A stretch of 64,000 bases of DNA from Desulfolithobacter dissulfuricans (GTDB lineage Bacteria; Desulfobacterota; Desulfobulbia; Desulfobulbales; Desulfobulbaceae). Position 1 is the stretch's first letter, and every line of letters starts with the position of its first letter. The stretch covers positions 2,690,001 to 2,754,000 of the forward strand of contig NZ_AP024233.1 of NCBI RefSeq assembly GCF_025998535.1. The letters run 5' to 3'. Both the position numbers and the translations under genes were made by a program. The notes under the pieces were generated by a model that had not been told where the DNA came from, made no database searches, and saw only the letters and a program-made list of their open reading frames with translations. Shown here one piece after another: positions 1 to 64,000 of this stretch.

Positions 1-1270
1 CAGTAGATACAGCACCAAGATCAAAGAGACCCAAGCCCCGGTGTAAATATCCGTTGGGCAGGGCATAATGGCTCAAAGGACTTGCCGCATTGGCCCAGGA
101 GTTCATTTTGATCGCATCAAACTTCCCCCTGTATCCAAGCTGCCTCAGCCTGCGGTGAAGCCGATTGGGCTTCTTCCACAATTTCAGCTGGATGGCTCGC
201 AGTCTTCTCCGAATCCATCTCATCAGCCTTGAAAATTCTCCTGTGCAGTTCGCTATCCGGAAGTAGTTGGCAAATCCCCTCAAGAGCGGATTGAGATCTG
301 CAATCACTTTCTCAAGATTCACCGGGGAATTACGCCGGGTCATTGCCTTGACCTTTGCCTTGAAAGACTTAATCTTGCCTCGCTGGATTTGCGTATACTG
401 AGAGCATACGGATACTCCCAGAAAGTTTACGCCCCGACTGCTGTGGCAGATATGGGTCTTTTCACGGTTGACAGTCAGCAGCAATTCTCCTTCAAGATAG
501 TGCCGTGCCTGCTCAAGAGCATTCTCGGCCGCTTTCTTTGATTGGCACAGAATCAGGATATCGTCCGCATAGCGGACTATTCGGTGGCCACGATTCTTCA
601 TGAATTGATCAAAAGAATCGAGATACACATTGGCTATCAGAGGGCTGATCACGCCGCCCTGTGGACTGCCGATCTCGCTAGCCGTAAATCCCGAATCCGT
701 CATTACACCGCTCTTCAGAAACTTCTCCAGGAGACCGAGGATACTCCCGTCCCTGATCCGGCGACGAAAGGCGCTGAGGATGAGATCATGGTCCAAGGTG
801 TCAAAGCATTTGGACAGATCCATATCAACTACCCACTTTCGATCGTAGTCACGGATAAACATCGTCGCCTTGGATATCGCCTGATGACAACTGCGGCCTG
901 GGCGATAGCCATAGCTCGACGGGTGGAAATCCCGATCGAATATCGGCAGGAGAATGTCGAGCAGTGCCTGCTGCACTACACGGTCACGGACTGCTGGAAT
1001 ACCGAGCAACCGAACTCCTCCGGTTGGCTTGGGTATCTCTACCCGGCGCACGGCCAGTGGCTGGTAACTCTTTTCCCACAGTTCCTTCAGGAGACAGTCG
1101 ATGTTGGCTTCGGCTGATGCGGCAAAGTCCTTGATGGACTGGCCGTCTATTCCGGCAGCTCCCTTCGCAGACCTCACCTTCCCAAACGCCTTGTGCAGAG
1201 CGTCCCTGCTCAGCATCCGGTCATACAGACTGTACCAAACGTCAACCATGCTCCTGTCCTGCGTCCCCAT
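1..1270 (-). CDS. ltrA: Group II intron reverse transcriptase/maturase (partial, C-terminus cut by window edge)
   Basis: Intron-encoded protein that helps splicing (maturase) and copies the intron RNA into DNA. The frame stays open for about 423 codons to base 1 with no stop. Visible motifs are IPKPTGG and YGYRPGRS in the N-terminal RT blocks, SPQGGVISP near residue 207, and the catalytic YADD at about residues 234-237 (plus 560-571). A maturase (X) domain rich in Arg/Lys follows (LLRGFANYF, then RRRLRAIQLK). No HNH endonuclease domain is seen in the part present, so the intron may use another route for target priming. The start may be the ATG ending at 1270 or the in-frame ATG at 1249; neither has ideally spaced Shine-Dalgarno bases. 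The RT motifs look intact, so the protein could be active. Confidence 0.9.
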   Translation of the reverse strand, partial: MGTQDRSMVDVWYSLYDRMLSRDALHKAFGKVRSAKGAAGIDGQSIKDFAASAEANIDCLLKELWEKSYQPLAVRRVEIPKPTGGVRLLGIPAVRDRVVQQALLDILLPIFDRDFHPSSYGYRPGRSCHQAISKATMFIRDYDRKWVVDMDLSKCFDTLDHDLILSAFRRRIRDGSILGLLEKFLKSGVMTDSGFTASEIGSPQGGVISPLIANVYLDSFDQFMKNRGHRIVRYADDILILCQSKKAAENALEQARHYLEGELLLTVNREKTHICHSSRGVNFLGVSVCSQYTQIQRGKIKSFKAKVKAMTRRNSPVNLEKVIADLNPLLRGFANYFRIANCTGEFSRLMRWIRRRLRAIQLKLWKKPNRLHRRLRQLGYRGKFDAIKMNSWANAASPLSHYALPNGYLHRGLGLFDLGAVST

Positions 1271-1930
1271 CCCTCCACTTCTGCCTGGAATCCCCGGGTC
1301 TTCACCCAAATGAGAGCGCCTTCTATCCCAATGGGCAATGTACGCTCAACTGTTCAGGTTACTCCGATGAACGGCCAAAATCAGCAGACGGCCTCTCACA
1401 GCATACCGCCGAAAATGTGCCCCGCCCCGTCGGGCAGCTTGTGTTCTGACTCCAGACCTCCATGATCTTCAGGGAACCTTCAAATAAACTTCATCCCTTC
1501 GCAACTGATACCGCTTTTGGCAAATACCAGCCCCTGTCAAACAACGCTGACAGGTCATCCCGGTTTTATCCTCCACGCTGTTACCAGGCTTCTCCGGCCG
1601 GGATTTCATCACTACTACGGAATCATCTGCCACCTCCCACCGCTTCGGTAGGCCTTGGATCTCTCCTTGAACCTTCCTTAACTCTCGTACTGCAAGTACG
1701 CTAGGAGGCTTCCCCGGTTAAGGCGAACTCCCGGTGAGCAATCCCATCCTCAATCACGCCAAAGGTCTGACCAGGTATCGGGCTTCACGCTATTGTGCAC
1801 GCTTACCCACCTATGACGCCGAATCAGGTTCACTTACGCTATGTACCGCTCACTTCCTATCGCTTCCTTCAGACCCTGCCGTTGCCAGCAACGCCCTTGC
1901 GATTCGGATTGTCTTCCCCCTGGTCGGGGT
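1..1930 (-). mobile_element. Group II intron, partial (3' part is outside the window)
   Basis: A reverse transcriptase/maturase frame fills about 1-1270 on the minus strand. About 650 nt of non-coding, structured sequence precedes it (plus positions 1271 to roughly 1930). That is the usual layout of a bacterial group II intron: ribozyme domains I-III first, then the protein in domain IV. Domains V and VI and the 3' splice site would lie left of base 1. I could not find a convincing GTGCG-type 5' end, so the right boundary is approximate. In the intron's own direction it follows directly after three hairpins (1934-2013), the kind of target that class C introns favour. The class is not proven. 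Confidence 0.7.
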
Positions 1931-1933
1931 GAC

Positions 1934-2020
1934 GCCTGCGTTCCGCAGGCTGGGTTTGCCCGCCATGCCGGGCAAACATAAAACCCCTGTCAGATACAAC
2001 TGACAGGGGTTTTCCTTTTT
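1934..2020 (+). terminator. Three tandem hairpins, the last an intrinsic terminator
   Basis: Three inverted repeats follow each other: GCCTGCG/CGCAGGC (1934-1950), GTTTGCCCG/CGGGCAAAC (1954-1977), and a 14-bp arm pair AAAACCCCTGTCAG/CTGACAGGGGTTTT (1980-1993 and 2000-2013) followed by CCTTTTT. The last is a good rho-independent terminator on the plus strand and reasonable on the minus strand. What it terminated is unknown, because the intron now occupies the left side. Confidence 0.75.
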
Positions 2021-2230
2021 CAGGGCTCCCCTTCACCTTCTCGCCGAAACCCCGTCTTCTGCAAGCTGGAACTATCCCGTCACTCCTTTCCGGAAAGCAG
2101 AAAACCACTACAAAGTGGTACGGTATGGCTTGATTATATCTTGCTTTCACATGTACTATCATGCTAACCATATCTTAAGGCAGGCATGACATAATCCATT
2201 TCCATTCCAGGACCTAGAACTGCAGGACCC

Positions 2231-3421
2231 ATGGCATACTGCGCACCATCATCTGCAGGACCCTTTGGCATCATCGTCGGTGGCTCCGGCCTTGTTGGTG
2301 GCTCCATAGTGTACCATTTCAAGAAATGGGGGTATGACATCCTGGCGCCCAACTCCAAGAAGATGAGCCTGGCCAATCCCGATGACATAGCCTCCTATTT
2401 CAACAAGTACCGACCCGACTTCATCATCAACACTGCCATTGCCGCCATTGACGCCAACCCCAAGCTGGCCTTTGATGTGAACTATGTTGGCAGCATCAAC
2501 CTAGCCAAAGTGGCCATGGCACTGAAAATCCCCTACATTTTCTTCAGCTCTGCCGCCGTGCTGCCCCCGGGCCTGAACCTCAGGGAAGAAGATCACCTGC
2601 CGCTCAGTGCTGATATCACCAACTATGCCAAATCTAAACTTATGAGCGAGATGACCCTGCGTCATCTGGGGGAAAACGAAGGACTCGATTACACCACCAT
2701 CAGGCTCGCCATAGTCTACGGCAAGCATGATCACAAGATCCAGGGCTTCCACCGCATGCTCTTTGCCATTGCCGACCAGTCCATGCCCGTACTCCTGACC
2801 AGGCCCAGAGTTTACCACTCCTATTCAAATACCAGGAAGATTCCCCATTTTGTCCGCCACGTGCTCAGTAACCGGGAGGAGTTCTCCGGTCAGACCTTCC
2901 ACTTTGCCGATCCCAATCCCGTGGAACTGGCCCAGCTCATCCTGACCATTCGCAGCTACCTGGAGCTCAAAAGCCCCAGGGAGGTGTATCTCCCACTGCC
3001 CATGGCTCGTTTCGGAGCTACCTGTATCCAGCACCTGATTCGCTTCCTGGCCAAGATCGGGATCAAAACCCGCATGCCGCCGGAGTTGATGTTTCTTGAA
3101 AACTTCTACCAGAGCCAGACCCTTTCCTGCGAGAAACTGCAGCGCTCCAGTTTTCAGGATCCTTTCCCCGAGGAAACCGTGTTCACCCGGCTGCCTGATC
3201 TCATCCAGTACTATCTCACCCGCTGGGAACAGCTGAACCTGATGACCTCGAAGACGCAGGACTTCTTTGACCCCCAGAAACTCTCCGAGGAATTTCTCCG
3301 CAATCCGGCCCAGCTGCTGGAGGCTATCCATGAACGTAAACTCTCCCCTTTCATGGAACCGAGGTTCAATCCTTCGTGCGGCGTCAGGAAATCCGCGGCT
3401 ACCCGCAGCCACCACTGCTGA
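2231..3421 (+). CDS. NAD(P)-dependent epimerase/dehydratase family protein (extended SDR, RmlD-like)
   Basis: Predicted sugar-nucleotide epimerase, dehydratase or reductase of the extended SDR family. The Rossmann glycine motif GGSGLVGG lies at residues 17-24, a serine pair (FFSSA) at 106-107 and the catalytic YxxxK at Y132-K136. The 396-aa chain is about 80-100 residues longer than RmlD, with an extra C-terminal helical part of unknown role. A stop at 2192 rules out an earlier start. The start is weakly supported: only GCAGGA precedes it, and an 11-bp direct repeat (2220-2230 and 2253-2263) flanks the first codons. It is transcribed towards the radical SAM gene. Substrate unknown. Confidence 0.8.
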   Translation: MAYCAPSSAGPFGIIVGGSGLVGGSIVYHFKKWGYDILAPNSKKMSLANPDDIASYFNKYRPDFIINTAIAAIDANPKLAFDVNYVGSINLAKVAMALKIPYIFFSSAAVLPPGLNLREEDHLPLSADITNYAKSKLMSEMTLRHLGENEGLDYTTIRLAIVYGKHDHKIQGFHRMLFAIADQSMPVLLTRPRVYHSYSNTRKIPHFVRHVLSNREEFSGQTFHFADPNPVELAQLILTIRSYLELKSPREVYLPLPMARFGATCIQHLIRFLAKIGIKTRMPPELMFLENFYQSQTLSCEKLQRSSFQDPFPEETVFTRLPDLIQYYLTRWEQLNLMTSKTQDFFDPQKLSEEFLRNPAQLLEAIHERKLSPFMEPRFNPSCGVRKSAATRSHHC

Positions 3422-3442
3422 TCTTTCTCCCGGTCGTTCCCC

Positions 3443-4462
3443 TCATCGTCCTGCCTTCTTTGGCTCAGGCTCCAGGTAAAATTCCCGGGGCTGCAGGTCG
3501 GGAAACCCTTCCGGGCTCCTGCAGGCCAGGTACTGCCTGATCTCTGTACAGAGTTCACACTTGGACCAGTAGCTGGTGCGGGAAGGACTGAAGCCATAAA
3601 CTTCTCCGGCCCAGCGATATAATGAGGCCAGTCCTTCGAGGGCCAGCCTGGTCAAAACCGGATATTTCTCCGGGTCGACAGGTTGGCCCAGGTCTCTCCA
3701 GTCCAGTGCCAGGCCGCTGCACAGCCCGGGAATATAGTTACCCAGAAGATCGAGATGAAAATGGGTGGTATCGCCAGGCTCCCGGCAACCGCTGCCACCT
3801 TTGCGAAGAATCTCCTCCAGGGGTAGCCGCGGGAGATGGGGCCTGAAGGTCTCAAGCGCCCTGCCCCCGGCCCTGATCCCGTACCGTTCCATCAGGCCGG
3901 CCACATACCCGGCCCCGAAATGTTCCTCCAGCAAACCCAGTTTCACGGTCTTTTCCGTATCAAAGCGACCAAGCTCGGGGAGGAACTGCTTCTGCCAGGG
4001 AAACACCGCTATCCCCGTGCGGTGGCAGGCTTCCAGCACACCCATGGTCCTGGCCAGCGGGATGAACTCGTTATGAAAGGGACTGATGGAAACCAACAGG
4101 GTACGCAGACCCGCCTCCTTCAATCTCTCAAGCAGTCCACAGGCCTGCTCCAGGTCGCGGAACCAGGAACTGTTGGTTTCCACATAATCGATCCCGACCC
4201 CTTCCCTTCTGGCTATCATGAGAATCTTTTCCAGCCGGCCAGGACGAAGCAGCGGTTCACCGCCGCCGATATGCATGGACCTGCAGCCCAGTGATCTGGC
4301 CACTGCAAAGGCGGCCGAGGCCCGATCATCACTGATATACTCCCTGGACCTGAACGGACTGCAGCGATACAGGCAGTGACCACAGCGTGAGCTGCAGTCG
4401 TAATTGGTTATCAGTCCGCCACTGGCAAGGCTACTGATGGTATAGCCGTGTTCCCGGCCCAT
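3443..4462 (-). CDS. Radical SAM protein with extra C-terminal cysteines
   Basis: Radical S-adenosylmethionine enzyme. The cluster motif CxxxCxxC is at C23, C27 and C30, with one more Cys at 34, and the SAM-contacting GGGEP motif lies near residues 66-70. The C-terminal third carries further cysteines (GCREPG, LCSG, KCELC, LAC) that could hold an auxiliary Fe-S cluster, as in SPASM or twitch domains; that reading is inference. At 339 aa it has room for one catalytic barrel plus this tail. It lies just downstream of the small gene at 4487-4858 on the same strand and may be co-transcribed with it. No precursor peptide or substrate gene is obvious nearby, so the reaction is unknown. Confidence 0.8.
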   Translation of the reverse strand: MGREHGYTISSLASGGLITNYDCSSRCGHCLYRCSPFRSREYISDDRASAAFAVARSLGCRSMHIGGGEPLLRPGRLEKILMIARREGVGIDYVETNSSWFRDLEQACGLLERLKEAGLRTLLVSISPFHNEFIPLARTMGVLEACHRTGIAVFPWQKQFLPELGRFDTEKTVKLGLLEEHFGAGYVAGLMERYGIRAGGRALETFRPHLPRLPLEEILRKGGSGCREPGDTTHFHLDLLGNYIPGLCSGLALDWRDLGQPVDPEKYPVLTRLALEGLASLYRWAGEVYGFSPSRTSYWSKCELCTEIRQYLACRSPEGFPDLQPREFYLEPEPKKAGR

Positions 4463-4486
4463 ACCCTCCTCCGTGGAATATGTTTA

Positions 4487-4858
4487 TCAAATGCGGCAGG
4501 AAATCGCAGGCCGACCCGTGGCATGATCATAACCGGGCTCTGTCACGGGTGTTTCCGGGTTCTGCCCCGGCACACTCTGCAACCAGATTTCCTCTGCCAT
4601 CCCACCCATGTCTGCCAGGCTGAAAAAATACCTGGCCACCCTGGCAAGAAACTGAAACTGGTCCGTAGACAGATGGGCCACCCTGGTGGCGCCGGGGACA
4701 AACCATTCCAGCTGACCGTCCTCACCCTCGATCACCAGGCGTCCCTGCCCGTTCAGTATAGCATCCTCACCGAGAAAACGGACCCCCTTCAGGTCCAGGG
4801 TATCGCCTGTCATGGTAAAAGAAAACAATGTCCTGCCAGCAATAATTCTGTATTCCAT
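4487..4858 (-). CDS. Conserved-looking hypothetical protein, 123 aa
   Basis: Not recognised. A small, acidic, soluble protein without signal peptide or membrane segment. The N-terminal half looks like beta strands (EYRIIAGRTLFSF, LDLKGVRFLG) and the middle is amphipathic and helical. Two ATGs compete, at 4864 and 4858. The Shine-Dalgarno AGGAGG touches the first and stands 6 nt from the second, so 4858 is the better start. It precedes the radical SAM gene by 24 nt on the same strand, so the two are probably one transcript and may work together. Confidence 0.65.
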   Translation of the reverse strand: MEYRIIAGRTLFSFTMTGDTLDLKGVRFLGEDAILNGQGRLVIEGEDGQLEWFVPGATRVAHLSTDQFQFLARVARYFFSLADMGGMAEEIWLQSVPGQNPETPVTEPGYDHATGRPAISCRI

Positions 4859-5026
4859 TCTCATCCTCCTGTGTTCTTTTCGGCATTCAGAGGCTGGTCA
4901 CCTGTTTTTCGCCGACCAGCGCCACCGGACCACAATGTTTTTCAGTTCTTTTCCTTGACTCTACCAGGAGGGGGATGTCATATAGTGAGCACCCCTGTTT
5001 TTTCATCATTTTTTCTTGAAATAATC

Positions 5027-5198
5027 TGATTACCACTGAAATTCAGCCTTCGATGGATGAAGGTGTCGGGGCTTGCTTGTTGCACGGGTGTCTGTGGCCT
5101 GGATGGCCACAGTCAAGCCCCCAGGGACGGGTTTATGGCGTCCCGTGAAACAAGCGAGGCCCGACACCGGTTTCAATGCTGAAGATTGATGGTAATCA
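5027..5198. repeat. Long branched inverted repeat (cruciform-like) upstream of the WYL regulator
   Basis: The arms pair over about 170 nt with interruptions: TGATTACCA (5027-5035) with TGGTAATCA (5190-5198), TTCAGC (5042-5047) with GCTGAA (5178-5183), and GGTGTCGGG...CACGGG (5062-5088) with CCCGTG...CCCGACACC (5142-5168). The centre holds its own hairpin, CTGTGGCC/GGCCACAG (5092-5112). The stretch 4859-5243 has no gene. This could be a structured leader RNA, a regulator-binding region or a remnant of a small mobile repeat. Confidence 0.7.
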
Positions 5199-5243
5199 CA
5201 TGAAATAATGGTCGCCGGAACCTGCCGGAGGCCTGGAACAATC

Positions 5244-6194
5244 GTGAGCCAGTTAGAGAGGATCTATTACTTTCACTCCCTGCTCAGCGCCGGCCGGTAT
5301 CCCAACACCGTCCAGCTGCAGGAAGAGTTCGAGATATCCAGGTCCACCGCCCACCGGGATATCGCCTATCTCCGCGACCGACTCCTGGCACCACTGGCCT
5401 TTGACCAGCGTAAAAACGGCTATTACTATACCGACGCGACCTTCCGTCTCCCCTTCGAAAACAGCCCTTCCCTGACCCTGATTCTCGGCATGCTCGGTAA
5501 CATGGTCCGCGAATCCGGTCTGGACTCCCTTCCCGAGCTGGAGGAACTCAAGGACCGGCTGGAATCCCTGGTCTTTCCCGGACAGAAAAATATCGACGAC
5601 CTGCTGCACTGTGAATGGATCGAGATGGAACAGGTGGATAGCCGGGTTTTCACCTCGGTCCTGACTGCGCTCGGGCAGCAGAGGCAGCTCAAACTCGTCT
5701 ATCATGTACCCGCCGGCGGGGTCTCCCGGCGCACGGTGGACCCGATCAAGCTTATCAATTACCAGGGCCGGTGGTACCTGCTGGCCTGGTGCCATCTGCG
5801 CCAGGATCGACGGATGTTTCATCTTGGCAGGGTGAAAAAAGCGGCTCCGGCAGACAGGGAAGTCCAGCACACGATGAAGACAGGAGATACCTGGCTGAGC
5901 GAAAGCTTCGGTATTTTCAAGGGCAAGGTCACGGTCACGGCCACTGTCCGGTTTACCGGCAAGGCGGCAGAAATCGTTGCCAACCAGCGCTGGCATCCCA
6001 GGCAGCGGATGGAACGGACCGAAAGGGGCCTTATCCTGTCCCTGCCGGTGGCCGACGACCGGGAACTGCTGATGAAGATCCTCCAGTTCGGCAGCCAGGC
6101 CGAAGTCCTTTCGCCCCAGTCCCTGCGTGACAAAGTGGTGCACGAACTTCGAGCCATGCAGCAGCTCTACTCCTCCGGAACCCCTTGCGTTTGA
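5244..6194 (+). CDS. WYL-domain transcriptional regulator (DeoR/YafY type)
   Basis: DNA-binding regulator with an N-terminal winged helix and a WYL ligand-sensing domain. The helix-turn-helix covers about residues 1-60 (EEFEISRSTAHRDIAYLRDRL region). The WYL domain covers about 130-215, with the diagnostic GRWYLLAW, and is followed by a WCX-like C-terminal dimer region. WYL domains are known to bind nucleotides or oligonucleotides. I prefer the GTG at 5244, preceded by GGAGG at 11 nt, over the ATG at 5208, because the family motif starts there. The branched palindrome lies just upstream and may be its own control region. Target genes are unknown; the glmU-like/thi genes follow on the same strand. 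Confidence 0.85.
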   Translation: MSQLERIYYFHSLLSAGRYPNTVQLQEEFEISRSTAHRDIAYLRDRLLAPLAFDQRKNGYYYTDATFRLPFENSPSLTLILGMLGNMVRESGLDSLPELEELKDRLESLVFPGQKNIDDLLHCEWIEMEQVDSRVFTSVLTALGQQRQLKLVYHVPAGGVSRRTVDPIKLINYQGRWYLLAWCHLRQDRRMFHLGRVKKAAPADREVQHTMKTGDTWLSESFGIFKGKVTVTATVRFTGKAAEIVANQRWHPRQRMERTERGLILSLPVADDRELLMKILQFGSQAEVLSPQSLRDKVVHELRAMQQLYSSGTPCV

Positions 6195-6250
6195 CCACCC
6201 ATTGCTGATACAGTGGACCAGATATTTTCAACTTTGAACGGAAACGAACC

Positions 6251-7258
6251 ATGAAAGAGATCCTCGCCGTTATTCTTGCCGCAGGCAAGGGCACCAGAAT
6301 GAAATCCGACCGGGCCAAGGTCCTGCATGAAGTCTTCTATCGGCCCATGCTCCACCACGTCCTTGATGCGGTCACCGCAGCCGGCATCCAGGATATGGCG
6401 GTTATCGTCGGCCACCAGCGCGAAGAGGTGATCTCCTCCCTGTCGGCCTACCAGGTGACCCCGGTGCTCCAGGAAGAGCAACTTGGAACCGGCCATGCGG
6501 TTCTCTGCGGAGAAAAGCATTGTGACCGGGCAGAGCTGGTCATGATTCTCTGCGGCGATACCCCGCTCATCCGGCCCGAAACCCTGCGGGCCATGATCGA
6601 CGCCCACCTGCAAAGCGAAGCCACTGTCACCCTGATGACCACCCGACTCGATGACCCCTTTGGCTACGGCCGGATCATCACGGACACGGATGGCTCTATT
6701 CTGGAAATCGTTGAACAGAAGGATGCCACCCCCGAGCAACGGTGCATCACCGAAATCAACGCCGGTATCTACCTTGCCGACCGGGAGTTTCTCTTCCAGG
6801 CCCTGAAGCAGGTGGGCACCGACAACAGCCAGGGCGAGGTCTACCTGACCGACATCATCGGAATTGCCAGGCACCAGGGGAAAAAGGTGCACACCTTCCT
6901 CCACCCGGTGGCCATCGACGTGCTCGGGGTCAACTCCCGGGTGGAACTGGCCCAGGCCCACCAGGAACTGCAGATGCGGCGCAACCGGGAACTCATGCTT
7001 TCCGGGGTCACCATGTATGGTCCGGAGACCATTTCCATTGCTCCAGGGATTGATGTGGGCCGCGACACGGTGATCCACCCGGGGGTCCAGGTAACCGGCC
7101 GGGCCGAAATCGGCAGTGGCTGCATCATCCATTCCGGAGTCATGATCCATGACGCCGTCCTCGACGATCGGGCTGTCATCGGTGCTCACGCAGTGCTCCA
7201 GAACTGCCGAATCGAAAAATCCGAGCACATTCCTCCCCTCACCCTCCGGGTCAGCTGA
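6251..7258 (+). CDS. GlmU-like sugar-1-phosphate nucleotidyltransferase lacking the acetyltransferase domain
   Basis: N-terminal pyrophosphorylase domain of the GlmU type, which joins UTP and GlcNAc-1-phosphate to UDP-GlcNAc. The signature LAAGKGTRM lies near residues 9-17 with K25, then EEQLGTGHAV and CGDTP. It ends after only a few left-handed beta-helix turns. At 335 aa it is over 100 residues shorter than bifunctional GlmU (about 455), and the CoA-binding acetyltransferase part is absent. This is not a frameshift: the stop is followed after 4 nt by the next gene. It may act on an acetylated substrate made by another enzyme or serve another nucleotide sugar. A full GlmU could be encoded elsewhere. 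Confidence 0.85.
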   Translation: MKEILAVILAAGKGTRMKSDRAKVLHEVFYRPMLHHVLDAVTAAGIQDMAVIVGHQREEVISSLSAYQVTPVLQEEQLGTGHAVLCGEKHCDRAELVMILCGDTPLIRPETLRAMIDAHLQSEATVTLMTTRLDDPFGYGRIITDTDGSILEIVEQKDATPEQRCITEINAGIYLADREFLFQALKQVGTDNSQGEVYLTDIIGIARHQGKKVHTFLHPVAIDVLGVNSRVELAQAHQELQMRRNRELMLSGVTMYGPETISIAPGIDVGRDTVIHPGVQVTGRAEIGSGCIIHSGVMIHDAVLDDRAVIGAHAVLQNCRIEKSEHIPPLTLRVS

Positions 7259-7262
7259 AGTC

Positions 7263-8066
7263 ATGCTTCTGGTCAATGAACAGCCCTGGCCCTATCGCAA
7301 GGGCATGCGCATGGAAGACCTGGCCGCCGAGGTAAAACCGTATGCCGACGTCTTTGTCCTCAACGGCAAACCGGTGGGCCCGGAAACGCTCCTCCAGGAT
7401 GGAGATCGATGCACCCTGATCAAGAAGGGCGAGATCCCCTCGGCCCTGGACATGGACAAGGTTCTCCGGGTACGCCACAGTCCGGAAGTCCAGGAACGGC
7501 TCAGGAAGGCCACGGTGGCGGTCATGGGCCTGGGTGGTCTGGGATCAGCGGTGGCGGTGAGTCTTGTCAAAATCGGTATTGGCAAGCTTATCATATGTGA
7601 TTATGATGTGGTTGATCTGAGCAACATCCATCGGCAGCAATACTTTATCGACCAGATCGGCCAAAAGAAAACCAGGGCCCTGAAAAAGACCCTGGTCCGG
7701 ATCAATCCCTTTGTCGCGGTGGAACCCCTTGATATCCAGCTGACCGAGCAGACCATCACCGAACTGGCCGGCCAGGTGGATGTCCTGGTGGAATGTTTCG
7801 ACCAGGTGGCCATGAAAAGCGCAGCCCTCAGGGTGGCGCTCAAATGCATGAAGGACAAGGGATTCGTCGGAGCCTCCGGGCTGGCCGGTTTTGGACCGGG
7901 TAACACCATCCGGACCCGAAGGATCAGGAACAACATCTACCTCGTGGGCGATAACGAGTCCGACGTGGCCACCACGGGCAGTCTCCTTGCCCCGCGGGTC
8001 GGCATAGCAGCCCACCAGCAGGCCAACCAGGTTGTGCGGATCCTGCTGGGAGAAAACGAGGTCTGA
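7263..8066 (+). CDS. thiF: ThiF-type adenylyltransferase with an N-terminal ThiS-like domain
   Basis: E1-like enzyme expected to adenylate the C-terminal glycine of ThiS before sulfur transfer in thiazole synthesis. Residues 1-58 resemble a ThiS ubiquitin fold (VLNGKPV, LLQDGDRCTLI) but lack the terminal Gly-Gly, so this domain cannot be the sulfur carrier. The ThiF Rossmann domain follows, with GLGGLG at 89-94, CDYDVVDLSNIHRQ, and an ECFD segment. The Zn-binding CxxC pairs of MoeB/ThiF from enterobacteria are not seen. The first in-frame ATG after the glmU-like stop was chosen (4-nt gap). The fusion is a known variant in anaerobes. Confidence 0.85.
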   Translation: MLLVNEQPWPYRKGMRMEDLAAEVKPYADVFVLNGKPVGPETLLQDGDRCTLIKKGEIPSALDMDKVLRVRHSPEVQERLRKATVAVMGLGGLGSAVAVSLVKIGIGKLIICDYDVVDLSNIHRQQYFIDQIGQKKTRALKKTLVRINPFVAVEPLDIQLTEQTITELAGQVDVLVECFDQVAMKSAALRVALKCMKDKGFVGASGLAGFGPGNTIRTRRIRNNIYLVGDNESDVATTGSLLAPRVGIAAHQQANQVVRILLGENEV

Positions 8067-8136
8067 AAAACGCGATTGTCCAGGAGGCATTCTCCGGGCA
8101 TCCCGGACAAGGGACACCACAGAACGCAAATCGTTA

Positions 8137-8184
8137 AAGAGCACGAAGAACCAGCACCAGTGGTTGTTGTTCTTTCGTGCTCTT
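8137..8184 (+). promoter_or_regulatory. Hairpin between thiF and thiS
   Basis: AAGAGCACGAAGAAC (8137-8151) pairs with GTTCTTTCGTGCTCTT (8169-8184) with one bulge and a 17-nt loop. No T-tract follows, so it is not a standard terminator. It lies in the 148-nt leader of thiS and could modulate thiSGH relative to thiF. I see no TPP riboswitch core in this leader. Confidence 0.5.
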
Positions 8185-8214
8185 CCTGGTTACAAACATA
8201 TTTTTTCACCCATT

Positions 8215-8415
8215 ATGCACATTATCTGTAACGGACAACAGCAGGAAATAAAGGAGGAAACCACCCTCTCCTCCCTGCTCGATTCTCTCAAACTGCGGCC
8301 AGATGCCGTGGTGGCCGAGGTAAACAAAAATATCATTGATCCGGACCAGTACGATACTCTCCTCCTCCAGGACGGCGACAGGGTCGAGCTGATTCGTTTT
8401 GTTGGAGGCGGCTGA
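8215..8415 (+). CDS. thiS: Sulfur carrier protein ThiS
   Basis: Ubiquitin-like sulfur carrier for thiamine thiazole synthesis; its C-terminal glycine is converted to a thiocarboxylate. The 66-aa length and the C-terminal FVGGG are diagnostic, and the acceptor is the last Gly. It starts at the ATG at 8215, which begins MHIICNGQQ. The stop is followed by one nucleotide before the thiG start, so the genes are tightly coupled. The last glycine codons supply the thiG ribosome-binding site. Confidence 0.93.
8404..8408 (+). promoter_or_regulatory. thiG Shine-Dalgarno inside the ThiS Gly-Gly codons
   Basis: GGAGG at 8404-8408 lies in the codons for the terminal glycines of ThiS and stands 8 nt before the thiG ATG at 8417. 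It fixes the thiG start, against the upstream in-frame TTG at 8399 that precedes the site. Confidence 0.8.
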
Positions 8416-8416
8416 A

Positions 8417-9202
8417 ATGCTGACCATTGCCGAGACCCCCTTTTCCTCACGCCTCTTTGTCGGTACCGGCAAGTTCGCCTCTTCCGAGCTGATGGCCAGG
8501 GCCATCGAGGCCTCTGGCGCCCAGATGGTGACCGTGGCCCTGCGGCGGGTGGACCTGAACAATCCCCAGGATGATATCATGACCCATCTGGACCGGGACA
8601 CCATCCACTTTCTGCCCAATACTTCGGGCGCCCGGAATGCCGAAGAGGCCGTCCGGTTGGCCCGGCTGGCCAGGGCGGCCAGTGGTACCAACTGGCTGAA
8701 ACTGGAGGTCACCCCGGATCCACGCACCCTGCTCCCGGACCCGGTGGACACCCTCAAGGCCACCGAGCAACTGGTGAAGGAAGGGTTCATCGTCCTGCCC
8801 TACATGAACGCTGATCCCATCCTGGCGCTCAGGCTGCAGGACGCCGGAGCAGCGGCGGTCATGCCCCTGGGCGCCCCTATCGGCACAAATCTCGGGGTCC
8901 AGACTGCCCTTCAGGTGGAAATCATCATCGAGCAGGCCAGGGTTCCCGTGGTGGTCGATGCCGGAATCGGCGCCCCGTCCCATGCTGCTCAGGCCATGGA
9001 AATGGGGGCTGATGCCGTGCTTGTGAACACCGCCATTGCCGTGGCCGGTGACCCGGTGCGGATGGCCAGGGCTTTCAAGGCAGCGGTGGAAGCCGGCCGG
9101 GAAGCCTATGAGGCTGGACTTGGCCGCCCGTCCAGGCAGGCCAGCGCCTCCTCGCCGCAGGAAGGCATGCTTACCGAGAACCTGGATTTCCTGCAGGGAT
9201 GA
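8417..9202 (+). CDS. thiG: Thiazole synthase ThiG
   Basis: Forms the thiazole ring of thiamine from deoxyxylulose-5-phosphate, dehydroglycine (iminoacetate) and ThiS thiocarboxylate. It is a TIM barrel of 261 aa, the usual length. The Schiff-base lysine is K95 in NWLKLEV. Phosphate-binding loops include [12 protein letters not shown] and VLVNTAIA. It works with ThiH, which supplies the imine in anaerobes. The last four bases overlap the thiH start (ATGA). Confidence 0.95.
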
Positions 9203-10383
9203 ATCTCATGACCGCTCCCAGCAGCCCACAGACCCGATTCACAGTGCCTGACTTTGCCACCCTCAAAGGCCTCGTCAGCCAGGCAACGGTGGACGATGTC
9301 CAGGCTGCCCTGCGCCGGGAACATCTGCGGATCGAAGACCTTGCCGCCCTGCTCTCACCGGCGGCCGAGACCATGCTGCCCCTGCTGGCCGCCGAGTCCA
9401 GACGGATCACCACCCTGCGCTTTGGCCGGACCACACAGATCTACGCTCCGCTCTATCTTTCCAATCTCTGCACCAACCGCTGTGCTTACTGCGGCTTTTC
9501 CGCAGACAACAGGATCGCTCGTCGCAAGCTCAGCCTGGAGGAAGCAGAGGCCGAAGCCGAGATCCTGCGAAAAAGGGGATTCCAGCATATTCTCCTGGTC
9601 AGCGGCGAAGCGCCGGCTGCGCTTGGGGTGGACTACCTCGAAGCCATTGCCCTGCGCCTCCGGGATCGGTTTGCTGCCCTGTCCATCGAGGTTCAACCGC
9701 TTAATACCGAAGAGTATGCCCGCCTGTTTGCGGCCGGGATCACCGCCGTGGCCGTATACCAGGAAACCTATGACCGCCGGGTGTATGATAAGGTGCACCT
9801 GAGCGGCCGGAAATGCGACTACGACTACCGCCTCGAGACCCCGGCCCGGGCCGCGGCCGCCGGCATGCGCGAGGTCGGCATCGGCGCCCTGCTGGGACTG
9901 GCCGACTGGCGCTGCGAGGGTCTGGCCCTGGGTTTACATCTGGCCTGGCTGCGCAAACATTTCTGGAAGACCAACTTCACGGTCAGCTTTCCCAGGCTAC
10001 GCCCGGCGGCCGGATCCTTCGAGCCCCTGGTCCACGTGACCGAGGCGCATCTGAGCCAGCTCATCTTTGCTCTGAGGATCTTTGATCCGGACGTGGGGCT
10101 CATCCTCTCCACCCGGGAAGAGGAACGGTACCGGGACGGCATGCTCGGCCTGGGTCCCACCCGCTATTCGGCAGGATCCTGCACTGCGCCGGGTGGGTAT
10201 TCCCAGGATGAGGAAAAAGGAGATCATCACGACGGCGAACAGTTCAGTGTCGGTGACCACCGCAGCATAGGCGAGGTCTGCGCCGCCATCCGCCGCAAAG
10301 GCTTTGACCCGGTCTGCAAGGACTGGGACAGGGAGTTTCAACACCTGGAAGACCAGGAGCCGGTTCCTGTTCCGGCAGAATAA
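9199..10383 (+). CDS. thiH: 2-iminoacetate synthase ThiH
   Basis: Radical SAM lyase that cleaves tyrosine to 2-iminoacetate (dehydroglycine) and p-cresol, feeding ThiG. It is the oxygen-sensitive alternative to ThiO, in line with an anaerobe. The CxxxCxxC cluster motif is C91, C95 and C98 ([10 protein letters not shown]). The family C-terminal region has [13 protein letters not shown]. At 394 aa it is full length. The ATG at 9199 overlaps the thiG stop; a second ATG at 9208 is possible. Confidence 0.94.
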
Positions 10384-10423
10384 ATCAACGACGCCAATTT
10401 TCAGCTGAAGGAGAGAAAAGAAG

Positions 10424-11713
10424 ATGTCAGACATTAAGAAGATGTACACCACCATTCTCGGGGACTCCTTTCCCCTGGAGATGACCATTTCTTTTGGCGA
10501 CCAGACCCTGGTATACCGTAAAAAGACCTGGAAGATCCGCAAGGAGGACGGCACAGAAGAGGAACGGGGCCTGCGCTACGGCGAAAACCCGGACCAGGAG
10601 GCCGCTCTCTATGAACTGGTCAACGGCAACCTGGTGCTGGGCGAGTGCAAATTCATCGAACCCGGCAACTCCCTGGTCAGCGGCATCACCGTGGACGACA
10701 TGCTCCAGGTGGGTAAACATCCCGGCAAGATCAACCTCACCGACGTGGACAACGGGCTTAACATCCTCAAGTACCTGATGGACAAACCGGCCGCGGTCAT
10801 CCTCAAGCATAACAATCCCTGTGGCGCCTCGCTGGGAGAGAGCCTGGCCGAAGCCTACAACCGGGCCAACCGGGCTGACCGGATTGCCGCCTTTGGCGGG
10901 GCCGTGGTCCTCAGTCGGCCGGTGGACAGGGAAACGGCCGAGATGATGTCACAGAACTACCTGGAAGTTGTCTGCGCCCCGGATTTTGAAGAGGGTTCGC
11001 TGGAGATCCTGGCCCAGCGCAAAAACCTGCGGGTCATCAAGATCGAGCGCATCGACAGGCTGGCCGAGTTTGAAAAGTACCGGTTTGTGGATTTCAAGTC
11101 CCTGATCGATGGCGGCATCATTGTCCAGCAGTCGGCGGTCAACTCCATCCGCTCCAGGGAAGATCTCAAACCGGCCGTGGCCACCTGGAAGGGCAAGGAG
11201 TACCGCTGCGAAAGGGAGCCCACCCAGCGCGAAATAGACGACATGATCTTTGGCTGGGCTGTTGAGCATGGCGTGACATCCAACTCGGTTATCTACGTCA
11301 AGGACGGCTGCACCGTGGGAATCGGTACCGGCGAGCAGGACCGGGTCGGGGTGGCGGAAATCGCCGTCTACAAAGCCTATAAAAAATACGCCGACATCAC
11401 CTGCTTTGACAAGTTCGGCATTCCTTACGCCGATCTGGAACTGGAAGTCGAGCAGGGTAAGCGGGACAGGGCGGACAAGGAAGAAATCGACGCCAAGGTT
11501 AAGGAGGACCGGGCAGGTCTGCCCGGCTCGGTGATGATCTCGGACGCCTTCTTTCCCTTCCGGGATGCCGCCGACGTGGGTATCCGCGAGGGCGTCAGCG
11601 CCATCCTCCAGGCCGGTGGCTCCATGCGTGATTACGCCTCCATCGAGGCCTGCAACGAGGCTGATCCCAAAGTGGCCATGATGTTCACCGGCCAGCGCTC
11701 GTTCAAGCATTAA
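10424..11713 (+). CDS. purH: AICAR formyltransferase (PurH C-terminal domain only)
   Basis: Transfers a formyl group to AICAR to give FAICAR in purine synthesis. The formyltransferase signature is clear: LRYGENPDQEAALY, VLKHNNPCG with the catalytic Lys-His pair, and a DAFFPF segment near the end. At 429 aa it lacks the roughly 190-residue MGS-like domain of bifunctional PurH that performs the IMP cyclohydrolase step. That step must come from another gene. A short unrelated N-terminus of about 50 residues replaces it. A good ribosome-binding site (AAGGAGAG) precedes the ATG, and the gene ends in a terminator. Confidence 0.9.
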   Translation: MSDIKKMYTTILGDSFPLEMTISFGDQTLVYRKKTWKIRKEDGTEEERGLRYGENPDQEAALYELVNGNLVLGECKFIEPGNSLVSGITVDDMLQVGKHPGKINLTDVDNGLNILKYLMDKPAAVILKHNNPCGASLGESLAEAYNRANRADRIAAFGGAVVLSRPVDRETAEMMSQNYLEVVCAPDFEEGSLEILAQRKNLRVIKIERIDRLAEFEKYRFVDFKSLIDGGIIVQQSAVNSIRSREDLKPAVATWKGKEYRCEREPTQREIDDMIFGWAVEHGVTSNSVIYVKDGCTVGIGTGEQDRVGVAEIAVYKAYKKYADITCFDKFGIPYADLELEVEQGKRDRADKEEIDAKVKEDRAGLPGSVMISDAFFPFRDAADVGIREGVSAILQAGGSMRDYASIEACNEADPKVAMMFTGQRSFKH

Positions 11714-11743
11714 GGGAGAAACCGACGATCTGATCGAACTATT

Positions 11744-11783
11744 GGCGGCTGGAGCGTGTATTTTGTTTTTCAGCCGCCTTTTT
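11744..11783 (+). terminator. Intrinsic terminator after the thi-purH run
   Basis: GGCGGCTG (11744-11751) pairs with CAGCCGCC (11771-11778), followed by TTTTT. It closes the plus-strand genes starting at 5244. Confidence 0.8.
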
Positions 11784-11856
11784 CGTCTCAGCCGGAAAGG
11801 ACAGAAACCAACCGGGGTCAACCCAAGGTTGCCATAAGATGACAGGAGGTATGTTC

Positions 11857-12519
11857 ATGGACACAATAGAGTGCATCAAGACACGGATGAGTATCCGGGC
11901 CTTTAAGCCCGAACCTGTACCCCGCGAGCTCATTATGGAGGTCATCGAAGCGGCTCGCTGGTCCCCGTCGTACAAAAACAGCCAGCCCTGGGAAGTGATG
12001 GTTTTGTCAGGCGAGAAAAAAGAAGCACTCTCCAGATTTCTGATCGAACTGCTGGAACAGGGCGAGGAACCCTGCCCTGATATCCCGGCCCCACAATCCT
12101 GGCCGCCAGCGGAGCAGGCCCGGATCGACGACCTGTTTCGAAAACGCAGGGAGGCCACCGGTATTGACCTGGCGGCGCCGGAGATGGTTATCAAGGCGAA
12201 AAAGGCCAATTTCCGGTTCTACAATGCCCCGCACGGTATCTTTCTCTACCAGGATGATTCCCTGTCCCAGTGGTCACTCTTTGACCTGGGAATCTTTGCC
12301 CAGAGCCTGATGCTGGCAGCCCATGCCAGGGGACTGGGAACCGTTCCCCAGGCGTTTGCAGTCGACTATGCCCGGCAGACCAAGGAATTCCTCGGTATTC
12401 CAGGCAACAAACGATTGGTTCTGGGCATGTCCATCGGCTATCCCGACACGGACTCCCCGGCCAACCAGCTGCGGACCGACAGAGCACCAGCCGAAGAAAT
12501 CGTCACCTGGCTGGAGTGA
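11857..12519 (+). CDS. Nitroreductase family protein
   Basis: FMN-dependent NAD(P)H oxidoreductase of the nitroreductase fold. The N-terminus TRMSIRAFKPEPVPR is the typical FMN phosphate-binding start, and AARWSPSYKNSQPWE is the next conserved block. The C-terminal GMSIGYPD matches the family end. AGGAGGT at 11844-11850 lies after the first in-frame ATG (11839), touches the second and is 6 nt before the third, so the start is 11857 (220 aa). The gene ends 2 nt from the convergent Gfo/Idh gene. Physiological substrate unknown. Confidence 0.88.
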   Translation: MDTIECIKTRMSIRAFKPEPVPRELIMEVIEAARWSPSYKNSQPWEVMVLSGEKKEALSRFLIELLEQGEEPCPDIPAPQSWPPAEQARIDDLFRKRREATGIDLAAPEMVIKAKKANFRFYNAPHGIFLYQDDSLSQWSLFDLGIFAQSLMLAAHARGLGTVPQAFAVDYARQTKEFLGIPGNKRLVLGMSIGYPDTDSPANQLRTDRAPAEEIVTWLE

Positions 12520-12521
12520 TG

Positions 12522-13493
12522 TCATCTTCGAGGGATATCCACCCATTGCTGGCGGCGGGCTGATTCCAGACAGGCCGCGCAGCAGCGCAGGGCCTGAAGG
12601 CCATCCTCTCCGTTGACGGGGTTGTCCGCTGTCCCGCTCAGGAAGTCGTGCCAGTCCCGGAGCAGGGGGACAATGGTGGAAACAGCCGGTCCGGGATCCA
12701 GGGATACCCGCCGGGTGCCCTGAATCCGCTCCAGCTGGTTGTAGATCTGCTCTCCGTGCAGCTGGCCGTTTTCACAGATAAATTCAAAACGGCCCGACCG
12801 GGCCCGACCCACCTTGGAACAGTCCAGGGTCCCGGCAACCCCGTTTTCCATCTCCACAAGAACAGCGACCAGGTCTTCAAGCGAAGCGTTATGCTGCTGC
12901 CGCGTCACGGCCATGACCCGATGCACCTCCAGATCGGTAATAAAACGCAGGGCGTCAAAGACATGAACAGCGGTATGGAAGCTGACCCCGGCTCCGGCCA
13001 CAGACGGTTCTTCATGCCAGGAAAGGGTTGATGGTTCCAGCCGCTGATTGGCGGAAAAGCAGTAGAGGGAACCAAACTCAGGAAGATGGCGACGCAACCC
13101 CCGGATCACCTGGTTGTAGCGCAGGGTCTGGCCCACGGTCAGGGTAAAGCGGTTTTTGCCCTCTGTGGCCAGGGCAACCATTGCCTCGCCTTCCGCTACC
13201 CGGGCAGCCAGAGGTTTTTCCACCAGCAGCGGCTTGGTGGCCGCCGCACAAGAGCGGGCGATTTCCAGATTAAAGGCCGGTGGGACCACTGAGATAACCG
13301 CTTCCACCTCCGGCGCTGCGACCAGGTCGCGCCAGTCACGGTACCAGGAACAGTGCCATTGCCTGGCCTGCTCCCTGCCCTGCTCCGACCTTCTGCTGAT
13401 GGCGACAAGCTCAAGCCCGTCCACATCATTTTGTATATGCCCGGCATAGCGGCTACCGTGGCGACCGGTACCGATGATACCCACACGTACCAT
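12522..13493 (-). CDS. Gfo/Idh/MocA family oxidoreductase
   Basis: NAD(P)-dependent oxidoreductase, usually acting on sugars, inositols or biliverdin-like compounds. The N-terminal Rossmann fold has GIIGTGRHG at 5-13, and the family motif EKP is E92-K93-P94. A GFO/IDH C-terminal beta domain follows (about 120-320). It is the last gene of the minus-strand run that begins near 17.5 kb and follows the unknown gene by 2 nt. Its place in a haem/siroheme operon is suggestive but does not define the substrate. Confidence 0.85.
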   Translation of the reverse strand: MVRVGIIGTGRHGSRYAGHIQNDVDGLELVAISRRSEQGREQARQWHCSWYRDWRDLVAAPEVEAVISVVPPAFNLEIARSCAAATKPLLVEKPLAARVAEGEAMVALATEGKNRFTLTVGQTLRYNQVIRGLRRHLPEFGSLYCFSANQRLEPSTLSWHEEPSVAGAGVSFHTAVHVFDALRFITDLEVHRVMAVTRQQHNASLEDLVAVLVEMENGVAGTLDCSKVGRARSGRFEFICENGQLHGEQIYNQLERIQGTRRVSLDPGPAVSTIVPLLRDWHDFLSGTADNPVNGEDGLQALRCCAACLESARRQQWVDIPRR

Positions 13494-13495
13494 GC

Positions 13496-14005
13496 CTACT
13501 CGTGCTCCGGGGACAGACAGAGTTGCTCCCAGCCTTCCGGCAGAAGGGCTGGATCCATTTCCAGTTCCACCAGAAAACCCTCTAATGTTTCCACAGTACA
13601 GTTGACCGATGAAGCCCGCTCGCCGCGGCCAACCTCCTCCAGCTCGTTCTCGAGGAAATGGACGAGTCTGTCCCGGAGCAGGTCCGGAAAAGAACCCCAG
13701 TCATGGCCGGTGCGCTGACAAAAAGACTTGAACCGGTGGAAGTTGATTATGGTCCGGGCGATTCCCCGGTAGATGGATAGATCGCGGTTGGAGGGTTCCA
13801 GGTCGCGCAGGACAATATCGCGAAATCTGGCCGCCGCAGCGTCCAGCAGGGCATGATACTCCTCCGGATGGAGGCTGAGCCCCGGGCCATCCGGGTCCTC
13901 GGTCAGATAATGGAGAGTCGCATGGAGGGCAATTTCAGGAATCTCCCCGGAATCGCGGAGAATAAAAATCTCATCTTCGATGATCTGGCTGCGTTCCCCG
14001 GACAT
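13496..14005 (-). CDS. Hypothetical protein in the hemA operon, 169 aa
   Basis: Not recognised. Acidic and mostly helical, with no membrane segment or signal peptide. It has repeated charged stretches (RFRDIVLRDLEPSNRD, FLENELEEVGRGERA). The ATG at 14005 overlaps the hemA stop by one base (TGATG) and has AAGGA upstream, so it is translationally coupled to hemA; the earlier GTG at 14008 is less likely. The coupling suggests a role tied to tetrapyrrole synthesis, but the sequence gives no biochemical clue. Confidence 0.75.
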   Translation of the reverse strand: MSGERSQIIEDEIFILRDSGEIPEIALHATLHYLTEDPDGPGLSLHPEEYHALLDAAAARFRDIVLRDLEPSNRDLSIYRGIARTIINFHRFKSFCQRTGHDWGSFPDLLRDRLVHFLENELEEVGRGERASSVNCTVETLEGFLVELEMDPALLPEGWEQLCLSPEHE

Positions 14006-15294
14006 CACGATCCTTCTGAATCGTTACCGTTGTCAAGCCGGAACAGGGTGCGGACCGTATTGATCCGTTCCTGACGCTGGCTGCAATGGTGATCGGTTTT
14101 CAGGTACTGCATGGGGTGATGCAGCATCTTCGAAACAATGGCCGAGGCCATTTTTTCCACAGACTTCTGTTCCTTACTGCTTAAATTCTTCAGACGGGGA
14201 AGCGTCTTTTCCAGCTCGGCCCGGCAGATGGCCTCGGCCATCCTGCGCAGCTCGACAATGGTGGGTGTAACCTCCATGTTCTCGAGCCACTGGCTGAACT
14301 TCAGGGTCTCCTCCTCCACGATCCGCTCGGCCTTGACCGCCTCCCGGTCCCGTTCGGCCTTGTTCATCTCCACCACATTGTTAAGATCATCAATGTCGTA
14401 GAGATAGACATTCTCCAGGTCATTGATTTTTGGATCGAGATCGCGGGGAACGGCAATATCGATGAAAAAAAGCGGCTGGTTGCGGCGCTCGCGCATTACC
14501 GGTTTGACATCATCCCTGGTCAGGATGATCCCGGGCGCACCAGTGGAACTGATGATGATATCCACATTGAGCAGCTCCTCGATCAGTTCATCAAGCGAGA
14601 CCGCCCGGCCTCCAAAACGCCTGGCCAGATTCACGGCCCGCTCCAGGGTCCTGTTACAGACCACCACGTCCTTAATGCCCTGTCCCACCAGATGTTCGGC
14701 TGCCAGCTCGGCCATCTCGCCGGCGCCAACAAGCATGACCCGCTTGTCACGGAGTTGACCGAAAATTTTCCTGCCCAGCTCCACAGCCGCATAACTGATG
14801 GACACCGCAGCAGCGCCGATGCGGGTTTCGGTCCGCACCCTCTTGGCCACGGAAAAAGATTTATGCAGCAGCTTGTTGAGGATGGTGCCGGCGGTCTGCA
14901 GTTCAGAGGCGTAACGAAAGGCCTCCTTGAGCTGGCCAAGTATCTGGGCCTCGCCCACTATCATGGAATCGAGGCTGGAGGCCACCATGAACAGATGACG
15001 AATGGCCTCCTGGTTCAGGTACCGGTACACGTACCTGTCGAGCTCGGCCGGTGGTACCGCCTGGCCAAAAAGCAGGTCCAGGACCTCCTGGACGGAGCGG
15101 TCCGGATCCTCACAGGTAAAGAGCACCTCCACCCGGTTGCAGGTGGAGAGGAGATAATACTCCTTGAGCCCGGACAGACTGCCCAGTGCTGCGAGCGGAT
15201 CCTCATAGCCGCCTGACAGTGCGAGCTTTTCCCGCACTGCCAGGGGAGTGGTCTTATGATTTACCCCGAGCAGGACTATGGTATCAGGTGGCAT
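14005..15294 (-). CDS. hemA: Glutamyl-tRNA reductase
   Basis: Reduces glutamyl-tRNA(Glu) to glutamate-1-semialdehyde, the first step of C5-pathway tetrapyrrole synthesis. The catalytic cysteine is C52 in STCNRVE. The NADPH-binding domain has VGAGEMAELAA near residue 190, followed by the helical dimerisation domain. At 429 aa it is the expected size. It overlaps the end of the upstream ccsB/hemX gene by 11 nt. That pairing is common in bacteria and links haem supply to cytochrome c maturation. Confidence 0.95.
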   Translation of the reverse strand: MPPDTIVLLGVNHKTTPLAVREKLALSGGYEDPLAALGSLSGLKEYYLLSTCNRVEVLFTCEDPDRSVQEVLDLLFGQAVPPAELDRYVYRYLNQEAIRHLFMVASSLDSMIVGEAQILGQLKEAFRYASELQTAGTILNKLLHKSFSVAKRVRTETRIGAAAVSISYAAVELGRKIFGQLRDKRVMLVGAGEMAELAAEHLVGQGIKDVVVCNRTLERAVNLARRFGGRAVSLDELIEELLNVDIIISSTGAPGIILTRDDVKPVMRERRNQPLFFIDIAVPRDLDPKINDLENVYLYDIDDLNNVVEMNKAERDREAVKAERIVEEETLKFSQWLENMEVTPTIVELRRMAEAICRAELEKTLPRLKNLSSKEQKSVEKMASAIVSKMLHHPMQYLKTDHHCSQRQERINTVRTLFRLDNGNDSEGS

Positions 15295-16102
15295 AGGTGT
15301 GCACCCCTTCCAGAAGAAAGGTAACGCCCCACAGGGTAAAGAGAACGGAAATAAAGGCGATGATGGTCATGATCGCCGCCCGCCGGCCGCGCCAGCCAAC
15401 GGTGAAGCGCTGGTGCACCAGGGCGGCATAGAGAAACCAGGTGATAAGCGACCAGGTTTCTTTGGGATCCCAGTGCCAGTAGGCACCCCAGGCCTGTTTG
15501 GCCCAGATGGAGCCGGTGATGATCCCCAGGGTGAGCAGCGGAAAACCGACACTGAGACAATGCTGGTTCAGCTTGTCCAGTGCGTCGAGGGATGGCAGGC
15601 GGGAATAGAACAGACCAAAACGTTTTCTTTTTATTTCACGTTCCTGAAGCAGGTACATGATACCGCCCACACAGGCAAGGGCGAGAAATCCATCGGCGAT
15701 AATGGAAATGGAGGCATGGATCGGCAGCCACCACGACTGCAGTGCCGGAACCAGGGGCATGACCTGCCGGTTGGCAACACCGGCCAGGATCATCAGCAGC
15801 AGGGTCAGGATGCTGACAAAGGTACCGAAATTTTTGACCGTATAACGCCAGCGAAAGGAAAGATAGCACCAGGCAATGGACCAGGCAAAGAACGAAACCG
15901 TCTCGTGCTGACTGGTGATGGGCGTATGACCGGCCTCGAAGTACCGGGCAACAATATTGAAGGTATGGAGGATGGCGGCGGCGAAAAAGATCATCCGGGC
16001 AATACGCCGGATACCGTTTCGCTGGGTGATGAAAAATACGATATAGGCCGCCGTAGCCAGCACATAGGCGACAAAACTTATCTGAAAAAGCAGATAGCTC
16101 AT
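15284..16102 (-). CDS. ccsB: Cytochrome c biogenesis protein CcsB/CcsA family (HemX-like)
   Basis: Integral membrane protein of the haem-handling family. About eight hydrophobic helices cover the 272 aa. The signature WGAYWHWDPKETW lies near residue 205 (tryptophan-rich WWD-type motif), with conserved histidines in the loops (ILHTFN, SQHETVSFFAW, IHASISI). It is either the haem-delivering half of a system II cytochrome c synthase or HemX, which regulates HemA. The direct overlap with hemA favours the HemX-like role, but sequence alone does not settle it. Confidence 0.85.
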   Translation of the reverse strand: MSYLLFQISFVAYVLATAAYIVFFITQRNGIRRIARMIFFAAAILHTFNIVARYFEAGHTPITSQHETVSFFAWSIAWCYLSFRWRYTVKNFGTFVSILTLLLMILAGVANRQVMPLVPALQSWWLPIHASISIIADGFLALACVGGIMYLLQEREIKRKRFGLFYSRLPSLDALDKLNQHCLSVGFPLLTLGIITGSIWAKQAWGAYWHWDPKETWSLITWFLYAALVHQRFTVGWRGRRAAIMTIIAFISVLFTLWGVTFLLEGVHTYAT

Positions 16103-16122
16103 GGAAGATACATGCCGAGAAA

Positions 16123-16795
16123 TTAAGAGTCAGGAGCAGACAGCTGCTTGAGCCGGTGCAGATCGATGCTGATATCCGGACCTAAAACATTGAGCAGGTG
16201 CTCTTGCAGCAGTTCCCAGTCGCCCCTTCTGATCCAGGTAACTATATCGTCCTGCAACATATTTTGAAACAGAATTTTCCGGGCCGAACAACTGGATTCC
16301 CCCTGGAGGACCTGCTCCCTGACCATGGAGACCAACTCGAGCAGGACCTGGTATTCAGGCCCGAAACGCTCTTCAAGCTGACGCCGGACCATGGCGGCCA
16401 CCGCCGGGCTTCTGCCCCGGTGGCGACCATCAGGGTCAGCGCCCCCGGCGAACAACAGCTGGAACATGAAAGCTGCATCGCCCGGGATCGTCCGCCACGT
16501 TGATCAGCTGCCCGGTCGCTTCGGCTTCCTGACGGACCGCCTCCTGGACCTGCTGGTTATCCGTGGCTGCGAAGACCAGGAGGGCGCCTGAGAGATCGCC
16601 CTGTCGATACGGTCTGTCGAGCCACTCGATGCGACCGGAACGGGCCAGGTGGACAAGTTCCGCTGTGGCCTCGGGACTTATCACCCGAACGCGGGCTCCG
16701 GCCTCGAGCAGGCCTCTGACCTTGCGCCGGGCCACCCTGCCGCCTCCGACCACCACACACAGCTTACCGGTGATATCTAAGCAGACGGGATACAA
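16123..16795 (-). CDS. sirC: Precorrin-2 dehydrogenase/sirohydrochlorin ferrochelatase-like (siroheme synthase), broken by two frameshifts
   Basis: Converts precorrin-2 to sirohydrochlorin, and perhaps inserts iron, on the way to siroheme, the cofactor of dissimilatory sulfite reductase. The NAD-binding VVGGGRVARRK is at about 14-24. The reading frame is lost after PAVVRRG at a C5 run (16442-16446). The expected ALTLMVATG continues in a second frame, and after a C4 run (16415-16418) GRSPAVAAMVRRQLEERFGPEY continues in the third. Adding one C to each run restores a normal protein of about 225 aa. The start codon appears to be TTG, with no in-frame ATG before the upstream stop. It sits between the methyltransferase and the ccsB/hemA pair. 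Confidence 0.85.
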
Positions 16796-16843
16796 GGTAG
16801 CTGCACAATCATACTGTTGTCATGATCAGGAAGAGCCCCCCAC

Positions 16844-17541
16844 TCAGCGCCCGGGAGTGGTCAATCGGTTGAGAACAATCTCCCGGTCCTCCTCCAGGCT
16901 GCGCAGCCGACGCTTCATGGCCGCGACCTGATACTCCTTTTGCGCCAGTTCAAGAAAGGGCTGCACACTCTGGCGGTCGGCATCGTGGGCCAGGTAAATG
17001 ACTCCACCGGGCTTGAGCGCCCTGCGCAGCACCCCGAGCAGGGGTTCAAAGAACTCTTCCCGGAAAAGTATCTCTGCCCTATAATCACGTCAAAGGGCTC
17101 CATGTCCGGCGGATCGAGCCAGTCGAGCAGTTCAAAGGTGACATTGTCCGACACCTTGCTGGCAGCGGCGCTGACCCGGGAAAAATCCAGGATCAGTTCC
17201 TCGTAGTCGGTCAGAGTGACCCGGGCGCCGCAGGCGGCGGCAGCCAGCCCCGGGGCCCCGAGCCCGGCTCCCAGTTCCAGAATCCTTGTTTCCCCGGTAA
17301 AATTTTGACCGGTGAGAAACTGGGCCAGGACAATGGCCGCTTCCCAGAGTTTGATCCAGAAAGGGAACTCCGACACATCCTGAAACGGATCCCTGCCGTC
17401 AAGCATCTCCTCAAGATCTGTAACCTTGAGGAGGTTGAGACGTACCTCGCCAAGCTGGAGAGGCTCAAAGGCCACTTTGTACTGTTTTCTGATCTTTGTG
17501 TAAAGGTCCTGCACCTGGGCAGGCAAGGTCTGCGGATCCAT
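16844..17541 (-). CDS. Class I SAM-dependent methyltransferase (METTL21/Nnt1-like), broken by one frameshift
   Basis: The SAM-binding motif I is ILELGAGLGAPGLAAA near residue 90, followed by LTDY. After FDVIIG the frame is lost at a CCC run (17077-17079, plus strand). One extra base lets the expected AEILFREEFFEPLLGVLRRALKPGG follow in the next frame, and the protein then runs to 16844 (about 232 aa). Proteins of this type (KVAFEPLQLG, EFPFWIKLWEAA) are protein-lysine methyltransferase relatives; the target is unknown. AAGAGG precedes the ATG. It heads the run that leads into sirC and hemA. Confidence 0.78.
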
Positions 17542-17579
17542 AAAGCCTCTTGCTGACTGGTAGTATACGGGACAGAGTG

Positions 17580-17627
17580 CCGATGATTAAAAAAAATAAA
17601 AATAAAGGTTGCCGGTCGACGGCAAAC
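17580..17627 (-). terminator. Intrinsic terminator after uppP
   Basis: TTGCCG (17609-17614) pairs with CGGCAA (17620-17625). Read on the minus strand, the stem is followed by a long T-rich tail. A second strong stem CTCCGGC/GCCGGAG (17632-17648) lies between it and the uppP stop. Confidence 0.7.
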
Positions 17628-17674
17628 TCTGCTCCGGCAGCGCCGGAGAAAAACCACATCGCAGTTCGCTTGTT

Positions 17675-18483
17675 TCAGTGGAGAAAATACCAGCTAAAAC
17701 CGATTCCTGAAACGAGAAAACAGTAATAGCCAAACCACTGCAACTGGCCCCGGCGGACGATATGCATCAGAAGGACAATGGCAAGATATCCTGAGATGGC
17801 GGCGGCCAGGGTTCCGGCCAGGATATTGATCATTTCCGCCGTACCGGGAGGATTGGTCAGCAGGTCGCCCAGCTTGAGAACCGCGGCGCCGATGATGGCC
17901 GGGATGGACATGATGAAGGAAAAACGGGCTGCGGTCTCCCGGTTGATTCCCATGAGCATCCCGGCGAAGATGGTGGAGCCACTGCGCGACAGACCGGGAA
18001 GGATGGCCATGGCCTGGGCAATGCCGATGGCGAAGGCCCGGGGACAGGTAACCGGGGTGTCCTTCTGGCGGAGAAACCGGGTCAGGACCATTATGGTGCC
18101 GGTTACGGCCAGCATGGTGAAGGTCACCAGAATATTGTCGAAAATACTATCAATATCATCCTTTAAAAAAAGCCCCACCCCCACGGCCGGCAAGGTGGCG
18201 ACCACCACATATATATCCCACAGATAAGCCTGGCGCAGTTCCGGATCTCCTTTACGGGCCGTGGATGAAGAAAACAGGGCGGTGACCATCAGCAGGAGTT
18301 CCCTGCGAAAGGCGATGACCACAGCCAGCAGGGTACCGAGGTGCAGAAAAACCTCAAAGGCGATACCCGGCCCTCGAATCCCAGGAGAGCCGAACCTATC
18401 ACCAGGTGTCCGGAACTGGAAATGGGCAGAAACTCGGTCAACCCCTGGATGGCACCCAGTATAATTGCCTTAAAAAGATCCAT
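17675..18483 (-). CDS. uppP: Undecaprenyl-diphosphatase UppP (BacA), broken by one frameshift
   Basis: Membrane enzyme that recycles the lipid carrier for peptidoglycan by dephosphorylating undecaprenyl diphosphate. The first catalytic motif [10 protein letters not shown] is at 17-26, and the second (PGLSRSGST) is in the C-terminal part. After GFEG the frame is lost at a CCC run (18371-18373). One added base gives [22 protein letters not shown] and joins the two halves into about 269 aa, the normal length. The ATG at 18483 is 8 nt from GGTGG and preferred over 18489. The broken reading is probably a sequence error. Confidence 0.88.
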
Positions 18484-18511
18484 ACACATTCCACCAGGCA
18501 GGAGACAAAAA

Positions 18512-18547
18512 AAGAGAGCCGATCGATGATTCCCATCAACCGGCTCT
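18512..18547 (-). terminator. Intrinsic terminator between the small secreted protein gene and uppP
   Basis: On the minus strand GAGAGCCG pairs with CGGCTCTC around an 18-20 nt loop and is followed by TTTTTTT. It separates the small gene (18576-18776) from uppP. Confidence 0.8.
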
Positions 18548-18575
18548 CATAAAAAAATCGTTGAAAAAGTGCTGA

Positions 18576-18776
18576 TCAGCAGCCTTCGATGGCTTTCTTC
18601 TTGGCAGCCTTCACAGTTACCTTCTGGCCAGCTTTCAGCTTGTTGGCTTTCTTGCAGGTCATGGTGACCTTGTCACCATCCACGGAGTCCACGGTGCACT
18701 TCACCTTGGCGGCCATTGCAACACCTGCGCTCAGGGCGAAAGCCACTACCATCACGACGGTTACCACTTTTTTCAT
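18576..18776 (-). CDS. Small secreted/periplasmic protein, 66 aa
   Basis: Not recognised as a named family. Residues 1-23 form a classic signal peptide ending in AMAA. The mature part is about 43 aa, Lys-rich and beta-like, with two VDGDKVTM/AGQKVTV-type strands and cysteines in KCTV, TCKK and the final EGC. The start is the ATG at 18776 with AAGGAG upstream, not the earlier in-frame ATG. It has its own terminator, so it is an independent unit. The neighbouring TlpA-like thioredoxin could act on its cysteines; this is a guess. Confidence 0.75.
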   Translation of the reverse strand: MKKVVTVVMVVAFALSAGVAMAAKVKCTVDSVDGDKVTMTCKKANKLKAGQKVTVKAAKKKAIEGC

Positions 18777-18910
18777 GATCTTCTCCTTTAATAAATGGGG
18801 GTTAGAACAATTCCCTTTGCCTCGCCATAATACTTGCAAAATATATTTGCTTTAAGGGAGCTTGTCAACCTTAATTCCTCCGTGCCACAAGGTGTTACAG
18901 CACGCCAGAC

Positions 18911-19414
18911 CTATTGAAGCACCATTTCTATATCCCTTTTGAGCAGGGCATGGGGCACATAACCGGGATATTTCTTCACCACCTGACCCTTTTTATTTAC
19001 CAGAAACGAGGTCGGAATACCGGAGATCCCGCCAAAATCATCAGCGGTTTTCCGGTCGGCCATCAGGACAGTGTAATTGATTTTTTCCTGTTCCATGAGC
19101 TTGGCGACCACCTTGGGCCCTCCCTCGTCCACAGACAGCGCTACCACGGCAAATCCCTGGGGGCCGAACTCCTCATTGAGCCTTTTCAGGGTCGGAATCT
19201 CCTGGCGGCAGGGTGGGCACCAGGTGGCAAAAAAGGTGACCAGCAGGGCCTTGCCCTTGTAGACCTCACTGGATACGGTCTTTCCATCCGGTACCGAGGG
19301 CAGAGAAAAAGCGGGCAGCCGAACCGCGGCCCCGACCGGCGACATGAAGCCGAGCAACAACACCAGCACACCTGTGGCGACGGCGATCCTCTTTATGTTT
19401 TCAAGCCACATCAT
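18911..19414 (-). CDS. TlpA/ResA-like thiol-disulfide oxidoreductase
   Basis: Membrane-anchored or exported thioredoxin-fold protein. The N-terminus has a hydrophobic segment (about residues 9-30, ending SPVGAA). The redox motif is WCPPC at W65-C66-P-P-C69. The cis-proline region GGISGIPTSFLV follows. Such proteins reduce apocytochrome c or other periplasmic thiols. AGGAGG lies 10 nt before the ATG at 19414, so that start is preferred over 19462. Given CcsB 3 kb away, a role in cytochrome c maturation is plausible but not shown. Confidence 0.88.
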   Translation of the reverse strand: MMWLENIKRIAVATGVLVLLLGFMSPVGAAVRLPAFSLPSVPDGKTVSSEVYKGKALLVTFFATWCPPCRQEIPTLKRLNEEFGPQGFAVVALSVDEGGPKVVAKLMEQEKINYTVLMADRKTADDFGGISGIPTSFLVNKKGQVVKKYPGYVPHALLKRDIEMVLQ

Positions 19415-19539
19415 ATCTATACAACCTCCTGTCTCAACAGGGCATGTTTCACCCACTGTCATGAATTGAGCCCCGGCCCAGACCGGGGTGCGCTGAATAT
19501 TTGTTCCTATTTACACACAGACACCCAAATCTGCAACAG

Positions 19540-19569
19540 AAAGAAAAAGACCGGGCAGAACGCCCGGTC
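19540..19569 (-). terminator. Intrinsic terminator after the rod-type flagellar protein gene
   Basis: GACCGGGC (19549-19556) pairs with GCCCGGTC (19562-19569). On the minus strand the stem is followed by TTTTTCTTTC. Confidence 0.8.
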
Positions 19570-19651
19570 TACGGAAGAGGAGAGGAGCTAACACTGATCG
19601 GCAACTGATCAGCTTTGAAATTCGAAAGAAAATTGTGTAACAGTGAAATAC

Positions 19652-20005
19652 TCAGGCTGTAATATCCAGTACGCTGTCCTCCATGGCTTTCTCGGCCGTT
19701 ATGGTTTTCAGTTGGGCCTGGTACATGATCCGGGCCTGCCTCATGTCCGACAATTCCCGAGCGGGATCGGTGGCCGACTGCTCAACCATTTCCAGCTCGG
19801 AACGGACCTCCACCGGGATGGATAACCCTGGAATGTCGACCTTTTCCGGCACTGCCAATACCCCGCCGGTTTTCTGCTCTTCAAAAAGCACCCGGGTTCT
19901 TCTGTAGCCTTCGGTGTTCATATTGGCCACATTGGAAGCCACGGCCGAGAGCCGGGCCCCTGATGCCTGCAGTCCTGAGAGTGCGCTCTGCACACTGGAT
20001 ATCAT
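19652..20005 (-). CDS. Flagellar basal-body rod-type protein (FlgC/FlgB-like), stand-alone
   Basis: Carries the conserved N-terminal flagellar rod motif: SALSGLQASGARLSAVASNVANMNTEGY at about residues 7-34 (shown in parts: ALSGLQASGARL and SNVANMNTEGY), and a C-terminal amphipathic helix (QARIMYQAQLKTI). At 117 aa it is shorter than FlgC (about 135-150). The ATG at 20005 has AGGAG about 6 nt upstream and is preferred over 20035. No other flagellar gene is near, so this is an orphan copy. It may be a divergent rod part or have another axial role. Confidence 0.75.
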   Translation of the reverse strand: MISSVQSALSGLQASGARLSAVASNVANMNTEGYRRTRVLFEEQKTGGVLAVPEKVDIPGLSIPVEVRSELEMVEQSATDPARELSDMRQARIMYQAQLKTITAEKAMEDSVLDITA

Positions 20006-20268
20006 ATCATGCTCCTGCCACGGGTTTTCTTTCACTTTCTTGTTGCATCAACCATGCCATAACAAAATTCACTCTCCAGCCGCTGTTCCGAACATGGTCG
20101 GCGGACCAGGACAACCATGCCCTTCGACCCTGACCCGGGAACGACGGCAGAGGCGGACATCTGTGAAAAATATTGCGCCGGCGTATGGTTCAGAGTAGAT
20201 ATTAGCGTTGAACCAGCGCATTATCATAAGCGTTATCCCTCAACCACTTTACAAATCATCTATCTGCC

Positions 20269-21252
20269 ATGTCTGTACGTTTCGGCTGGTTAACGGCCTG
20301 TATCCTGCTTTTCACCTGCATCCATCCCATCTACGCCGCCGACATCGTCGACCGGGTTGTGGCAGTGGTGAATGACGATGTCATCACCTTGTCCGAAGTC
20401 AACCAGGAAGGCAAAGCCCTGTTCAAGCGCATCGCCGAGCAGGTCCCACCCGACCGGCTGGAAGAAGCCCTGCAGCAGGCCAGACAAAATGTGATCGAGG
20501 AGTTGATTGACAAGAAGATTCTCCAGCAGGAAGCCCGCAAATATGATCTCAAAGTCACCGATGAAGAGGTCGACAGGGCACTTCAGCGTATCCTGGAGAG
20601 AAACAATACCACCATGGAACAATTTCGCAGTGAGCTGGCGGCCGTGGGCATGGACGAGCAGCAATACCGGGAAAATCTACGCAGCCAGATACTGAGCTCC
20701 AAGCTGGTCAATATGGAGGTCCGCTCCAAGGTGATCATCCCTGAAGAGAAGATTATCGACTATTACGATACCCATTACATGGAACGGATGGGGGACGGGG
20801 GCTACTATCTTCTTCAGATAGGCATTAACGTCGACCCCAACGATCCTGATCCCGAGCGGGCCAGAGCCGAGGCGAGGAAAAAGGCCGAACAGATAAGAGA
20901 ACAGGCTCTTGCCGGCGAGGACTTCAAGGAACTGGCGAGAAAATATTCCGACCTGCCGTCGGCCGCCGACGGCGGTGATATCGGCGTCTTCAAGGCTGAT
21001 GAAATGGCCCCGGCCATGCGTGAGGCCGTGATCAGCCTCAAGCCCGGAGAGATCAGCGAACTTGTCGAGACTTCTTCGGGTTTCCAGATATTCAAGTTGC
21101 TTTCCAGCAAGCAGGGACAGATTGTGGCCAAGGTCCCCTATGACGAGGTCAAGGAAGAGATACGCAACATTCTCTACCAGCAAGAGACAAAGGAACTCTT
21201 TGACAACTGGCTCAAAAAAATGCGTGAAAACGCATACATTAAAATTCTGTAG
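20269..21252 (+). CDS. SurA-like periplasmic chaperone with one PPIC (parvulin) domain
   Basis: Outer-membrane protein folding factor. A signal peptide (residues 1-23, ending IYAA) is followed by a SurA N-terminal domain with the typical DRVVAVVNDDVITLSEV start, an helical chaperone part to about 150, and one parvulin domain (about 175-270, with ARKYSDLPSAADGGDIGVF). E. coli SurA has two parvulin repeats; this 327-aa form has one, which is common in Desulfobacterota. It is followed after 6 nt by the RodZ-like gene and probably shares its transcript. Confidence 0.88.
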   Translation: MSVRFGWLTACILLFTCIHPIYAADIVDRVVAVVNDDVITLSEVNQEGKALFKRIAEQVPPDRLEEALQQARQNVIEELIDKKILQQEARKYDLKVTDEEVDRALQRILERNNTTMEQFRSELAAVGMDEQQYRENLRSQILSSKLVNMEVRSKVIIPEEKIIDYYDTHYMERMGDGGYYLLQIGINVDPNDPDPERARAEARKKAEQIREQALAGEDFKELARKYSDLPSAADGGDIGVFKADEMAPAMREAVISLKPGEISELVETSSGFQIFKLLSSKQGQIVAKVPYDEVKEEIRNILYQQETKELFDNWLKKMRENAYIKIL

Positions 21253-21258
21253 GAACAG

Positions 21259-22185
21259 ATGAAGAGCGACCCTCAGGAACAACATCCCGTCGAAGAATGC
21301 GACGAGCAGGCTGTGTCAGAAAATGTGGGCAGCTACCTGCAGCGACTGCGCCTGAAAAAGGAGCTCAGCGTGGAAGAGGTTGCCAGGGCCACCAGGATAT
21401 CCCATTCCAACATCCGCGCCATTGAGGCCCAGGCATATCATCAGCTGCCAGCCGATACCTTTACCAAGGGACTCATCTCTCTGTACGCTGAATTTCTCGG
21501 TGAAAACGGCAGTGAACTGGCGACCCGATTCCTCAAGGAACGGGATCGGGAACAGGCTCCTGGCAGACGGAGCGGTCGACAGAAAGGTCTGCGCCATAGC
21601 AACCTGGCCCCAAAAACCCTGGCAGAACCGGCCCATATATCTTCTGCCGCCATGGCCGGTTTCCTCCTCCTCTTCATCGCCCTCAGCTTTACGGCCTTCT
21701 GCGTCTATACCTCATGGAACCCCTTCGCCTTTCTCACCGACGGGAAAAACGATGCCCGGACCGGCATGAATGACATGTTCACAAGCAGTGCTCTGCTCAA
21801 GGAAAACTCATCCGCAGTGACCTCCAGATCGGAAAAGCTTCCCGACGGTAACAATGCGACCCCTCAAACCGTTGGCCAGCAGGTCCCAAACACCCTTACA
21901 CAAGCGCCTCCTGCCACCCAAAACCCCGAAGCGCTCTATACCCTGCGTCTTGCCTTTGACAAAGACTGCCAGGTGACGGTAACCATCGATGACCAGGAGC
22001 CGGCCCAAAGGACCTTCAAGGAAGGGGAAGAACAACAATGGCAGGCAGGCAAGGCCATTATCCTCCAGTTCGACACGCCTGGAGCGGCTACGCTTGTGCT
22101 CAATGATAAAGAAATTCCCTTCCCTGACCCCGATGGTGACGGAAAGATCGTTCTGCGCATCCCAGAAGCCCTGCTCGACCTGTAG
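21259..22185 (+). CDS. RodZ-like helix-turn-helix membrane protein
   Basis: An N-terminal HTH_25-type domain (about 20-90; YLQRLRLKKELSVEEVARATRIS) is followed by a basic linker, a single transmembrane helix (about 131-152) and a periplasmic DUF4115-like beta domain (about 225-305). This is the layout of RodZ, which links MreB to the cell-wall elongation machinery. The Ser/Thr/Gln-rich stretch between helix and C-domain is the usual spacer. It lies between surA-like and recO. Symbol withheld because some proteins of this layout differ from RodZ. Confidence 0.85.
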   Translation: MKSDPQEQHPVEECDEQAVSENVGSYLQRLRLKKELSVEEVARATRISHSNIRAIEAQAYHQLPADTFTKGLISLYAEFLGENGSELATRFLKERDREQAPGRRSGRQKGLRHSNLAPKTLAEPAHISSAAMAGFLLLFIALSFTAFCVYTSWNPFAFLTDGKNDARTGMNDMFTSSALLKENSSAVTSRSEKLPDGNNATPQTVGQQVPNTLTQAPPATQNPEALYTLRLAFDKDCQVTVTIDDQEPAQRTFKEGEEQQWQAGKAIILQFDTPGAATLVLNDKEIPFPDPDGDGKIVLRIPEALLDL

Positions 22186-22203
22186 GGCCGATCAACCGAC
22201 GAC

Positions 22204-22986
22204 ATGAAAGAACGCAGGACCAGGGGAATTGTTCTGCAGATCAGGGACCACGCTGAATCGGACAAGCTGGTGACCTTCTACAGCCCGAGCCTGGGGCGGG
22301 TCACCGGCATCGCCAAGGGTGCCAAACGCAGCAAACGCCGTTTCGTCAACAAGCTGGAACCCTTCACCCAACTGCACATCCTCTACCGACCGTCCCGGAA
22401 CTCCAGCCTGCTCTTTCTCGCCGACGCGGAACTCGATAACGCCTATCTCTCCCTGCGCCGGCAATACAGTCGCTATGTCACCGCCATGCTCATCGCCGAG
22501 CTGGTTCTCTGTTTTACCCGGGAAGAGGATGGCGACCCGGCCACATTCCGCCTGCTGGCATGGGCTCTCGGGGCCCTGGACCGTGGCCTGCCACCCCTGC
22601 AGACAGCTACACTCTTTCACCTCCGGCTTCTGGGAGAAGCCGGGTACCGTCCGGTTCTTAACCGATGCAGCGTCTGTGGCAGAAAGGTCTCCCCAGACGT
22701 CATCTTCTGCCTCCCTCCGTCCTCGGGGCTGTTGATATGCCACCCCTGCCGCAACGAGCCGGCAGCGTCCAACTTCACCCTCTCAACCCAGACCCTCAAG
22801 TTCCTCCACAATGCCCAGGTCCTGGACCTGGACCGGCTGGACCGGCTCCGCATGTCCCGGCAGGCCACCGCGGAATCGCTGAACATCCTCTATCGGTACA
22901 CCCAGCACCTGCTTCAGCAGGACATTCACAGCTATCGTTTTCTGAACCTGAGCCTGGGATCTCCCCGAAATAGTAGCCTGAAATAA
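22204..22986 (+). CDS. recO: DNA repair protein RecO
   Basis: Recombination mediator that loads RecA on SSB-coated single strands with RecR. The N-terminal OB fold starts RTRGIVLQIRDHAESDKLVTFYSPSLG, here given as the region 4-30 with the family signature around DHAESDKLV. A helical core follows, then a Zn-finger made by CSVCGRK and CHPCRNE. At 260 aa it is full length. It lies 18 nt after the RodZ-like gene. The convergent SNF2 helicase ends 64 nt downstream. Confidence 0.92.
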   Translation: MKERRTRGIVLQIRDHAESDKLVTFYSPSLGRVTGIAKGAKRSKRRFVNKLEPFTQLHILYRPSRNSSLLFLADAELDNAYLSLRRQYSRYVTAMLIAELVLCFTREEDGDPATFRLLAWALGALDRGLPPLQTATLFHLRLLGEAGYRPVLNRCSVCGRKVSPDVIFCLPPSSGLLICHPCRNEPAASNFTLSTQTLKFLHNAQVLDLDRLDRLRMSRQATAESLNILYRYTQHLLQQDIHSYRFLNLSLGSPRNSSLK

Positions 22987-23049
22987 CCGCTGACTATCGT
23001 TTAACCCGCATGTTTCAAACAAACCGGGCATGGTGGCCTTTGCCCGCTC

Positions 23050-26000
23050 TCAGCCGCTGCGGATGAGCTCCAGAAGTTCCTCGGCACTGATCCGGGCCGA
23101 GACATCAGCACCCTCGAGAAGAGAGTTGGCCAGATCGCGTTTTTCCTGATGCAACCGGACAATTTTCTCCTCGATGGTCCCGGCGGTGACCAGCCGGTAG
23201 ACGGTTACCGGCCGTTTCTGGCCGATACGGTGGGCCCGGTCGGCGGCCTGGTCCTCCACGGCCGGGTTCCACCATGGATCCATGTGAATGACATAGTCAG
23301 CCGCTGTCAGATTGAGCCCCAGGCCACCGGCCTTGAGGCTGATGAGGAACAGATCCCCTTCTCCGGCCTGGAAAGACTCCACCTGGCGCTGCCGGTCCTT
23401 GGCCGGGGTAGTCCCGTCAAGATACTTGTACACAATACCCCTGGTATCGAGAAATTCCCGAATCAGGGCCAGATGACCGGTGAACTGACTGAAGACCAGG
23501 GCCTTGTGCCGCGAGGCCAGCAACTCCTCGATCACCTCGGCAAAGACCTGCAGCTTGGTGGACGGGATATCGGTTTCCGGCATGACAAGCCTGGGGTTAC
23601 AGCATGCCCGCCTTAGCCGCATGATCTCGGCCAGGATCTGCAGATGTCGACCTGACTTTTCAGCACTGCCCTCGATATTCTCGATGGCCTGCTGGCGGAT
23701 AGCCTCATAGAACTGCATTTCCTCGGGCTTCATCTCCACCCGCAGCGTTATCTCGGTGCGCGGAGGCAGCTCGTCAAGGACCTGGGACTTGATCCGCCGC
23801 AGCATAAAGGGCCGGATCAGTTTCTTGAGCTTACGCCTGGCCTCCCGGTCATGGTGTTTTTCAATGGGAATACCGAACCGGGCATTGAACTGCTTATAGG
23901 TGCCGAGCAGGCCAGGATTGATAAAGCGAAACAGGTTCCAGAGTTCACCCAGGTGGTTTTCAATGGGGGTACCGGTGGTGATCAGGCGAAACCTCCCCTT
24001 GAGACGCATGGCGGCCTTGGACCGCTTGGTGGCCGCATTCTTGATCGCCTGGGCCTCATCCAGGACAATGGTCTGCCAGTCGACCTGTTCCAGCAGTTCC
24101 ACCTCCTGCTGCAGGAGCGTATAACTGGTGATAAGCAGATCAAACTTGCCCAGCGATTCGATGGTCTCCTTCCGGTCCGTTCCGGTCAGGGTGCGGATGT
24201 TGAGGGTGGGAGCAAAGCGGAGCGCCTCTTGTTCCCAGTTCATACATACCGAGGTGGGCGCCACCACCAGGGTGGGCCCCTCCTTGGCCAGGTAGAGAAT
24301 AACGGCCAGGGCCTGGAGTGTTTTGCCAAGCCCCATATCATCGGCCAGACAGCCACCGATGCCCAGATGGGCCAACCGCACCATCCAGACAAACCCCTCG
24401 GTCTGGTAATCCCGCAGGTCTGCCTGCAGAGTGGAGGGCACCTCTGGAACCAGATCCTGGGCATACTGGATGGCCTCAAGCTGTTTTTTCCAGCCCTCGT
24501 CCGCTGTGGTGCAGGTCTGCCTGGTCAAGTCATCCAGGGCAATAGCCGCCAGGGGATGGATATGGACCTCATCCTCACCCTCGGCCGATTCCATATCGCC
24601 AAAGAGTATCAATTCCTCCAGCTGTTTGCGAAACTCCTGGGTCAGGGCGAGAAACTGGCCCTCGCCGATGGGAATAAAGCGGCTCTTGGCCTCGCGTACC
24701 TTTTCCAGCAGGACCTTGAGCTCGATCACCTCGTCCTGATCCACTTCCAGATGGCCGGACAGGGCAAACCAATTCTGCTGACTGGTCCGGATATTGAGAT
24801 TGAGCTGATTGATTCCCGCCCGGCGACGGACCGCCAGTTTTTCCCCTTCCGGCCACTCAAGCACCACCCGGTCACGGATTTCCTCGATCTCAAGCAGGGC
24901 CTGCAGGCACTCTTCCGGATCAAGCAGATGCCATTCCCGCTTGTTCTCCTGCTCCAGATCAATGGCCAGGTCCAGGATGGGGCAACTCTCCTCGATTTCC
25001 CGGGCCTTTTCTTCTTCGAGCTTGAGATTGCGCCGGGTCTGCAGCCGGCGTCCACCTACCTCGGCCATGAGATTGGCCACCCCGACCCCGGGCTTGAGAT
25101 AGAGCCCGCCCTTGCCAAAAGGCTGGACAAACATCTCCAGCCTGAATCCGGAGCCATAGGGGATAATGTGGATATGGATGGTGGGATCGGCCTCGACCAT
25201 GGTGACATCCTGCCCTTCCACCGACACGTCGATGGCCGAGTGTACGGTCATGAACGAGGCAATATTGCCGATGGCGTCCAGCACCTGTCCGGACGCGGCC
25301 ATGGGAACCCGCAGTCCATGGCGCCCGGTGATCCCGGCAACGCGGCGATGCTCATCCTTGATATGGATGATCCGAAAGCGGGTGGGGGTCTCCTGCCAGA
25401 CCGCGATCTTGCCGTCACCGATGTCCTGGGCAAAATGGATGAACAGAAATTCGCCCTGTTTTTCCACCAGCAGCTCCGGCTCTCCGGCCACCAGCTCAAC
25501 GGGTGTGGAAGGTGATTTTTCGAGAAAAACGAGAGGGTGCCCCACAAGGGCAGGCAGGGCCTCGTCCAGATCAAAGGCACAGCCGCCATTTCTGGCCGTG
25601 GCATCCCCCACCTGGCGGATGGCGCCGCAGACCTTGCGATCCTGGGGGTGAGAAAGTCCAGCCCACGGGACTGCATCAGACGGTTGAGGGCAACGAGCCG
25701 TCCCTTGCTCCAGTTTCCGGAACTGCTTTTCTTCTGCTCGCGGGCGGAAAGGTGCAGCCGACCATCCCGGTAGTCTACCATCCAGGCCAGTCGGGTCCGC
25801 CGCCTCGGTTCCCGGGCCCGGGAGGTGACACTGATCAGCTCCTGGAGACTCTTTTTCCAGTCATCCTCTGGCGAGATGATGTGCACCACGGTCCGGCAGC
25901 CGAGCTGTTTCCGCAGGGACACGGCGACGGGGCCGTACTTGGCCCCATGCTCAGGATTAATGGCGGCCAGCAGTTCGGCCGCCTCCATGGCCACCCAGAA

Positions 26001-27257
26001 AAAACCGCTCTCCTGCCCCTGCTCCATCAGATGGACCAGGGCGTCCTGGTACTCCGGCGGGATCTCCACCCCCATCCAGTGGAGGGCAAGGACCGAGATA
26101 AGGATGGTCAGGCTGCGGTTGTCGCTCTCCAGCCGCTCGGTCAGTTCCATCATGTCCGGCATGTTGCCGTCCGTGGAACGGACCACGGCATCGAGAAAAC
26201 GAAACGGGATCTCCTCGGGACACCCTTTACAGCGCGAAAGGACAATGGCCACTGCCCGCCGGACCATTTCCCGGTCTGCCGGTTCGTTACGCTCAAGCAT
26301 GCTCAGAAGGCAAAATACCCCTGTTATCCCAAGGAAAAAATTCCCTTCATCACCGGCATACGCGTTGAGCTGTTCCAGATCCCGGACATAGATATCCCGC
26401 GCCAGGGAACTGTCTCCCCTCAGGAAAGCCACCGTGCCGGCAAAACCAGAGCCCTGAAACCCGTCTTCATTGTCCTCCACCAGACGGGCCAGGGAATCAA
26501 GCCGGCCCTGGAACAGATAGTAACTGGCCAGCATACGCCGAAACGGCAGCAGCTCGAATTCGGAGAGAGAACTGGTAATACCGACCTCAAGATACTCCTG
26601 AACCGGCGGAAAAGAGACCAGGGATTCCATGGAATAGCGGATGACCTGATCCAGGAGAAAAAACTGCAGAGAACCGGGAAGCGAGGCAAACCAGGCAATA
26701 TCAAAACCCGTGCCGGCCATCCGTACCCCGGGTGGTTCCGGACCGAGATGCTCCTGACACTGCTGTTCAAGAAATGCCTGGGCTTCCTCTATCTTGTCAA
26801 AATCCTGGCTGTAGACACCGATGCGGAACTGGCGCATGGCCCGCCAGCAGCGGGTAGACCATTTTCCGTAGGTGTACGAGACTGGAGCTTCCTTTTCGAT
26901 GAGGTATGCCAGTGCGGAAAAGAGACCGTTCTCCACAGCCTTCCGGGTCATCAACTCGGCAAGTACCGGAACGACCTGGTTCTGACGGTTCAGCAGACCA
27001 AGCTCGCGCAGACGGAGGACCGAGGCCTGAATTTCCTCCTTCACCGGCGCCCGGCCGCCGGGGAAATCCATATCCACCCGGCCAAGGCAGTTGGCAAGAA
27101 ACGTCACCGAGACCGGTTCATAGATGATGGATATGAACTGGAGGAGAAAAAGATCCGTTGGAGACAGACTGCTGAGAATGTTCTGATCAAAAGTGGTGGT
27201 TTCGTCGGTCGGCATATCCTGCTGCACACAAAAAGAGTAAAAAAAATCCCAAGACAT
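23050..27257 (-). CDS. SNF2-family DEAD/DEAH-box helicase, about 1400 aa, broken by one frameshift
   Basis: A large Swi2/Snf2 ATPase that would move on double-stranded DNA. The C-terminal part has the full set of motifs: DDMGLGKT (Walker A), LDEAQAIKN (motif II), TGTPIENHL, and DRAHRIGQ (motif VI). The N-terminal 550 residues are helical with no recognised domain. The frame breaks at a G5 run (25644-25648). The N-part loses frame after LDFLTP, and the C-part continues as QDRKVCGAIRQVGDATARNGG. One added base joins them. A region of shared helicase content before the motor (about 560-900) may bind partners. It is transcribed alone. The start at 27257 lacks a strong ribosome-binding site; an ATG at 27215 is possible. 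Confidence 0.88.
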
Positions 27258-27422
27258 TTCATACTACCATGCCTGTCTGATTTCGCTAAAGAAAAATCAG
27301 CAGCCGGAAGTTTCCCCCCAACGCCCCTGGTTTCTCCGAAACTCACCACAAGTTTGGATAAGTACATCGTGATTTTCACAGGTCGAAGTCTTCGCTACCT
27401 GTTGTGGCTGGGCCGTGCCGAA

Positions 27423-27472
27423 ACCCGGAGTCTCCCTTCGGTCGCTTACCCGGAGTCTCCCTTCGGTCGCTT
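27423..27472. repeat. Two perfect 25-bp tandem repeats
   Basis: A 25-nt unit starting ACCCGGAGTCTCCC occurs at 27423-27447 and again at 27448-27472, followed by a 3-nt partial copy. It lies in the 534-nt gene-free stretch 27258-27791. I see no other feature in 27258-27640. Confidence 0.9.
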
Positions 27473-27691
27473 ACCTGGTCCAGCCATGCTGGTTTATATG
27501 AAATTCTCGTCCCACCCTCCAGGAGGACAACAGCTTCCATGTTTCGTTGTGCAACCCGTGGGAGCCTGCATGGGTGTTAGAAGAAGAGAAAAGATCTATC
27601 CCCGTGAGATCATGCCCAAATAACCGGTGTCAACAGTGATATGTAACGAAAAAAACAGACTATTTTCCACATATCAACTACGTTTTTCTCG

Positions 27692-27770
27692 GTTGACAAA
27701 AAGGCAATTACCTATAATCATAGTTGTCACAATGCCAACCACACATACCTTTTTGTCAACTGTTGACAAA
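27692..27770 (+). promoter_or_regulatory. Operator/promoter region with GTTGACAAA palindrome
   Basis: TTTGTCAAC-T-GTTGACAAA (27752-27770) is a perfect 9-bp-arm palindrome ending 21 nt before the recombinase-like start. The same half-site GTTGACAAA also occurs at 27692-27700. TATAAT is at 27713-27718, 14 nt after the TTGACA of that half-site. That spacing is too short for an ideal sigma-70 promoter, so the exact -35 is uncertain. The repeated sites suggest binding by a dimeric regulator, perhaps the adjacent protein. Confidence 0.6.
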
Positions 27771-27791
27771 CATAAATGACAGGAAATCTCC

Positions 27792-28508
27792 ATGACCGCC
27801 TTCGGCTATCTGTTTATAGATATAGAGAAAAGATTCAGGGTACCCGTAGCTGACCAGCAGCAGGTCATTGAACAGTACAGCCAACAGCTTGGCCTGAGCG
27901 TGGACCAGTTTTTCATCGAGCAGAACAGTTCGGCCCGACGTCCCTTTGGTGAGCGGGACGAGGGGCATCGGCTGCTGCAGATATGTCAGGCCGACGACAT
28001 GATCATCGTGGCCCGTGCCGACATGGTCTTCTCACGGGCCACGGAAGGAGTACGGCTGATCCGCCGCCTGAAGAAACAGGGGATCTCACTGCACATTGCG
28101 GAACTGGAAGGGGATATTGTCAAACCCCAGGAGCGGAAACTGGTTATCTCCACCGGGATCGCCGACCTGGTCGCCACCCTGCTCGAGCGCCTTGCCCAAC
28201 GGGAGCGATCCGGCCAGAGCGCCGCCATCCGTCATGCCAAGAAGATACAGCAGAAGCAGGGCCGCTACCTGGGCGGGCCCGTACCCTTTGGCTGGCAGGT
28301 GAACGGGGAGGGACGACTGGAAGAACACGGGGAGGAACAGCTCATCATCGAAGAGATGATGGCCATGCGGGCCGACCGGTGGTCGTATCGGGACATCGCC
28401 CGGCAGATGAAGGAAAAACATGGGCTGGGTTTTTCCCACGAGGGGATCCGCAAGATCCTGGCCTCCAACCAGACCCGCAGGGAAGAGATGGCCCGGCGGG
28501 CCGACTGA
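27792..28508 (+). CDS. Serine-recombinase-like protein without catalytic residues
   Basis: Shaped like a resolvase/invertase: N-terminal catalytic fold (about 1-140), long helix (LLERLAQRERSGQSAAIRHA), then a recombinase domain (GRYLGGPVPFGWQV) and an HTH-like end (SYRDIARQM, FSHEGIRKIL). The usual YxRVS with the nucleophilic serine aligns with YLFID (residues 6-10), so Ser is Asp and the preceding Arg is Phe. The DRLxRS block aligns with ADMVFSR and has lost its arginines. It is therefore likely inactive as a recombinase and may be a DNA-binding regulator. A palindrome lies just upstream. No att sites or cargo are seen. 238 aa. Confidence 0.75.
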   Translation: MTAFGYLFIDIEKRFRVPVADQQQVIEQYSQQLGLSVDQFFIEQNSSARRPFGERDEGHRLLQICQADDMIIVARADMVFSRATEGVRLIRRLKKQGISLHIAELEGDIVKPQERKLVISTGIADLVATLLERLAQRERSGQSAAIRHAKKIQQKQGRYLGGPVPFGWQVNGEGRLEEHGEEQLIIEEMMAMRADRWSYRDIARQMKEKHGLGFSHEGIRKILASNQTRREEMARRAD

Positions 28509-28653
28509 AAAAGCGGATCACGGCTGGAACGAGTGCCGGTCCAGCCATGTGTATTCTCGAATTTGAGCGCGGAATGTTCCCGGACAGACCGCAGGCCACA
28601 GGTACAGGTCTTATCTATACCAAGGCACTACCTGCAAAGAGTGGTTTGAGAAA

Positions 28654-30108
28654 TCACTGCAGAAACTGCTCGTTGGTCCAGATCTTGGCATGCTGCTGAA
28701 CAAAGGCAAGCCAGTCGGCAAGCAGACGGCTCTGCGCCGATGCCTGGAGCTGCTCGCGGAGTTTTTCCTGTTCCTGCCCGTCCAGTGGCTTGTCCGACTG
28801 ACGGCGCTCCTTGACCGCAAAGACATAATAGGAGTCGCCAACCTCCACCGGACTTTTGGCCAGCTTCTCCCTGGCCGGCAGGGCAAAGGCCTCCCGGACC
28901 ACAGGCAGGGGCGGAGTTGTCCCGCCCTGGAGGGTGGCCCGCTTGAAAAATCCGGACTCCTGTATTTTCACACCGGTTCCTGCTGGTAGCTGCCCTTTTT
29001 CGGTGGCCTTCCTTAGAAAATCTTCAGCTGCCTTTCTGGCCAGGTCAGCAGCCCTGTCTTTCCGGTAATCAGCCACCACCCGGTCCCGGACCTCATTCAG
29101 TTCCGGCACGGCCGCCTCCTGTATGTCGGCAACGTAGAGGATGGCAAAACCGTTTTTCAGTTCCACCAGCGAGCTGAGCTCACCTTTTTTCAGGCGAAAG
29201 GCCTTTTCAAGAAAGGACGGATCCGACACCACACCGGCCGGTGGCTGGCTGCGGGAGAAATAGTCGGTGACCTGAACCTTCTCCTTGCCAAGGTTTTCAT
29301 ACTTGTCGATGCTGCCGGCCCTGATGATCTCTTCATAGGCAGTGGAGGCCTGTTTGAAGGCCTCGCTCTTGTTCCCTGCGCCCTCCCCTTCGATGGCCTT
29401 CACCGGAAAGTAGAGATATTTCAGTTTGACCTTGGGCTCCTGACGATACTCTTCCTTATGTTGTTCATACCAGGGGGCAAGATCCCCATCGTTCACCTGC
29501 ACCTGGTCGACAAAATCCTCCGGTTTGAACACCGCGTAGTCAAGCCGGACCTCCTCACCGAGAAAGTCAAGCCAGACCTGGAACTCGGTATCAGGGACCA
29601 CGGCAAACGAGATCACCGCATTGGTTACCCGGTCGGCCAGCATGTCCCGCTGCAGTCCCTTTTCGTAGGAAGAGGGGCTCAGCCGGTTCTGGGCAAGCAG
29701 ATCCTTGTAGCGCTGGAGACTGAAGTGGCCGTTTTCATGAAACACGTCCATGTTTTTAATGGCCTCCTGGGTGGCCAGCTTGGACAACCGGATCCCCATG
29801 GCCTCCCCACCCTGCCGCAGCAGCTCGGCCCGGATCATCTGCAGCATCACCTGCCGCTTGATACCCAGCTGCTCGAGCAAACCCGGCGGCAGAGCGCCGC
29901 CGAACTGCTGACGATACTGCTCCACGGTTCGATCGTAGTTGCGCTGGAAATCCTGCAGCGAGATCTCCTCGCCATTGACCACGGCGATGGAATTTCGCTT
30001 GTTGGTCATGTTGGTTCCCACGCCCCAGAAGATAAAGACGATGGCTATGATCAGCACCAGGCCCTGGATCAGGGTTGACTGGGCCTGTCTTCGTAAGATG
30101 CTCAGCAT
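28654..30108 (-). CDS. PpiD-like membrane-anchored peptidyl-prolyl isomerase/foldase
   Basis: Periplasmic foldase with a single N-terminal transmembrane helix (about residues 14-33, LIQGLVLIIAIVFIFWGVG region), a SurA-like chaperone domain (VNGEEISLQDFQRNYD start) and one parvulin-type domain (about 250-370). At 484 aa it is shorter than E. coli PpiD (623). The chain continues to a C-terminal chaperone helix bundle. It would act on proteins leaving the Sec translocon. It stands alone, convergent with the recombinase-like gene. Confidence 0.85.
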   Translation of the reverse strand: MLSILRRQAQSTLIQGLVLIIAIVFIFWGVGTNMTNKRNSIAVVNGEEISLQDFQRNYDRTVEQYRQQFGGALPPGLLEQLGIKRQVMLQMIRAELLRQGGEAMGIRLSKLATQEAIKNMDVFHENGHFSLQRYKDLLAQNRLSPSSYEKGLQRDMLADRVTNAVISFAVVPDTEFQVWLDFLGEEVRLDYAVFKPEDFVDQVQVNDGDLAPWYEQHKEEYRQEPKVKLKYLYFPVKAIEGEGAGNKSEAFKQASTAYEEIIRAGSIDKYENLGKEKVQVTDYFSRSQPPAGVVSDPSFLEKAFRLKKGELSSLVELKNGFAILYVADIQEAAVPELNEVRDRVVADYRKDRAADLARKAAEDFLRKATEKGQLPAGTGVKIQESGFFKRATLQGGTTPPLPVVREAFALPAREKLAKSPVEVGDSYYVFAVKERRQSDKPLDGQEQEKLREQLQASAQSRLLADWLAFVQQHAKIWTNEQFLQ

Positions 30109-30264
30109 TATTGTATGGCTCCTGCAATATCGATAATAGCGTCCAGCCCGGACCGTAACCGGTATAATTACCCTGATTTCGTGTCACCTTACCAGTAAAA
30201 AATGCACACCTCCCTGCCCTGCGTCTATGATTGGCTCCTCATTCAAAAAAAAGAGAGGGTCAAC

Positions 30265-30293
30265 TTGACAAACAGCCAGCCCTATAGTATTAA
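30265..30293 (+). promoter_or_regulatory. Sigma-70-type promoter of dsrC
   Basis: TTGACA (30265-30270), a 17-nt spacer and TATTAA (30288-30293). It lies about 70 nt before the dsrC start and is the best-formed promoter in this part of the window. Confidence 0.65.
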
Positions 30294-30362
30294 AATTTTG
30301 TTTTATGTTACAGGGGATAAACTGAATCAATTCATATTACTTTGCCGCAAGGAGGACTAACC

Positions 30363-30683
30363 ATGGCAACTATTGAGTTCAATGGAAAAACCTACGAGGT
30401 AGACGAGGACGGCTTCCTGACCAAGGGAACCGAAGAATGGGACGAGAACTGGGTCGAGTACGTCAAGAGCGTAGAAGGCATCAGCGAACTGACCGATGAG
30501 CATCGCAAAGTGATCGACGCCCTGCAGGAGTACTACAAGAAGAACGGTATCGCTCCAATGGTACGTATCCTCTCCAAGACCACCGGCTTCCCGCTGAAGC
30601 GCATTTACGAGCTGTTCCCGTCCGGACCGGGCAAGGGAGCCTGTAAGATGGCTGGTCTGCCCAAACCGACCGGTTGCGTCTGA
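30363..30683 (+). CDS. dsrC: Dissimilatory sulfite reductase-associated protein DsrC
   Basis: Small sulfur-carrying protein that works with DsrAB and the DsrMKJOP membrane complex in sulfite reduction; its two cysteines form a trisulfide with the sulfite-derived sulfur. It is 106 aa with the C-terminal arm intact: C94 (GKGACKM) and the penultimate C105 (KPTGCV), 11 residues apart as in true DsrC rather than TusE. AAGGAGG precedes the ATG at 30363. It has its own promoter and terminator and is not beside dsrAB, which is usual in sulfate reducers and supports high expression. Confidence 0.96.
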   Translation: MATIEFNGKTYEVDEDGFLTKGTEEWDENWVEYVKSVEGISELTDEHRKVIDALQEYYKKNGIAPMVRILSKTTGFPLKRIYELFPSGPGKGACKMAGLPKPTGCV

Positions 30684-30713
30684 TTCGTAGACGATCCATC
30701 GTTTATGATACGA

Positions 30714-30749
30714 GGAAGGTTGTCCTGGCTGGCAACCTTCCTTTTTTTT
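30714..30749 (+). terminator. Intrinsic terminator of dsrC
   Basis: GGAAGGTTG (30714-30722) pairs with CAACCTTCC (30733-30741), followed by eight T. A strong terminator. Confidence 0.92.
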
Positions 30750-30785
30750 ATGTCCGGACCGCTCTACCTGGTATGGACCGTGGTG

Positions 30786-31553
30786 TCAGTCCGGCGCCAC
30801 CAGTCCGGCCAGCAGCTCCTCGTGCACCTGCGCCACCAGTCGGTTGTAATCGTCCTGGGTTAACCTGCTGCCCCGCAGCCCCCCGCGGAGATTGATTTCA
30901 GACAGCCATACCTCGCCACTCCCGGATACCAGCAGATCCACATGGGCATAGGGAAATCCAGCCCGGGCCATGACCTCCCGACACAGCTTCTCTTCGCCCT
31001 CCGACAGCTGCCAGCGCCGGCCAACCCCGCCACAGTGCAGGTTATGGCGGAAGTTATCCGGATTATACCGCTCGTAGGCATCCACGGTTTCCCCCAGCAA
31101 CACCACCCGGACATCGCGACAGTCGCGGATAAAGGGCTGCACCACAAAGGGATAGGCCAGGGCGCCGAGTACGGCCTGGGTAACCACCTCTTCGATACCC
31201 TGAAACCAGAGGATGCCCTGGCCCCCGTTGGCGCGGTCGAGCTTGCACACCACCTCGCCCAGTCCTTCCCTGCCCCAGCAGCTGACCGCCTCCATGAGAT
31301 CGTGCCGGTCATGGATCGCCCGGGTTCCCGGCACCATATATCGGCCAAGCAGCCGGGCCTGGAGGATCTTGGAACGGCTGCAGACCTGGGCCAGGGCCGA
31401 GGGGATCAGATGGACAGAGCGGGCAGCGAGATCCAGAAGCAGCAACTCCTCGCCGGGCCGCATGCGGACCCGCCCGACAACGACGTCACCGCTGCCCAGC
31501 TCCTCATAAAGCTTAAGGAGGGTCTGGTTATCCCTGACGATCCGCCGGTCCAC
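30786..31553 (-). CDS. ATP-grasp family protein (RimK-like)
   Basis: Predicted carboxylate-amine ligase. ATP-grasp features are visible in the middle: VVCKLDRANGGQGILWF (lysine and glycine loop), VVQPFIRDCRDVRVVLLG and a metal-binding SEINLRGGLRG near the end. At 255 aa it is RimK/LysX-like in size, but the substrate is unknown. The start is a GTG at 31553 that overlaps the stop of the Zn-ribbon gene by one base (TAGTG), so the two are translated together. No obvious peptide substrate is encoded nearby. Confidence 0.8.
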   Translation of the reverse strand: MDRRIVRDNQTLLKLYEELGSGDVVVGRVRMRPGEELLLLDLAARSVHLIPSALAQVCSRSKILQARLLGRYMVPGTRAIHDRHDLMEAVSCWGREGLGEVVCKLDRANGGQGILWFQGIEEVVTQAVLGALAYPFVVQPFIRDCRDVRVVLLGETVDAYERYNPDNFRHNLHCGGVGRRWQLSEGEEKLCREVMARAGFPYAHVDLLVSGSGEVWLSEINLRGGLRGSRLTQDDYNRLVAQVHEELLAGLVAPD

Positions 31554-31804
31554 TAAAAGATCATCTCCAGGAAATGACTGTGAAAGCGACTGAGATCGGC
31601 ATTACAGTTGCCGCAGAACAGATGGATCTCTCCATGGATCTCGGTGTCATTTTCCCGGGGAGTGAAACTCCCGTCCATGTTCTGCACATAATGGGTCGTC
31701 ACCACCACATCCTCGGCCACCTCGACAAAATCCTTGTCGTTACCGCAGTGGGGACAACTGATCCGGCCGGCCGGCTGTCCCGAAGGAACCTGTACTTTAC
31801 TCAT
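31553..31804 (-). CDS. Small Zn-ribbon protein, 83 aa
   Basis: Two cysteine pairs form a probable Zn-ribbon: CPHC at about 17-20 and CGNC at about 64-67. The sequence between has beta-strand character. Function unknown. It is coupled to the downstream ATP-grasp gene by a one-base overlap, which hints at a joint role. The ATG at 31804 follows an in-frame-free gap after the acylphosphatase gene. Confidence 0.78.
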   Translation of the reverse strand: MSKVQVPSGQPAGRISCPHCGNDKDFVEVAEDVVVTTHYVQNMDGSFTPRENDTEIHGEIHLFCGNCNADLSRFHSHFLEMIF

Positions 31805-31821
31805 CTGTTATCCCTGAAAAA

Positions 31822-32102
31822 TCAATACCTGATATGAAAACCGCCCAACTCACCCGGTACAGGTGCAGTTTCCTCAAACTCAACCGCCGAGACCATGGAC
31901 AGGGGCGAGCCGACATGGAGCCAGTCAAGCATCTGACCGACCTTGTCCTCGTCCCCCTGGAACATCACCTCCACCGTACCATCGGCAACATTGCGTACCC
32001 AGCCTTCCAGGCCCAGCTCAAGGGCTTTCTGCCGGGTATGATCCCGAAAAAAAACGCCCTGAACCCGCCCGTGCACCCTGGCATGTATCCGTTTTTCAGC
32101 CA

Positions 32103-32103
<1 letters not shown>
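31822..32103 (-). CDS. acyP: Acylphosphatase
   Basis: Hydrolyses acyl phosphates. At 93 aa it is full length, with the phosphate-binding loop VHGRVQGVFFRDHTRQKA (R at about 15-23) and the catalytic Asn in GWVRNVADGTVEV. Two overlapping ATGs occur. GGAGG is 6 nt before the one at 32103, which is preferred over 32106. It overlaps the corrected ligA stop by one base, so the genes are coupled. Confidence 0.93.
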
Positions 32104-34313
<2,210 letters not shown>

Positions 34314-34467
34314 GACACACCTCATTTTTTTTCCTGTTTACTGTGAAATTTCAAACTGTTTGCATTCTATCAGGATTTCGTTTTGAAGTCGATCAGGTTT
34401 TTGTGATATACATTGAGTGTATCCAATCTTTTCCATCCCCATCTTTCCTCTTTCCTGGAGTAGTGTC

Positions 34468-35481
34468 ATGCATATCATCGTCACCGGCGGCGCCGGTTAT
34501 ATCGGCTCCCACACCTGTCTGGAGCTGCTGGAGGCCGGCCATCGGGTCACGGTCCTCGACAACCTCTGCAATTCCAGTCGGGAAGCCCTGCACCGGGTTG
34601 AAGAACTGACCGGTCAGGCCATCCGTTTTTTCGAGGCCGACCTGCTGAACCCCGATGAGGTGGAGATGGTGTTTCGCGCGAGCCCGGATACCGATGCGGT
34701 CATCCATTTCGCCGGCCTCAAGGCAGTGGGCGAATCCGTGCAGCAGCCGCTTCGCTATTACCACAACAACATCACCGGCACCCTCAACCTCTGTCAGGTC
34801 ATGCAGGACCAGGGCGTCAAGAACATTGTCTTCAGCTCGTCGGCCACGGTGTACGGCGACCCGGCCACGGTTCCCATCCGCGAAGATTTTCCGCTCTCGT
34901 GCACCAACCCCTACGGCAGGACCAAGCTGATGATCGAGGATATCCTCCGCGACCTGCATGTGGCCGATCCGGAGTGGAACGTCGCCCTGCTGCGCTACTT
35001 CAACCCGGTGGGAGCGCACAAGAGCGGCCGTATCGGCGAGGATCCCGGCGGTATTCCCAACAACCTCATGCCCTACATCTCTCAGGTGGCGGTGGGCAAA
35101 CTCGAGGAACTGGCCGTCTATGGTGACGATTACCCGACCCACGACGGCACCGGAGTCCGGGACTACATCCATGTGGTGGATCTTGCCCTTGGGCATATCA
35201 AGGCCCTGGAAAAACTGGCCCAAAAGCCAGGAGTCGTCACCTACAACCTGGGTACGGGCCAGGGATATTCGGTCCTGGACATGGTACAGGCCTTTGAAAA
35301 GGCCTCGGGCAGAAAGATAGCCTATCGTATCACCGACCGAAGACCCGGCGACATTGCCCGCTGTTTCGCCGATCCCGGCCTGGCTGAAAAAGAACTGGGA
35401 TGGAAGGCAACGCGCTCCATCGATGAAATGTGCGAAGACACCTGGCGCTGGCAATCGATGAATCCCAGGGGCTACCGCTGA
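34468..35481 (+). CDS. galE: UDP-glucose 4-epimerase
   Basis: Interconverts UDP-glucose and UDP-galactose for cell-surface polysaccharides. The N-terminal NAD motif is GGAGYIGSH at residues 7-15. The catalytic serine is in FSSSATVYG and the YxxxK in NPYGRTK, followed by the family motif RYFNPVGAH. At 337 aa it is the normal size. GGAG lies before the ATG at 34468, so the earlier ATG at 34417 is not used. Confidence 0.94.
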
Positions 35482-35624
35482 AAATGTGGTACCTGAGAAA
35501 GGTCAACCACCTCTTTTTTCTTCCTTTTCTGTAAAACAATGATTAGTGTACACACAATACATCCTGCTACCCGGACCGGCAGAGCCCGGTTTTAAGATCC
35601 ACCATCCCACAGAGGAGGGCGCCG

Positions 35625-35840
35625 ATGAAAAAACATGTTGAAATGATCTGTGTGTCGGACATGGAAGGGTTTGACAGGGAGTTGTATGAAAAATCCAAAA
35701 AGAAACTGGCCAAGCACCTGGCCCGTTTTGGCTGGAAGCTCGAAGACTGTGTTTATGAAGAAGGGGACAAGGTGTATTCCTGCAAACCCGCCGCCATCTG
35801 GTTTCTGACCCCTGATTTCCCCACCGACGACTGGGATTGA
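35625..35840 (+). CDS. Small hypothetical protein, 71 aa
   Basis: Not recognised. Basic N-terminal half (ELYEKSKKKLAKHLARFGW) and an acidic tail ending PTDDWD; one Cys in EDCVY and one in SCKPA. No signal peptide or membrane helix. A clear GAGGAGG site precedes the ATG. It stands alone between galE and the ABC transporter. Confidence 0.65.
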   Translation: MKKHVEMICVSDMEGFDRELYEKSKKKLAKHLARFGWKLEDCVYEEGDKVYSCKPAAIWFLTPDFPTDDWD

Positions 35841-36208
35841 GCGTACAGCTGCTTTTTCCTGCCGGGCCATCCCCGGATGGCCCGCAGACCCGCCCCTTAT
35901 CATCCCGTCTTTCTGCTCACCGGATCCGGTCCGTCAAACGGTTCCGCCCACCTTCTGATCAGAGTGTTCCGCAGACCCGGCCAAAGCCCCCGGGAATGGT
36001 TCCTGAACCCCGGAATCCGTGCCGTGAAAATTATTGTTTCCTTATTATCCAACAACAAAGGTATTCTTCACAATAAAATTGACAAAGAGCGGTATTTAGG
36101 TACTATCGTCAACCTGTTGGCCTGCCTGCGGCCCCGGATTTGCGCGTCCAGAGCCAGGACCGGGACCGGGCGGAAAAGGATCTCAAGTCACCGATGAACG
36201 GAGGACCC
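35841..36208. other. Gene-free stretch with hairpin and liv promoter
   Basis: A 10-bp perfect stem with a 2-nt loop (CGGGCCATCC/GGATGGCCCG, 35863-35884) lies after the small gene; no T-tract follows it. A promoter-like pair lies further on: TTGACA at 36079-36084, 16 nt, and TACTAT at 36101-36106, about 100 nt before the first transporter gene. Confidence 0.6.
36079..36106 (+). promoter_or_regulatory. Candidate promoter of the ABC transporter operon
   Basis: TTGACA with a 16-nt spacer and TACTAT (4 of 6 bases). No operator was recognised near it. Confidence 0.55.
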
Positions 36209-37375
36209 ATGCACAGACTGATTCTCGCAATAACCCTTCTGCTCTTTTCCGTATCCCTGGCCGTGGCCGGCGAACCGGTCAAGATCGGCATGATCACCAC
36301 CCTGTCCACCAAGGCGGGCTATCTCGGAGAAGATATCCGGGATGGGTTCAAGCTGGCCATTGCCATGGAAAACGGTCGCCTGGGCGGCGTACCGGTGGAG
36401 CTCCTGGTGGATGACGACGGCCGGAAGCCGGAAAAAGGCCGCCAGATAGCCGAGCGGTTCATCAGGCGTGACCGAGCCGATATCCTCACCGGCATCGTGT
36501 TTTCCAACGTGGCCATGGCTGTGGTCCCCAAGGTGGTGCGCCAGGGTATTTTCTATATCAGCCCCAATGCCGGACCTTCCAGACTGGCCGGCCGGGGGTG
36601 CAATCCCAAATACTTCAACGTTGCCTGGCAAAACGATAATCTCTCCGAGGTGGTGGGTCAGTATGTGCAGGACAAGGGGTTTACCAACGTCTACCTGATC
36701 GCGCCCAACTATCCAGCCGGTAAGGATGCCCTGGCCGGATTCAAGCGTTACTACAGGGGACAGATTGCCGGCGAGGTCTATACCACGCTCGGTCAGTCCG
36801 ATTACGCCGCCGAACTGGCCACCCTGCGCGCCGCCAGGCCGGACGCGGTGTTCTTTTTCCTCCCGGGCGGCATGGGAATAAACTTCCTCAAACAGTATGC
36901 CCAGGCCGGACTGAAAGATACCATCCCTCTGTTCGGACCGGCCTTTTCCTTTGATGAACGGCTGCTCAAGGCCGTGGGCGAGGCCGCTGTCGGGGTGGTC
37001 AACGGCTCCCAGTGGTCGGTTGACCTGGACACCCCGGCCAACCGAAAGTTCGTTGCCGCCTTCAAAAAAACCTATAACCGGACTCCGACCCTCTATGCCA
37101 GCCAGGGCTATGATGCGGCCCTGTTGATCGGCTCCGCCCTCAGGGCCGTGGATGGCGACATGAGCCGGAAAGACGAATTCCGGGCCGCCCTCAAAAAAGC
37201 TGATTTCCCGACCGTTCGCGGCAAATTCAGGTTCGGCCCCAACAACCATCCCATCCAGGACCTTTATGTCCGCAAAGTGATCCGGGACCAGGAGGGCAAC
37301 TATACCAACCGTATCCTGGAAAAGGTCTTCACGGATCACCAGGATGCCTATGTTGGTGAATGCAGGATGAAATAA
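36209..37375 (+). CDS. Branched-chain amino acid-type ABC transporter substrate-binding protein 1
   Basis: Periplasmic type I binding protein of the LivJ/Peripla_BP_6 family. A signal peptide (residues 1-20, ending AVAGE) is followed by two Rossmann-like lobes: IGMITTLSTKAGYLGE at the start and an interlobe RYYRGQIAGEVYTTLG region in the middle. The ATG at 36209 has GGAGG before it. It is highly similar to the next gene (see findings). With the permeases and ATPases it forms one operon. The ligand is unknown and need not be an amino acid. Confidence 0.9.
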   Translation: MHRLILAITLLLFSVSLAVAGEPVKIGMITTLSTKAGYLGEDIRDGFKLAIAMENGRLGGVPVELLVDDDGRKPEKGRQIAERFIRRDRADILTGIVFSNVAMAVVPKVVRQGIFYISPNAGPSRLAGRGCNPKYFNVAWQNDNLSEVVGQYVQDKGFTNVYLIAPNYPAGKDALAGFKRYYRGQIAGEVYTTLGQSDYAAELATLRAARPDAVFFFLPGGMGINFLKQYAQAGLKDTIPLFGPAFSFDERLLKAVGEAAVGVVNGSQWSVDLDTPANRKFVAAFKKTYNRTPTLYASQGYDAALLIGSALRAVDGDMSRKDEFRAALKKADFPTVRGKFRFGPNNHPIQDLYVRKVIRDQEGNYTNRILEKVFTDHQDAYVGECRMK

Positions 37376-37439
37376 GCGCTACCATCAGGCGGCGGCGTTC
37401 ACGCAGACGACCCCACCCTCCCTTTTACAGGCGGAAAAA

Positions 37440-38609
37440 ATGAGAAAGACATTCGTTCTCGTAATCTGGGCCCTTTTTCTCGTCCCATGGTCTGCCCTGG
37501 CCAGGGATATGAAACCGGTCAAGATCGGCATGATCACCACCCTGTCCACCAAGGCGGGCTACCTGGGGGAAGAGATCCGCGACGGCTTCCAACTGGCCAT
37601 TGATATGGAAGGCGGTCGTCTGGGCGGAATTCCGCTTGAGCTCCTCATCGGCGACGATGGCCGCAGCCCGGAAAAGGGACGCCAGATAGCCCAGCGTTTC
37701 ATCAAGCGGGACAGGGCGCAGATCCTCACCGGTATCGTCTTTTCCAACGTGGCCATGGCCGTGGTCCCCGGGGTGGTACGCCGGGGTATCTTTTATCTCA
37801 GCCCCAACGCCGGCCCCTCCAGGCTGGCCGGCCGGGACTGTCATGAAAATTTTTTCAACGTCTCCTGGCAAAACGACAGCCTCTCCGAGGTAATCGGCCA
37901 GTATGCCACCAACCAGGGCTACAAAAAAGTCTACCTCATTGCTCCCAATTACCTGGCCGGCAAGGACAACATCGCCGGTTTCAAGCGCTACTACAGGGGA
38001 CAGATCGCCGGCGAGGTCTATACTACGCTGGGCCAGGCCGATTATGCGGCGGAAATCGCGGCCCTTCGCGCCGCCCGTCCGGATGCGGTCTACTTCTTTC
38101 TCCCCGGCGGCATGGGGATCAACTTCCTCAAGCAGTATGCCCAGGCCGGACTGCAGGGCGTGATTCCGCTGCTCGGCCCGGCAGCCACTGATGAACGGCT
38201 GCTCCAGGCCGTGGGGCCTGCCGCGGTTGGAGTCATCAACAGCTCCCAGTGGAGCGCTGAATTCGACAATCCGGCCAACAGGGCCTTTGTCGCCGCCTTT
38301 GAAAAAAAATACGGCCGCACCCCCACCCTCTTTGCCAGCCAGGGCTATGATACCGCCCGGCTCATCGGCTCTGCCCTGGCCGCGGTCCATGGGGACCTCT
38401 CGGACAGGGATGGATTCCGGGCCGCCCTGGAAAAAGCGGATTTCGCCAGCGTGCGCGGTTCCTTCCGGTTCGGGCCCAACCATTTTCCGATCCAGGATTT
38501 CTATGTCCGGAAGGTGGTGGCCACCGAGGATGGAGCGGTCCGCAACCGGTTGCTGGGCAAGGTCTTCTCCGGCCACCAGGACGCCTACGCCGCGGAGTGC
38601 AGACGTTAA
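37440..38609 (+). CDS. Branched-chain amino acid-type ABC transporter substrate-binding protein 2 (tandem paralogue)
   Basis: Same architecture as its upstream neighbour: signal peptide (1-21), then VKIGMITTLSTKAGYLGEEIRDG and the rest nearly co-linear, 389 aa. Identity to the first copy is high over the whole length, so a tandem duplication is the simplest origin. A GGCGG-rich site precedes the ATG. Two binding proteins feeding one permease can widen the ligand range. Confidence 0.9.
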   Translation: MRKTFVLVIWALFLVPWSALARDMKPVKIGMITTLSTKAGYLGEEIRDGFQLAIDMEGGRLGGIPLELLIGDDGRSPEKGRQIAQRFIKRDRAQILTGIVFSNVAMAVVPGVVRRGIFYLSPNAGPSRLAGRDCHENFFNVSWQNDSLSEVIGQYATNQGYKKVYLIAPNYLAGKDNIAGFKRYYRGQIAGEVYTTLGQADYAAEIAALRAARPDAVYFFLPGGMGINFLKQYAQAGLQGVIPLLGPAATDERLLQAVGPAAVGVINSSQWSAEFDNPANRAFVAAFEKKYGRTPTLFASQGYDTARLIGSALAAVHGDLSDRDGFRAALEKADFASVRGSFRFGPNHFPIQDFYVRKVVATEDGAVRNRLLGKVFSGHQDAYAAECRR

Positions 38610-38615
38610 GTCGCC

Positions 38616-39527
38616 ATGCTCTTTTTTGAACAGCTTCTAAACGGTCTGCAGCTCGGGGTCATGCTCTTTCTCATGTCCGCCGGCCTGACCCTGGTCTTTG
38701 GCATCATGCAGGTGGTCAACCTGGCCCATGGCAGTTTCTATATGATTGGCGCTTATGTGGCGGCGACGGTGACCATGCACAGCGGCTCGTTCATGCTGGG
38801 ACTGCTCGCCGCCCTGCCGGCCGCGGCCCTGGCCGGCATGGTGGTGGAACTGCTCATTTTGCGCCGACTCTACCACCGCGACCACCTGGACCAGGTGCTG
38901 GCCACCTTTGGACTGATCTTTTTCTTCAACGAACTGACCCGGATAATCTGGGGCCGGCAGCCCCTGTTCATGGACGTGCCACCCTGGCTCGCCGGTTCGG
39001 TGGAACTGCTGCCCGGAGTCAACTATCCCGTCTACCGGCTGGCTATCATCGCGGTGGGTATCCTGGTGGCACTGTTTCTCTACCTGCTCTTCGCCCGGAC
39101 CCGCCTGGGCATGCAGATCCGGGCCGGGGCCACCAACCGGGAAATGGTGGCCGCCCTGGGGGTCAATATCCGGCTGCTCTACACCCTGATATTTGGCCTC
39201 GGCACCCTGCTGGCCGGCCTGGCCGGCGTCATGGCCGGTCCCATCCTGGCGGTGGAGGCAGGCATGGGCGAATCCATTCTGATTCTCACCTTTGTGGTTA
39301 TAGTGATCGGTGGGATCGGCTCGGTGCGCGGGGCGCTGGTCGGGGCAGTGCTGGTCGGGGTGGTGGATACCCTGGCCCGCTCCTTTCTTCCCGACCTGTT
39401 CCGCCTGTTTCTCGATTCTTCGGCCGCCGACCGGATGGGCGCCGCCCTGGCCTCCATGTCGGTCTATATCTTCATGGCCCTGATCCTCACCTGCAAACCG
39501 GCTGGCCTGTTCCCTGTCAATGACTGA
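38616..39527 (+). CDS. livH: Branched-chain amino acid-type ABC transporter permease (LivH family)
   Basis: Inner-membrane permease of 303 aa with about eight hydrophobic helices. The start LFFEQLLNGLQLGVMLFLMSAGLTLVFGIM fits LivH, read here as the region 2-31 with the marker QLLNGLQLG. The EAA-like loop lies in GAVLVGVVDTLARS. It overlaps the next permease gene by 8 nt. The symbol is by family; substrate not shown. Confidence 0.9.
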   Translation: MLFFEQLLNGLQLGVMLFLMSAGLTLVFGIMQVVNLAHGSFYMIGAYVAATVTMHSGSFMLGLLAALPAAALAGMVVELLILRRLYHRDHLDQVLATFGLIFFFNELTRIIWGRQPLFMDVPPWLAGSVELLPGVNYPVYRLAIIAVGILVALFLYLLFARTRLGMQIRAGATNREMVAALGVNIRLLYTLIFGLGTLLAGLAGVMAGPILAVEAGMGESILILTFVVIVIGGIGSVRGALVGAVLVGVVDTLARSFLPDLFRLFLDSSAADRMGAALASMSVYIFMALILTCKPAGLFPVND

Positions 39528-40542
39528 CCCCGTACCCCTGAAACATACCGGTATCCTTGCGAAGTGCAGGCGGAATGTGGCTACCATCCTGGTGTTTGGT
39601 CTGCTGCTGACTCTGCCCTGGCTGCTGGATCTCATAGACCAGCAGTACCTGCTCTCCCTGGCCACCCGGGTCCTGATCTACGGCCTGGCCGCCTCCAGCC
39701 TCAACCTGATTCTTGGCTATGGCGGCATGGTCAGCCTGGGACATGCGGCCTTCACGGGAATCGGCGGCTATACCGTGGCGATACTGGCCTTTCACAGCTA
39801 CGAAAAAACACCGATCCTCGGCTGGCTCCCCTGGCTGCAGGGTACGGAAAACGGGCTGGTGGCCTGGCCGCTGGCCATGGCCCTGGCCGCCCTGTTTGGC
39901 CTCATCACCGGCGCCATCTCCCTGCGGACCAAGGGTATGCATTTTATCATGATCACCCTGGCCTTTGCCCAGATGGTCTATTTTTTCTTCACCTCGCTGG
40001 ACACCTATGGTGGCTCGGACGGCCTCGCCCTGTACGGCCGGAACCAGCTGCCCGTCCTGGATCTCGGGTCAGACCGCAATTTCTATTTTCTCTGCCTGGG
40101 GATCCTGCTTACTTTTCTCTACCTGACGTATCGGCTGGTCCATGCCCGGTTTGGCCGGGTACTGATCGGCAGCCGGGAAAACGAACAGCGGCTCCAGGTC
40201 CTGGGCTATGCCACCTTCGGCTACAGGTTATTCTCCTACTGCCTGGCCGGAGCGGCCGCCGGACTGGCCGGAGCCCTGCTGGTGAACCAGGGAGAATTTG
40301 TCAGCCCGGGCCTGATCCACTGGACCCGTTCCGGAGAAATAATGGTCATGGTCCTGCTGGGCGGCATGGGTACCCTGACCGGACCGGTGCTTGGCGCGGC
40401 CGCCCTGCTGCTTTTGGAAGAATACCTGGCCATGTACACCGAGCACTGGATGGTCATCCTCGGGCCTTTCCTCATTCTCGTGGTCCTCTTTGCCCGGGGC
40501 GGTCTCCATGGACTCCTGTTTGGTCAAAAGGAAGGGTCATGA
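39520..40542 (+). CDS. livM: Branched-chain amino acid-type ABC transporter permease (LivM family)
   Basis: Second permease, 340 aa, with 9-10 helices and the conserved ASSLNLILGYGGMVSLGHAAF segment, split here as SLNLILGYGG and SLGHAAF. It pairs with LivH in the membrane. Its last bases overlap the next start (ATGA). Confidence 0.9.
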   Translation: MTDPVPLKHTGILAKCRRNVATILVFGLLLTLPWLLDLIDQQYLLSLATRVLIYGLAASSLNLILGYGGMVSLGHAAFTGIGGYTVAILAFHSYEKTPILGWLPWLQGTENGLVAWPLAMALAALFGLITGAISLRTKGMHFIMITLAFAQMVYFFFTSLDTYGGSDGLALYGRNQLPVLDLGSDRNFYFLCLGILLTFLYLTYRLVHARFGRVLIGSRENEQRLQVLGYATFGYRLFSYCLAGAAAGLAGALLVNQGEFVSPGLIHWTRSGEIMVMVLLGGMGTLTGPVLGAAALLLLEEYLAMYTEHWMVILGPFLILVVLFARGGLHGLLFGQKEGS

Positions 40543-41288
40543 CCGAGCCTCTGCTCCAGCTGCGAAACATTCAAAAATCCTTTGGTGGACTGCGGGTCTG
40601 CGACCAGATCGACCTGGCAGTGGTCCCTGGTGAACTGCACGCTCTCATCGGTCCCAACGGGGCTGGCAAGACCACTCTCCTGAACCTGATCACCGGCTTG
40701 CTGGAAGCCGACAGCGGGACCCTGCTTTTCAAGAAAAAGGATATCACCACAAGTCCTGTCCATGTCCGGGCCCGGCTCGGCATGGCCCGCTCTTTTCAGA
40801 TCACCTCTCTTTTCCAGGGTTTTACCGTTAAGGAAAACATCATGCTTGCCGTGCAGGCCCTTGACGGTTCCAGCTACCGGTTCTGGAAACGGGCGGACTC
40901 TGATCCGAACCTGGTGGAACCAAGCCGCCACATCATGGAGCGCATGGGGCTTTTGCACAGGGCCGGGATGCCGGCCTCGCAGCTTTCCCATGGCGAACAG
41001 CGACTGCTGGAATTGGGCATGGCCCTGGCCACCGAACCGGACCTGCTGCTCCTGGACGAACCCATGGCCGGGCTGGGGCCGGGCAGTACCCGAAAAATGA
41101 CGGAGCTGATCCGGCAACTCAAAGGCTCGCTCACCATCGTGCTGGTTGAGCACGACATGCAGGCGGTCTTTTCCCTGGCTGACCGGATAACGGTTCTGGT
41201 CCAGGGACAGGTTACCGCCACCGGGACCCCGGACACCATCCGGGCCAATCCCCTGGTACAGGAGGCCTACCTGGGAACGTCATGCTGA
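40539..41288 (+). CDS. livG: Branched-chain amino acid-type ABC transporter ATP-binding protein (LivG family)
   Basis: ATPase of the importer, 249 aa. Walker A GPNGAGKT, signature LSHGEQR, Walker B LLLLDEP, and the family C-terminus ending near VQEAYLG. The signature is a variant of LSGGQ with His in place of Gly. Stop and start overlap both neighbours. Confidence 0.93.
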   Translation: MTEPLLQLRNIQKSFGGLRVCDQIDLAVVPGELHALIGPNGAGKTTLLNLITGLLEADSGTLLFKKKDITTSPVHVRARLGMARSFQITSLFQGFTVKENIMLAVQALDGSSYRFWKRADSDPNLVEPSRHIMERMGLLHRAGMPASQLSHGEQRLLELGMALATEPDLLLLDEPMAGLGPGSTRKMTELIRQLKGSLTIVLVEHDMQAVFSLADRITVLVQGQVTATGTPDTIRANPLVQEAYLGTSC

Positions 41289-41983
41289 AACTGGAAGGGG
41301 TGGAAACATTTTACGGCAACGCCCAGGCCCTGTTCGGCGTCTCCTTTACCGTCGGCCCGGGGGAGGTGGTGGCCATCATGGGCCGCAACGGTATGGGCAA
41401 GACCACGGTCATCCGCTCGATCATGGGCCTGACTCCACCGGCCGGAGGCACCATCACCTACCACGGGCACCCCCTCCACACCCTGCCCTCATTCAGGATC
41501 GCCCGCCTTGGTATCGGCCTTGTCCCGGAAGGACGCCAAATCTTCCCCACCCTCACGGTACGGGAAAACCTGCTGGCCGTGGCCGCCAACTACAGCCACA
41601 GTTCCAGGCCCTACAACCTGGAGCGGGTGGTCTCCATCTTTCCCCGGCTGGCGGAACGGCTCGACCACCTGGGCCGGGAGCTGTCCGGTGGCGAGCAGCA
41701 GATGCTGGCCATAGCCCGGGCCCTGATGATCAATCCCTCGCTCCTGCTGCTGGACGAGGCCACCGAGGGCCTGGCACCCATCATCTGCGAGGAGATCTGG
41801 CAGGGACTGACCATTCTCAAGGATCGGGGACTCTCCATCCTGGTGGTGGACAAGAACATCGACGCCCTGCTCCGGATCTCCAACCGGTGCTGTGTCATGG
41901 AAAAGGGCCGGGTTGTCTGGAGCGACACTGCTCCTTTCCGGGCCTTCACAGACCAGGTAAAGATGCGCTACCTTGGCGTGTAG
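41282..41983 (+). CDS. livF: Branched-chain amino acid-type ABC transporter ATP-binding protein (LivF family)
   Basis: Second ATPase, 233 aa. Walker A GRNGMGKT, canonical LSGGEQQ, Walker B LLLLDEAT and the LivF-type C-terminus (ALLRISNRCCVMEKGRV). It overlaps the end of the previous ATPase by 7 nt and closes the operon. Confidence 0.93.
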   Translation: MLKLEGVETFYGNAQALFGVSFTVGPGEVVAIMGRNGMGKTTVIRSIMGLTPPAGGTITYHGHPLHTLPSFRIARLGIGLVPEGRQIFPTLTVRENLLAVAANYSHSSRPYNLERVVSIFPRLAERLDHLGRELSGGEQQMLAIARALMINPSLLLLDEATEGLAPIICEEIWQGLTILKDRGLSILVVDKNIDALLRISNRCCVMEKGRVVWSDTAPFRAFTDQVKMRYLGV

Positions 41984-42222
41984 CTGAACCACCCCCCTTC
42001 CCAGGCCCCGGTTCTTTCCTCGGCTCCCAATCTTCCCCCCTGCCCCACCGGCTTCTTCGGCTTCCGCACGGCATAACCTCCCCATCTTGATCCAGTGAAA
42101 AAAAGGTGTCACGGTCTATGCCTCAAGAGGGCACACTCTATACTCTCCTGATCCTGAGCATGGGCATTCCTACCCGGAAAACCTTAGCAAAAATAAAAAT
42201 TACTTTCAGAAAAGATTAATTC

Positions 42223-42270
42223 TTGACAAAGATAGGCAAATAAAACATACTCTCAATAAATAATAATTAC
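42223..42270 (+). promoter_or_regulatory. Promoter and PerR/Fur-like box of the regulator-catalase unit
   Basis: TTGACA (42223-42228), 17 nt, CATACT (42246-42251). Directly after it lies ATAATAATTAC (42260-42270), which matches the Fur-family core ATAATnATTAT at 9 of 10 fixed positions. A box overlapping the start point would let the regulator repress itself. In 41984-42222 I see nothing else except C-rich sequence. Confidence 0.6.
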
Positions 42271-42285
42271 TACCAACGATCAATT

Positions 42286-42750
42286 ATGCCTGTTACCAAG
42301 GAACAGATAGCCCGTTTTGAAGCAGCATGCCGGACCCATGGACTCAAGATTACCCAACAGCGGTTGGAGATCTACCGAACCCTGCACCAGTCCACCAGTC
42401 ACCCTTCGGCTGAAGCCCTCTACAGGCAACTGGTCCGGCTGATGCCCACCCTGTCACTGGATACGGTGTATCGAACCCTGGCCACCTTTGAGGAGCTTGG
42501 CCTGGTGAAGCGGGTGGAGACCACCGGTAACCAGTCCCGTTTTGAGGCCAGAACCGAACAGCACCACCATTTTTTCTGCGATAATTGCGGCCAGCTGCTG
42601 GATTTCACCTGGCCCACCTTTGACTCCATGCCCCTGCCCGATGAGCTGGAACAAATGGGGCAGATCCGGGAAAAGAACCTGGTCCTTCACGGCCTGTGTT
42701 CCCGCTGCCTGGCAGGAAAAAACAACAACAAACAGAACACCGGACCATGA
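42286..42750 (+). CDS. perR: Fur-family regulator, PerR-like
   Basis: Metal-dependent peroxide-sensing or iron-responsive repressor. An N-terminal winged helix (DTVYRTLATFEELGLV, about residues 60-75) is followed by a dimerisation domain with the metal-binding HHHFFCDNCG and the second Cys pair CSRC, the structural Zn site. At 154 aa it is Fur-sized. It lies directly ahead of catalase, and this neighbourhood makes PerR more likely than Fur. The residues that separate the two cannot be decided by eye. Confidence 0.85.
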   Translation: MPVTKEQIARFEAACRTHGLKITQQRLEIYRTLHQSTSHPSAEALYRQLVRLMPTLSLDTVYRTLATFEELGLVKRVETTGNQSRFEARTEQHHHFFCDNCGQLLDFTWPTFDSMPLPDELEQMGQIREKNLVLHGLCSRCLAGKNNNKQNTGP

Positions 42751-42906
42751 GTTGAGGCAGCCGCTCACCCGGGCTCACCGCCACAGACCCAAAACAGTCT
42801 ATGCACCGCGGTGCAGCAGGAAGAGGCAAAATCCTGCGGAATGGATAACCACTCATCCCTCAAGATCTCTGCCGCCACAACACCAAAAAAATCAGGAGAC
42901 TATGAA

Positions 42907-44364
42907 ATGTCGGAAAAGAAGAAATTGACCAGTAACGGCGGAGCACCGGTGGGTGACAACCAGAACGTACTGACCGCCGGTCCCCGCGGACCGATGCTGC
43001 TGCAGGATGTATGGTTCCTGGAAAAACTTGCCCATTTTGACAGGGAGGTTATTCCCGAGCGTCGGATGCATGCCAAGGGGTCAGGTGCCTACGGCACCTT
43101 TACGGTTACCCACGACATCACCCGCTACACCCGGGCAAAGATCTTTTCCCAGGTGGGCAAGAAAACCGAACTCTTCGCCCGCTTCTCCACCGTGGCCGGC
43201 GAACGGGGCGCGGCGGACGCAGAGCGGGATATCCGCGGCTTTGCGCTCAAGTTCTACACCGAGGAGGGCAACTGGGATCTGGTGGGCAACAACACACCGG
43301 TATTTTTTCTCAGGGACCCGCTGAAATTCCCGGATCTCAACCATGCGGTCAAACGCGATCCGCGCAACAACATGCGCAGTGCAAAAAACAACTGGGATTT
43401 CTGGACCCTGCTGCCCGAGGCCCTGCACCAGGTCACCATCACCATGAGTGACCGCGGCATCCCGGCAAGCTACCGGCACATGCACGGGTTCGGCAGCCAT
43501 ACCTTCAGCCTGATCAACAGCGATAACGAGCGGTTCTGGGTCAAGTTCCATTTCCACACCCAGCAGGGTATCAAGAACCTGACCGATGCCGAGGCCGAAG
43601 CCCTGATCGGCCGGGACCGGGAAAGCCATCAGCGGGACCTGTACGAAAGCATAGAAAACGGTAATTTTCCCCGCTGGACCATGTACATCCAGGTCATGGA
43701 GGAAAAAGAGGCCGCCAACTGCCCCTATAATCCCTTTGATCTGACCAAGATCTGGTACCACAAGGACTATCCGCTGATCAAAGTGGGAGAACTGGAGTTG
43801 AACCGGAACCCGGAAAACTATTTTGCCGAGGTGGAGCAGTCTGCCTTCAATCCCGCCAGCGTGGTGCCGGGGATCGGATTTTCTCCGGACAAGATGCTGC
43901 AGGGCCGTCTCTTTTCCTACGGCGACGCCCAGCGTTATCGATTGGGAGTCAACCATCAGCAGATCCCGGTCAATGCCCCGAAGTGTCCCTTTCACAACTA
44001 CCACCGCGACGGCGCCATGCGGGTGGACGGCAACCACGGCAGCACCATTGGGTATGAACCCAACAGTTATGGCGAATGGCAGGATCAGCCTGATTTCACC
44101 GAACCGCCGCTTTCCCTGGAAGGGGCAGCCGCTCACTGGAATCACCGGGAAGATGACGATTACTATACCCAGCCCGGCAAGCTCTTTCGCCTGATGAGCC
44201 CCGAGCAGCAGCAGGTGCTGTTTGAAAATACGTCCCGGGCCATGGGTGATGCGCCAAGGGAAATCAAACTGCGCCATATCGGCAACTGCATGAAGGCCGA
44301 TCCCGCCTATGGCCGAGGTGTGGCCAAGGCAGCCGGTATCCCCATGGATGAGCTCTCCGACTGA
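42907..44364 (+). CDS. katA: Catalase (haem, clade 3-like)
   Basis: Splits hydrogen peroxide. Catalytic His is H55 in [12 protein letters not shown]; Asn lies in the VGNNTPVFF block; the proximal haem ligand Tyr is in [14 protein letters not shown]. At 485 aa it is a small-subunit catalase. The ATG at 42907 has AGGAG 8 nt before it, so the in-frame ATG at 42811 is not used. It is probably controlled by the PerR-like gene just before it. Haem comes from the hemA pathway in this window and elsewhere. Confidence 0.95.
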
Positions 44365-44410
44365 CACTCCGATCCGGCAACCGGACATGAACAACAGTCA
44401 GGATCCAGGT

Positions 44411-44442
44411 GTCTCCCGGCCGTCGACCGGCAGCCGGGAGAC
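44411..44442. terminator. Convergent hairpin between katA and biotin ligase
   Basis: GTCTCCCGGC (44411-44420) pairs perfectly with GCCGGGAGAC (44433-44442). The T-tracts are weak on both sides, so termination strength is uncertain. Confidence 0.5.
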
Positions 44443-44448
44443 TGGGTT

Positions 44449-45357
44449 TCACAGATAGACAATCTCGCCGGAATACTCCACCAGCCGTCCACCGTCATCC
44501 AGTCTCAGCACCAGCCCGCCCTGATTATCCACCGCTTCCACCCGGGCCTCGTAAAGTGGTGAGCGCTGGACATCAAAGCCGTAGCGTACCCGTTTCCCCA
44601 CACTGTCACTGAGGCGTCGCCAGCCTGCCAGCACCAGGTCTTCTTCCCGGTCATTTTCAAGTTCCAGTTCCTCCTGGTAATGAACCAGGCCCAGATTCCA
44701 GGAGAGCCGGGCCAGCAGGCAGCGGGCGGCAAGCCCCAGATCCACCTCCCTGCCGGTCTCCAGGGCGACACTGGTGGCTGTTCCCTCCAATTCTGCAGGA
44801 AAACAACTGTTGTTCACGTTCATGCCTATACCGAGGAGATAAAACCGCTCACCTGCCGGACTGATATGGGTCTGAGACAGCACGCCGCAGAGTTTCCTTC
44901 CCTGCACATGGATATCATTGACCCATTTGATGGCCGCTTTTTCGACCTGGAGAAAACGGGCTGTTTCGCAGCAGGCCACGCCCACGGCCAGGGGAAGCAG
45001 GCCGGCGTAGCGGGGCAGCAGAGTATCGGCCCAGGCCAGGGCCAGCCACAGGCCACCGGGCGGGGCATACCAGTTGCGGTCAAAACGACCGTTCGATCCG
45101 TTCAAGGCCCCGGCAAGAACCACGGTGCCGCTTGCCAGGGTCGAACCCTCTTCTTCCGCCGACCGGATAAGCTCCCGCAGCCGATCCATGCAGCGATCCA
45201 GTCGGGTATGCTGTTCGATAACAGAACCGACCACAGCCCCGTAGCGATATATCTTGCCGATGGCCTCATCATCCAGGGCCGGGCCAGGAAAAGATGGAGC
45301 TGATCTGTGGAGAAAATGGAGGATATCGTGGTGGGCCAGCGGGAACAAACCTGTCAC
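44449..45357 (-). CDS. birA: Biotin--[acetyl-CoA-carboxylase] ligase (BPL, no DNA-binding domain)
   Basis: Attaches biotin to a carrier lysine. The ligase motif occurs as NGRFDRNWYAPPGGL and the substrate-binding KWVNDIHVQGRKLCGVLSQ, followed by GIGMNVN and a C-terminal SH3-like domain. The N-terminal HTH of BirA is absent, so it cannot be a biotin repressor by that route. The start is probably the GTG at 45357, without a clear Shine-Dalgarno. It follows the carrier-like gene at 45410 on the same strand by 52 nt and may modify that protein. Confidence 0.82.
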   Translation of the reverse strand: MTGLFPLAHHDILHFLHRSAPSFPGPALDDEAIGKIYRYGAVVGSVIEQHTRLDRCMDRLRELIRSAEEEGSTLASGTVVLAGALNGSNGRFDRNWYAPPGGLWLALAWADTLLPRYAGLLPLAVGVACCETARFLQVEKAAIKWVNDIHVQGRKLCGVLSQTHISPAGERFYLLGIGMNVNNSCFPAELEGTATSVALETGREVDLGLAARCLLARLSWNLGLVHYQEELELENDREEDLVLAGWRRLSDSVGKRVRYGFDVQRSPLYEARVEAVDNQGGLVLRLDDGGRLVEYSGEIVYL

Positions 45358-45409
45358 CGAAACCGGGCGCCGTTCACGGGCCGAGCGGATCCTGGGCGCA
45401 AGCCGGGAT

Positions 45410-46060
45410 TCAGTCCCACTCGGCCTTGACCCGCGTTATGATCTTCTGCACCAGTGGTAGTTTCTCCTCGGCACAGACACCAAAGAGAGGAACACCCTGA
45501 TCCACGGAATCGCCCGGCTTGAAGTAGACGGAATGGATAATGCCCGGTTCACCGGTATAGAACACCGGGGTGTCGCGTTTCATCAGCGACATGGTGATAA
45601 TCTCGTCTCCGGGATGGATCATCACCGAGCGGGCCCCTTTCTGATTGATCCTGGCCTGGATATCCATGGCAAAATAGTAGCGGGCCCGTTCCGGGGCCGG
45701 GAAGAGATAGAGAACCTCCTGGAGGATCGCCTCGATGATCTCTTTCTTCTTCAGGGGATGGCGGATGGTGAGCAATTTTTCGCCGGCCTCGACAAACTGC
45801 CCTTCCAACTCGCCGCGGATCATGGAGACCGTACCGTTGGTCCGGGCGGAGACGATCTTGGGATTGCGCTCGCGGGTTATCTCATAGAGCGGTGTGCCGG
45901 GAATATGTTTCCACTCACCGGTTGGCCCCTTCACCTCGGCACCATCCTCGACCAGAAAGCGCACCTTGCCGGTGTGGATGGCTTCCATGTCCACATAATC
46001 GTAGGGGTCGGACCGATAGCGGCTGATTATTTCGTCAAAATGGATTTCCTGCTGGGACAC
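45410..46060 (-). CDS. Biotin/lipoyl carrier-like protein with a possible biotinylation lysine
   Basis: 216 aa. Two carrier-like halves are visible. About residues 60-100 (SARTNGTVSMIRGELEGQFVEAGEKLLTI) resemble a lipoyl hairpin. Residues 148-195 align with the biotinyl domain: GDEIITMSLMKRD corresponds to the BCCP pattern GDxxxxxEAMKM, placing the acceptor at K161, and GIIHSVYFKPGDSVDQGVPLFGV matches the second half. It is therefore a divergent biotin carrier rather than a typical AccB. The next gene is a biotin ligase, which fits. No carboxylase subunit is near. Confidence 0.65.
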   Translation of the reverse strand: MSQQEIHFDEIISRYRSDPYDYVDMEAIHTGKVRFLVEDGAEVKGPTGEWKHIPGTPLYEITRERNPKIVSARTNGTVSMIRGELEGQFVEAGEKLLTIRHPLKKKEIIEAILQEVLYLFPAPERARYYFAMDIQARINQKGARSVMIHPGDEIITMSLMKRDTPVFYTGEPGIIHSVYFKPGDSVDQGVPLFGVCAEEKLPLVQKIITRVKAEWD

Positions 46061-46199
46061 GGGTCTTGTCTGGTCTCTCTTGGCCGGCCGGACCGGCAGT
46101 TTTTCTCTGGCTTCAGTCCCTCAGGTCGTGGCCTGAAGCCGCCATACTTACCATACTTATTTTTCAGGCTACCCTTCAGTTGTCAACAGGGTCGGGACT

Positions 46200-46742
46200 T
46201 CAGTGGCCACCACCGGTTTCATGTCCTGTCTCCTCCCCACCGTGTCCAGCCGCGCCGGATGCGGCTTCACCATGACCACCCTCGTGCCGGTGGAGGGAGA
46301 AGACCGGTTCGGTCACCAGCTCGAAATCAACAAGCCGGCAGCTCAGGGCCTCGGCTCGGCTGTTGACATAACGCGAAGTCATGGAGACATGCCCCATGGT
46401 CTTGCCCGCGGGCAGGATACCGCTCAAGAGAAACGGCTCCCGGTCCAGGTAGCGGCCGCTCCTGTCGAAGAACTCGCAGAGGATCTCGATATTTCTCACA
46501 TCGTGCTCACTAGCGTTGCCGAGCACAAATTCAGCGCTGACGATGTTTGACTGCTGCTCACCAAGGTTATAGTCGACAAGCGTCACCTTATCCATGAACG
46601 GGGCTGCCTCCGCGGACGGTTCCGGCTCCGAGACCAGGAGCCCCTTCGGGGTAAGGGCCGAACCGATCCTGGTGACACCGGTTATCACCAGAAGTAACAG
46701 CGCCACACACAGAGCAAAATTTGCCCAAAACTGCTTGTTCAT
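46200..46742 (-). CDS. Membrane-anchored protein with a His-rich C-terminus, 180 aa
   Basis: Not recognised. One N-terminal transmembrane helix (about 8-27) is followed by a beta-rich extracytoplasmic domain (TLVDYNLGEQQSNIVSAEFVLGNASEHDVRNIEI region), and a tail rich in His, Gly and Glu ending near HETGGGH. The tail could bind metal. The domain looks like a FxLYD/DUF-type immunoglobulin fold. The ATG at 46742 has AAGGAGG 5 nt before it; the longer open frame is not used. Its promoter carries a palindrome. Confidence 0.72.
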   Translation of the reverse strand: MNKQFWANFALCVALLLLVITGVTRIGSALTPKGLLVSEPEPSAEAAPFMDKVTLVDYNLGEQQSNIVSAEFVLGNASEHDVRNIEILCEFFDRSGRYLDREPFLLSGILPAGKTMGHVSMTSRYVNSRAEALSCRLVDFELVTEPVFSLHRHEGGHGEAASGAAGHGGEETGHETGGGH

Positions 46743-46768
46743 GGTATCCTCCTTGATTCGGTGGAAAT

Positions 46769-46829
46769 ACGGTTTGCAAACCGTGCATTTTACCCTGCAG
46801 TTTATACTTTCACTTTGACAAGATAGCAA
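46769..46829 (-). promoter_or_regulatory. Promoter and palindrome upstream of the His-rich protein gene
   Basis: On the minus strand TTGCTA (plus 46824-46829), 17 nt, TATAAA (plus 46801-46806). Downstream of the expected start lies ACGGTTTGCAAACCGT (46769-46784), a perfect 16-bp palindrome, 27 nt before the ATG. This may be an operator or a leader hairpin. Confidence 0.6.
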
Positions 46830-46984
46830 GGCTATTTTAGTTTGAACAGGGTGACCACCCATCCTGCGCAAAACAAAAAACCTCATGATTACAAATAGTT
46901 TTAAGTTCAATCCATTACCATCCGGCACCACACTGCTCCGGGAGTGTTTGCGGACAGGCAGGTTGGCAGGCCACCGGGCATCCC

Positions 46985-47728
46985 ATGGAAGCAGATAAGA
47001 TCTACATAAACGGTACAGTCCAGGAGGACTTCACCTTCAACGAACGGGTGGCCGAGGTCTTCGATGACATGGTCTGCCGCTCTGTGCCCTTCTATGGGGC
47101 GGTGATCGACTGTATTGCCGGCCTGCTCCGGCAGATGGCCTGTCCGGGGGCCACGCTCTTTGACCTGGGCTGCTCCACCGGCTCGACTCTGCTGGAACTC
47201 AGCCGGAGACTCGAGGACCTGGACATGCGCTTCATCGGGGTCGACAACGCCCCGGCCATGCTGGAGAAAGCCCGACGCAAGGCGGCCATGTTTTCCCGCA
47301 CCGGTGACATCCGCTTTGTCGAAGCCGACATCACCTCGGTGGACCTGTCAGGGGCTGATATCATTATCTGCAACTATACCCTGCAGTTCGTGCGTCCCCT
47401 GGTCCGTCAGGACTTTGTCAACCGGCTGGCCCGCCACCTCTCCCCTGGCGGCATCCTGATCATCAGTGAAAAGATCATCAGCCATGATCCGCGCCTCAAC
47501 CGGGAATACATCAACATGTACCACCGGTTCAAACGCCAGCACGGCTATTCGGAACTGGAGATCGCCGCCAAACGCGAGGCCCTGGAAAACGTCCTGATTC
47601 CCTTTTCCATCCAGGAGAACATGGAACTGCTGCGCCAGGCCGGCTTCACCTCGGTGGAAACATTTTTCCAGTGGTGCAATTTCGCATCCTTTATCGCTGT
47701 CAAACCTCCGGAAGGTCAGGATGGATAG
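46985..47728 (+). CDS. cmoA: Carboxy-S-adenosyl-L-methionine synthase CmoA
   Basis: Makes carboxy-SAM from SAM and prephenate for tRNA wobble uridine modification (cmo5U). SAM motif FDLGCSTGSTLLEL near residue 58, then the CmoA-type NYTLQFVRP and LSPGGILIISEKI. At 247 aa it is full length and overlaps cmoB by 8 nt. Confidence 0.92.
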   Translation: MEADKIYINGTVQEDFTFNERVAEVFDDMVCRSVPFYGAVIDCIAGLLRQMACPGATLFDLGCSTGSTLLELSRRLEDLDMRFIGVDNAPAMLEKARRKAAMFSRTGDIRFVEADITSVDLSGADIIICNYTLQFVRPLVRQDFVNRLARHLSPGGILIISEKIISHDPRLNREYINMYHRFKRQHGYSELEIAAKREALENVLIPFSIQENMELLRQAGFTSVETFFQWCNFASFIAVKPPEGQDG

Positions 47729-48683
47729 ATATCTGCACCACTTCCCGCAGGCGGACAGACAGGCCATCCTCAAGGTCTGGACGGAAAAGAACCAGTGGGT
47801 CAACCAGCCCAAGAAAGGCTTCCTGCGCTACCGGGAACCCATGCAGAGGGTCTCCGGGCTACGGGCCTCGTGCTGTGACTTCACAGGCGACACCGTGGTC
47901 ATCGGCCGGCCCGACGACATCTCTGCCGACCAGCATACCCGGCTCTACGCTGCCCTGCGCCAATTCATGCCCTGGCGCAAGGGCCCGTTCGAAGTTTTCG
48001 GTATCGAGATCGACGCCGAATGGCGCAGTGAGCGCAAATGGCGGCGTATCCTCCCGGAACTGCCGGACCTGCGGAGCAAGGTGGTGGCCGACATCGGCTG
48101 CAACAACGGTTACTACATGTTCCGCATGCTCCCGCACGAGCCCGCCTTTGTGCTCGGCTTTGAGCCCTATGTCCAGCATTACTATACCTTCCACACCCTC
48201 AACACCTTTGCCCGCCAGGACAATCTCAGCGTGGAACTCTTCGGCATCGAACACCTGCCCCTGTTTCCCGACAGCTTTGATGTGATCTTCTGCCTGGGCA
48301 TTCTCTATCACCGGCCCTCGCCCATAGAGGCCCTGCGCGACCTGCACCGGGCGCTCAAGCCCGGCGGCACAGTGATCATCGAGTCCCAGGCCATTCCCGG
48401 TGAGGAACCGGTGGCCCTTTTTCCGGAAAAGACCTATGCCAAGGTACCGGGCACCTGGTTCGTACCCACCGGTGCCTGCCTGCGTAACTGGCTTGCCCGC
48501 ACCGGTTTCACCGATATCCTGATGTTTGACAGCCACCCCATGAGCAGCAGGGATCAACGACGGACCGAGTGGATGGTCTTTGAATCCTACGAAGATTTTA
48601 TTGACAAGGAAAATCCGGCGCTTACTATAGAGAAGTATCCTGCACCCTGGCGGGTATTTTTCAAGGCAACCAAAAACAAGTAG
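47721..48683 (+). CDS. cmoB: tRNA U34 carboxymethyltransferase CmoB
   Basis: Transfers the carboxymethyl group of carboxy-SAM to 5-hydroxyuridine at tRNA position 34. SAM motif VVADIGCNNGYYMFRM near residue 122, followed by GFEPYVQHYYTF and CLGILYHRPSP, hallmark of CmoB. 320 aa, normal. The pair CmoA/CmoB is best known in gammaproteobacteria. Confidence 0.93.
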   Translation: MDRYLHHFPQADRQAILKVWTEKNQWVNQPKKGFLRYREPMQRVSGLRASCCDFTGDTVVIGRPDDISADQHTRLYAALRQFMPWRKGPFEVFGIEIDAEWRSERKWRRILPELPDLRSKVVADIGCNNGYYMFRMLPHEPAFVLGFEPYVQHYYTFHTLNTFARQDNLSVELFGIEHLPLFPDSFDVIFCLGILYHRPSPIEALRDLHRALKPGGTVIIESQAIPGEEPVALFPEKTYAKVPGTWFVPTGACLRNWLARTGFTDILMFDSHPMSSRDQRRTEWMVFESYEDFIDKENPALTIEKYPAPWRVFFKATKNK

Positions 48684-48777
48684 TCGTTAACTCCCGGAAA
48701 GGCGTCAGGCATTTTCAGACATGCCGGACGACAGCCGCTTTCCGGACGGGCGCTAACCCAAAAAGAGGAAGACTGTC

Positions 48778-49326
48778 ATGAATCCAGAAGAGTGCACCCT
48801 GTACCACGGCGGCCTCAAGGGCGCGGAATCGCTCTTTGGCGAAACAGCAGAAAAATACGGGGTCAAGGAAGTGATTTTCACCTTCGAAGGACACCGGCTC
48901 AACCGCGACAAGAACCCTGTAGTTCTCAGCGACGAAGAACTCCTGCGCGGCGATATCTCCATGGAAATCGCCTCCAGGATGATGAACCGGACCTATTACG
49001 AGACCGAAAAAATCCGCAAGGTTCTCCAGACCATCTTCCACATGGTGAACAAGGGCCACCAGATCTTTGTCATCGGCACCATTCTGGAAGACAATTCGGT
49101 CAAGGGTGGAACCGGCTGGGCCGTGGAACTGGCCAAGCTGTTCAACCGGCCGCTCCACGTCTATGACCAGAACCACAGAAAATGGTTCACCTGGGAAAAC
49201 GGGACCTGGCAGGAAGACACCCCGAAAATCACCTATGACACCTTTGTCGGTTCGGGCACCCGCTACCTGAGCGACGATGGCCGGGCGGCCATAGAGCAGC
49301 TCTTTGCCGACAGTTTCCAGAAATAG
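48778..49326 (+). CDS. SLOG-like Rossmann protein, conserved hypothetical
   Basis: The sequence begins with a GGLKGAESLFGETAEKYGV stretch and has GGTGWAVELAK in the second half (about residues 120-130), matching the SLOG/DprA-LOG-type nucleotide-binding layout. The middle contains EGHRLNRDKNPVVLS. These proteins may sense or cleave nucleotide ligands. Substrate and role here are unknown. 182 aa, with a GAGGAAG site at good distance before the ATG. Confidence 0.65.
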   Translation: MNPEECTLYHGGLKGAESLFGETAEKYGVKEVIFTFEGHRLNRDKNPVVLSDEELLRGDISMEIASRMMNRTYYETEKIRKVLQTIFHMVNKGHQIFVIGTILEDNSVKGGTGWAVELAKLFNRPLHVYDQNHRKWFTWENGTWQEDTPKITYDTFVGSGTRYLSDDGRAAIEQLFADSFQK

Positions 49327-49592
49327 CGTTTTTTTTACTGCCGGGCGGTCCTGTCCTTCATCCGCCCGGCAGCGCTCCAGCCATCCACCCACCGGGCACC
49401 CCGTCCAGCTCTTCCCTAACAAGCTGTTTCCCCGTCCCTTTGCCTGCACCCTGACACCATTGGGCTTGCATTACAGCCCCATGGGGGGTATAGAAAAGGG
49501 TATTTTCTTCGTCTGGAACCATTGAAACACAAAGACTTATCATATCTTTCCGGCATTCCTGCGCGGAAAGAGAACAGCAACTCTGATCACCC
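49327..49592. other. Gene-free spacer with an 11-bp hairpin
   Basis: CTGCCGGGCGG (49338-49348) pairs with CCGCCCGGCAG (49362-49372). Eight T precede the hairpin on the plus strand, so it is not a standard terminator in either direction. The rest shows no feature. Confidence 0.5.
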
Positions 49593-50570
49593 ATGGCTGA
49601 CAACACACTCCATATCATTGTTACCGGAGAACAGGGCCGCGGCCGAACCTTTGTCCTCCGAAAAAAAACGATCCGCAACTCCCTGCTGGGCATCCTCCTT
49701 CTGGCCCTGCTTTTGAGCACAACATCCCTGCAGGGGCTGCGCTACTTTCAGGAAAATCTTCAGCTGCAGAGCAAAATCGCCACCCTGCACACCCAGCTGG
49801 CCGACCGGGACAGGGAGCTGGCGGCACTGGATACGGATCGCCGGGAGTTGCACCACCAGCTTGCCGAGGCGGCAGAGAAACAGTTGCAGCTTGAAGAGGA
49901 AAAAAACCGGCTGGCTGCAGCCTATGAAGAAAAAATCGCCGCACTCAAGAAAGAGCAGGAAGAACTGCTGGCCACTTCCATCAGCCGGCTGGACCAGCGC
50001 AGCCGCGTAATCGAGACAGTCATGGACAAGCTCGGGGTGGAGCTCAAGGTGGAAGACGACCCGGACCACAGCGGTGGTCTGTTTATTGCCATGGATGGCA
50101 AATACGGCGATAAACTCCTTGGCCGGACCGACCATTACCTGGAAGTACTGAACCGGGTACCGCTGGGCAGGCCGGTCAGTGCCAGTATCAGTTCCCGGTT
50201 TGGCCGCCGCACCGACCCGATGAACAAGAAGCAGGCCTTTCACTCCGGTATCGACTTCCGCAGCAATTACGGCGACAAGGTCCGGGCCACCGGCGACGCG
50301 GTGGTCAAGGTCTCATCGCGCAACAAGGGCCTGGGCAACTATATTATCCTGGACCATGGCAACGGTTACGAGACCGTCTTTGCCCACCTGAGTAAACGAC
50401 TGGTCAAACGGGGAGACAGGATCACCCGCGGCCAGGTGATCGGGCTGGTGGGCAACACCGGTCGCAGCACCGGGGCCCATCTCCACTACGAACTCCGACG
50501 CAACGGCCGGGCCATCAACCCGATGCCGTTTTTCACCCTTGCTGGGATAGACCTCAACGCCAACAACTGA
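49593..50570 (+). CDS. M23 family (LytM-type) metallopeptidase, membrane-anchored, with coiled coil
   Basis: Predicted cell-wall endopeptidase or activator. An N-terminal transmembrane helix (about 28-46) is followed by a long coiled coil (about 55-135, rich in Leu, Glu, Gln) and the M23 domain. Zn-binding motifs are present: HSGIDF (H and D of HxxxD) and HLHYE at the end. The first His of HxxxD and the HxH are intact, so it could be active. It is followed after 4 nt by a bactofilin gene, which suggests spatial control of wall growth. Confidence 0.88.
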   Translation: MADNTLHIIVTGEQGRGRTFVLRKKTIRNSLLGILLLALLLSTTSLQGLRYFQENLQLQSKIATLHTQLADRDRELAALDTDRRELHHQLAEAAEKQLQLEEEKNRLAAAYEEKIAALKKEQEELLATSISRLDQRSRVIETVMDKLGVELKVEDDPDHSGGLFIAMDGKYGDKLLGRTDHYLEVLNRVPLGRPVSASISSRFGRRTDPMNKKQAFHSGIDFRSNYGDKVRATGDAVVKVSSRNKGLGNYIILDHGNGYETVFAHLSKRLVKRGDRITRGQVIGLVGNTGRSTGAHLHYELRRNGRAINPMPFFTLAGIDLNANN

Positions 50571-50574
50571 TTCC

Positions 50575-51024
50575 ATGCCACTGTTCAGCAAAAAAGACGA
50601 TCTGGAAAAGGAGGCGGTACGCGCCTCAAAAGAGGCCATCTCCTCCATCATTGCCAAGGAAATGCAGATTACCGGAGAGATCCAGTTCAAGGGCAAGGCC
50701 CGCATTGACGGGACAGTGGACGGGAACATCAGCGGTGAATATCTGGTGCTCAGTGAAAGTGGCCGGGTAAACGGCGACCTTGTGGTCGATGCCCTGGTCT
50801 GTCACGGCACCGTCGAGGGGAACATTCAAGCCAAACTGGTGACCGCCCACACCACGGCCATCATTCGCGGCCGCCTGGAATCAGCCAACCTCACCGTCGA
50901 ATCCGGCGCCACCCTGGAGGGCGAGATCAAGGCCATCCGAAAGCAGCCGCCGGGAGACAGACCGACATCTGTTTCTTCCGCGCCGGAGAAGCCACCCTCC
51001 AGTGGCAAGAACACCGGCAGTTAG
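50575..51024 (+). CDS. Bactofilin
   Basis: Cytoskeletal beta-helix protein (DUF583). The central domain has repeating turns (GKARIDGTVDGNISGEYL, GRVNGDLVVDALVCHGTVEGNIQA), and the ends are disordered (basic N-terminus, proline-rich C-terminus). 149 aa. In other bacteria bactofilins and M23 peptidases pair to define cell shape, matching the gene order here. Confidence 0.92.
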   Translation: MPLFSKKDDLEKEAVRASKEAISSIIAKEMQITGEIQFKGKARIDGTVDGNISGEYLVLSESGRVNGDLVVDALVCHGTVEGNIQAKLVTAHTTAIIRGRLESANLTVESGATLEGEIKAIRKQPPGDRPTSVSSAPEKPPSSGKNTGS

Positions 51025-51044
51025 AGCCAGGATCCTGAACCAGT

Positions 51045-51202
51045 GAAGCTGGAATTTCATCGCAGGCGCCAGGTAAGCGAGGACTCCGGGAAGAGGCCCA
51101 TTGATCAGAGTGATGCTCCATCAATGGGTTGAAAATTCCAGCTCCCGAAGGACGGCCCCATTGGGAAGGTGATTTGCACCACCAGTGGTACCGGTCCTTT
51201 TT
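51045..51202 (+). ncRNA. Structured intergenic sequence, possible terminator or small RNA
   Basis: The arms AGCTGGAATTTCA (51047 region) and TGAAAATTCCAGCT (51131 region) pair around a second stem CCCATTGAT/ATCAATGGG and short loops. A CTTTTT run follows at about 51197. It lies between bactofilin (+) and mnmE (-, converging). A terminator or a small RNA is possible; I have no family match. Confidence 0.35.
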
Positions 51203-51264
51203 AATGGTTGCTCAAGCATGACAGCAAAAAACAAAACCTCTGCGTCACCGATTCAGGAGAACCT

Positions 51265-52656
51265 CTACTTGCCGATACAGAAGCTGGAAAAGATCGTATC
51301 CAGCACATCGTCCGGAGTGGTGATACCGACGATATCGCCAAGATAGTCCAAGGCCGCCTGTACTTCCACCGCCAGCAGATCCGGTGGCGCAGCCAGTTCC
51401 AGGGCCTGGCGCAGCCTGGTGCAGGCCCGGGCCGTCTGTTCCAAGATCAACCGATGGCGCAGGTTGGGCGCGCAGGCAAGCTGTTCCTGGAGCCGGTCAT
51501 CCCCGCCAAGAAACCTGCGGTACATCCGCTCCTCCAGGATATCCAGCCCCCGGCCCTCCCGGGCCGACATCCAAACGATCTCTTCTCCGGCAAACCTTTC
51601 CTCCAGGAGTTCAACATCCTTCCTGGCAGCCACGTCGATCTTATTGAGGACAATAATCCGCTCCTTGCCGGCAATGGATTCGTACAGGGCCTGATCCTCA
51701 GCCTCCATCCCCCGGGACGCGTCTACCATGAAGAGGATAAGATCCGCCTCCTTAAACTTGCTCCTGGCCCGCTCGATCCCCAACTCTTCCACCTGGTCGG
51801 CATGTTCCCTGATTCCGGCGGTATCGACCAGAAACACCGGAACTCCATGGATGGAGACCACCTCTTCGATGGTATCCCGGGTGGTGCCGGGCACCGCGGT
51901 GACCAAGGCCCGGTCTTCGCGCAAGAGCGCGTTGAGCAGGCTGGACTTACCCACATTGGGACGCCCGGCAATGACCACCTTCACCCCTTCCCGCAGGATC
52001 CGACCCCGGTCAGCCTCTGCCAGCAGCCGGGCCAGCGGTTCCTCCACCTCCTGGTGCAGCTGCTCCCGTAACTGAGGAATATCCAGGATTTCCACGTCCT
52101 CATCGGGAAAATCAATCGCCACCTCGATCACGGCCAGGATAGCCACCAGGCCCTGCCTGATCCGTTCCACCCGGGCGTAGAGCTCTCCCTGGAGCTGATG
52201 GACAGCAAGCTGGATTCCGTCGCTGGTCCTGGCCTTGAGCAGGTCGATGACCGCCTCGGCCCGGGTGAGATCGATACGGCCGGCCAGAAAGGCTCGCTTG
52301 GTGAACTCGCCGGGCTCGGCCGGCCGGGCACCACACGCAAGGACCGCGGCCAGAACCGACTGGAGAACCAGGTAGGATCCGTGACTGTGCAGCTCCACCA
52401 CATCTTCCCTGGTATAGGTATGCGGGGCCCGCATGTGAACAGCAAGAATCTCATCCAGCACCCGTCCATCCGGGTCGGTGATGGTGCCGTAATAGAGCTT
52501 GTGGCTTTCAAAGGTGGAGCGGGGCCGGGCTGGCCTGAACAGCTTCTGCATGATGGCAGGTGCCAGCGGCCCGCTGATACGGATGATACCTATGCCGCCG
52601 GTGCCGGGAGGAGTGGCAATGGCGGCAATGGTGTCACTTACTGGAAGAACGGCCAC
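51265..52656 (-). CDS. mnmE: tRNA modification GTPase MnmE
   Basis: Works with MnmG to modify uridine 34 of tRNA. Order: N-terminal folate-binding-like domain (residues 1-120), then the G domain with GRPNVGKSSLLN, DTAG (VDTAGIRE) and NKID, and the C-terminal CIGK signature (FCIGK). At 463 aa it is full length. mnmG is in the same window at 60.4 kb on the other strand. Confidence 0.96.
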   Translation of the reverse strand: MAVLPVSDTIAAIATPPGTGGIGIIRISGPLAPAIMQKLFRPARPRSTFESHKLYYGTITDPDGRVLDEILAVHMRAPHTYTREDVVELHSHGSYLVLQSVLAAVLACGARPAEPGEFTKRAFLAGRIDLTRAEAVIDLLKARTSDGIQLAVHQLQGELYARVERIRQGLVAILAVIEVAIDFPDEDVEILDIPQLREQLHQEVEEPLARLLAEADRGRILREGVKVVIAGRPNVGKSSLLNALLREDRALVTAVPGTTRDTIEEVVSIHGVPVFLVDTAGIREHADQVEELGIERARSKFKEADLILFMVDASRGMEAEDQALYESIAGKERIIVLNKIDVAARKDVELLEERFAGEEIVWMSAREGRGLDILEERMYRRFLGGDDRLQEQLACAPNLRHRLILEQTARACTRLRQALELAAPPDLLAVEVQAALDYLGDIVGITTPDDVLDTIFSSFCIGK

Positions 52657-53593
52657 CGGAGCGACCTCGACGGCGTGACTGGGAGCCGGACTTGCGGCCC
52701 TTGCCCGGCTTGTAGATGAGTACCTTCTTGAACAGTCCTTCCCCCACCGAGCGGGAACGGACCTCCTTGTCTTCCTGGAGCACCATGTGCACCACCCGCC
52801 GCTCCGAAGGATTCAGGGCAGGTATGGCCTGGGTTTTACCATGTTCCTTGACCTGTTCGGCCAGTTCCAGAGCCCGTTCCCTGAGTTCCTGCATTCGCCG
52901 CTCACGGAAGTTACCAACGTCCATGGTCAGCATGATCCGGTCTGGCAGCCGCTGGCTCATCATCTTGCGGAGCAGATACTGGAGGCTGTCCAGGGTCCGT
53001 CCGTCCTGGCCGATGATGGCCTCCTCATGCTCACCGGAGATATGACAGTGAACCGTATTCTCACTGAAACTCACCCGAACCTCGGAAGGATATCCCATCA
53101 GGACCAGGATCTGCTCGATATCCGCCTTCACAGCGGCCAACATCTCCTCATCCGGAGGCTCAGGCGGTTCCTGGACCGGTGCTGCTTTCTCGGCTACCGG
53201 ACCGCCCGCGGCCGGGGACGGAGCGGCCTGAACGGCTGCGCTCTCCCTGGCGGATGAAACATCCTGGCGGGGCCGATCCTTGACCGCAGGGGCAGCAGAG
53301 GACTGGGCAGTTTTTTCCTCTTCCGCCATCTCCCTGTCTTTGGCCCTGTCCTCGACAGGGGCAGACTTGGGGGCCCGTTTTTTGGGTTTCTTCTCCTCCG
53401 CCGGGACATCCTTTTGCCGCCGGGAGGCACGGATATGAGCCTTTTTCTTGCAGAGGCCGAAAATTCCTGCCGAACCGGTCTCCAGAATTTCTATATTCAG
53501 TTCTTCCTGCGAAACGCCCAGCTCCCGACAGGCCTTGTCTATGGCCTCGGGGACGTCGGATCCGTAAAAATCTTTTGCTTTAGCCTTTGCCAT
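52634..53593 (-). CDS. jag: Jag/KhpB family RNA-binding protein
   Basis: RNA-binding protein with an N-terminal Jag_N domain (EAIDKACRELGVSQEELNIEI region), a long Ala/Pro/Glu-rich linker (about 60-155), a KH domain (IIGQDGRTLDSLQYLLRKM) and an R3H domain (NPSERRVVHMVLQEDKEVRSRSVGEG). It ends in an Arg/Ser-rich tail. It overlaps mnmE by 23 nt and follows yidC by 21 nt, the standard order. Confidence 0.93.
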   Translation of the reverse strand: MAKAKAKDFYGSDVPEAIDKACRELGVSQEELNIEILETGSAGIFGLCKKKAHIRASRRQKDVPAEEKKPKKRAPKSAPVEDRAKDREMAEEEKTAQSSAAPAVKDRPRQDVSSARESAAVQAAPSPAAGGPVAEKAAPVQEPPEPPDEEMLAAVKADIEQILVLMGYPSEVRVSFSENTVHCHISGEHEEAIIGQDGRTLDSLQYLLRKMMSQRLPDRIMLTMDVGNFRERRMQELRERALELAEQVKEHGKTQAIPALNPSERRVVHMVLQEDKEVRSRSVGEGLFKKVLIYKPGKGRKSGSQSRRRGRSGGRSSSK

Positions 53594-53614
53594 GTATGCC
53601 TCCTGTGCCAGAAC

Positions 53615-55297
53615 TTATGCCTTACTGGTCTGCCGGTTGATGAGCTGTTGCTGCAGAATGGAAAGCAGGTTGTTGACAAACCAGTACAACACCAGCCCGG
53701 AGGCAAAATTAATAAACATGAAGGTAAAGAGGACCGGCAGCCACTGCATGATTTTTGCCTGGGTCGGATCGGCGGTGGTCGGGGTCATCTTCTGCTGCAG
53801 ATACATGGACGCGCCCATGAGCAGGGTCAGCACCGGGATGCCGTGCAGCACCGGGATGTCGATCCCGATCCACAGCCGGTCCGGGGCCGACAGGTCGGTG
53901 ATCCAGAGCATGAACGGCGCATGGCGCAGCTCGATGGACATCAGGAGCACCTTGTAGAGGGCGAAAAAAAAGGGAATCTGCAGGAACATGGGCAGACAAC
54001 CGCCCAGGGGGTTGACCTTGTAGGTCTTGTACAGGGCCATCATTTCCTGGTTCATCCGCTGGGGATCATCCTTGTATTTTTCCTTGAGTTTGGCGACCTT
54101 GGGCTGCAGCTTCTGCATATTCTTCATGGACTTCATACCCTTGGAGGTAATGGGCCAGAAGATACCCTTGATCAGCACGGTGAGTAGAATAATGGCCACT
54201 CCATAGTTGCCCACATAGTCATAGAAGAAATTGAGCAGCCAGAGCATGGGTTTGGCGATGATGTCAAACCAGCCGAAGTTGATGGCCCGGGAGAGCTCAT
54301 ATCCTGTCTCCTTGAGGATGGACAGTTTCTTGGGGCCGAAATACATCTTGTACTTGAACTCCTGTACCGCCCCCGGTGCCAGCTGGGTCACTCCCTCGGC
54401 AACGATTGTGTGGACCTTGTCACCGGACGCGGCCATGGTGACCATCCGGGTGGTGGGCTCCTGGGGAATGAGGGCACAGATGAAATAGTTGTCCTCGTAG
54501 GCCGCCCAGGTGACATTTCCCTGGAGCGTCTGGACCCCCTGGCTCAGTTTCTTGCCCTTTATCTCGTGAAGCTCGTCATTGACCAGCGCCACCGGGCCGG
54601 AAAACATATAGCGGCTGGCGGCGGTTCCCTCGGTGAACGGTTTGTTGGTCAGCACCATGGCCGGCGCGGCCTGAAAGGGGGTGTCGCCGTTTTTCACCGT
54701 GTAACTGGTATCGATGAGATAGGTGGACGGGTCAAAAACCAGGGTGCGGGTCACCTCCACACCGCCGGGCAACCGGGCGGTCATGGTCAGGGTGGTGACC
54801 TGGTCCTCCTGGCTCAGGGTGATATGATCCCGGTCCGCCCGGTACAGGGGCAGATTCTCCGCCGCCCCATTATCCAGGGTAAAGAGCACCGGCAGGTCCA
54901 GGGGACTGCGGGTCTTCACCAGCTGCATCAGGGGCGAATTCTGGCTGTTGTCCCGCTTGTATTTCTTAAGTTCAAAGCTCTTGAAGCCACCGCCCTGTTC
55001 ACTGATGACCGCGGTATAGAGGGGCGTGTCGATGACGATATCGCGGGCGTTGGGATTGGCCTCCACCTTTTGCGCCCTGGCTGCGACCGCAGGCTCCTGG
55101 CCCGGAACCGCCGCCGGGGCGGCGGGAGCGGTTTTTTCCACCGCAGAGGCGCCAGTACCGGTTTTGTTCTGCTCAGCCTGCTGGGTCTGCTGCTGACCAC
55201 CCTGCTGCTGAAGCGCCGGCTTGACAAAGAAAAACTGGTAGCCGATCAATATGATAAACGAGAGAACAATGGCCAGAAAAGCCCTGTACATATCCAT
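53615..55297 (-). CDS. yidC: Membrane protein insertase YidC
   Basis: Inserts membrane proteins with or without the Sec translocon. The N-terminal helix (about 5-24), a large periplasmic P1 beta domain (about 80-330), then five transmembrane helices with the LLGGCLPMFLQIPFF stretch and the positively charged cytoplasmic loop. At 560 aa it is the gram-negative full-length form. It lies after yidD in the conserved block. Confidence 0.96.
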   Translation of the reverse strand: MDMYRAFLAIVLSFIILIGYQFFFVKPALQQQGGQQQTQQAEQNKTGTGASAVEKTAPAAPAAVPGQEPAVAARAQKVEANPNARDIVIDTPLYTAVISEQGGGFKSFELKKYKRDNSQNSPLMQLVKTRSPLDLPVLFTLDNGAAENLPLYRADRDHITLSQEDQVTTLTMTARLPGGVEVTRTLVFDPSTYLIDTSYTVKNGDTPFQAAPAMVLTNKPFTEGTAASRYMFSGPVALVNDELHEIKGKKLSQGVQTLQGNVTWAAYEDNYFICALIPQEPTTRMVTMAASGDKVHTIVAEGVTQLAPGAVQEFKYKMYFGPKKLSILKETGYELSRAINFGWFDIIAKPMLWLLNFFYDYVGNYGVAIILLTVLIKGIFWPITSKGMKSMKNMQKLQPKVAKLKEKYKDDPQRMNQEMMALYKTYKVNPLGGCLPMFLQIPFFFALYKVLLMSIELRHAPFMLWITDLSAPDRLWIGIDIPVLHGIPVLTLLMGASMYLQQKMTPTTADPTQAKIMQWLPVLFTFMFINFASGLVLYWFVNNLLSILQQQLINRQTSKA

Positions 55298-55455
55298 AAT
55301 TATGTTCCTTTGTTATTACCTACAACACGAAAAAACCGGTCGCCATACATGGCCAGACCGGTAGTGTTCCACATACTTGATACAGCTGAGATCCGCGGAC
55401 ACAGCTCCTGCGACTGTTCTGAAATATACACCCCGTATGCCATCCTGGGTCAAGA

Positions 55456-55725
55456 TCATCGCACCGGGTCGTACCCGCCGCGGGCAAAGGGATGGCAGCG
55501 CAGAATACGCCAGAGGGCGAGGATCGATCCCCGGATCACGCCGTGGCGGCGCACGGCCTCAATGGCATATTCGGAACACGTCGGGGTGTACCTGCAGCTT
55601 GGCGGGAAGAGGGGAGAGATGAAATACTGGTATCCACGGAAGCATCCGATACAGAACCGGGCCGCGATTCCGGGCCGTTTCCCGGCCCCTTCCCGGTCCT
55701 GCCTTGAACGCATTGCACGAGCCAT
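55456..55725 (-). CDS. yidD: Membrane protein insertion efficiency factor YidD
   Basis: Small protein (89 aa, DUF37) with the signature [25 protein letters not shown], recognised here by [16 protein letters not shown] and three cysteines. It sits between rnpA and yidC, the fixed order in bacteria. The start may also be the ATG at 55713. Confidence 0.93.
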
Positions 55726-55730
55726 GGTGC

Positions 55731-56081
55731 CTATTCCCGTGCCTTGCCGGACGCCATCATGGCGGCCACGGTGGAGGTGACATCATGGGCACTGTCAAGA
55801 CCGAAGTCGGGCCGGACAGTGACAACGATATCGCTGTTCAGGGGATAGAGATCCCTGTTGCAGCGAAAACTTTCCCTGATAATCCGTTTAATGCGGTTAC
55901 GCCGAACCGCTCCGCCAGTCTTTCTGTGCACGCTGATACCCAGCCGGTTGTATGGCAGGTCGTTGGGCCTGAAGATGATCTGCATCCCGTGGCCACGCAT
56001 CCTCCTGCCCTGCCGGTATACCCGGTCAAACTCCCGTGACTTCCGCAGAAGATGGGCCTTCGGGAGCCGGAACCGTTCCAC
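55731..56081 (-). CDS. rnpA: Ribonuclease P protein component
   Basis: Protein subunit of RNase P. Basic, 116 aa, with the RNR motif [17 protein letters not shown]. The start is the GTG at 56081 ([10 protein letters not shown]), 5 nt after rpmH. Neighbour order rpmH-rnpA-yidD is conserved. Confidence 0.95.
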
Positions 56082-56086
56082 CCGGG

Positions 56087-56224
56087 TCAGACGGCCAGGC
56101 GTCTGCGCCCCTTGGCCCGACGGCTCTTGATCACCGCCTGTCCCGCACGGGTGCGCATCCGGACACGAAATCCATGGGTACGTTTACGTCTGGTATTGCT
56201 GGGCTGATACGTTCTCTTGCTCAT
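56087..56224 (-). CDS. rpmH: 50S ribosomal protein L34
   Basis: 45 aa, strongly basic, starting [19 protein letters not shown] and ending in [11 protein letters not shown]. The ATG at 56224 with AAGGAAAAAG upstream is chosen over the earlier in-frame ATG at 56338. The 308-nt stretch 56225-56532 beyond it holds no gene; I find no DnaA boxes there. Confidence 0.96.
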
Positions 56225-56532
56225 GACTTTTTCCTTGTGATCTTTTCTGGTCCAGGCAGGTCGTTGCCGCTCCCTTAATCCGTCTGTTATCGTGCATTCC
56301 GCGATGAATATATGGTGCGTTCTCCAGCCTCCCGGCACATGTCAGTACCGGAAATCTGCCGACGACCTGTCCGGAGATGTGGTTGCGTTGTGACAACAGG
56401 AGTGCAGCCATCTCCGTGCCTTTCGGAATGGGCGAGCGAACAGCGAGCTTGCCATTTACTTTATGAAAATTTTATATTTTAATCACAGCCGACCATCTCT
56501 GTCAAATTATTTCCGTCACAAACGGTGTTTCA

Positions 56533-57366
56533 ATGAACATTACCTCTTTCGAAGACATAGACTGGAACGCGCTCTGGCACCTGGCCAGGAAAAAGAAATC
56601 ATGGCGCTCCAAGGGAGCGGCGGACTGGGACAGGAGGGCGCCTTCCTTTGCCCGTCGTACGGCCAGCTCCATCTACACTGAAAAATTCCTCCAGCTGCTC
56701 CAGCCCGACCCGGGCTGGTCTGTGCTGGATGTGGGTTGCGGACCGGGCAGCCTCACCCTGCCCCTTGCCAGAAAGGTCCTCAGGGTCACGGCCCTGGATT
56801 TTTCCCAGGCCATGCTGGACATCCTTGAACGGGATGCGGTCCGGCAGGGTATCGACAACATAACTCCAGTCCATCTCTCCTGGACCGACGACTGGGCCTC
56901 CCACGGTCTCAAGCCCCACGACCTGGCCATCGCCTCCCGCTCCATGTCTGTCCCTGACCTGCGCGAGGCCCTGGAAAAACTCAACGCCTTTGCCACCAGG
57001 CGGGTCTGCTTGACCGACCGGGTGGCCCACGGTCCCATGGATCCCGATGCCTTCGCCGCCCTAGGGCGCAAGCTTGAATCCGGACCCGACTACATATATA
57101 CGATCAACCTCCTCTACCAGCTGGGGCATCGCGCCTCGGTGAATTTCATCGAGCTGGAAAAAGAACTCCACTACAGCTCCTTTGCCGAGGCCATGGAAAG
57201 CTACACCTGGATGTTCAGGGACCTGACCGCCGGGGAGCGGCAGCGACTGGAGGACTACGTCCGCTCCATCGCCACTTTCCACGGGGACGGCTCGGTCACC
57301 ACCCGGCGCCAGCACCCGCCCATCTGGGCCTTTATCAGCTGGAAACCACGCCAGGAGCGCAACTGA
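56533..57366 (+). CDS. Class I SAM-dependent methyltransferase
   Basis: SAM motif VLDVGCGPGSLTLPLA near residue 66, followed by VTALDFSQAMLDILE. 277 aa. The N-terminal part (AWHLARKKKSWRSKGAADWDRRA) looks like a substrate-binding cap. The substrate cannot be inferred. It precedes trkA by about 120 nt. Confidence 0.85.
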   Translation: MNITSFEDIDWNALWHLARKKKSWRSKGAADWDRRAPSFARRTASSIYTEKFLQLLQPDPGWSVLDVGCGPGSLTLPLARKVLRVTALDFSQAMLDILERDAVRQGIDNITPVHLSWTDDWASHGLKPHDLAIASRSMSVPDLREALEKLNAFATRRVCLTDRVAHGPMDPDAFAALGRKLESGPDYIYTINLLYQLGHRASVNFIELEKELHYSSFAEAMESYTWMFRDLTAGERQRLEDYVRSIATFHGDGSVTTRRQHPPIWAFISWKPRQERN

Positions 57367-57490
57367 GGGTTTTCTTGCAAAGATTGTCACTTGGGCATAT
57401 AATCCACCCCTGTCTGTGGGAACACGCTCCTGCTGCCCCGTAAGAGGCGGTTCCTGTACGACATTCGATACTCTCAAGGAGAAATTCCAC

Positions 57491-58843
57491 GTGCGGATCA
57501 TGATTGTCGGTGCCGGCCTGGTAGGCCAGTACCTGTGCGAAAAGTTTTCCTCAGAAGGTCAGGAGGTTATCCTCATTGACCGGGACAAGGAAAAACTGCA
57601 GCGCCTGGAGCGGGAACTCAATATTCTCGTGGTGCATGGCTCCGGCGCCTCAGCCCGGGTCCTGGCGGAAGCCGGTATTTCCAAAACCGACCTGTTCATT
57701 GCGGTCACCGACAGCGACGAGGTCAACCTGGTGGCCTGTTTCATGTCCCGCCAGTACGATGTGACCACCCGGATTGCCCGGGTCAAGAGTGAAGACCTGC
57801 TCATGCCCGGCTCGGCTCTGAACGAAGACGCTCTGGGCATTGATCTGATCATCAGTCCGGACTGGGCCATGGCCGAGGAAATCATCAAGCTCATCCATGT
57901 TTCCGAGGCCTTTGACACCGCCGAGTTCGCCGAGGGTCAGGTCATGCTGCTCGGCTACACCGTGCACGAGGACCATCCCTTCATCGGGTTGTCCCTTTTC
58001 GAGCTCGGCCGCAAGCATGGCACCCAGCAGTATGTAATGACCGCCATCATCCGCGACGGCGAGACCATCATTCCCCGGGGCGAGGACGTGATCCAGGCCG
58101 GAGATAAGATCTATCTCATGGTTCTGCGGCGCGACATGGCCCGGGTGGAACAGCTGTTCCATTTTGCCAGCCGACTGCCCAGCCGAGTCTTTATCATCGG
58201 TGGCGGCGATATCGGCTACATGGTGGCCCGTCAGCTCGAGGAGCTGCATATCGATATCAAGATCGTCGAGGTTGACGAGGAACGATGCGAGTTTCTGTCC
58301 GAGAACCTGGCCCACTCCATTGTCCTCAACATGGACGGGCTCGAGGCCCACGATCTGCTGGAGGAAGGGATTGACCGGGCCGACCTGGTCATCGCGGTGA
58401 CCGATTCGGCCACCACCAATATCCTGGCCTCCCTGCTGACCAAGTACCATGGCACCAAACGGTGCATCACCAAGATAACCCGCCACGATTTCATCCCCAT
58501 GCTGGACAAGCTCGGCATCGACGTGGCCCTCAGCCCGCGCCAGGTTGCGGCGGACATGATCCTGCGCTATGTTCGCCGGGCGGATATCATCTCGGTGGCC
58601 ACTATCCTGGACACCGATGCCGAGGTCATGGAAGTAACAGTGCCGGACCGCAAGCGGTTCGACAACGTTCCACTCAAGGACCTGGGCTGCCCCCGCGGCT
58701 CCGTGGTCGGCGCCATTGTCCGGGACCGGGAGGTTTTCATCCCCTCGGGTGACAGTATCATCCGGCCCGGGGACAACCTGGTCATCTTTTTCACCAAGGA
58801 CGCGGCCAGGGACGTGGAGAAATTCTTCAATCCCGATGCCTGA
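57491..58843 (+). CDS. trkA: Trk system potassium uptake protein TrkA
   Basis: Cytoplasmic NAD-binding regulator of the TrkH channel. Two RCK units are seen: GAGLVGQYLCEKFSSEG at about 6-22 and GGGDIGYMVARQLEE near residue 237, each with a Rossmann N-part and a TrkA_C part. The GTG at 57491, with AAGGAG 9 nt before it, gives 450 aa, the family size; the ATG at 57416 is too long. It is followed by trkH. Confidence 0.94.
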   Translation: MRIMIVGAGLVGQYLCEKFSSEGQEVILIDRDKEKLQRLERELNILVVHGSGASARVLAEAGISKTDLFIAVTDSDEVNLVACFMSRQYDVTTRIARVKSEDLLMPGSALNEDALGIDLIISPDWAMAEEIIKLIHVSEAFDTAEFAEGQVMLLGYTVHEDHPFIGLSLFELGRKHGTQQYVMTAIIRDGETIIPRGEDVIQAGDKIYLMVLRRDMARVEQLFHFASRLPSRVFIIGGGDIGYMVARQLEELHIDIKIVEVDEERCEFLSENLAHSIVLNMDGLEAHDLLEEGIDRADLVIAVTDSATTNILASLLTKYHGTKRCITKITRHDFIPMLDKLGIDVALSPRQVAADMILRYVRRADIISVATILDTDAEVMEVTVPDRKRFDNVPLKDLGCPRGSVVGAIVRDREVFIPSGDSIIRPGDNLVIFFTKDAARDVEKFFNPDA

Positions 58844-58901
58844 AACATCCTTTTCCTCCCAGATCCTTTCCAGGCACAAGGACAACTGAGACGTACCTGT
58901 T

Positions 58902-60395
58902 ATGCGAATCGGTGGTGTACTCAATCTCCTGGGCAAGCTGCTCATCATCCTGTCGCTGATGCTGCTCACCCCGGTGCCTTTTTCCATCTATTACCAGGAT
59001 GGAATGATGGCCACCTTTCTGGCCTGTTCCGGCCTGGGACTGGTGGCCGGCACCATCCTGGTGGCCATCTTCCTGCCGGAAAAGGAGCTGGGCTACAAGG
59101 ACGGTTTTGCCATTGTCGCCTTCAGCTGGCTGGCCCTGGCCCTGCTCGGTGCCCTGCCCTATCATATTTCCGGCCACGTGGGCTCGTTTATCGACGCCTT
59201 CTTCGAGTCCATGTCCGGCTTCACCACCACCGGCTCGACCATCCTCAGCGACATCGAAATTCTCCCCAAGAGTCTTTTGTTCTGGCGCACCATGACCCAC
59301 TGGCTGGGCGGCATGGGTATTATCGTCCTGACCCTGGCCATCCTGCCCCTGCTGGGGATTGGCGGCATGCAGCTCTTCCAGGCCGAAGTACCCGGCCCCA
59401 CCAAGGACCGGCTGGCACCGCGCATCCAGGACACGGCCCGCATCCTCTGGTCGGTCTATCTGCTGATGACCGTCATGGAGACCGTACTTCTGATGCTGGG
59501 CGGAGTGGACTTTTTCAACGCCCTGACCCATTCGTTCGCCACCCTGGCCACCGGTGGTTTTTCCAACCACAACGCCTCCATCGCCCAGTACCAGTCGCTC
59601 TACATCCAGTCGGTGATTATCCTGTTCATGTTCCTGGCCGGGGCCAACTTTTCCCTCCATTTCCTCGTCCTGCGGGGCGATTTCAAAGCTTATTGGAAAA
59701 ACGAGGAGTTCCGCCTCTACCTGTCGATTATCCTGATCGCCACCCTGCTGATCTTTACGGTCAATCACTTCTCCGGCCTCTACGTCGAAGCCGGCCGCAA
59801 CCTGCGCGACGTCCTCTTTCAGGTGGTCTCGATCATGACCACCACCGGCTTTGGCACCGCTGATTTCGATACCTGGCCGCCCTTTTCCCGTATCATGCTG
59901 GTCACCCTGATGTTTGTCGGCGGCTGTGCCGGCTCCACCGGCGGGGGAATCAAGGTGGTCCGCTTTCTCCTCTTCTTCAAGTACGCCCGCTCCCAGCTGC
60001 ATAAGCTGGTCCATCCCCGCCAGGTGGAAACCATCAAGCTGGGCAACACCCGGGTGCCCCAGGACGTGATGATCGCTATTTTAAGCTTCTTTGCCATCTA
60101 CCTGGCCGTGTTTCTCATCGCCAGCCTGATCATCACCGCTCTCGGGGTGGACATCATCACCGGGCCAAGCGCGGTGATCGCCACCCTCAACAATATCGGT
60201 CCCGGGTTACACCTGGTGGGTCCGACCCAGAATTTCGGCCACCTGCCGGGCCTGGCCAAGCTGGTACTCATCTTCTGCATGCTGGCCGGCCGCCTGGAAC
60301 TCTACACCATCGCCATCCTGCTCACGCCCTGTTACTGGGAGATGACCCGGCGGCCGAAGCTGCGCTGGCAGAAACGAACCACCGAACACAAATAA
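58902..60395 (+). CDS. trkH: Trk system potassium uptake protein TrkH
   Basis: Potassium channel-like transporter with many membrane helices (497 aa). The four half-pore loops are visible: SGFTTTGST, ATGGFSNH, TTTGFGTADF and NNIGPG. The glycines of the filter are present. It pairs with TrkA. Confidence 0.95.
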   Translation: MRIGGVLNLLGKLLIILSLMLLTPVPFSIYYQDGMMATFLACSGLGLVAGTILVAIFLPEKELGYKDGFAIVAFSWLALALLGALPYHISGHVGSFIDAFFESMSGFTTTGSTILSDIEILPKSLLFWRTMTHWLGGMGIIVLTLAILPLLGIGGMQLFQAEVPGPTKDRLAPRIQDTARILWSVYLLMTVMETVLLMLGGVDFFNALTHSFATLATGGFSNHNASIAQYQSLYIQSVIILFMFLAGANFSLHFLVLRGDFKAYWKNEEFRLYLSIILIATLLIFTVNHFSGLYVEAGRNLRDVLFQVVSIMTTTGFGTADFDTWPPFSRIMLVTLMFVGGCAGSTGGGIKVVRFLLFFKYARSQLHKLVHPRQVETIKLGNTRVPQDVMIAILSFFAIYLAVFLIASLIITALGVDIITGPSAVIATLNNIGPGLHLVGPTQNFGHLPGLAKLVLIFCMLAGRLELYTIAILLTPCYWEMTRRPKLRWQKRTTEHK

Positions 60396-60443
60396 AAACA
60401 ACGAGCTGTCCATTCCCATATCCAGAGAGACAAGAAAATTTCC

Positions 60444-62339
60444 ATGCCATCCACTGACAACCAGTACGATATCTGTGTCATCGGCGCCGGTCATGCCGGA
60501 TGCGAGGCAGCCCTGGCCGCTGCCCGCATGGGCTGCCGGACCCTGGTCTGCATCATCAATGCCGACACCATCGGTGCCATGTCCTGCAATCCGGCCATCG
60601 GCGGCCTGGCCAAGGGACACCTGGTCAAGGAAATCGATGCCCTGGGCGGCGAGATGGCAAAAAACATCGATGCCACCGGTATCCAGTTTCGCCGCCTCAA
60701 TACCTCGAAAGGACCGGCGGTCCGTTCTTCCAGGGCCCAGGCCGACCGACTGCTCTACCGGCTGCGAATGAAAAACGTCCTGGAAAACCAGGCGAACCTG
60801 GAAATCCGCCAGACCGTCGTCGACGAGATCCTGCTCCGGGACAACGAGGTCACCGGGGTGCTGACCTCACTGGACGAGATCATCCCGGTCCGGGCGGTGG
60901 TGGTAGCCACGGGCACCTTTTTAAATGGTCTCATTCACATCGGCCTGAAAAACTTTCCGGCCGGCCGGATGGGAGATGTACCCTCCACCAGCCTGGCCCG
61001 CTGGTTTGCCCATGTCGGTTTCCGCATGGGGCGGATGAAAACCGGAACCGTTCCCAGGCTGGACGGCACCACCATCGACTACGCCAACCTGGAACCCCAG
61101 TACTCCGACGATCCGCCGGCCCTGTTCTCCTTTTCCAGCACCGGCAGCCCTCCCCTGCCCCAGCTGCCCTGTCACATCACCTACACCAACCACCGCACCC
61201 ATGAGATCATCCGGGCATCCATTGACCAGTCCCCCATGTACGCCGGCATCATCGAGGGTGTCGGGGCCCGTTACTGTCCGTCCATCGAGGACAAGGTCAT
61301 GCGCTTTCCGGACAAGGAACGCCACCAGATTTTCCTGGAACCGGAAGGGCTCGATACGGTGGAAGTGTACCCCAACGGCATCCCCACCAGCCTGCCGCTC
61401 CAGGCCCAGATCGACATGGTCCACTCCATCCCGGGGCTTGAGAAAGCCCGGATCATCCGGCCCGGTTATGCCATCGAATACGACTTTATCGATCCCCTGG
61501 AGCTTCGCCCCACCCTGGAAACCAAGCGGATCCGGGGGTTGTTTCTTGCCGGACAGATCAACGGCACCTCCGGGTACGAGGAAGCAGCGGCCCAGGGCCT
61601 GATGGCCTCCATCAACGCGGTCCAGTACGTGCGCGACGACAAGCCGGTGATTCTGGACCGGTCCCAGGCCTACACCGGAGTGCTCATCGATGACCTGATT
61701 ACGCTCGGCACCCGGGAACCCTACCGGCTGTTCACCTCCAGGGCGGAATACCGGCTCCTGCTGCGCGAAGATAACGCTGACCTGCGGCTGCGGGAAATCG
61801 GTTACCGGCTTGGCCTGGTGGATAGGGAGACCTGGGACAAGTTCCAGGAAAAGAAACGCTCCATCGAAGAAGCGGCGCGACTGCTGCGCAGCACCCGACT
61901 GACGCCTCTGCCCACGGTCAATGAGCTGCTCGGCCAGCTCGGCTCAGCCCCCACGACCCAGCCCCTGAGCCTGGCCGATCTTCTCCGCCGCCCCGAAATC
62001 CACCTGGGTCATATCCAGGCCCTGGCCCGAAGGGCGGGAATCGAGCTGCCCTTTGATCTGGCTGAGCTGCCCTTTCGCGATGAAATAGAAATTGAAACCA
62101 AGTATGAGGGCTACATTCGACGCCAGGAAGAGCAGGTGGAACGGTTCAAGAAACTGGAGCATATCCTCTTGCCGGAAGACATGCCCTACGAGACCCTGCC
62201 CGGTCTCTCCAACGAAGTGGTGGAAAAGCTATCCACTGTCCAGCCCCGTTCCCTGGGGCAGGCCTCGCGGATTTCCGGGGTTACGCCGGCGGCCATTTCG
62301 GTGCTCCAGGTCCATCTGAAAAAAATGGGGAGGCTGTAG
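60444..62339 (+). CDS. mnmG: tRNA uridine-5-carboxymethylaminomethyl synthesis protein MnmG
   Basis: FAD enzyme that with MnmE forms the cmnm5 group at U34. The FAD motif [17 protein letters not shown] is near residue 13, followed by [13 protein letters not shown] and the GidA C-terminal helices. 631 aa, full length. Weak ribosome-binding site before the ATG. Confidence 0.96.
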
Positions 62340-62345
62340 AGCGGT

Positions 62346-63161
62346 ATGCTGCCCTATCCAGATATCGATCCGGTGCTTATCCACCTGGGCCCGCTCCAGG
62401 TCCGCTGGTACGGCCTCATGTACGTGCTGGGCTTTATCGCCACCTATTTACTGGTGGGCTTTCAGACAAGAAAATTTCACTGGCGGGAACTGGAGCAACG
62501 GCTCGAGAACCTCAACCTGGTCCTCATCCTCGGCGTGATCCTGGGCGGCCGTCTGGGCTATGTGCTCTTCTACAACCCCTCCTACTACCTGAGCCATCCC
62601 CTCCAGATCCTCGCCACCTGGCAGGGGGGCATGTCGTTTCACGGCGGCTGCATCGGAGTGATTATCGCCGGGGCGATCTATTGTCATCGGCACCGGCTCG
62701 ACTTCTGGAAAACCGCGGATCTCTACGTGGTCACGGTCCCTGTCGGCCTCGGCCTCGGCCGGATCGGCAATTTTCTCAACGGCGAACTGTTTGGCCGGGT
62801 CACCGATGTGCCCTGGGCCATGGTATTCCCCGGCGGCGGCCCGGTGCCCAGGCATCCTTCCCAGCTCTACGAGGCCTTTCTGGAAGGAGTGGTCCTGTTT
62901 CTCGTTCTCTGGAGCCTGAAGAGCAGACCATGGCGGGAACAGTCCCCGTACTGGCCCCATGGATCCATGATGGCCCTTTTTCTCATCCTCTATGCGCTCG
63001 TGCGCATCTTTGTCGAACAATTCCGCGAACCGGACCCGCAGCTGGGAACCGTTGCCCTGGGGATGACCATGGGACAGCTCCTGAGTGTCTTCATGCTGAT
63101 CGGCGGTACCGTACTCTGGCTTGTGCGGATACAAACAAAAAAAGCGGCCCGGATATCCTGA
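62346..63161 (+). CDS. lgt: Prolipoprotein diacylglyceryl transferase
   Basis: Adds diacylglycerol to the lipobox cysteine of prolipoproteins. Seven helices over 271 aa with HGGCIGV and the signature GRIGNFLNGELFGRVTD (GxxxNFxNxE) near residue 140. Its last codons (ARIS, stop) form one arm of the terminator to hup. It follows mnmG by 6 nt. Confidence 0.95.
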   Translation: MLPYPDIDPVLIHLGPLQVRWYGLMYVLGFIATYLLVGFQTRKFHWRELEQRLENLNLVLILGVILGGRLGYVLFYNPSYYLSHPLQILATWQGGMSFHGGCIGVIIAGAIYCHRHRLDFWKTADLYVVTVPVGLGLGRIGNFLNGELFGRVTDVPWAMVFPGGGPVPRHPSQLYEAFLEGVVLFLVLWSLKSRPWREQSPYWPHGSMMALFLILYALVRIFVEQFREPDPQLGTVALGMTMGQLLSVFMLIGGTVLWLVRIQTKKAARIS

Positions 63162-63180
63162 GCAGATATCCGGGCCGCTT
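63135..63180 (-). terminator. Terminator of hup, overlapping the end of lgt
   Basis: AAGCGGCCCGGATATC (63142-63157) pairs with GATATCCGGGCCGCTT (63165-63180), a 16-bp perfect stem. On the minus strand the stem is followed by TTTTTTTG, so it stops hup. The lgt stop codon lies in the 7-nt loop. It may stop lgt transcripts as well. Confidence 0.9.
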
Positions 63181-63225
63181 CTTCTGGAGAAAACAGGTAT
63201 CTGTACTGATGCAGATACCGGAAGC

Positions 63226-63498
63226 TTACTGAATCTTCTGAACCAGCTCCTTACCGGGCCGGAACTTCACCGCCCGGCGGGGAGGTATACGTACCGCTTC
63301 GCCTGTTTTAGGATTGCGACCGATACGGGGCGCCCGGTCGACGATGGAAAAGCTGCCAAAGCCCACCAAGGTAACCCTCTCTCCCTCTTCCATGGCCCTT
63401 GACATGGAAGCCAGCATTCCGTTAAGTCCCCTCTCTGCCGCCACCTTGCTGATATTGGCTGCACTGGCTATTGACTCGATAAGATCACTCTTGTTCAT
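63226..63498 (-). CDS. hup: HU/IHF-type DNA-binding protein
   Basis: 90 aa histone-like protein. Conserved GFGSFSIVDRAPRIGRNPKTGE and PPRRAVKFRPGKEL in the DNA-binding arm. AGGAGGG precedes the ATG at 63498. Which of HU or IHF beta is not distinguishable from sequence alone. Confidence 0.92.
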   Translation of the reverse strand: MNKSDLIESIASAANISKVAAERGLNGMLASMSRAMEEGERVTLVGFGSFSIVDRAPRIGRNPKTGEAVRIPPRRAVKFRPGKELVQKIQ

Positions 63499-63688
63499 AA
63501 CTCGTCCCTCCTATCGTGGTTTTCTTGACAGGCAATGCCTGTATCCACTCTTGCCCAGTCCTTTTGTTGATTTAATTAAACAGCGACGGGCTAAAAAAAC
63601 AATTGTGGGAGTTACCCATTCTTCACTAGGTAAATATACCTATAAAGCACTGGAGCAGAAGAGATAGGGAGGAATGTGAAACAGAAAA

Positions 63689-64000
63689 TCAGTCGGGGAC
63701 GACTATGGAGTTACGGACCACGTAATTGACCAGATCGATAGTGTTTTTCATTTTGAACTTGCGCAGAAGGTTGGCCCGGTGATGGTCGATGGTCCGGGGG
63801 CTGAGACAGAGCAGCTCGGCCATCTTCTTGGAGGTATACCCCTTGACCACCAGGTGCAGCACCTGTTTTTCCCGGTCGGTCAGCGGCACCGGCTGGACAT
63901 CCCTTTTTTCCCGGAAGGCGGTGATCATCTCGTTGGTTACCTCCTGGGCAAGCTGGGGGGACATATAGATCCTGCCCTCCTGAACCGTGCGGATGGCGTT
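63689..64000 (-). CDS. LuxR-family response regulator, partial (N-terminal receiver outside the window)
   Basis: The C-terminal HTH_LuxR domain is present (LTDREKQVLHLVVKGYTSKKMAEL, RTIDHHRANLLRKF). The frame remains open to base 64000 with NAIRTVQEGRIYMS, the usual end of a NarL-type receiver domain. So the start lies to the right. Regulated genes unknown. Confidence 0.9.
   Translation of the reverse strand, partial: NAIRTVQEGRIYMSPQLAQEVTNEMITAFREKRDVQPVPLTDREKQVLHLVVKGYTSKKMAELLCLSPRTIDHHRANLLRKFKMKNTIDLVNYVVRNSIVVPD

Follow-up and report, generated by a model that had tools for sequence, protein, structure and literature searches.

A serine recombinase homolog lacking catalytic residues is predicted to repress its own gene in Desulfobulbales

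Genes and features of the locus

The window, the whole 64,000-nucleotide stretch of Desulfolithobacter dissulfuricans DNA analyzed here, contains a gene at 27792 to 28508 on the plus strand that encodes a 238-amino-acid, catalytically dead serine-recombinase-like protein. The gene is present in a single copy in the 3.6-Mb genome. Membership in the serine recombinase superfamily was indicated by orthologs, by a match to Pfam Resolvase (PF00239, 6e-10), and by an AlphaFold2 model built from 29 family members (pLDDT 88.5), the best Foldseek matches of which were the large serine recombinase Bxb1, the Sin-DNA complex, and gamma-delta resolvase. An earlier note on this DNA had claimed a resolvase fold and proposed structure prediction against gamma-delta resolvase, and the model bears the claim out. 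The resolvase catalytic domain, located by alignment to catalytically complete plasmid and phage relatives, spans residues 1 to 120 (27792 to 28151, plus strand). The predicted C-terminal DNA-binding part (28257 to 28505, plus strand) contains the motif GRYLGGPVPFGW and resembles the first half of the Recombinase domain, as indicated by a weak PF07508 match, HTH_32 matches in 28 of 29 members, and the helices of the model; of the recombinase domain also claimed earlier, a part resembling the start is present. Within it, a putative helix-turn-helix, YRDIARQMKEKHGLGFSHEGIRKIL, lies at residues 199 to 226 (28386 to 28469, plus strand), where invariant alignment columns (R200, S215, H216, G218, and R220) accompany model helices at residues 199 to 210 and 216 to 237.

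The gene is flanked by two conserved neighbors, a divergent SNF2-family helicase gene (23050 to 27257, minus strand; Pfam SNF2-rel_dom, 1.7e-75) and a convergent gene for a PpiD/SurA-like peptidyl-prolyl isomerase (28654 to 30108, minus strand; Pfam SurA_N_3). The order of SNF2 helicase, dead recombinase, and ppiD was kept in 31 of 40 loci, mostly with a DsrC-like gene next. The window's SNF2 gene is broken up into two frames that overlap (25248 to 27257 and 23050 to 25611), whereas relatives have a single long open reading frame, and the split is either a frameshift or an assembly error. The window's PpiD-like protein is 484 amino acids long compared to roughly 630 in most relatives, which it matches in two pieces, and it seems to be missing an internal part. 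About 25 bp (CCGGAGTCTCCCTTCGGTCGCTTAC) are tandemly duplicated at 27430 to 27475, between the SNF2 and dead-recombinase genes, and a search for RNA elements gave no Rfam match in the region.

The setting differs from that of a Tn3-family element in that the gene is chromosomal, lies between the SNF2 helicase and ppiD, and has no transposase among its adjacent genes. PADLOC gave no match for the dead-recombinase protein. A role in defense was considered and rejected, as the SNF2 neighbor matches DpdE, ZorD, and other defense helicase models through helicase domains common to them and adjoins ppiD as a core neighbor even where the dead recombinase is absent. In genomes without the gene, SNF2 adjoins ppiD, and neither paired dyads of the kind described below nor a gene remnant was found between them. 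In a Desulfocapsa-type subclade (loci L048, L066, L067, and L083 in genomes G128, G127, G126, and G129, respectively), the gene is relocated beside folC, cobalamin-synthesis, or nucleotidyltransferase genes, the names of which were read from translations.

Catalytic residues and descent of the family

Alignment to catalytically complete relatives indicated that the window protein has phenylalanine in place of R8, aspartate in place of S10, methionine in place of R68 (residue 78), and serine in place of R71 (residue 81), while Y6 and the equivalent of R45 (R55) are retained. Thus, neither the nucleophilic serine nor R8, R68, and R71 of an active serine recombinase is present. R8, R68, and R71 were likewise missing from all 39 aligned family members, the R45 equivalent was found in 39 of 39, and Y6 was invariant. 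Position 10 was variable (D, A, T, E, S, N, P, or C), and the two members of the 39 with serine there also lacked R8, R68, and R71. These three arginines activate the phosphate in serine recombinases. The replacement of the nucleophile by aspartate had been read correctly in the earlier note; its statement that the active-site arginines were gone holds for R8, R68, and R71 but not for the R45 equivalent, which is still arginine and invariant. Because the three arginines are absent from every aligned member, including those with serine at position 10, we conclude from the alignment that catalysis has almost certainly been lost from the family.

A profile search found the dead-recombinase family in 44 of 258 Desulfobulbales genomes, with one gene per genome, one of which is split in two. 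Carriers include Desulfocapsa metagenome-assembled genomes, Desulfofustis glycolicus DSM 9705, Desulforhopalus, and Desulfoprunum, and every intact ortholog checked lacked R8, R68, and R71. Among 395 genomes of the phylum, no further member was found outside Desulfobulbales; two extra matches keep the catalytic residues. In a protein tree, members from the window's own family formed one clade (UFBoot 99) and those from Desulfocapsaceae another (UFBoot 85), and every genus with at least two members formed a clade. Identity between orthologs is about 40 to 50% at intact length across the two families, and dN/dS was 0.09 to 0.21 in five pairs. We conclude that the dead-recombinase family is under purifying selection and that it is old and vertically inherited rather than a lone pseudogene. 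Truncated or split copies occur in three genomes (L012/G009, G133, and G176), and the gene is missing from many relatives. Because SNF2 lies next to ppiD without a remnant in gene-less genomes, the gene would have been either inserted once and then often lost or gained early. A possible second case is a chromosomal homolog without S10, R8, R68, and R71 in the alphaproteobacterium Enterovirga aerilata (L180, 3001 to 3741), which clusters with the dead family (UFBoot 100), perhaps through long-branch attraction.

Paired dyads upstream of the gene

Three copies of GTTGACAAA lie upstream of the gene, at 27692 to 27700 (plus), 27752 to 27760 (minus), and 27762 to 27770 (plus), and the window contains five copies compared to 0.45 expected by chance. 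The three copies, two of which form a perfect palindrome, are located where the earlier note had placed them, but the palindrome that it took for the operator is only the third site of a larger dyad array. The note had missed that the 27692 copy is the left half of a dyad overlapping a TTGACA hexamer and that a further dyad lies between that copy and the palindrome. The first dyad, O1 (TTGACAAAAAGGCAA, 27693 to 27707), matches 9 of 10 consensus positions, and the second, O2 (TTGTCACAATGCCAA, 27724 to 27738), matches 10 of 10 and follows O1 by 31 bp. The palindrome, O3 (TTTGTCAACTGTTGACAAA, 27752 to 27770), has a 5-bp spacer instead of 3 bp and is centered about 30 bp past O2; many orthologs have a TTGAC half-site at the O3 position after the dyad pair. 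A probable promoter recognized by consensus match, with TTGACA, a 17-nucleotide spacer, and AATCAT (27693 to 27721, plus strand), overlaps O1 at its TTGACA hexamer, and a TATAAT at 27713 to 27718 with a 14-nucleotide spacer is an alternative candidate, also by consensus match, for the −10 side. Orthologs have a TAGTAT/TATTAT-like element between O1 and O2.

The dyad common to the ortholog upstream regions is TTGNCA-N3-TGNCAA, 15 bp in length. Dyads scoring at least 9 of 10 were found at 20 sites in 14 of 41 upstream regions compared to 0.53 expected in shuffles, although these counts are not fully independent of the consensus, which was drawn from the same regions. Of the 41 regions, 15 had dyad pairs spaced exactly 32 bp apart, whereas shuffles gave a mean of 0.02 and never more than 1; the 32-bp distance corresponds to 3.05 turns at 10.5 bp per turn and compares with the 31 bp between O1 and O2 in the window. 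The 32-bp spacing and the genome-wide specificity are stronger tests than the dyad counts. Across 258 genomes, paired dyads with zero to two mismatches were found directly upstream of the dead-recombinase gene; apart from a single unrelated site (G151:C301), the only other matches were simple tandem repeats. Recognizable dyads are missing in front of about half of the orthologs (genera g45, g40, g39, g48, and g50), although the putative recognition helix is conserved in them. We conclude that phased dyads overlap the probable promoter of the gene and that their layout would fit a repressor straddling that promoter.

Relocated copies of the gene still carry dyads in front. In the relocated subclade, the dyad arrays are at a greater distance upstream, and a second, weaker dyad set closer to the gene is present in three of its four genomes. 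Because the dyads stay with the relocated gene away from SNF2, the possibility that they serve the divergent SNF2 gene is disfavored.

Neither the scan of the window's own genome nor the pair scan of 258 genomes found a second conserved target of the dyads. The genome scan for more sites proposed by the earlier note found the exact palindrome TTTGTCAACTGTTGACAAA once in the 3.6-Mb genome, and the only other matches had three mismatches and occurred at the level of the control pattern. Four of the five exact single dyads in the genome fall within open reading frames of at least 120 amino acids; once one mismatch is allowed, single dyads become so frequent that no meaning can be read from them. 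Two dyad-like sequences lie upstream of an acetolactate synthase gene (L042, approximately 1485 to 1520; genome positions 2235524 to 2235559). A second target there, near ilvB (2,235,541), was rejected, as it had no counterpart in nine relatives. Targets on mobile elements were also rejected, as exact dyad pairs in viral contigs were tandem repeats or were not near a recombinase gene.

Predicted self-repression and its alternatives

The specificity of the paired dyads for the gene, and their presence in front of it after relocation, suggest that the putative binder is the protein that the gene itself encodes. We infer that this protein binds the dyads, with repression as the result, and that neighboring dyads are occupied by cooperating dimers. 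One way in which the gene could be controlled is if it encodes a plasmid-type dead resolvase, kept as a sequence-specific DNA-binding protein, that represses its own gene through the promoter dyads, and we consider this account probable. Counting against it are the orthologs that have the protein but no recognizable dyads, the shortness of the dyads relative to classical resolvase sites, and the need of a regulator with no other target found for some further purpose. A recombinase-derived, self-controlling repressor, as the earlier note had suggested, is thus the best-supported reading on the comparative evidence of orthologs without catalytic residues, purifying selection, and a gene-specific phased operator.

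The gene would descend from a compact plasmid-type serine resolvase whose strand-cleavage chemistry had been lost by the time that Desulfocapsaceae and the window's own family diverged and which was retained for sequence-specific DNA binding. Dimers would occupy the TTGNCA-N3-TGNCAA dyads straddling the gene's own promoter, about three helical turns apart on the same face of the DNA, and once bound would block RNA polymerase. In each of the two dyads, the halves are conserved to about the same degree, which favors one dimer per dyad, although selection of the sites by the full dyad biases this comparison. Moreover, the fixed 32-bp spacing suggests contacts between dimers on one DNA face. Alternatively, one dimer could bridge TGNCAA-N17-TTGNCA (29 bp), a length near that of resolvase site I, which is 28 bp with TGTC...GACA ends.

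The predicted wiring would be that of an active Tn3-type TnpR repressing itself at res, minus the recombination half. Classical resolvase sites are 25 to 34 bp long, and the res of TnpR has three such subsites. The operator here is composed of shorter, 15-bp dyads 32 bp apart and does not have the three-subsite organization. Like Tn3/gamma-delta TnpR, the window protein has a resolvase fold, dyad sites over its own promoter, and, by prediction, self-repression; TnpR, however, is an active, transposon-borne recombinase, whereas the window protein is catalytically dead, chromosomal, and outside any transposon. Self-repression by active resolvases is already known, and TnpR owes its name to its repression of expression through binding to res, where it represses tnpA and tnpR (PMC7157771). 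Large serine integrases such as Bxb1 and phiC31 gave the best Foldseek match, and the C-terminal part of the window protein is like the start of their recombinase domain. Unlike these integrases, which have a zinc ribbon and coiled coil and at least 450 amino acids, the 238-amino-acid window protein has the recombinase-domain start only and lacks the zinc ribbon, the coiled-coil part, and the catalytic residues.

One alternative is that the dyads are sites of another conserved transcription factor, which would control the dead-recombinase gene as just one target among others. In its favor, dyads of such a size are bound by several repressor families, and half of the orthologs lack dyads. A regulator of other genes should nonetheless have more sites, whereas paired dyads occur essentially only before this gene among the 258 genomes and are kept after relocation, and relatives do not share the sole intergenic near-match that the window's own genome has near ilvB. 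We consider control by another factor unlikely.

A second alternative concerns what a self-repressing protein would be for, as a regulator of itself alone needs a further reason to persist, such as interference with plasmids, DNA architecture, or weak targets below the consensus scan. The protein could be a dominant-negative guard that occupies res-like sites or poisons the tetramers of resolvases from incoming plasmids, with self-repression serving as homeostasis. Such a role would supply that reason, and dead subunits could poison recombinases, which work in dimeric and tetrameric form. Moreover, the closest catalytically complete relatives are encoded by small plasmids (Gluconobacter, Methylobacterium bullatum, Vibrio, and Methylobacterium CB376) and by phage ctjtQ328. 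The compact plasmid resolvases (about 220 amino acids; Gluconobacter, M. bullatum, and Vibrio) share with the window protein its length, domain order, GRYLGG.VPFG motif, and C-terminal helix-turn-helix, but they keep R8, S10, R68, and R71, which the window protein lacks. Against a guard, these relatives are just 28 to 37% identical to the window protein, and matching operators were found on no plasmid or phage, the viral matches being of the kind described above. We regard a guard as rather improbable. Vibrio plasmid pVPGX2015-1 (L254, approximately 3680 to 3930) has two ACACAAATTGTGT-type palindromes upstream of its resolvase gene, perhaps that enzyme's own sites.

That the gene is a decaying, functionless remnant would agree with the lost catalytic residues, the truncated or split copies, and the gene's absence from many relatives but is very unlikely in light of the low dN/dS, the intact length kept across two families, the invariant DNA-binding residues, and the conserved operator. 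Still more improbable is recombination or nicking through another nucleophile, for which the invariant R45 equivalent and Y6 might be cited, as R8, R68, and R71 are absent throughout and position 10 varies freely.

Self-repression by a dead resolvase would resemble the co-option of mobile-element transcription factors, in which a mobile-element DNA-binding protein is likewise kept for host regulation; the examples that a term search of a review on this subject gave were helix-turn-helix repressors, antitoxins, and active invertases, with no dead serine recombinase found among them (PMC8987985). Literature searches, the scope of which took in few subscription journals, found no description of such a dead-resolvase regulator. 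More tentatively, the family might represent a lineage-wide class of dead-resolvase regulators defined by dyads three turns apart, resolvase-type contacts, and either targets beyond self or a plasmid guard function, a possibility that we consider doubtful. Genes of this kind are likely annotated, as are their plasmid relatives, just as "recombinase family protein." The exact 32-bp phasing provides a simple handle on whether resolvase-style contacts are kept for regulation. If true, self-repression by the dead resolvase would clearly exemplify the conversion of a recombinase into a regulator, in which two families of sulfur-cycling bacteria have kept the DNA-binding and apparently self-controlling half of the protein and done without catalysis for as long as those families have existed.
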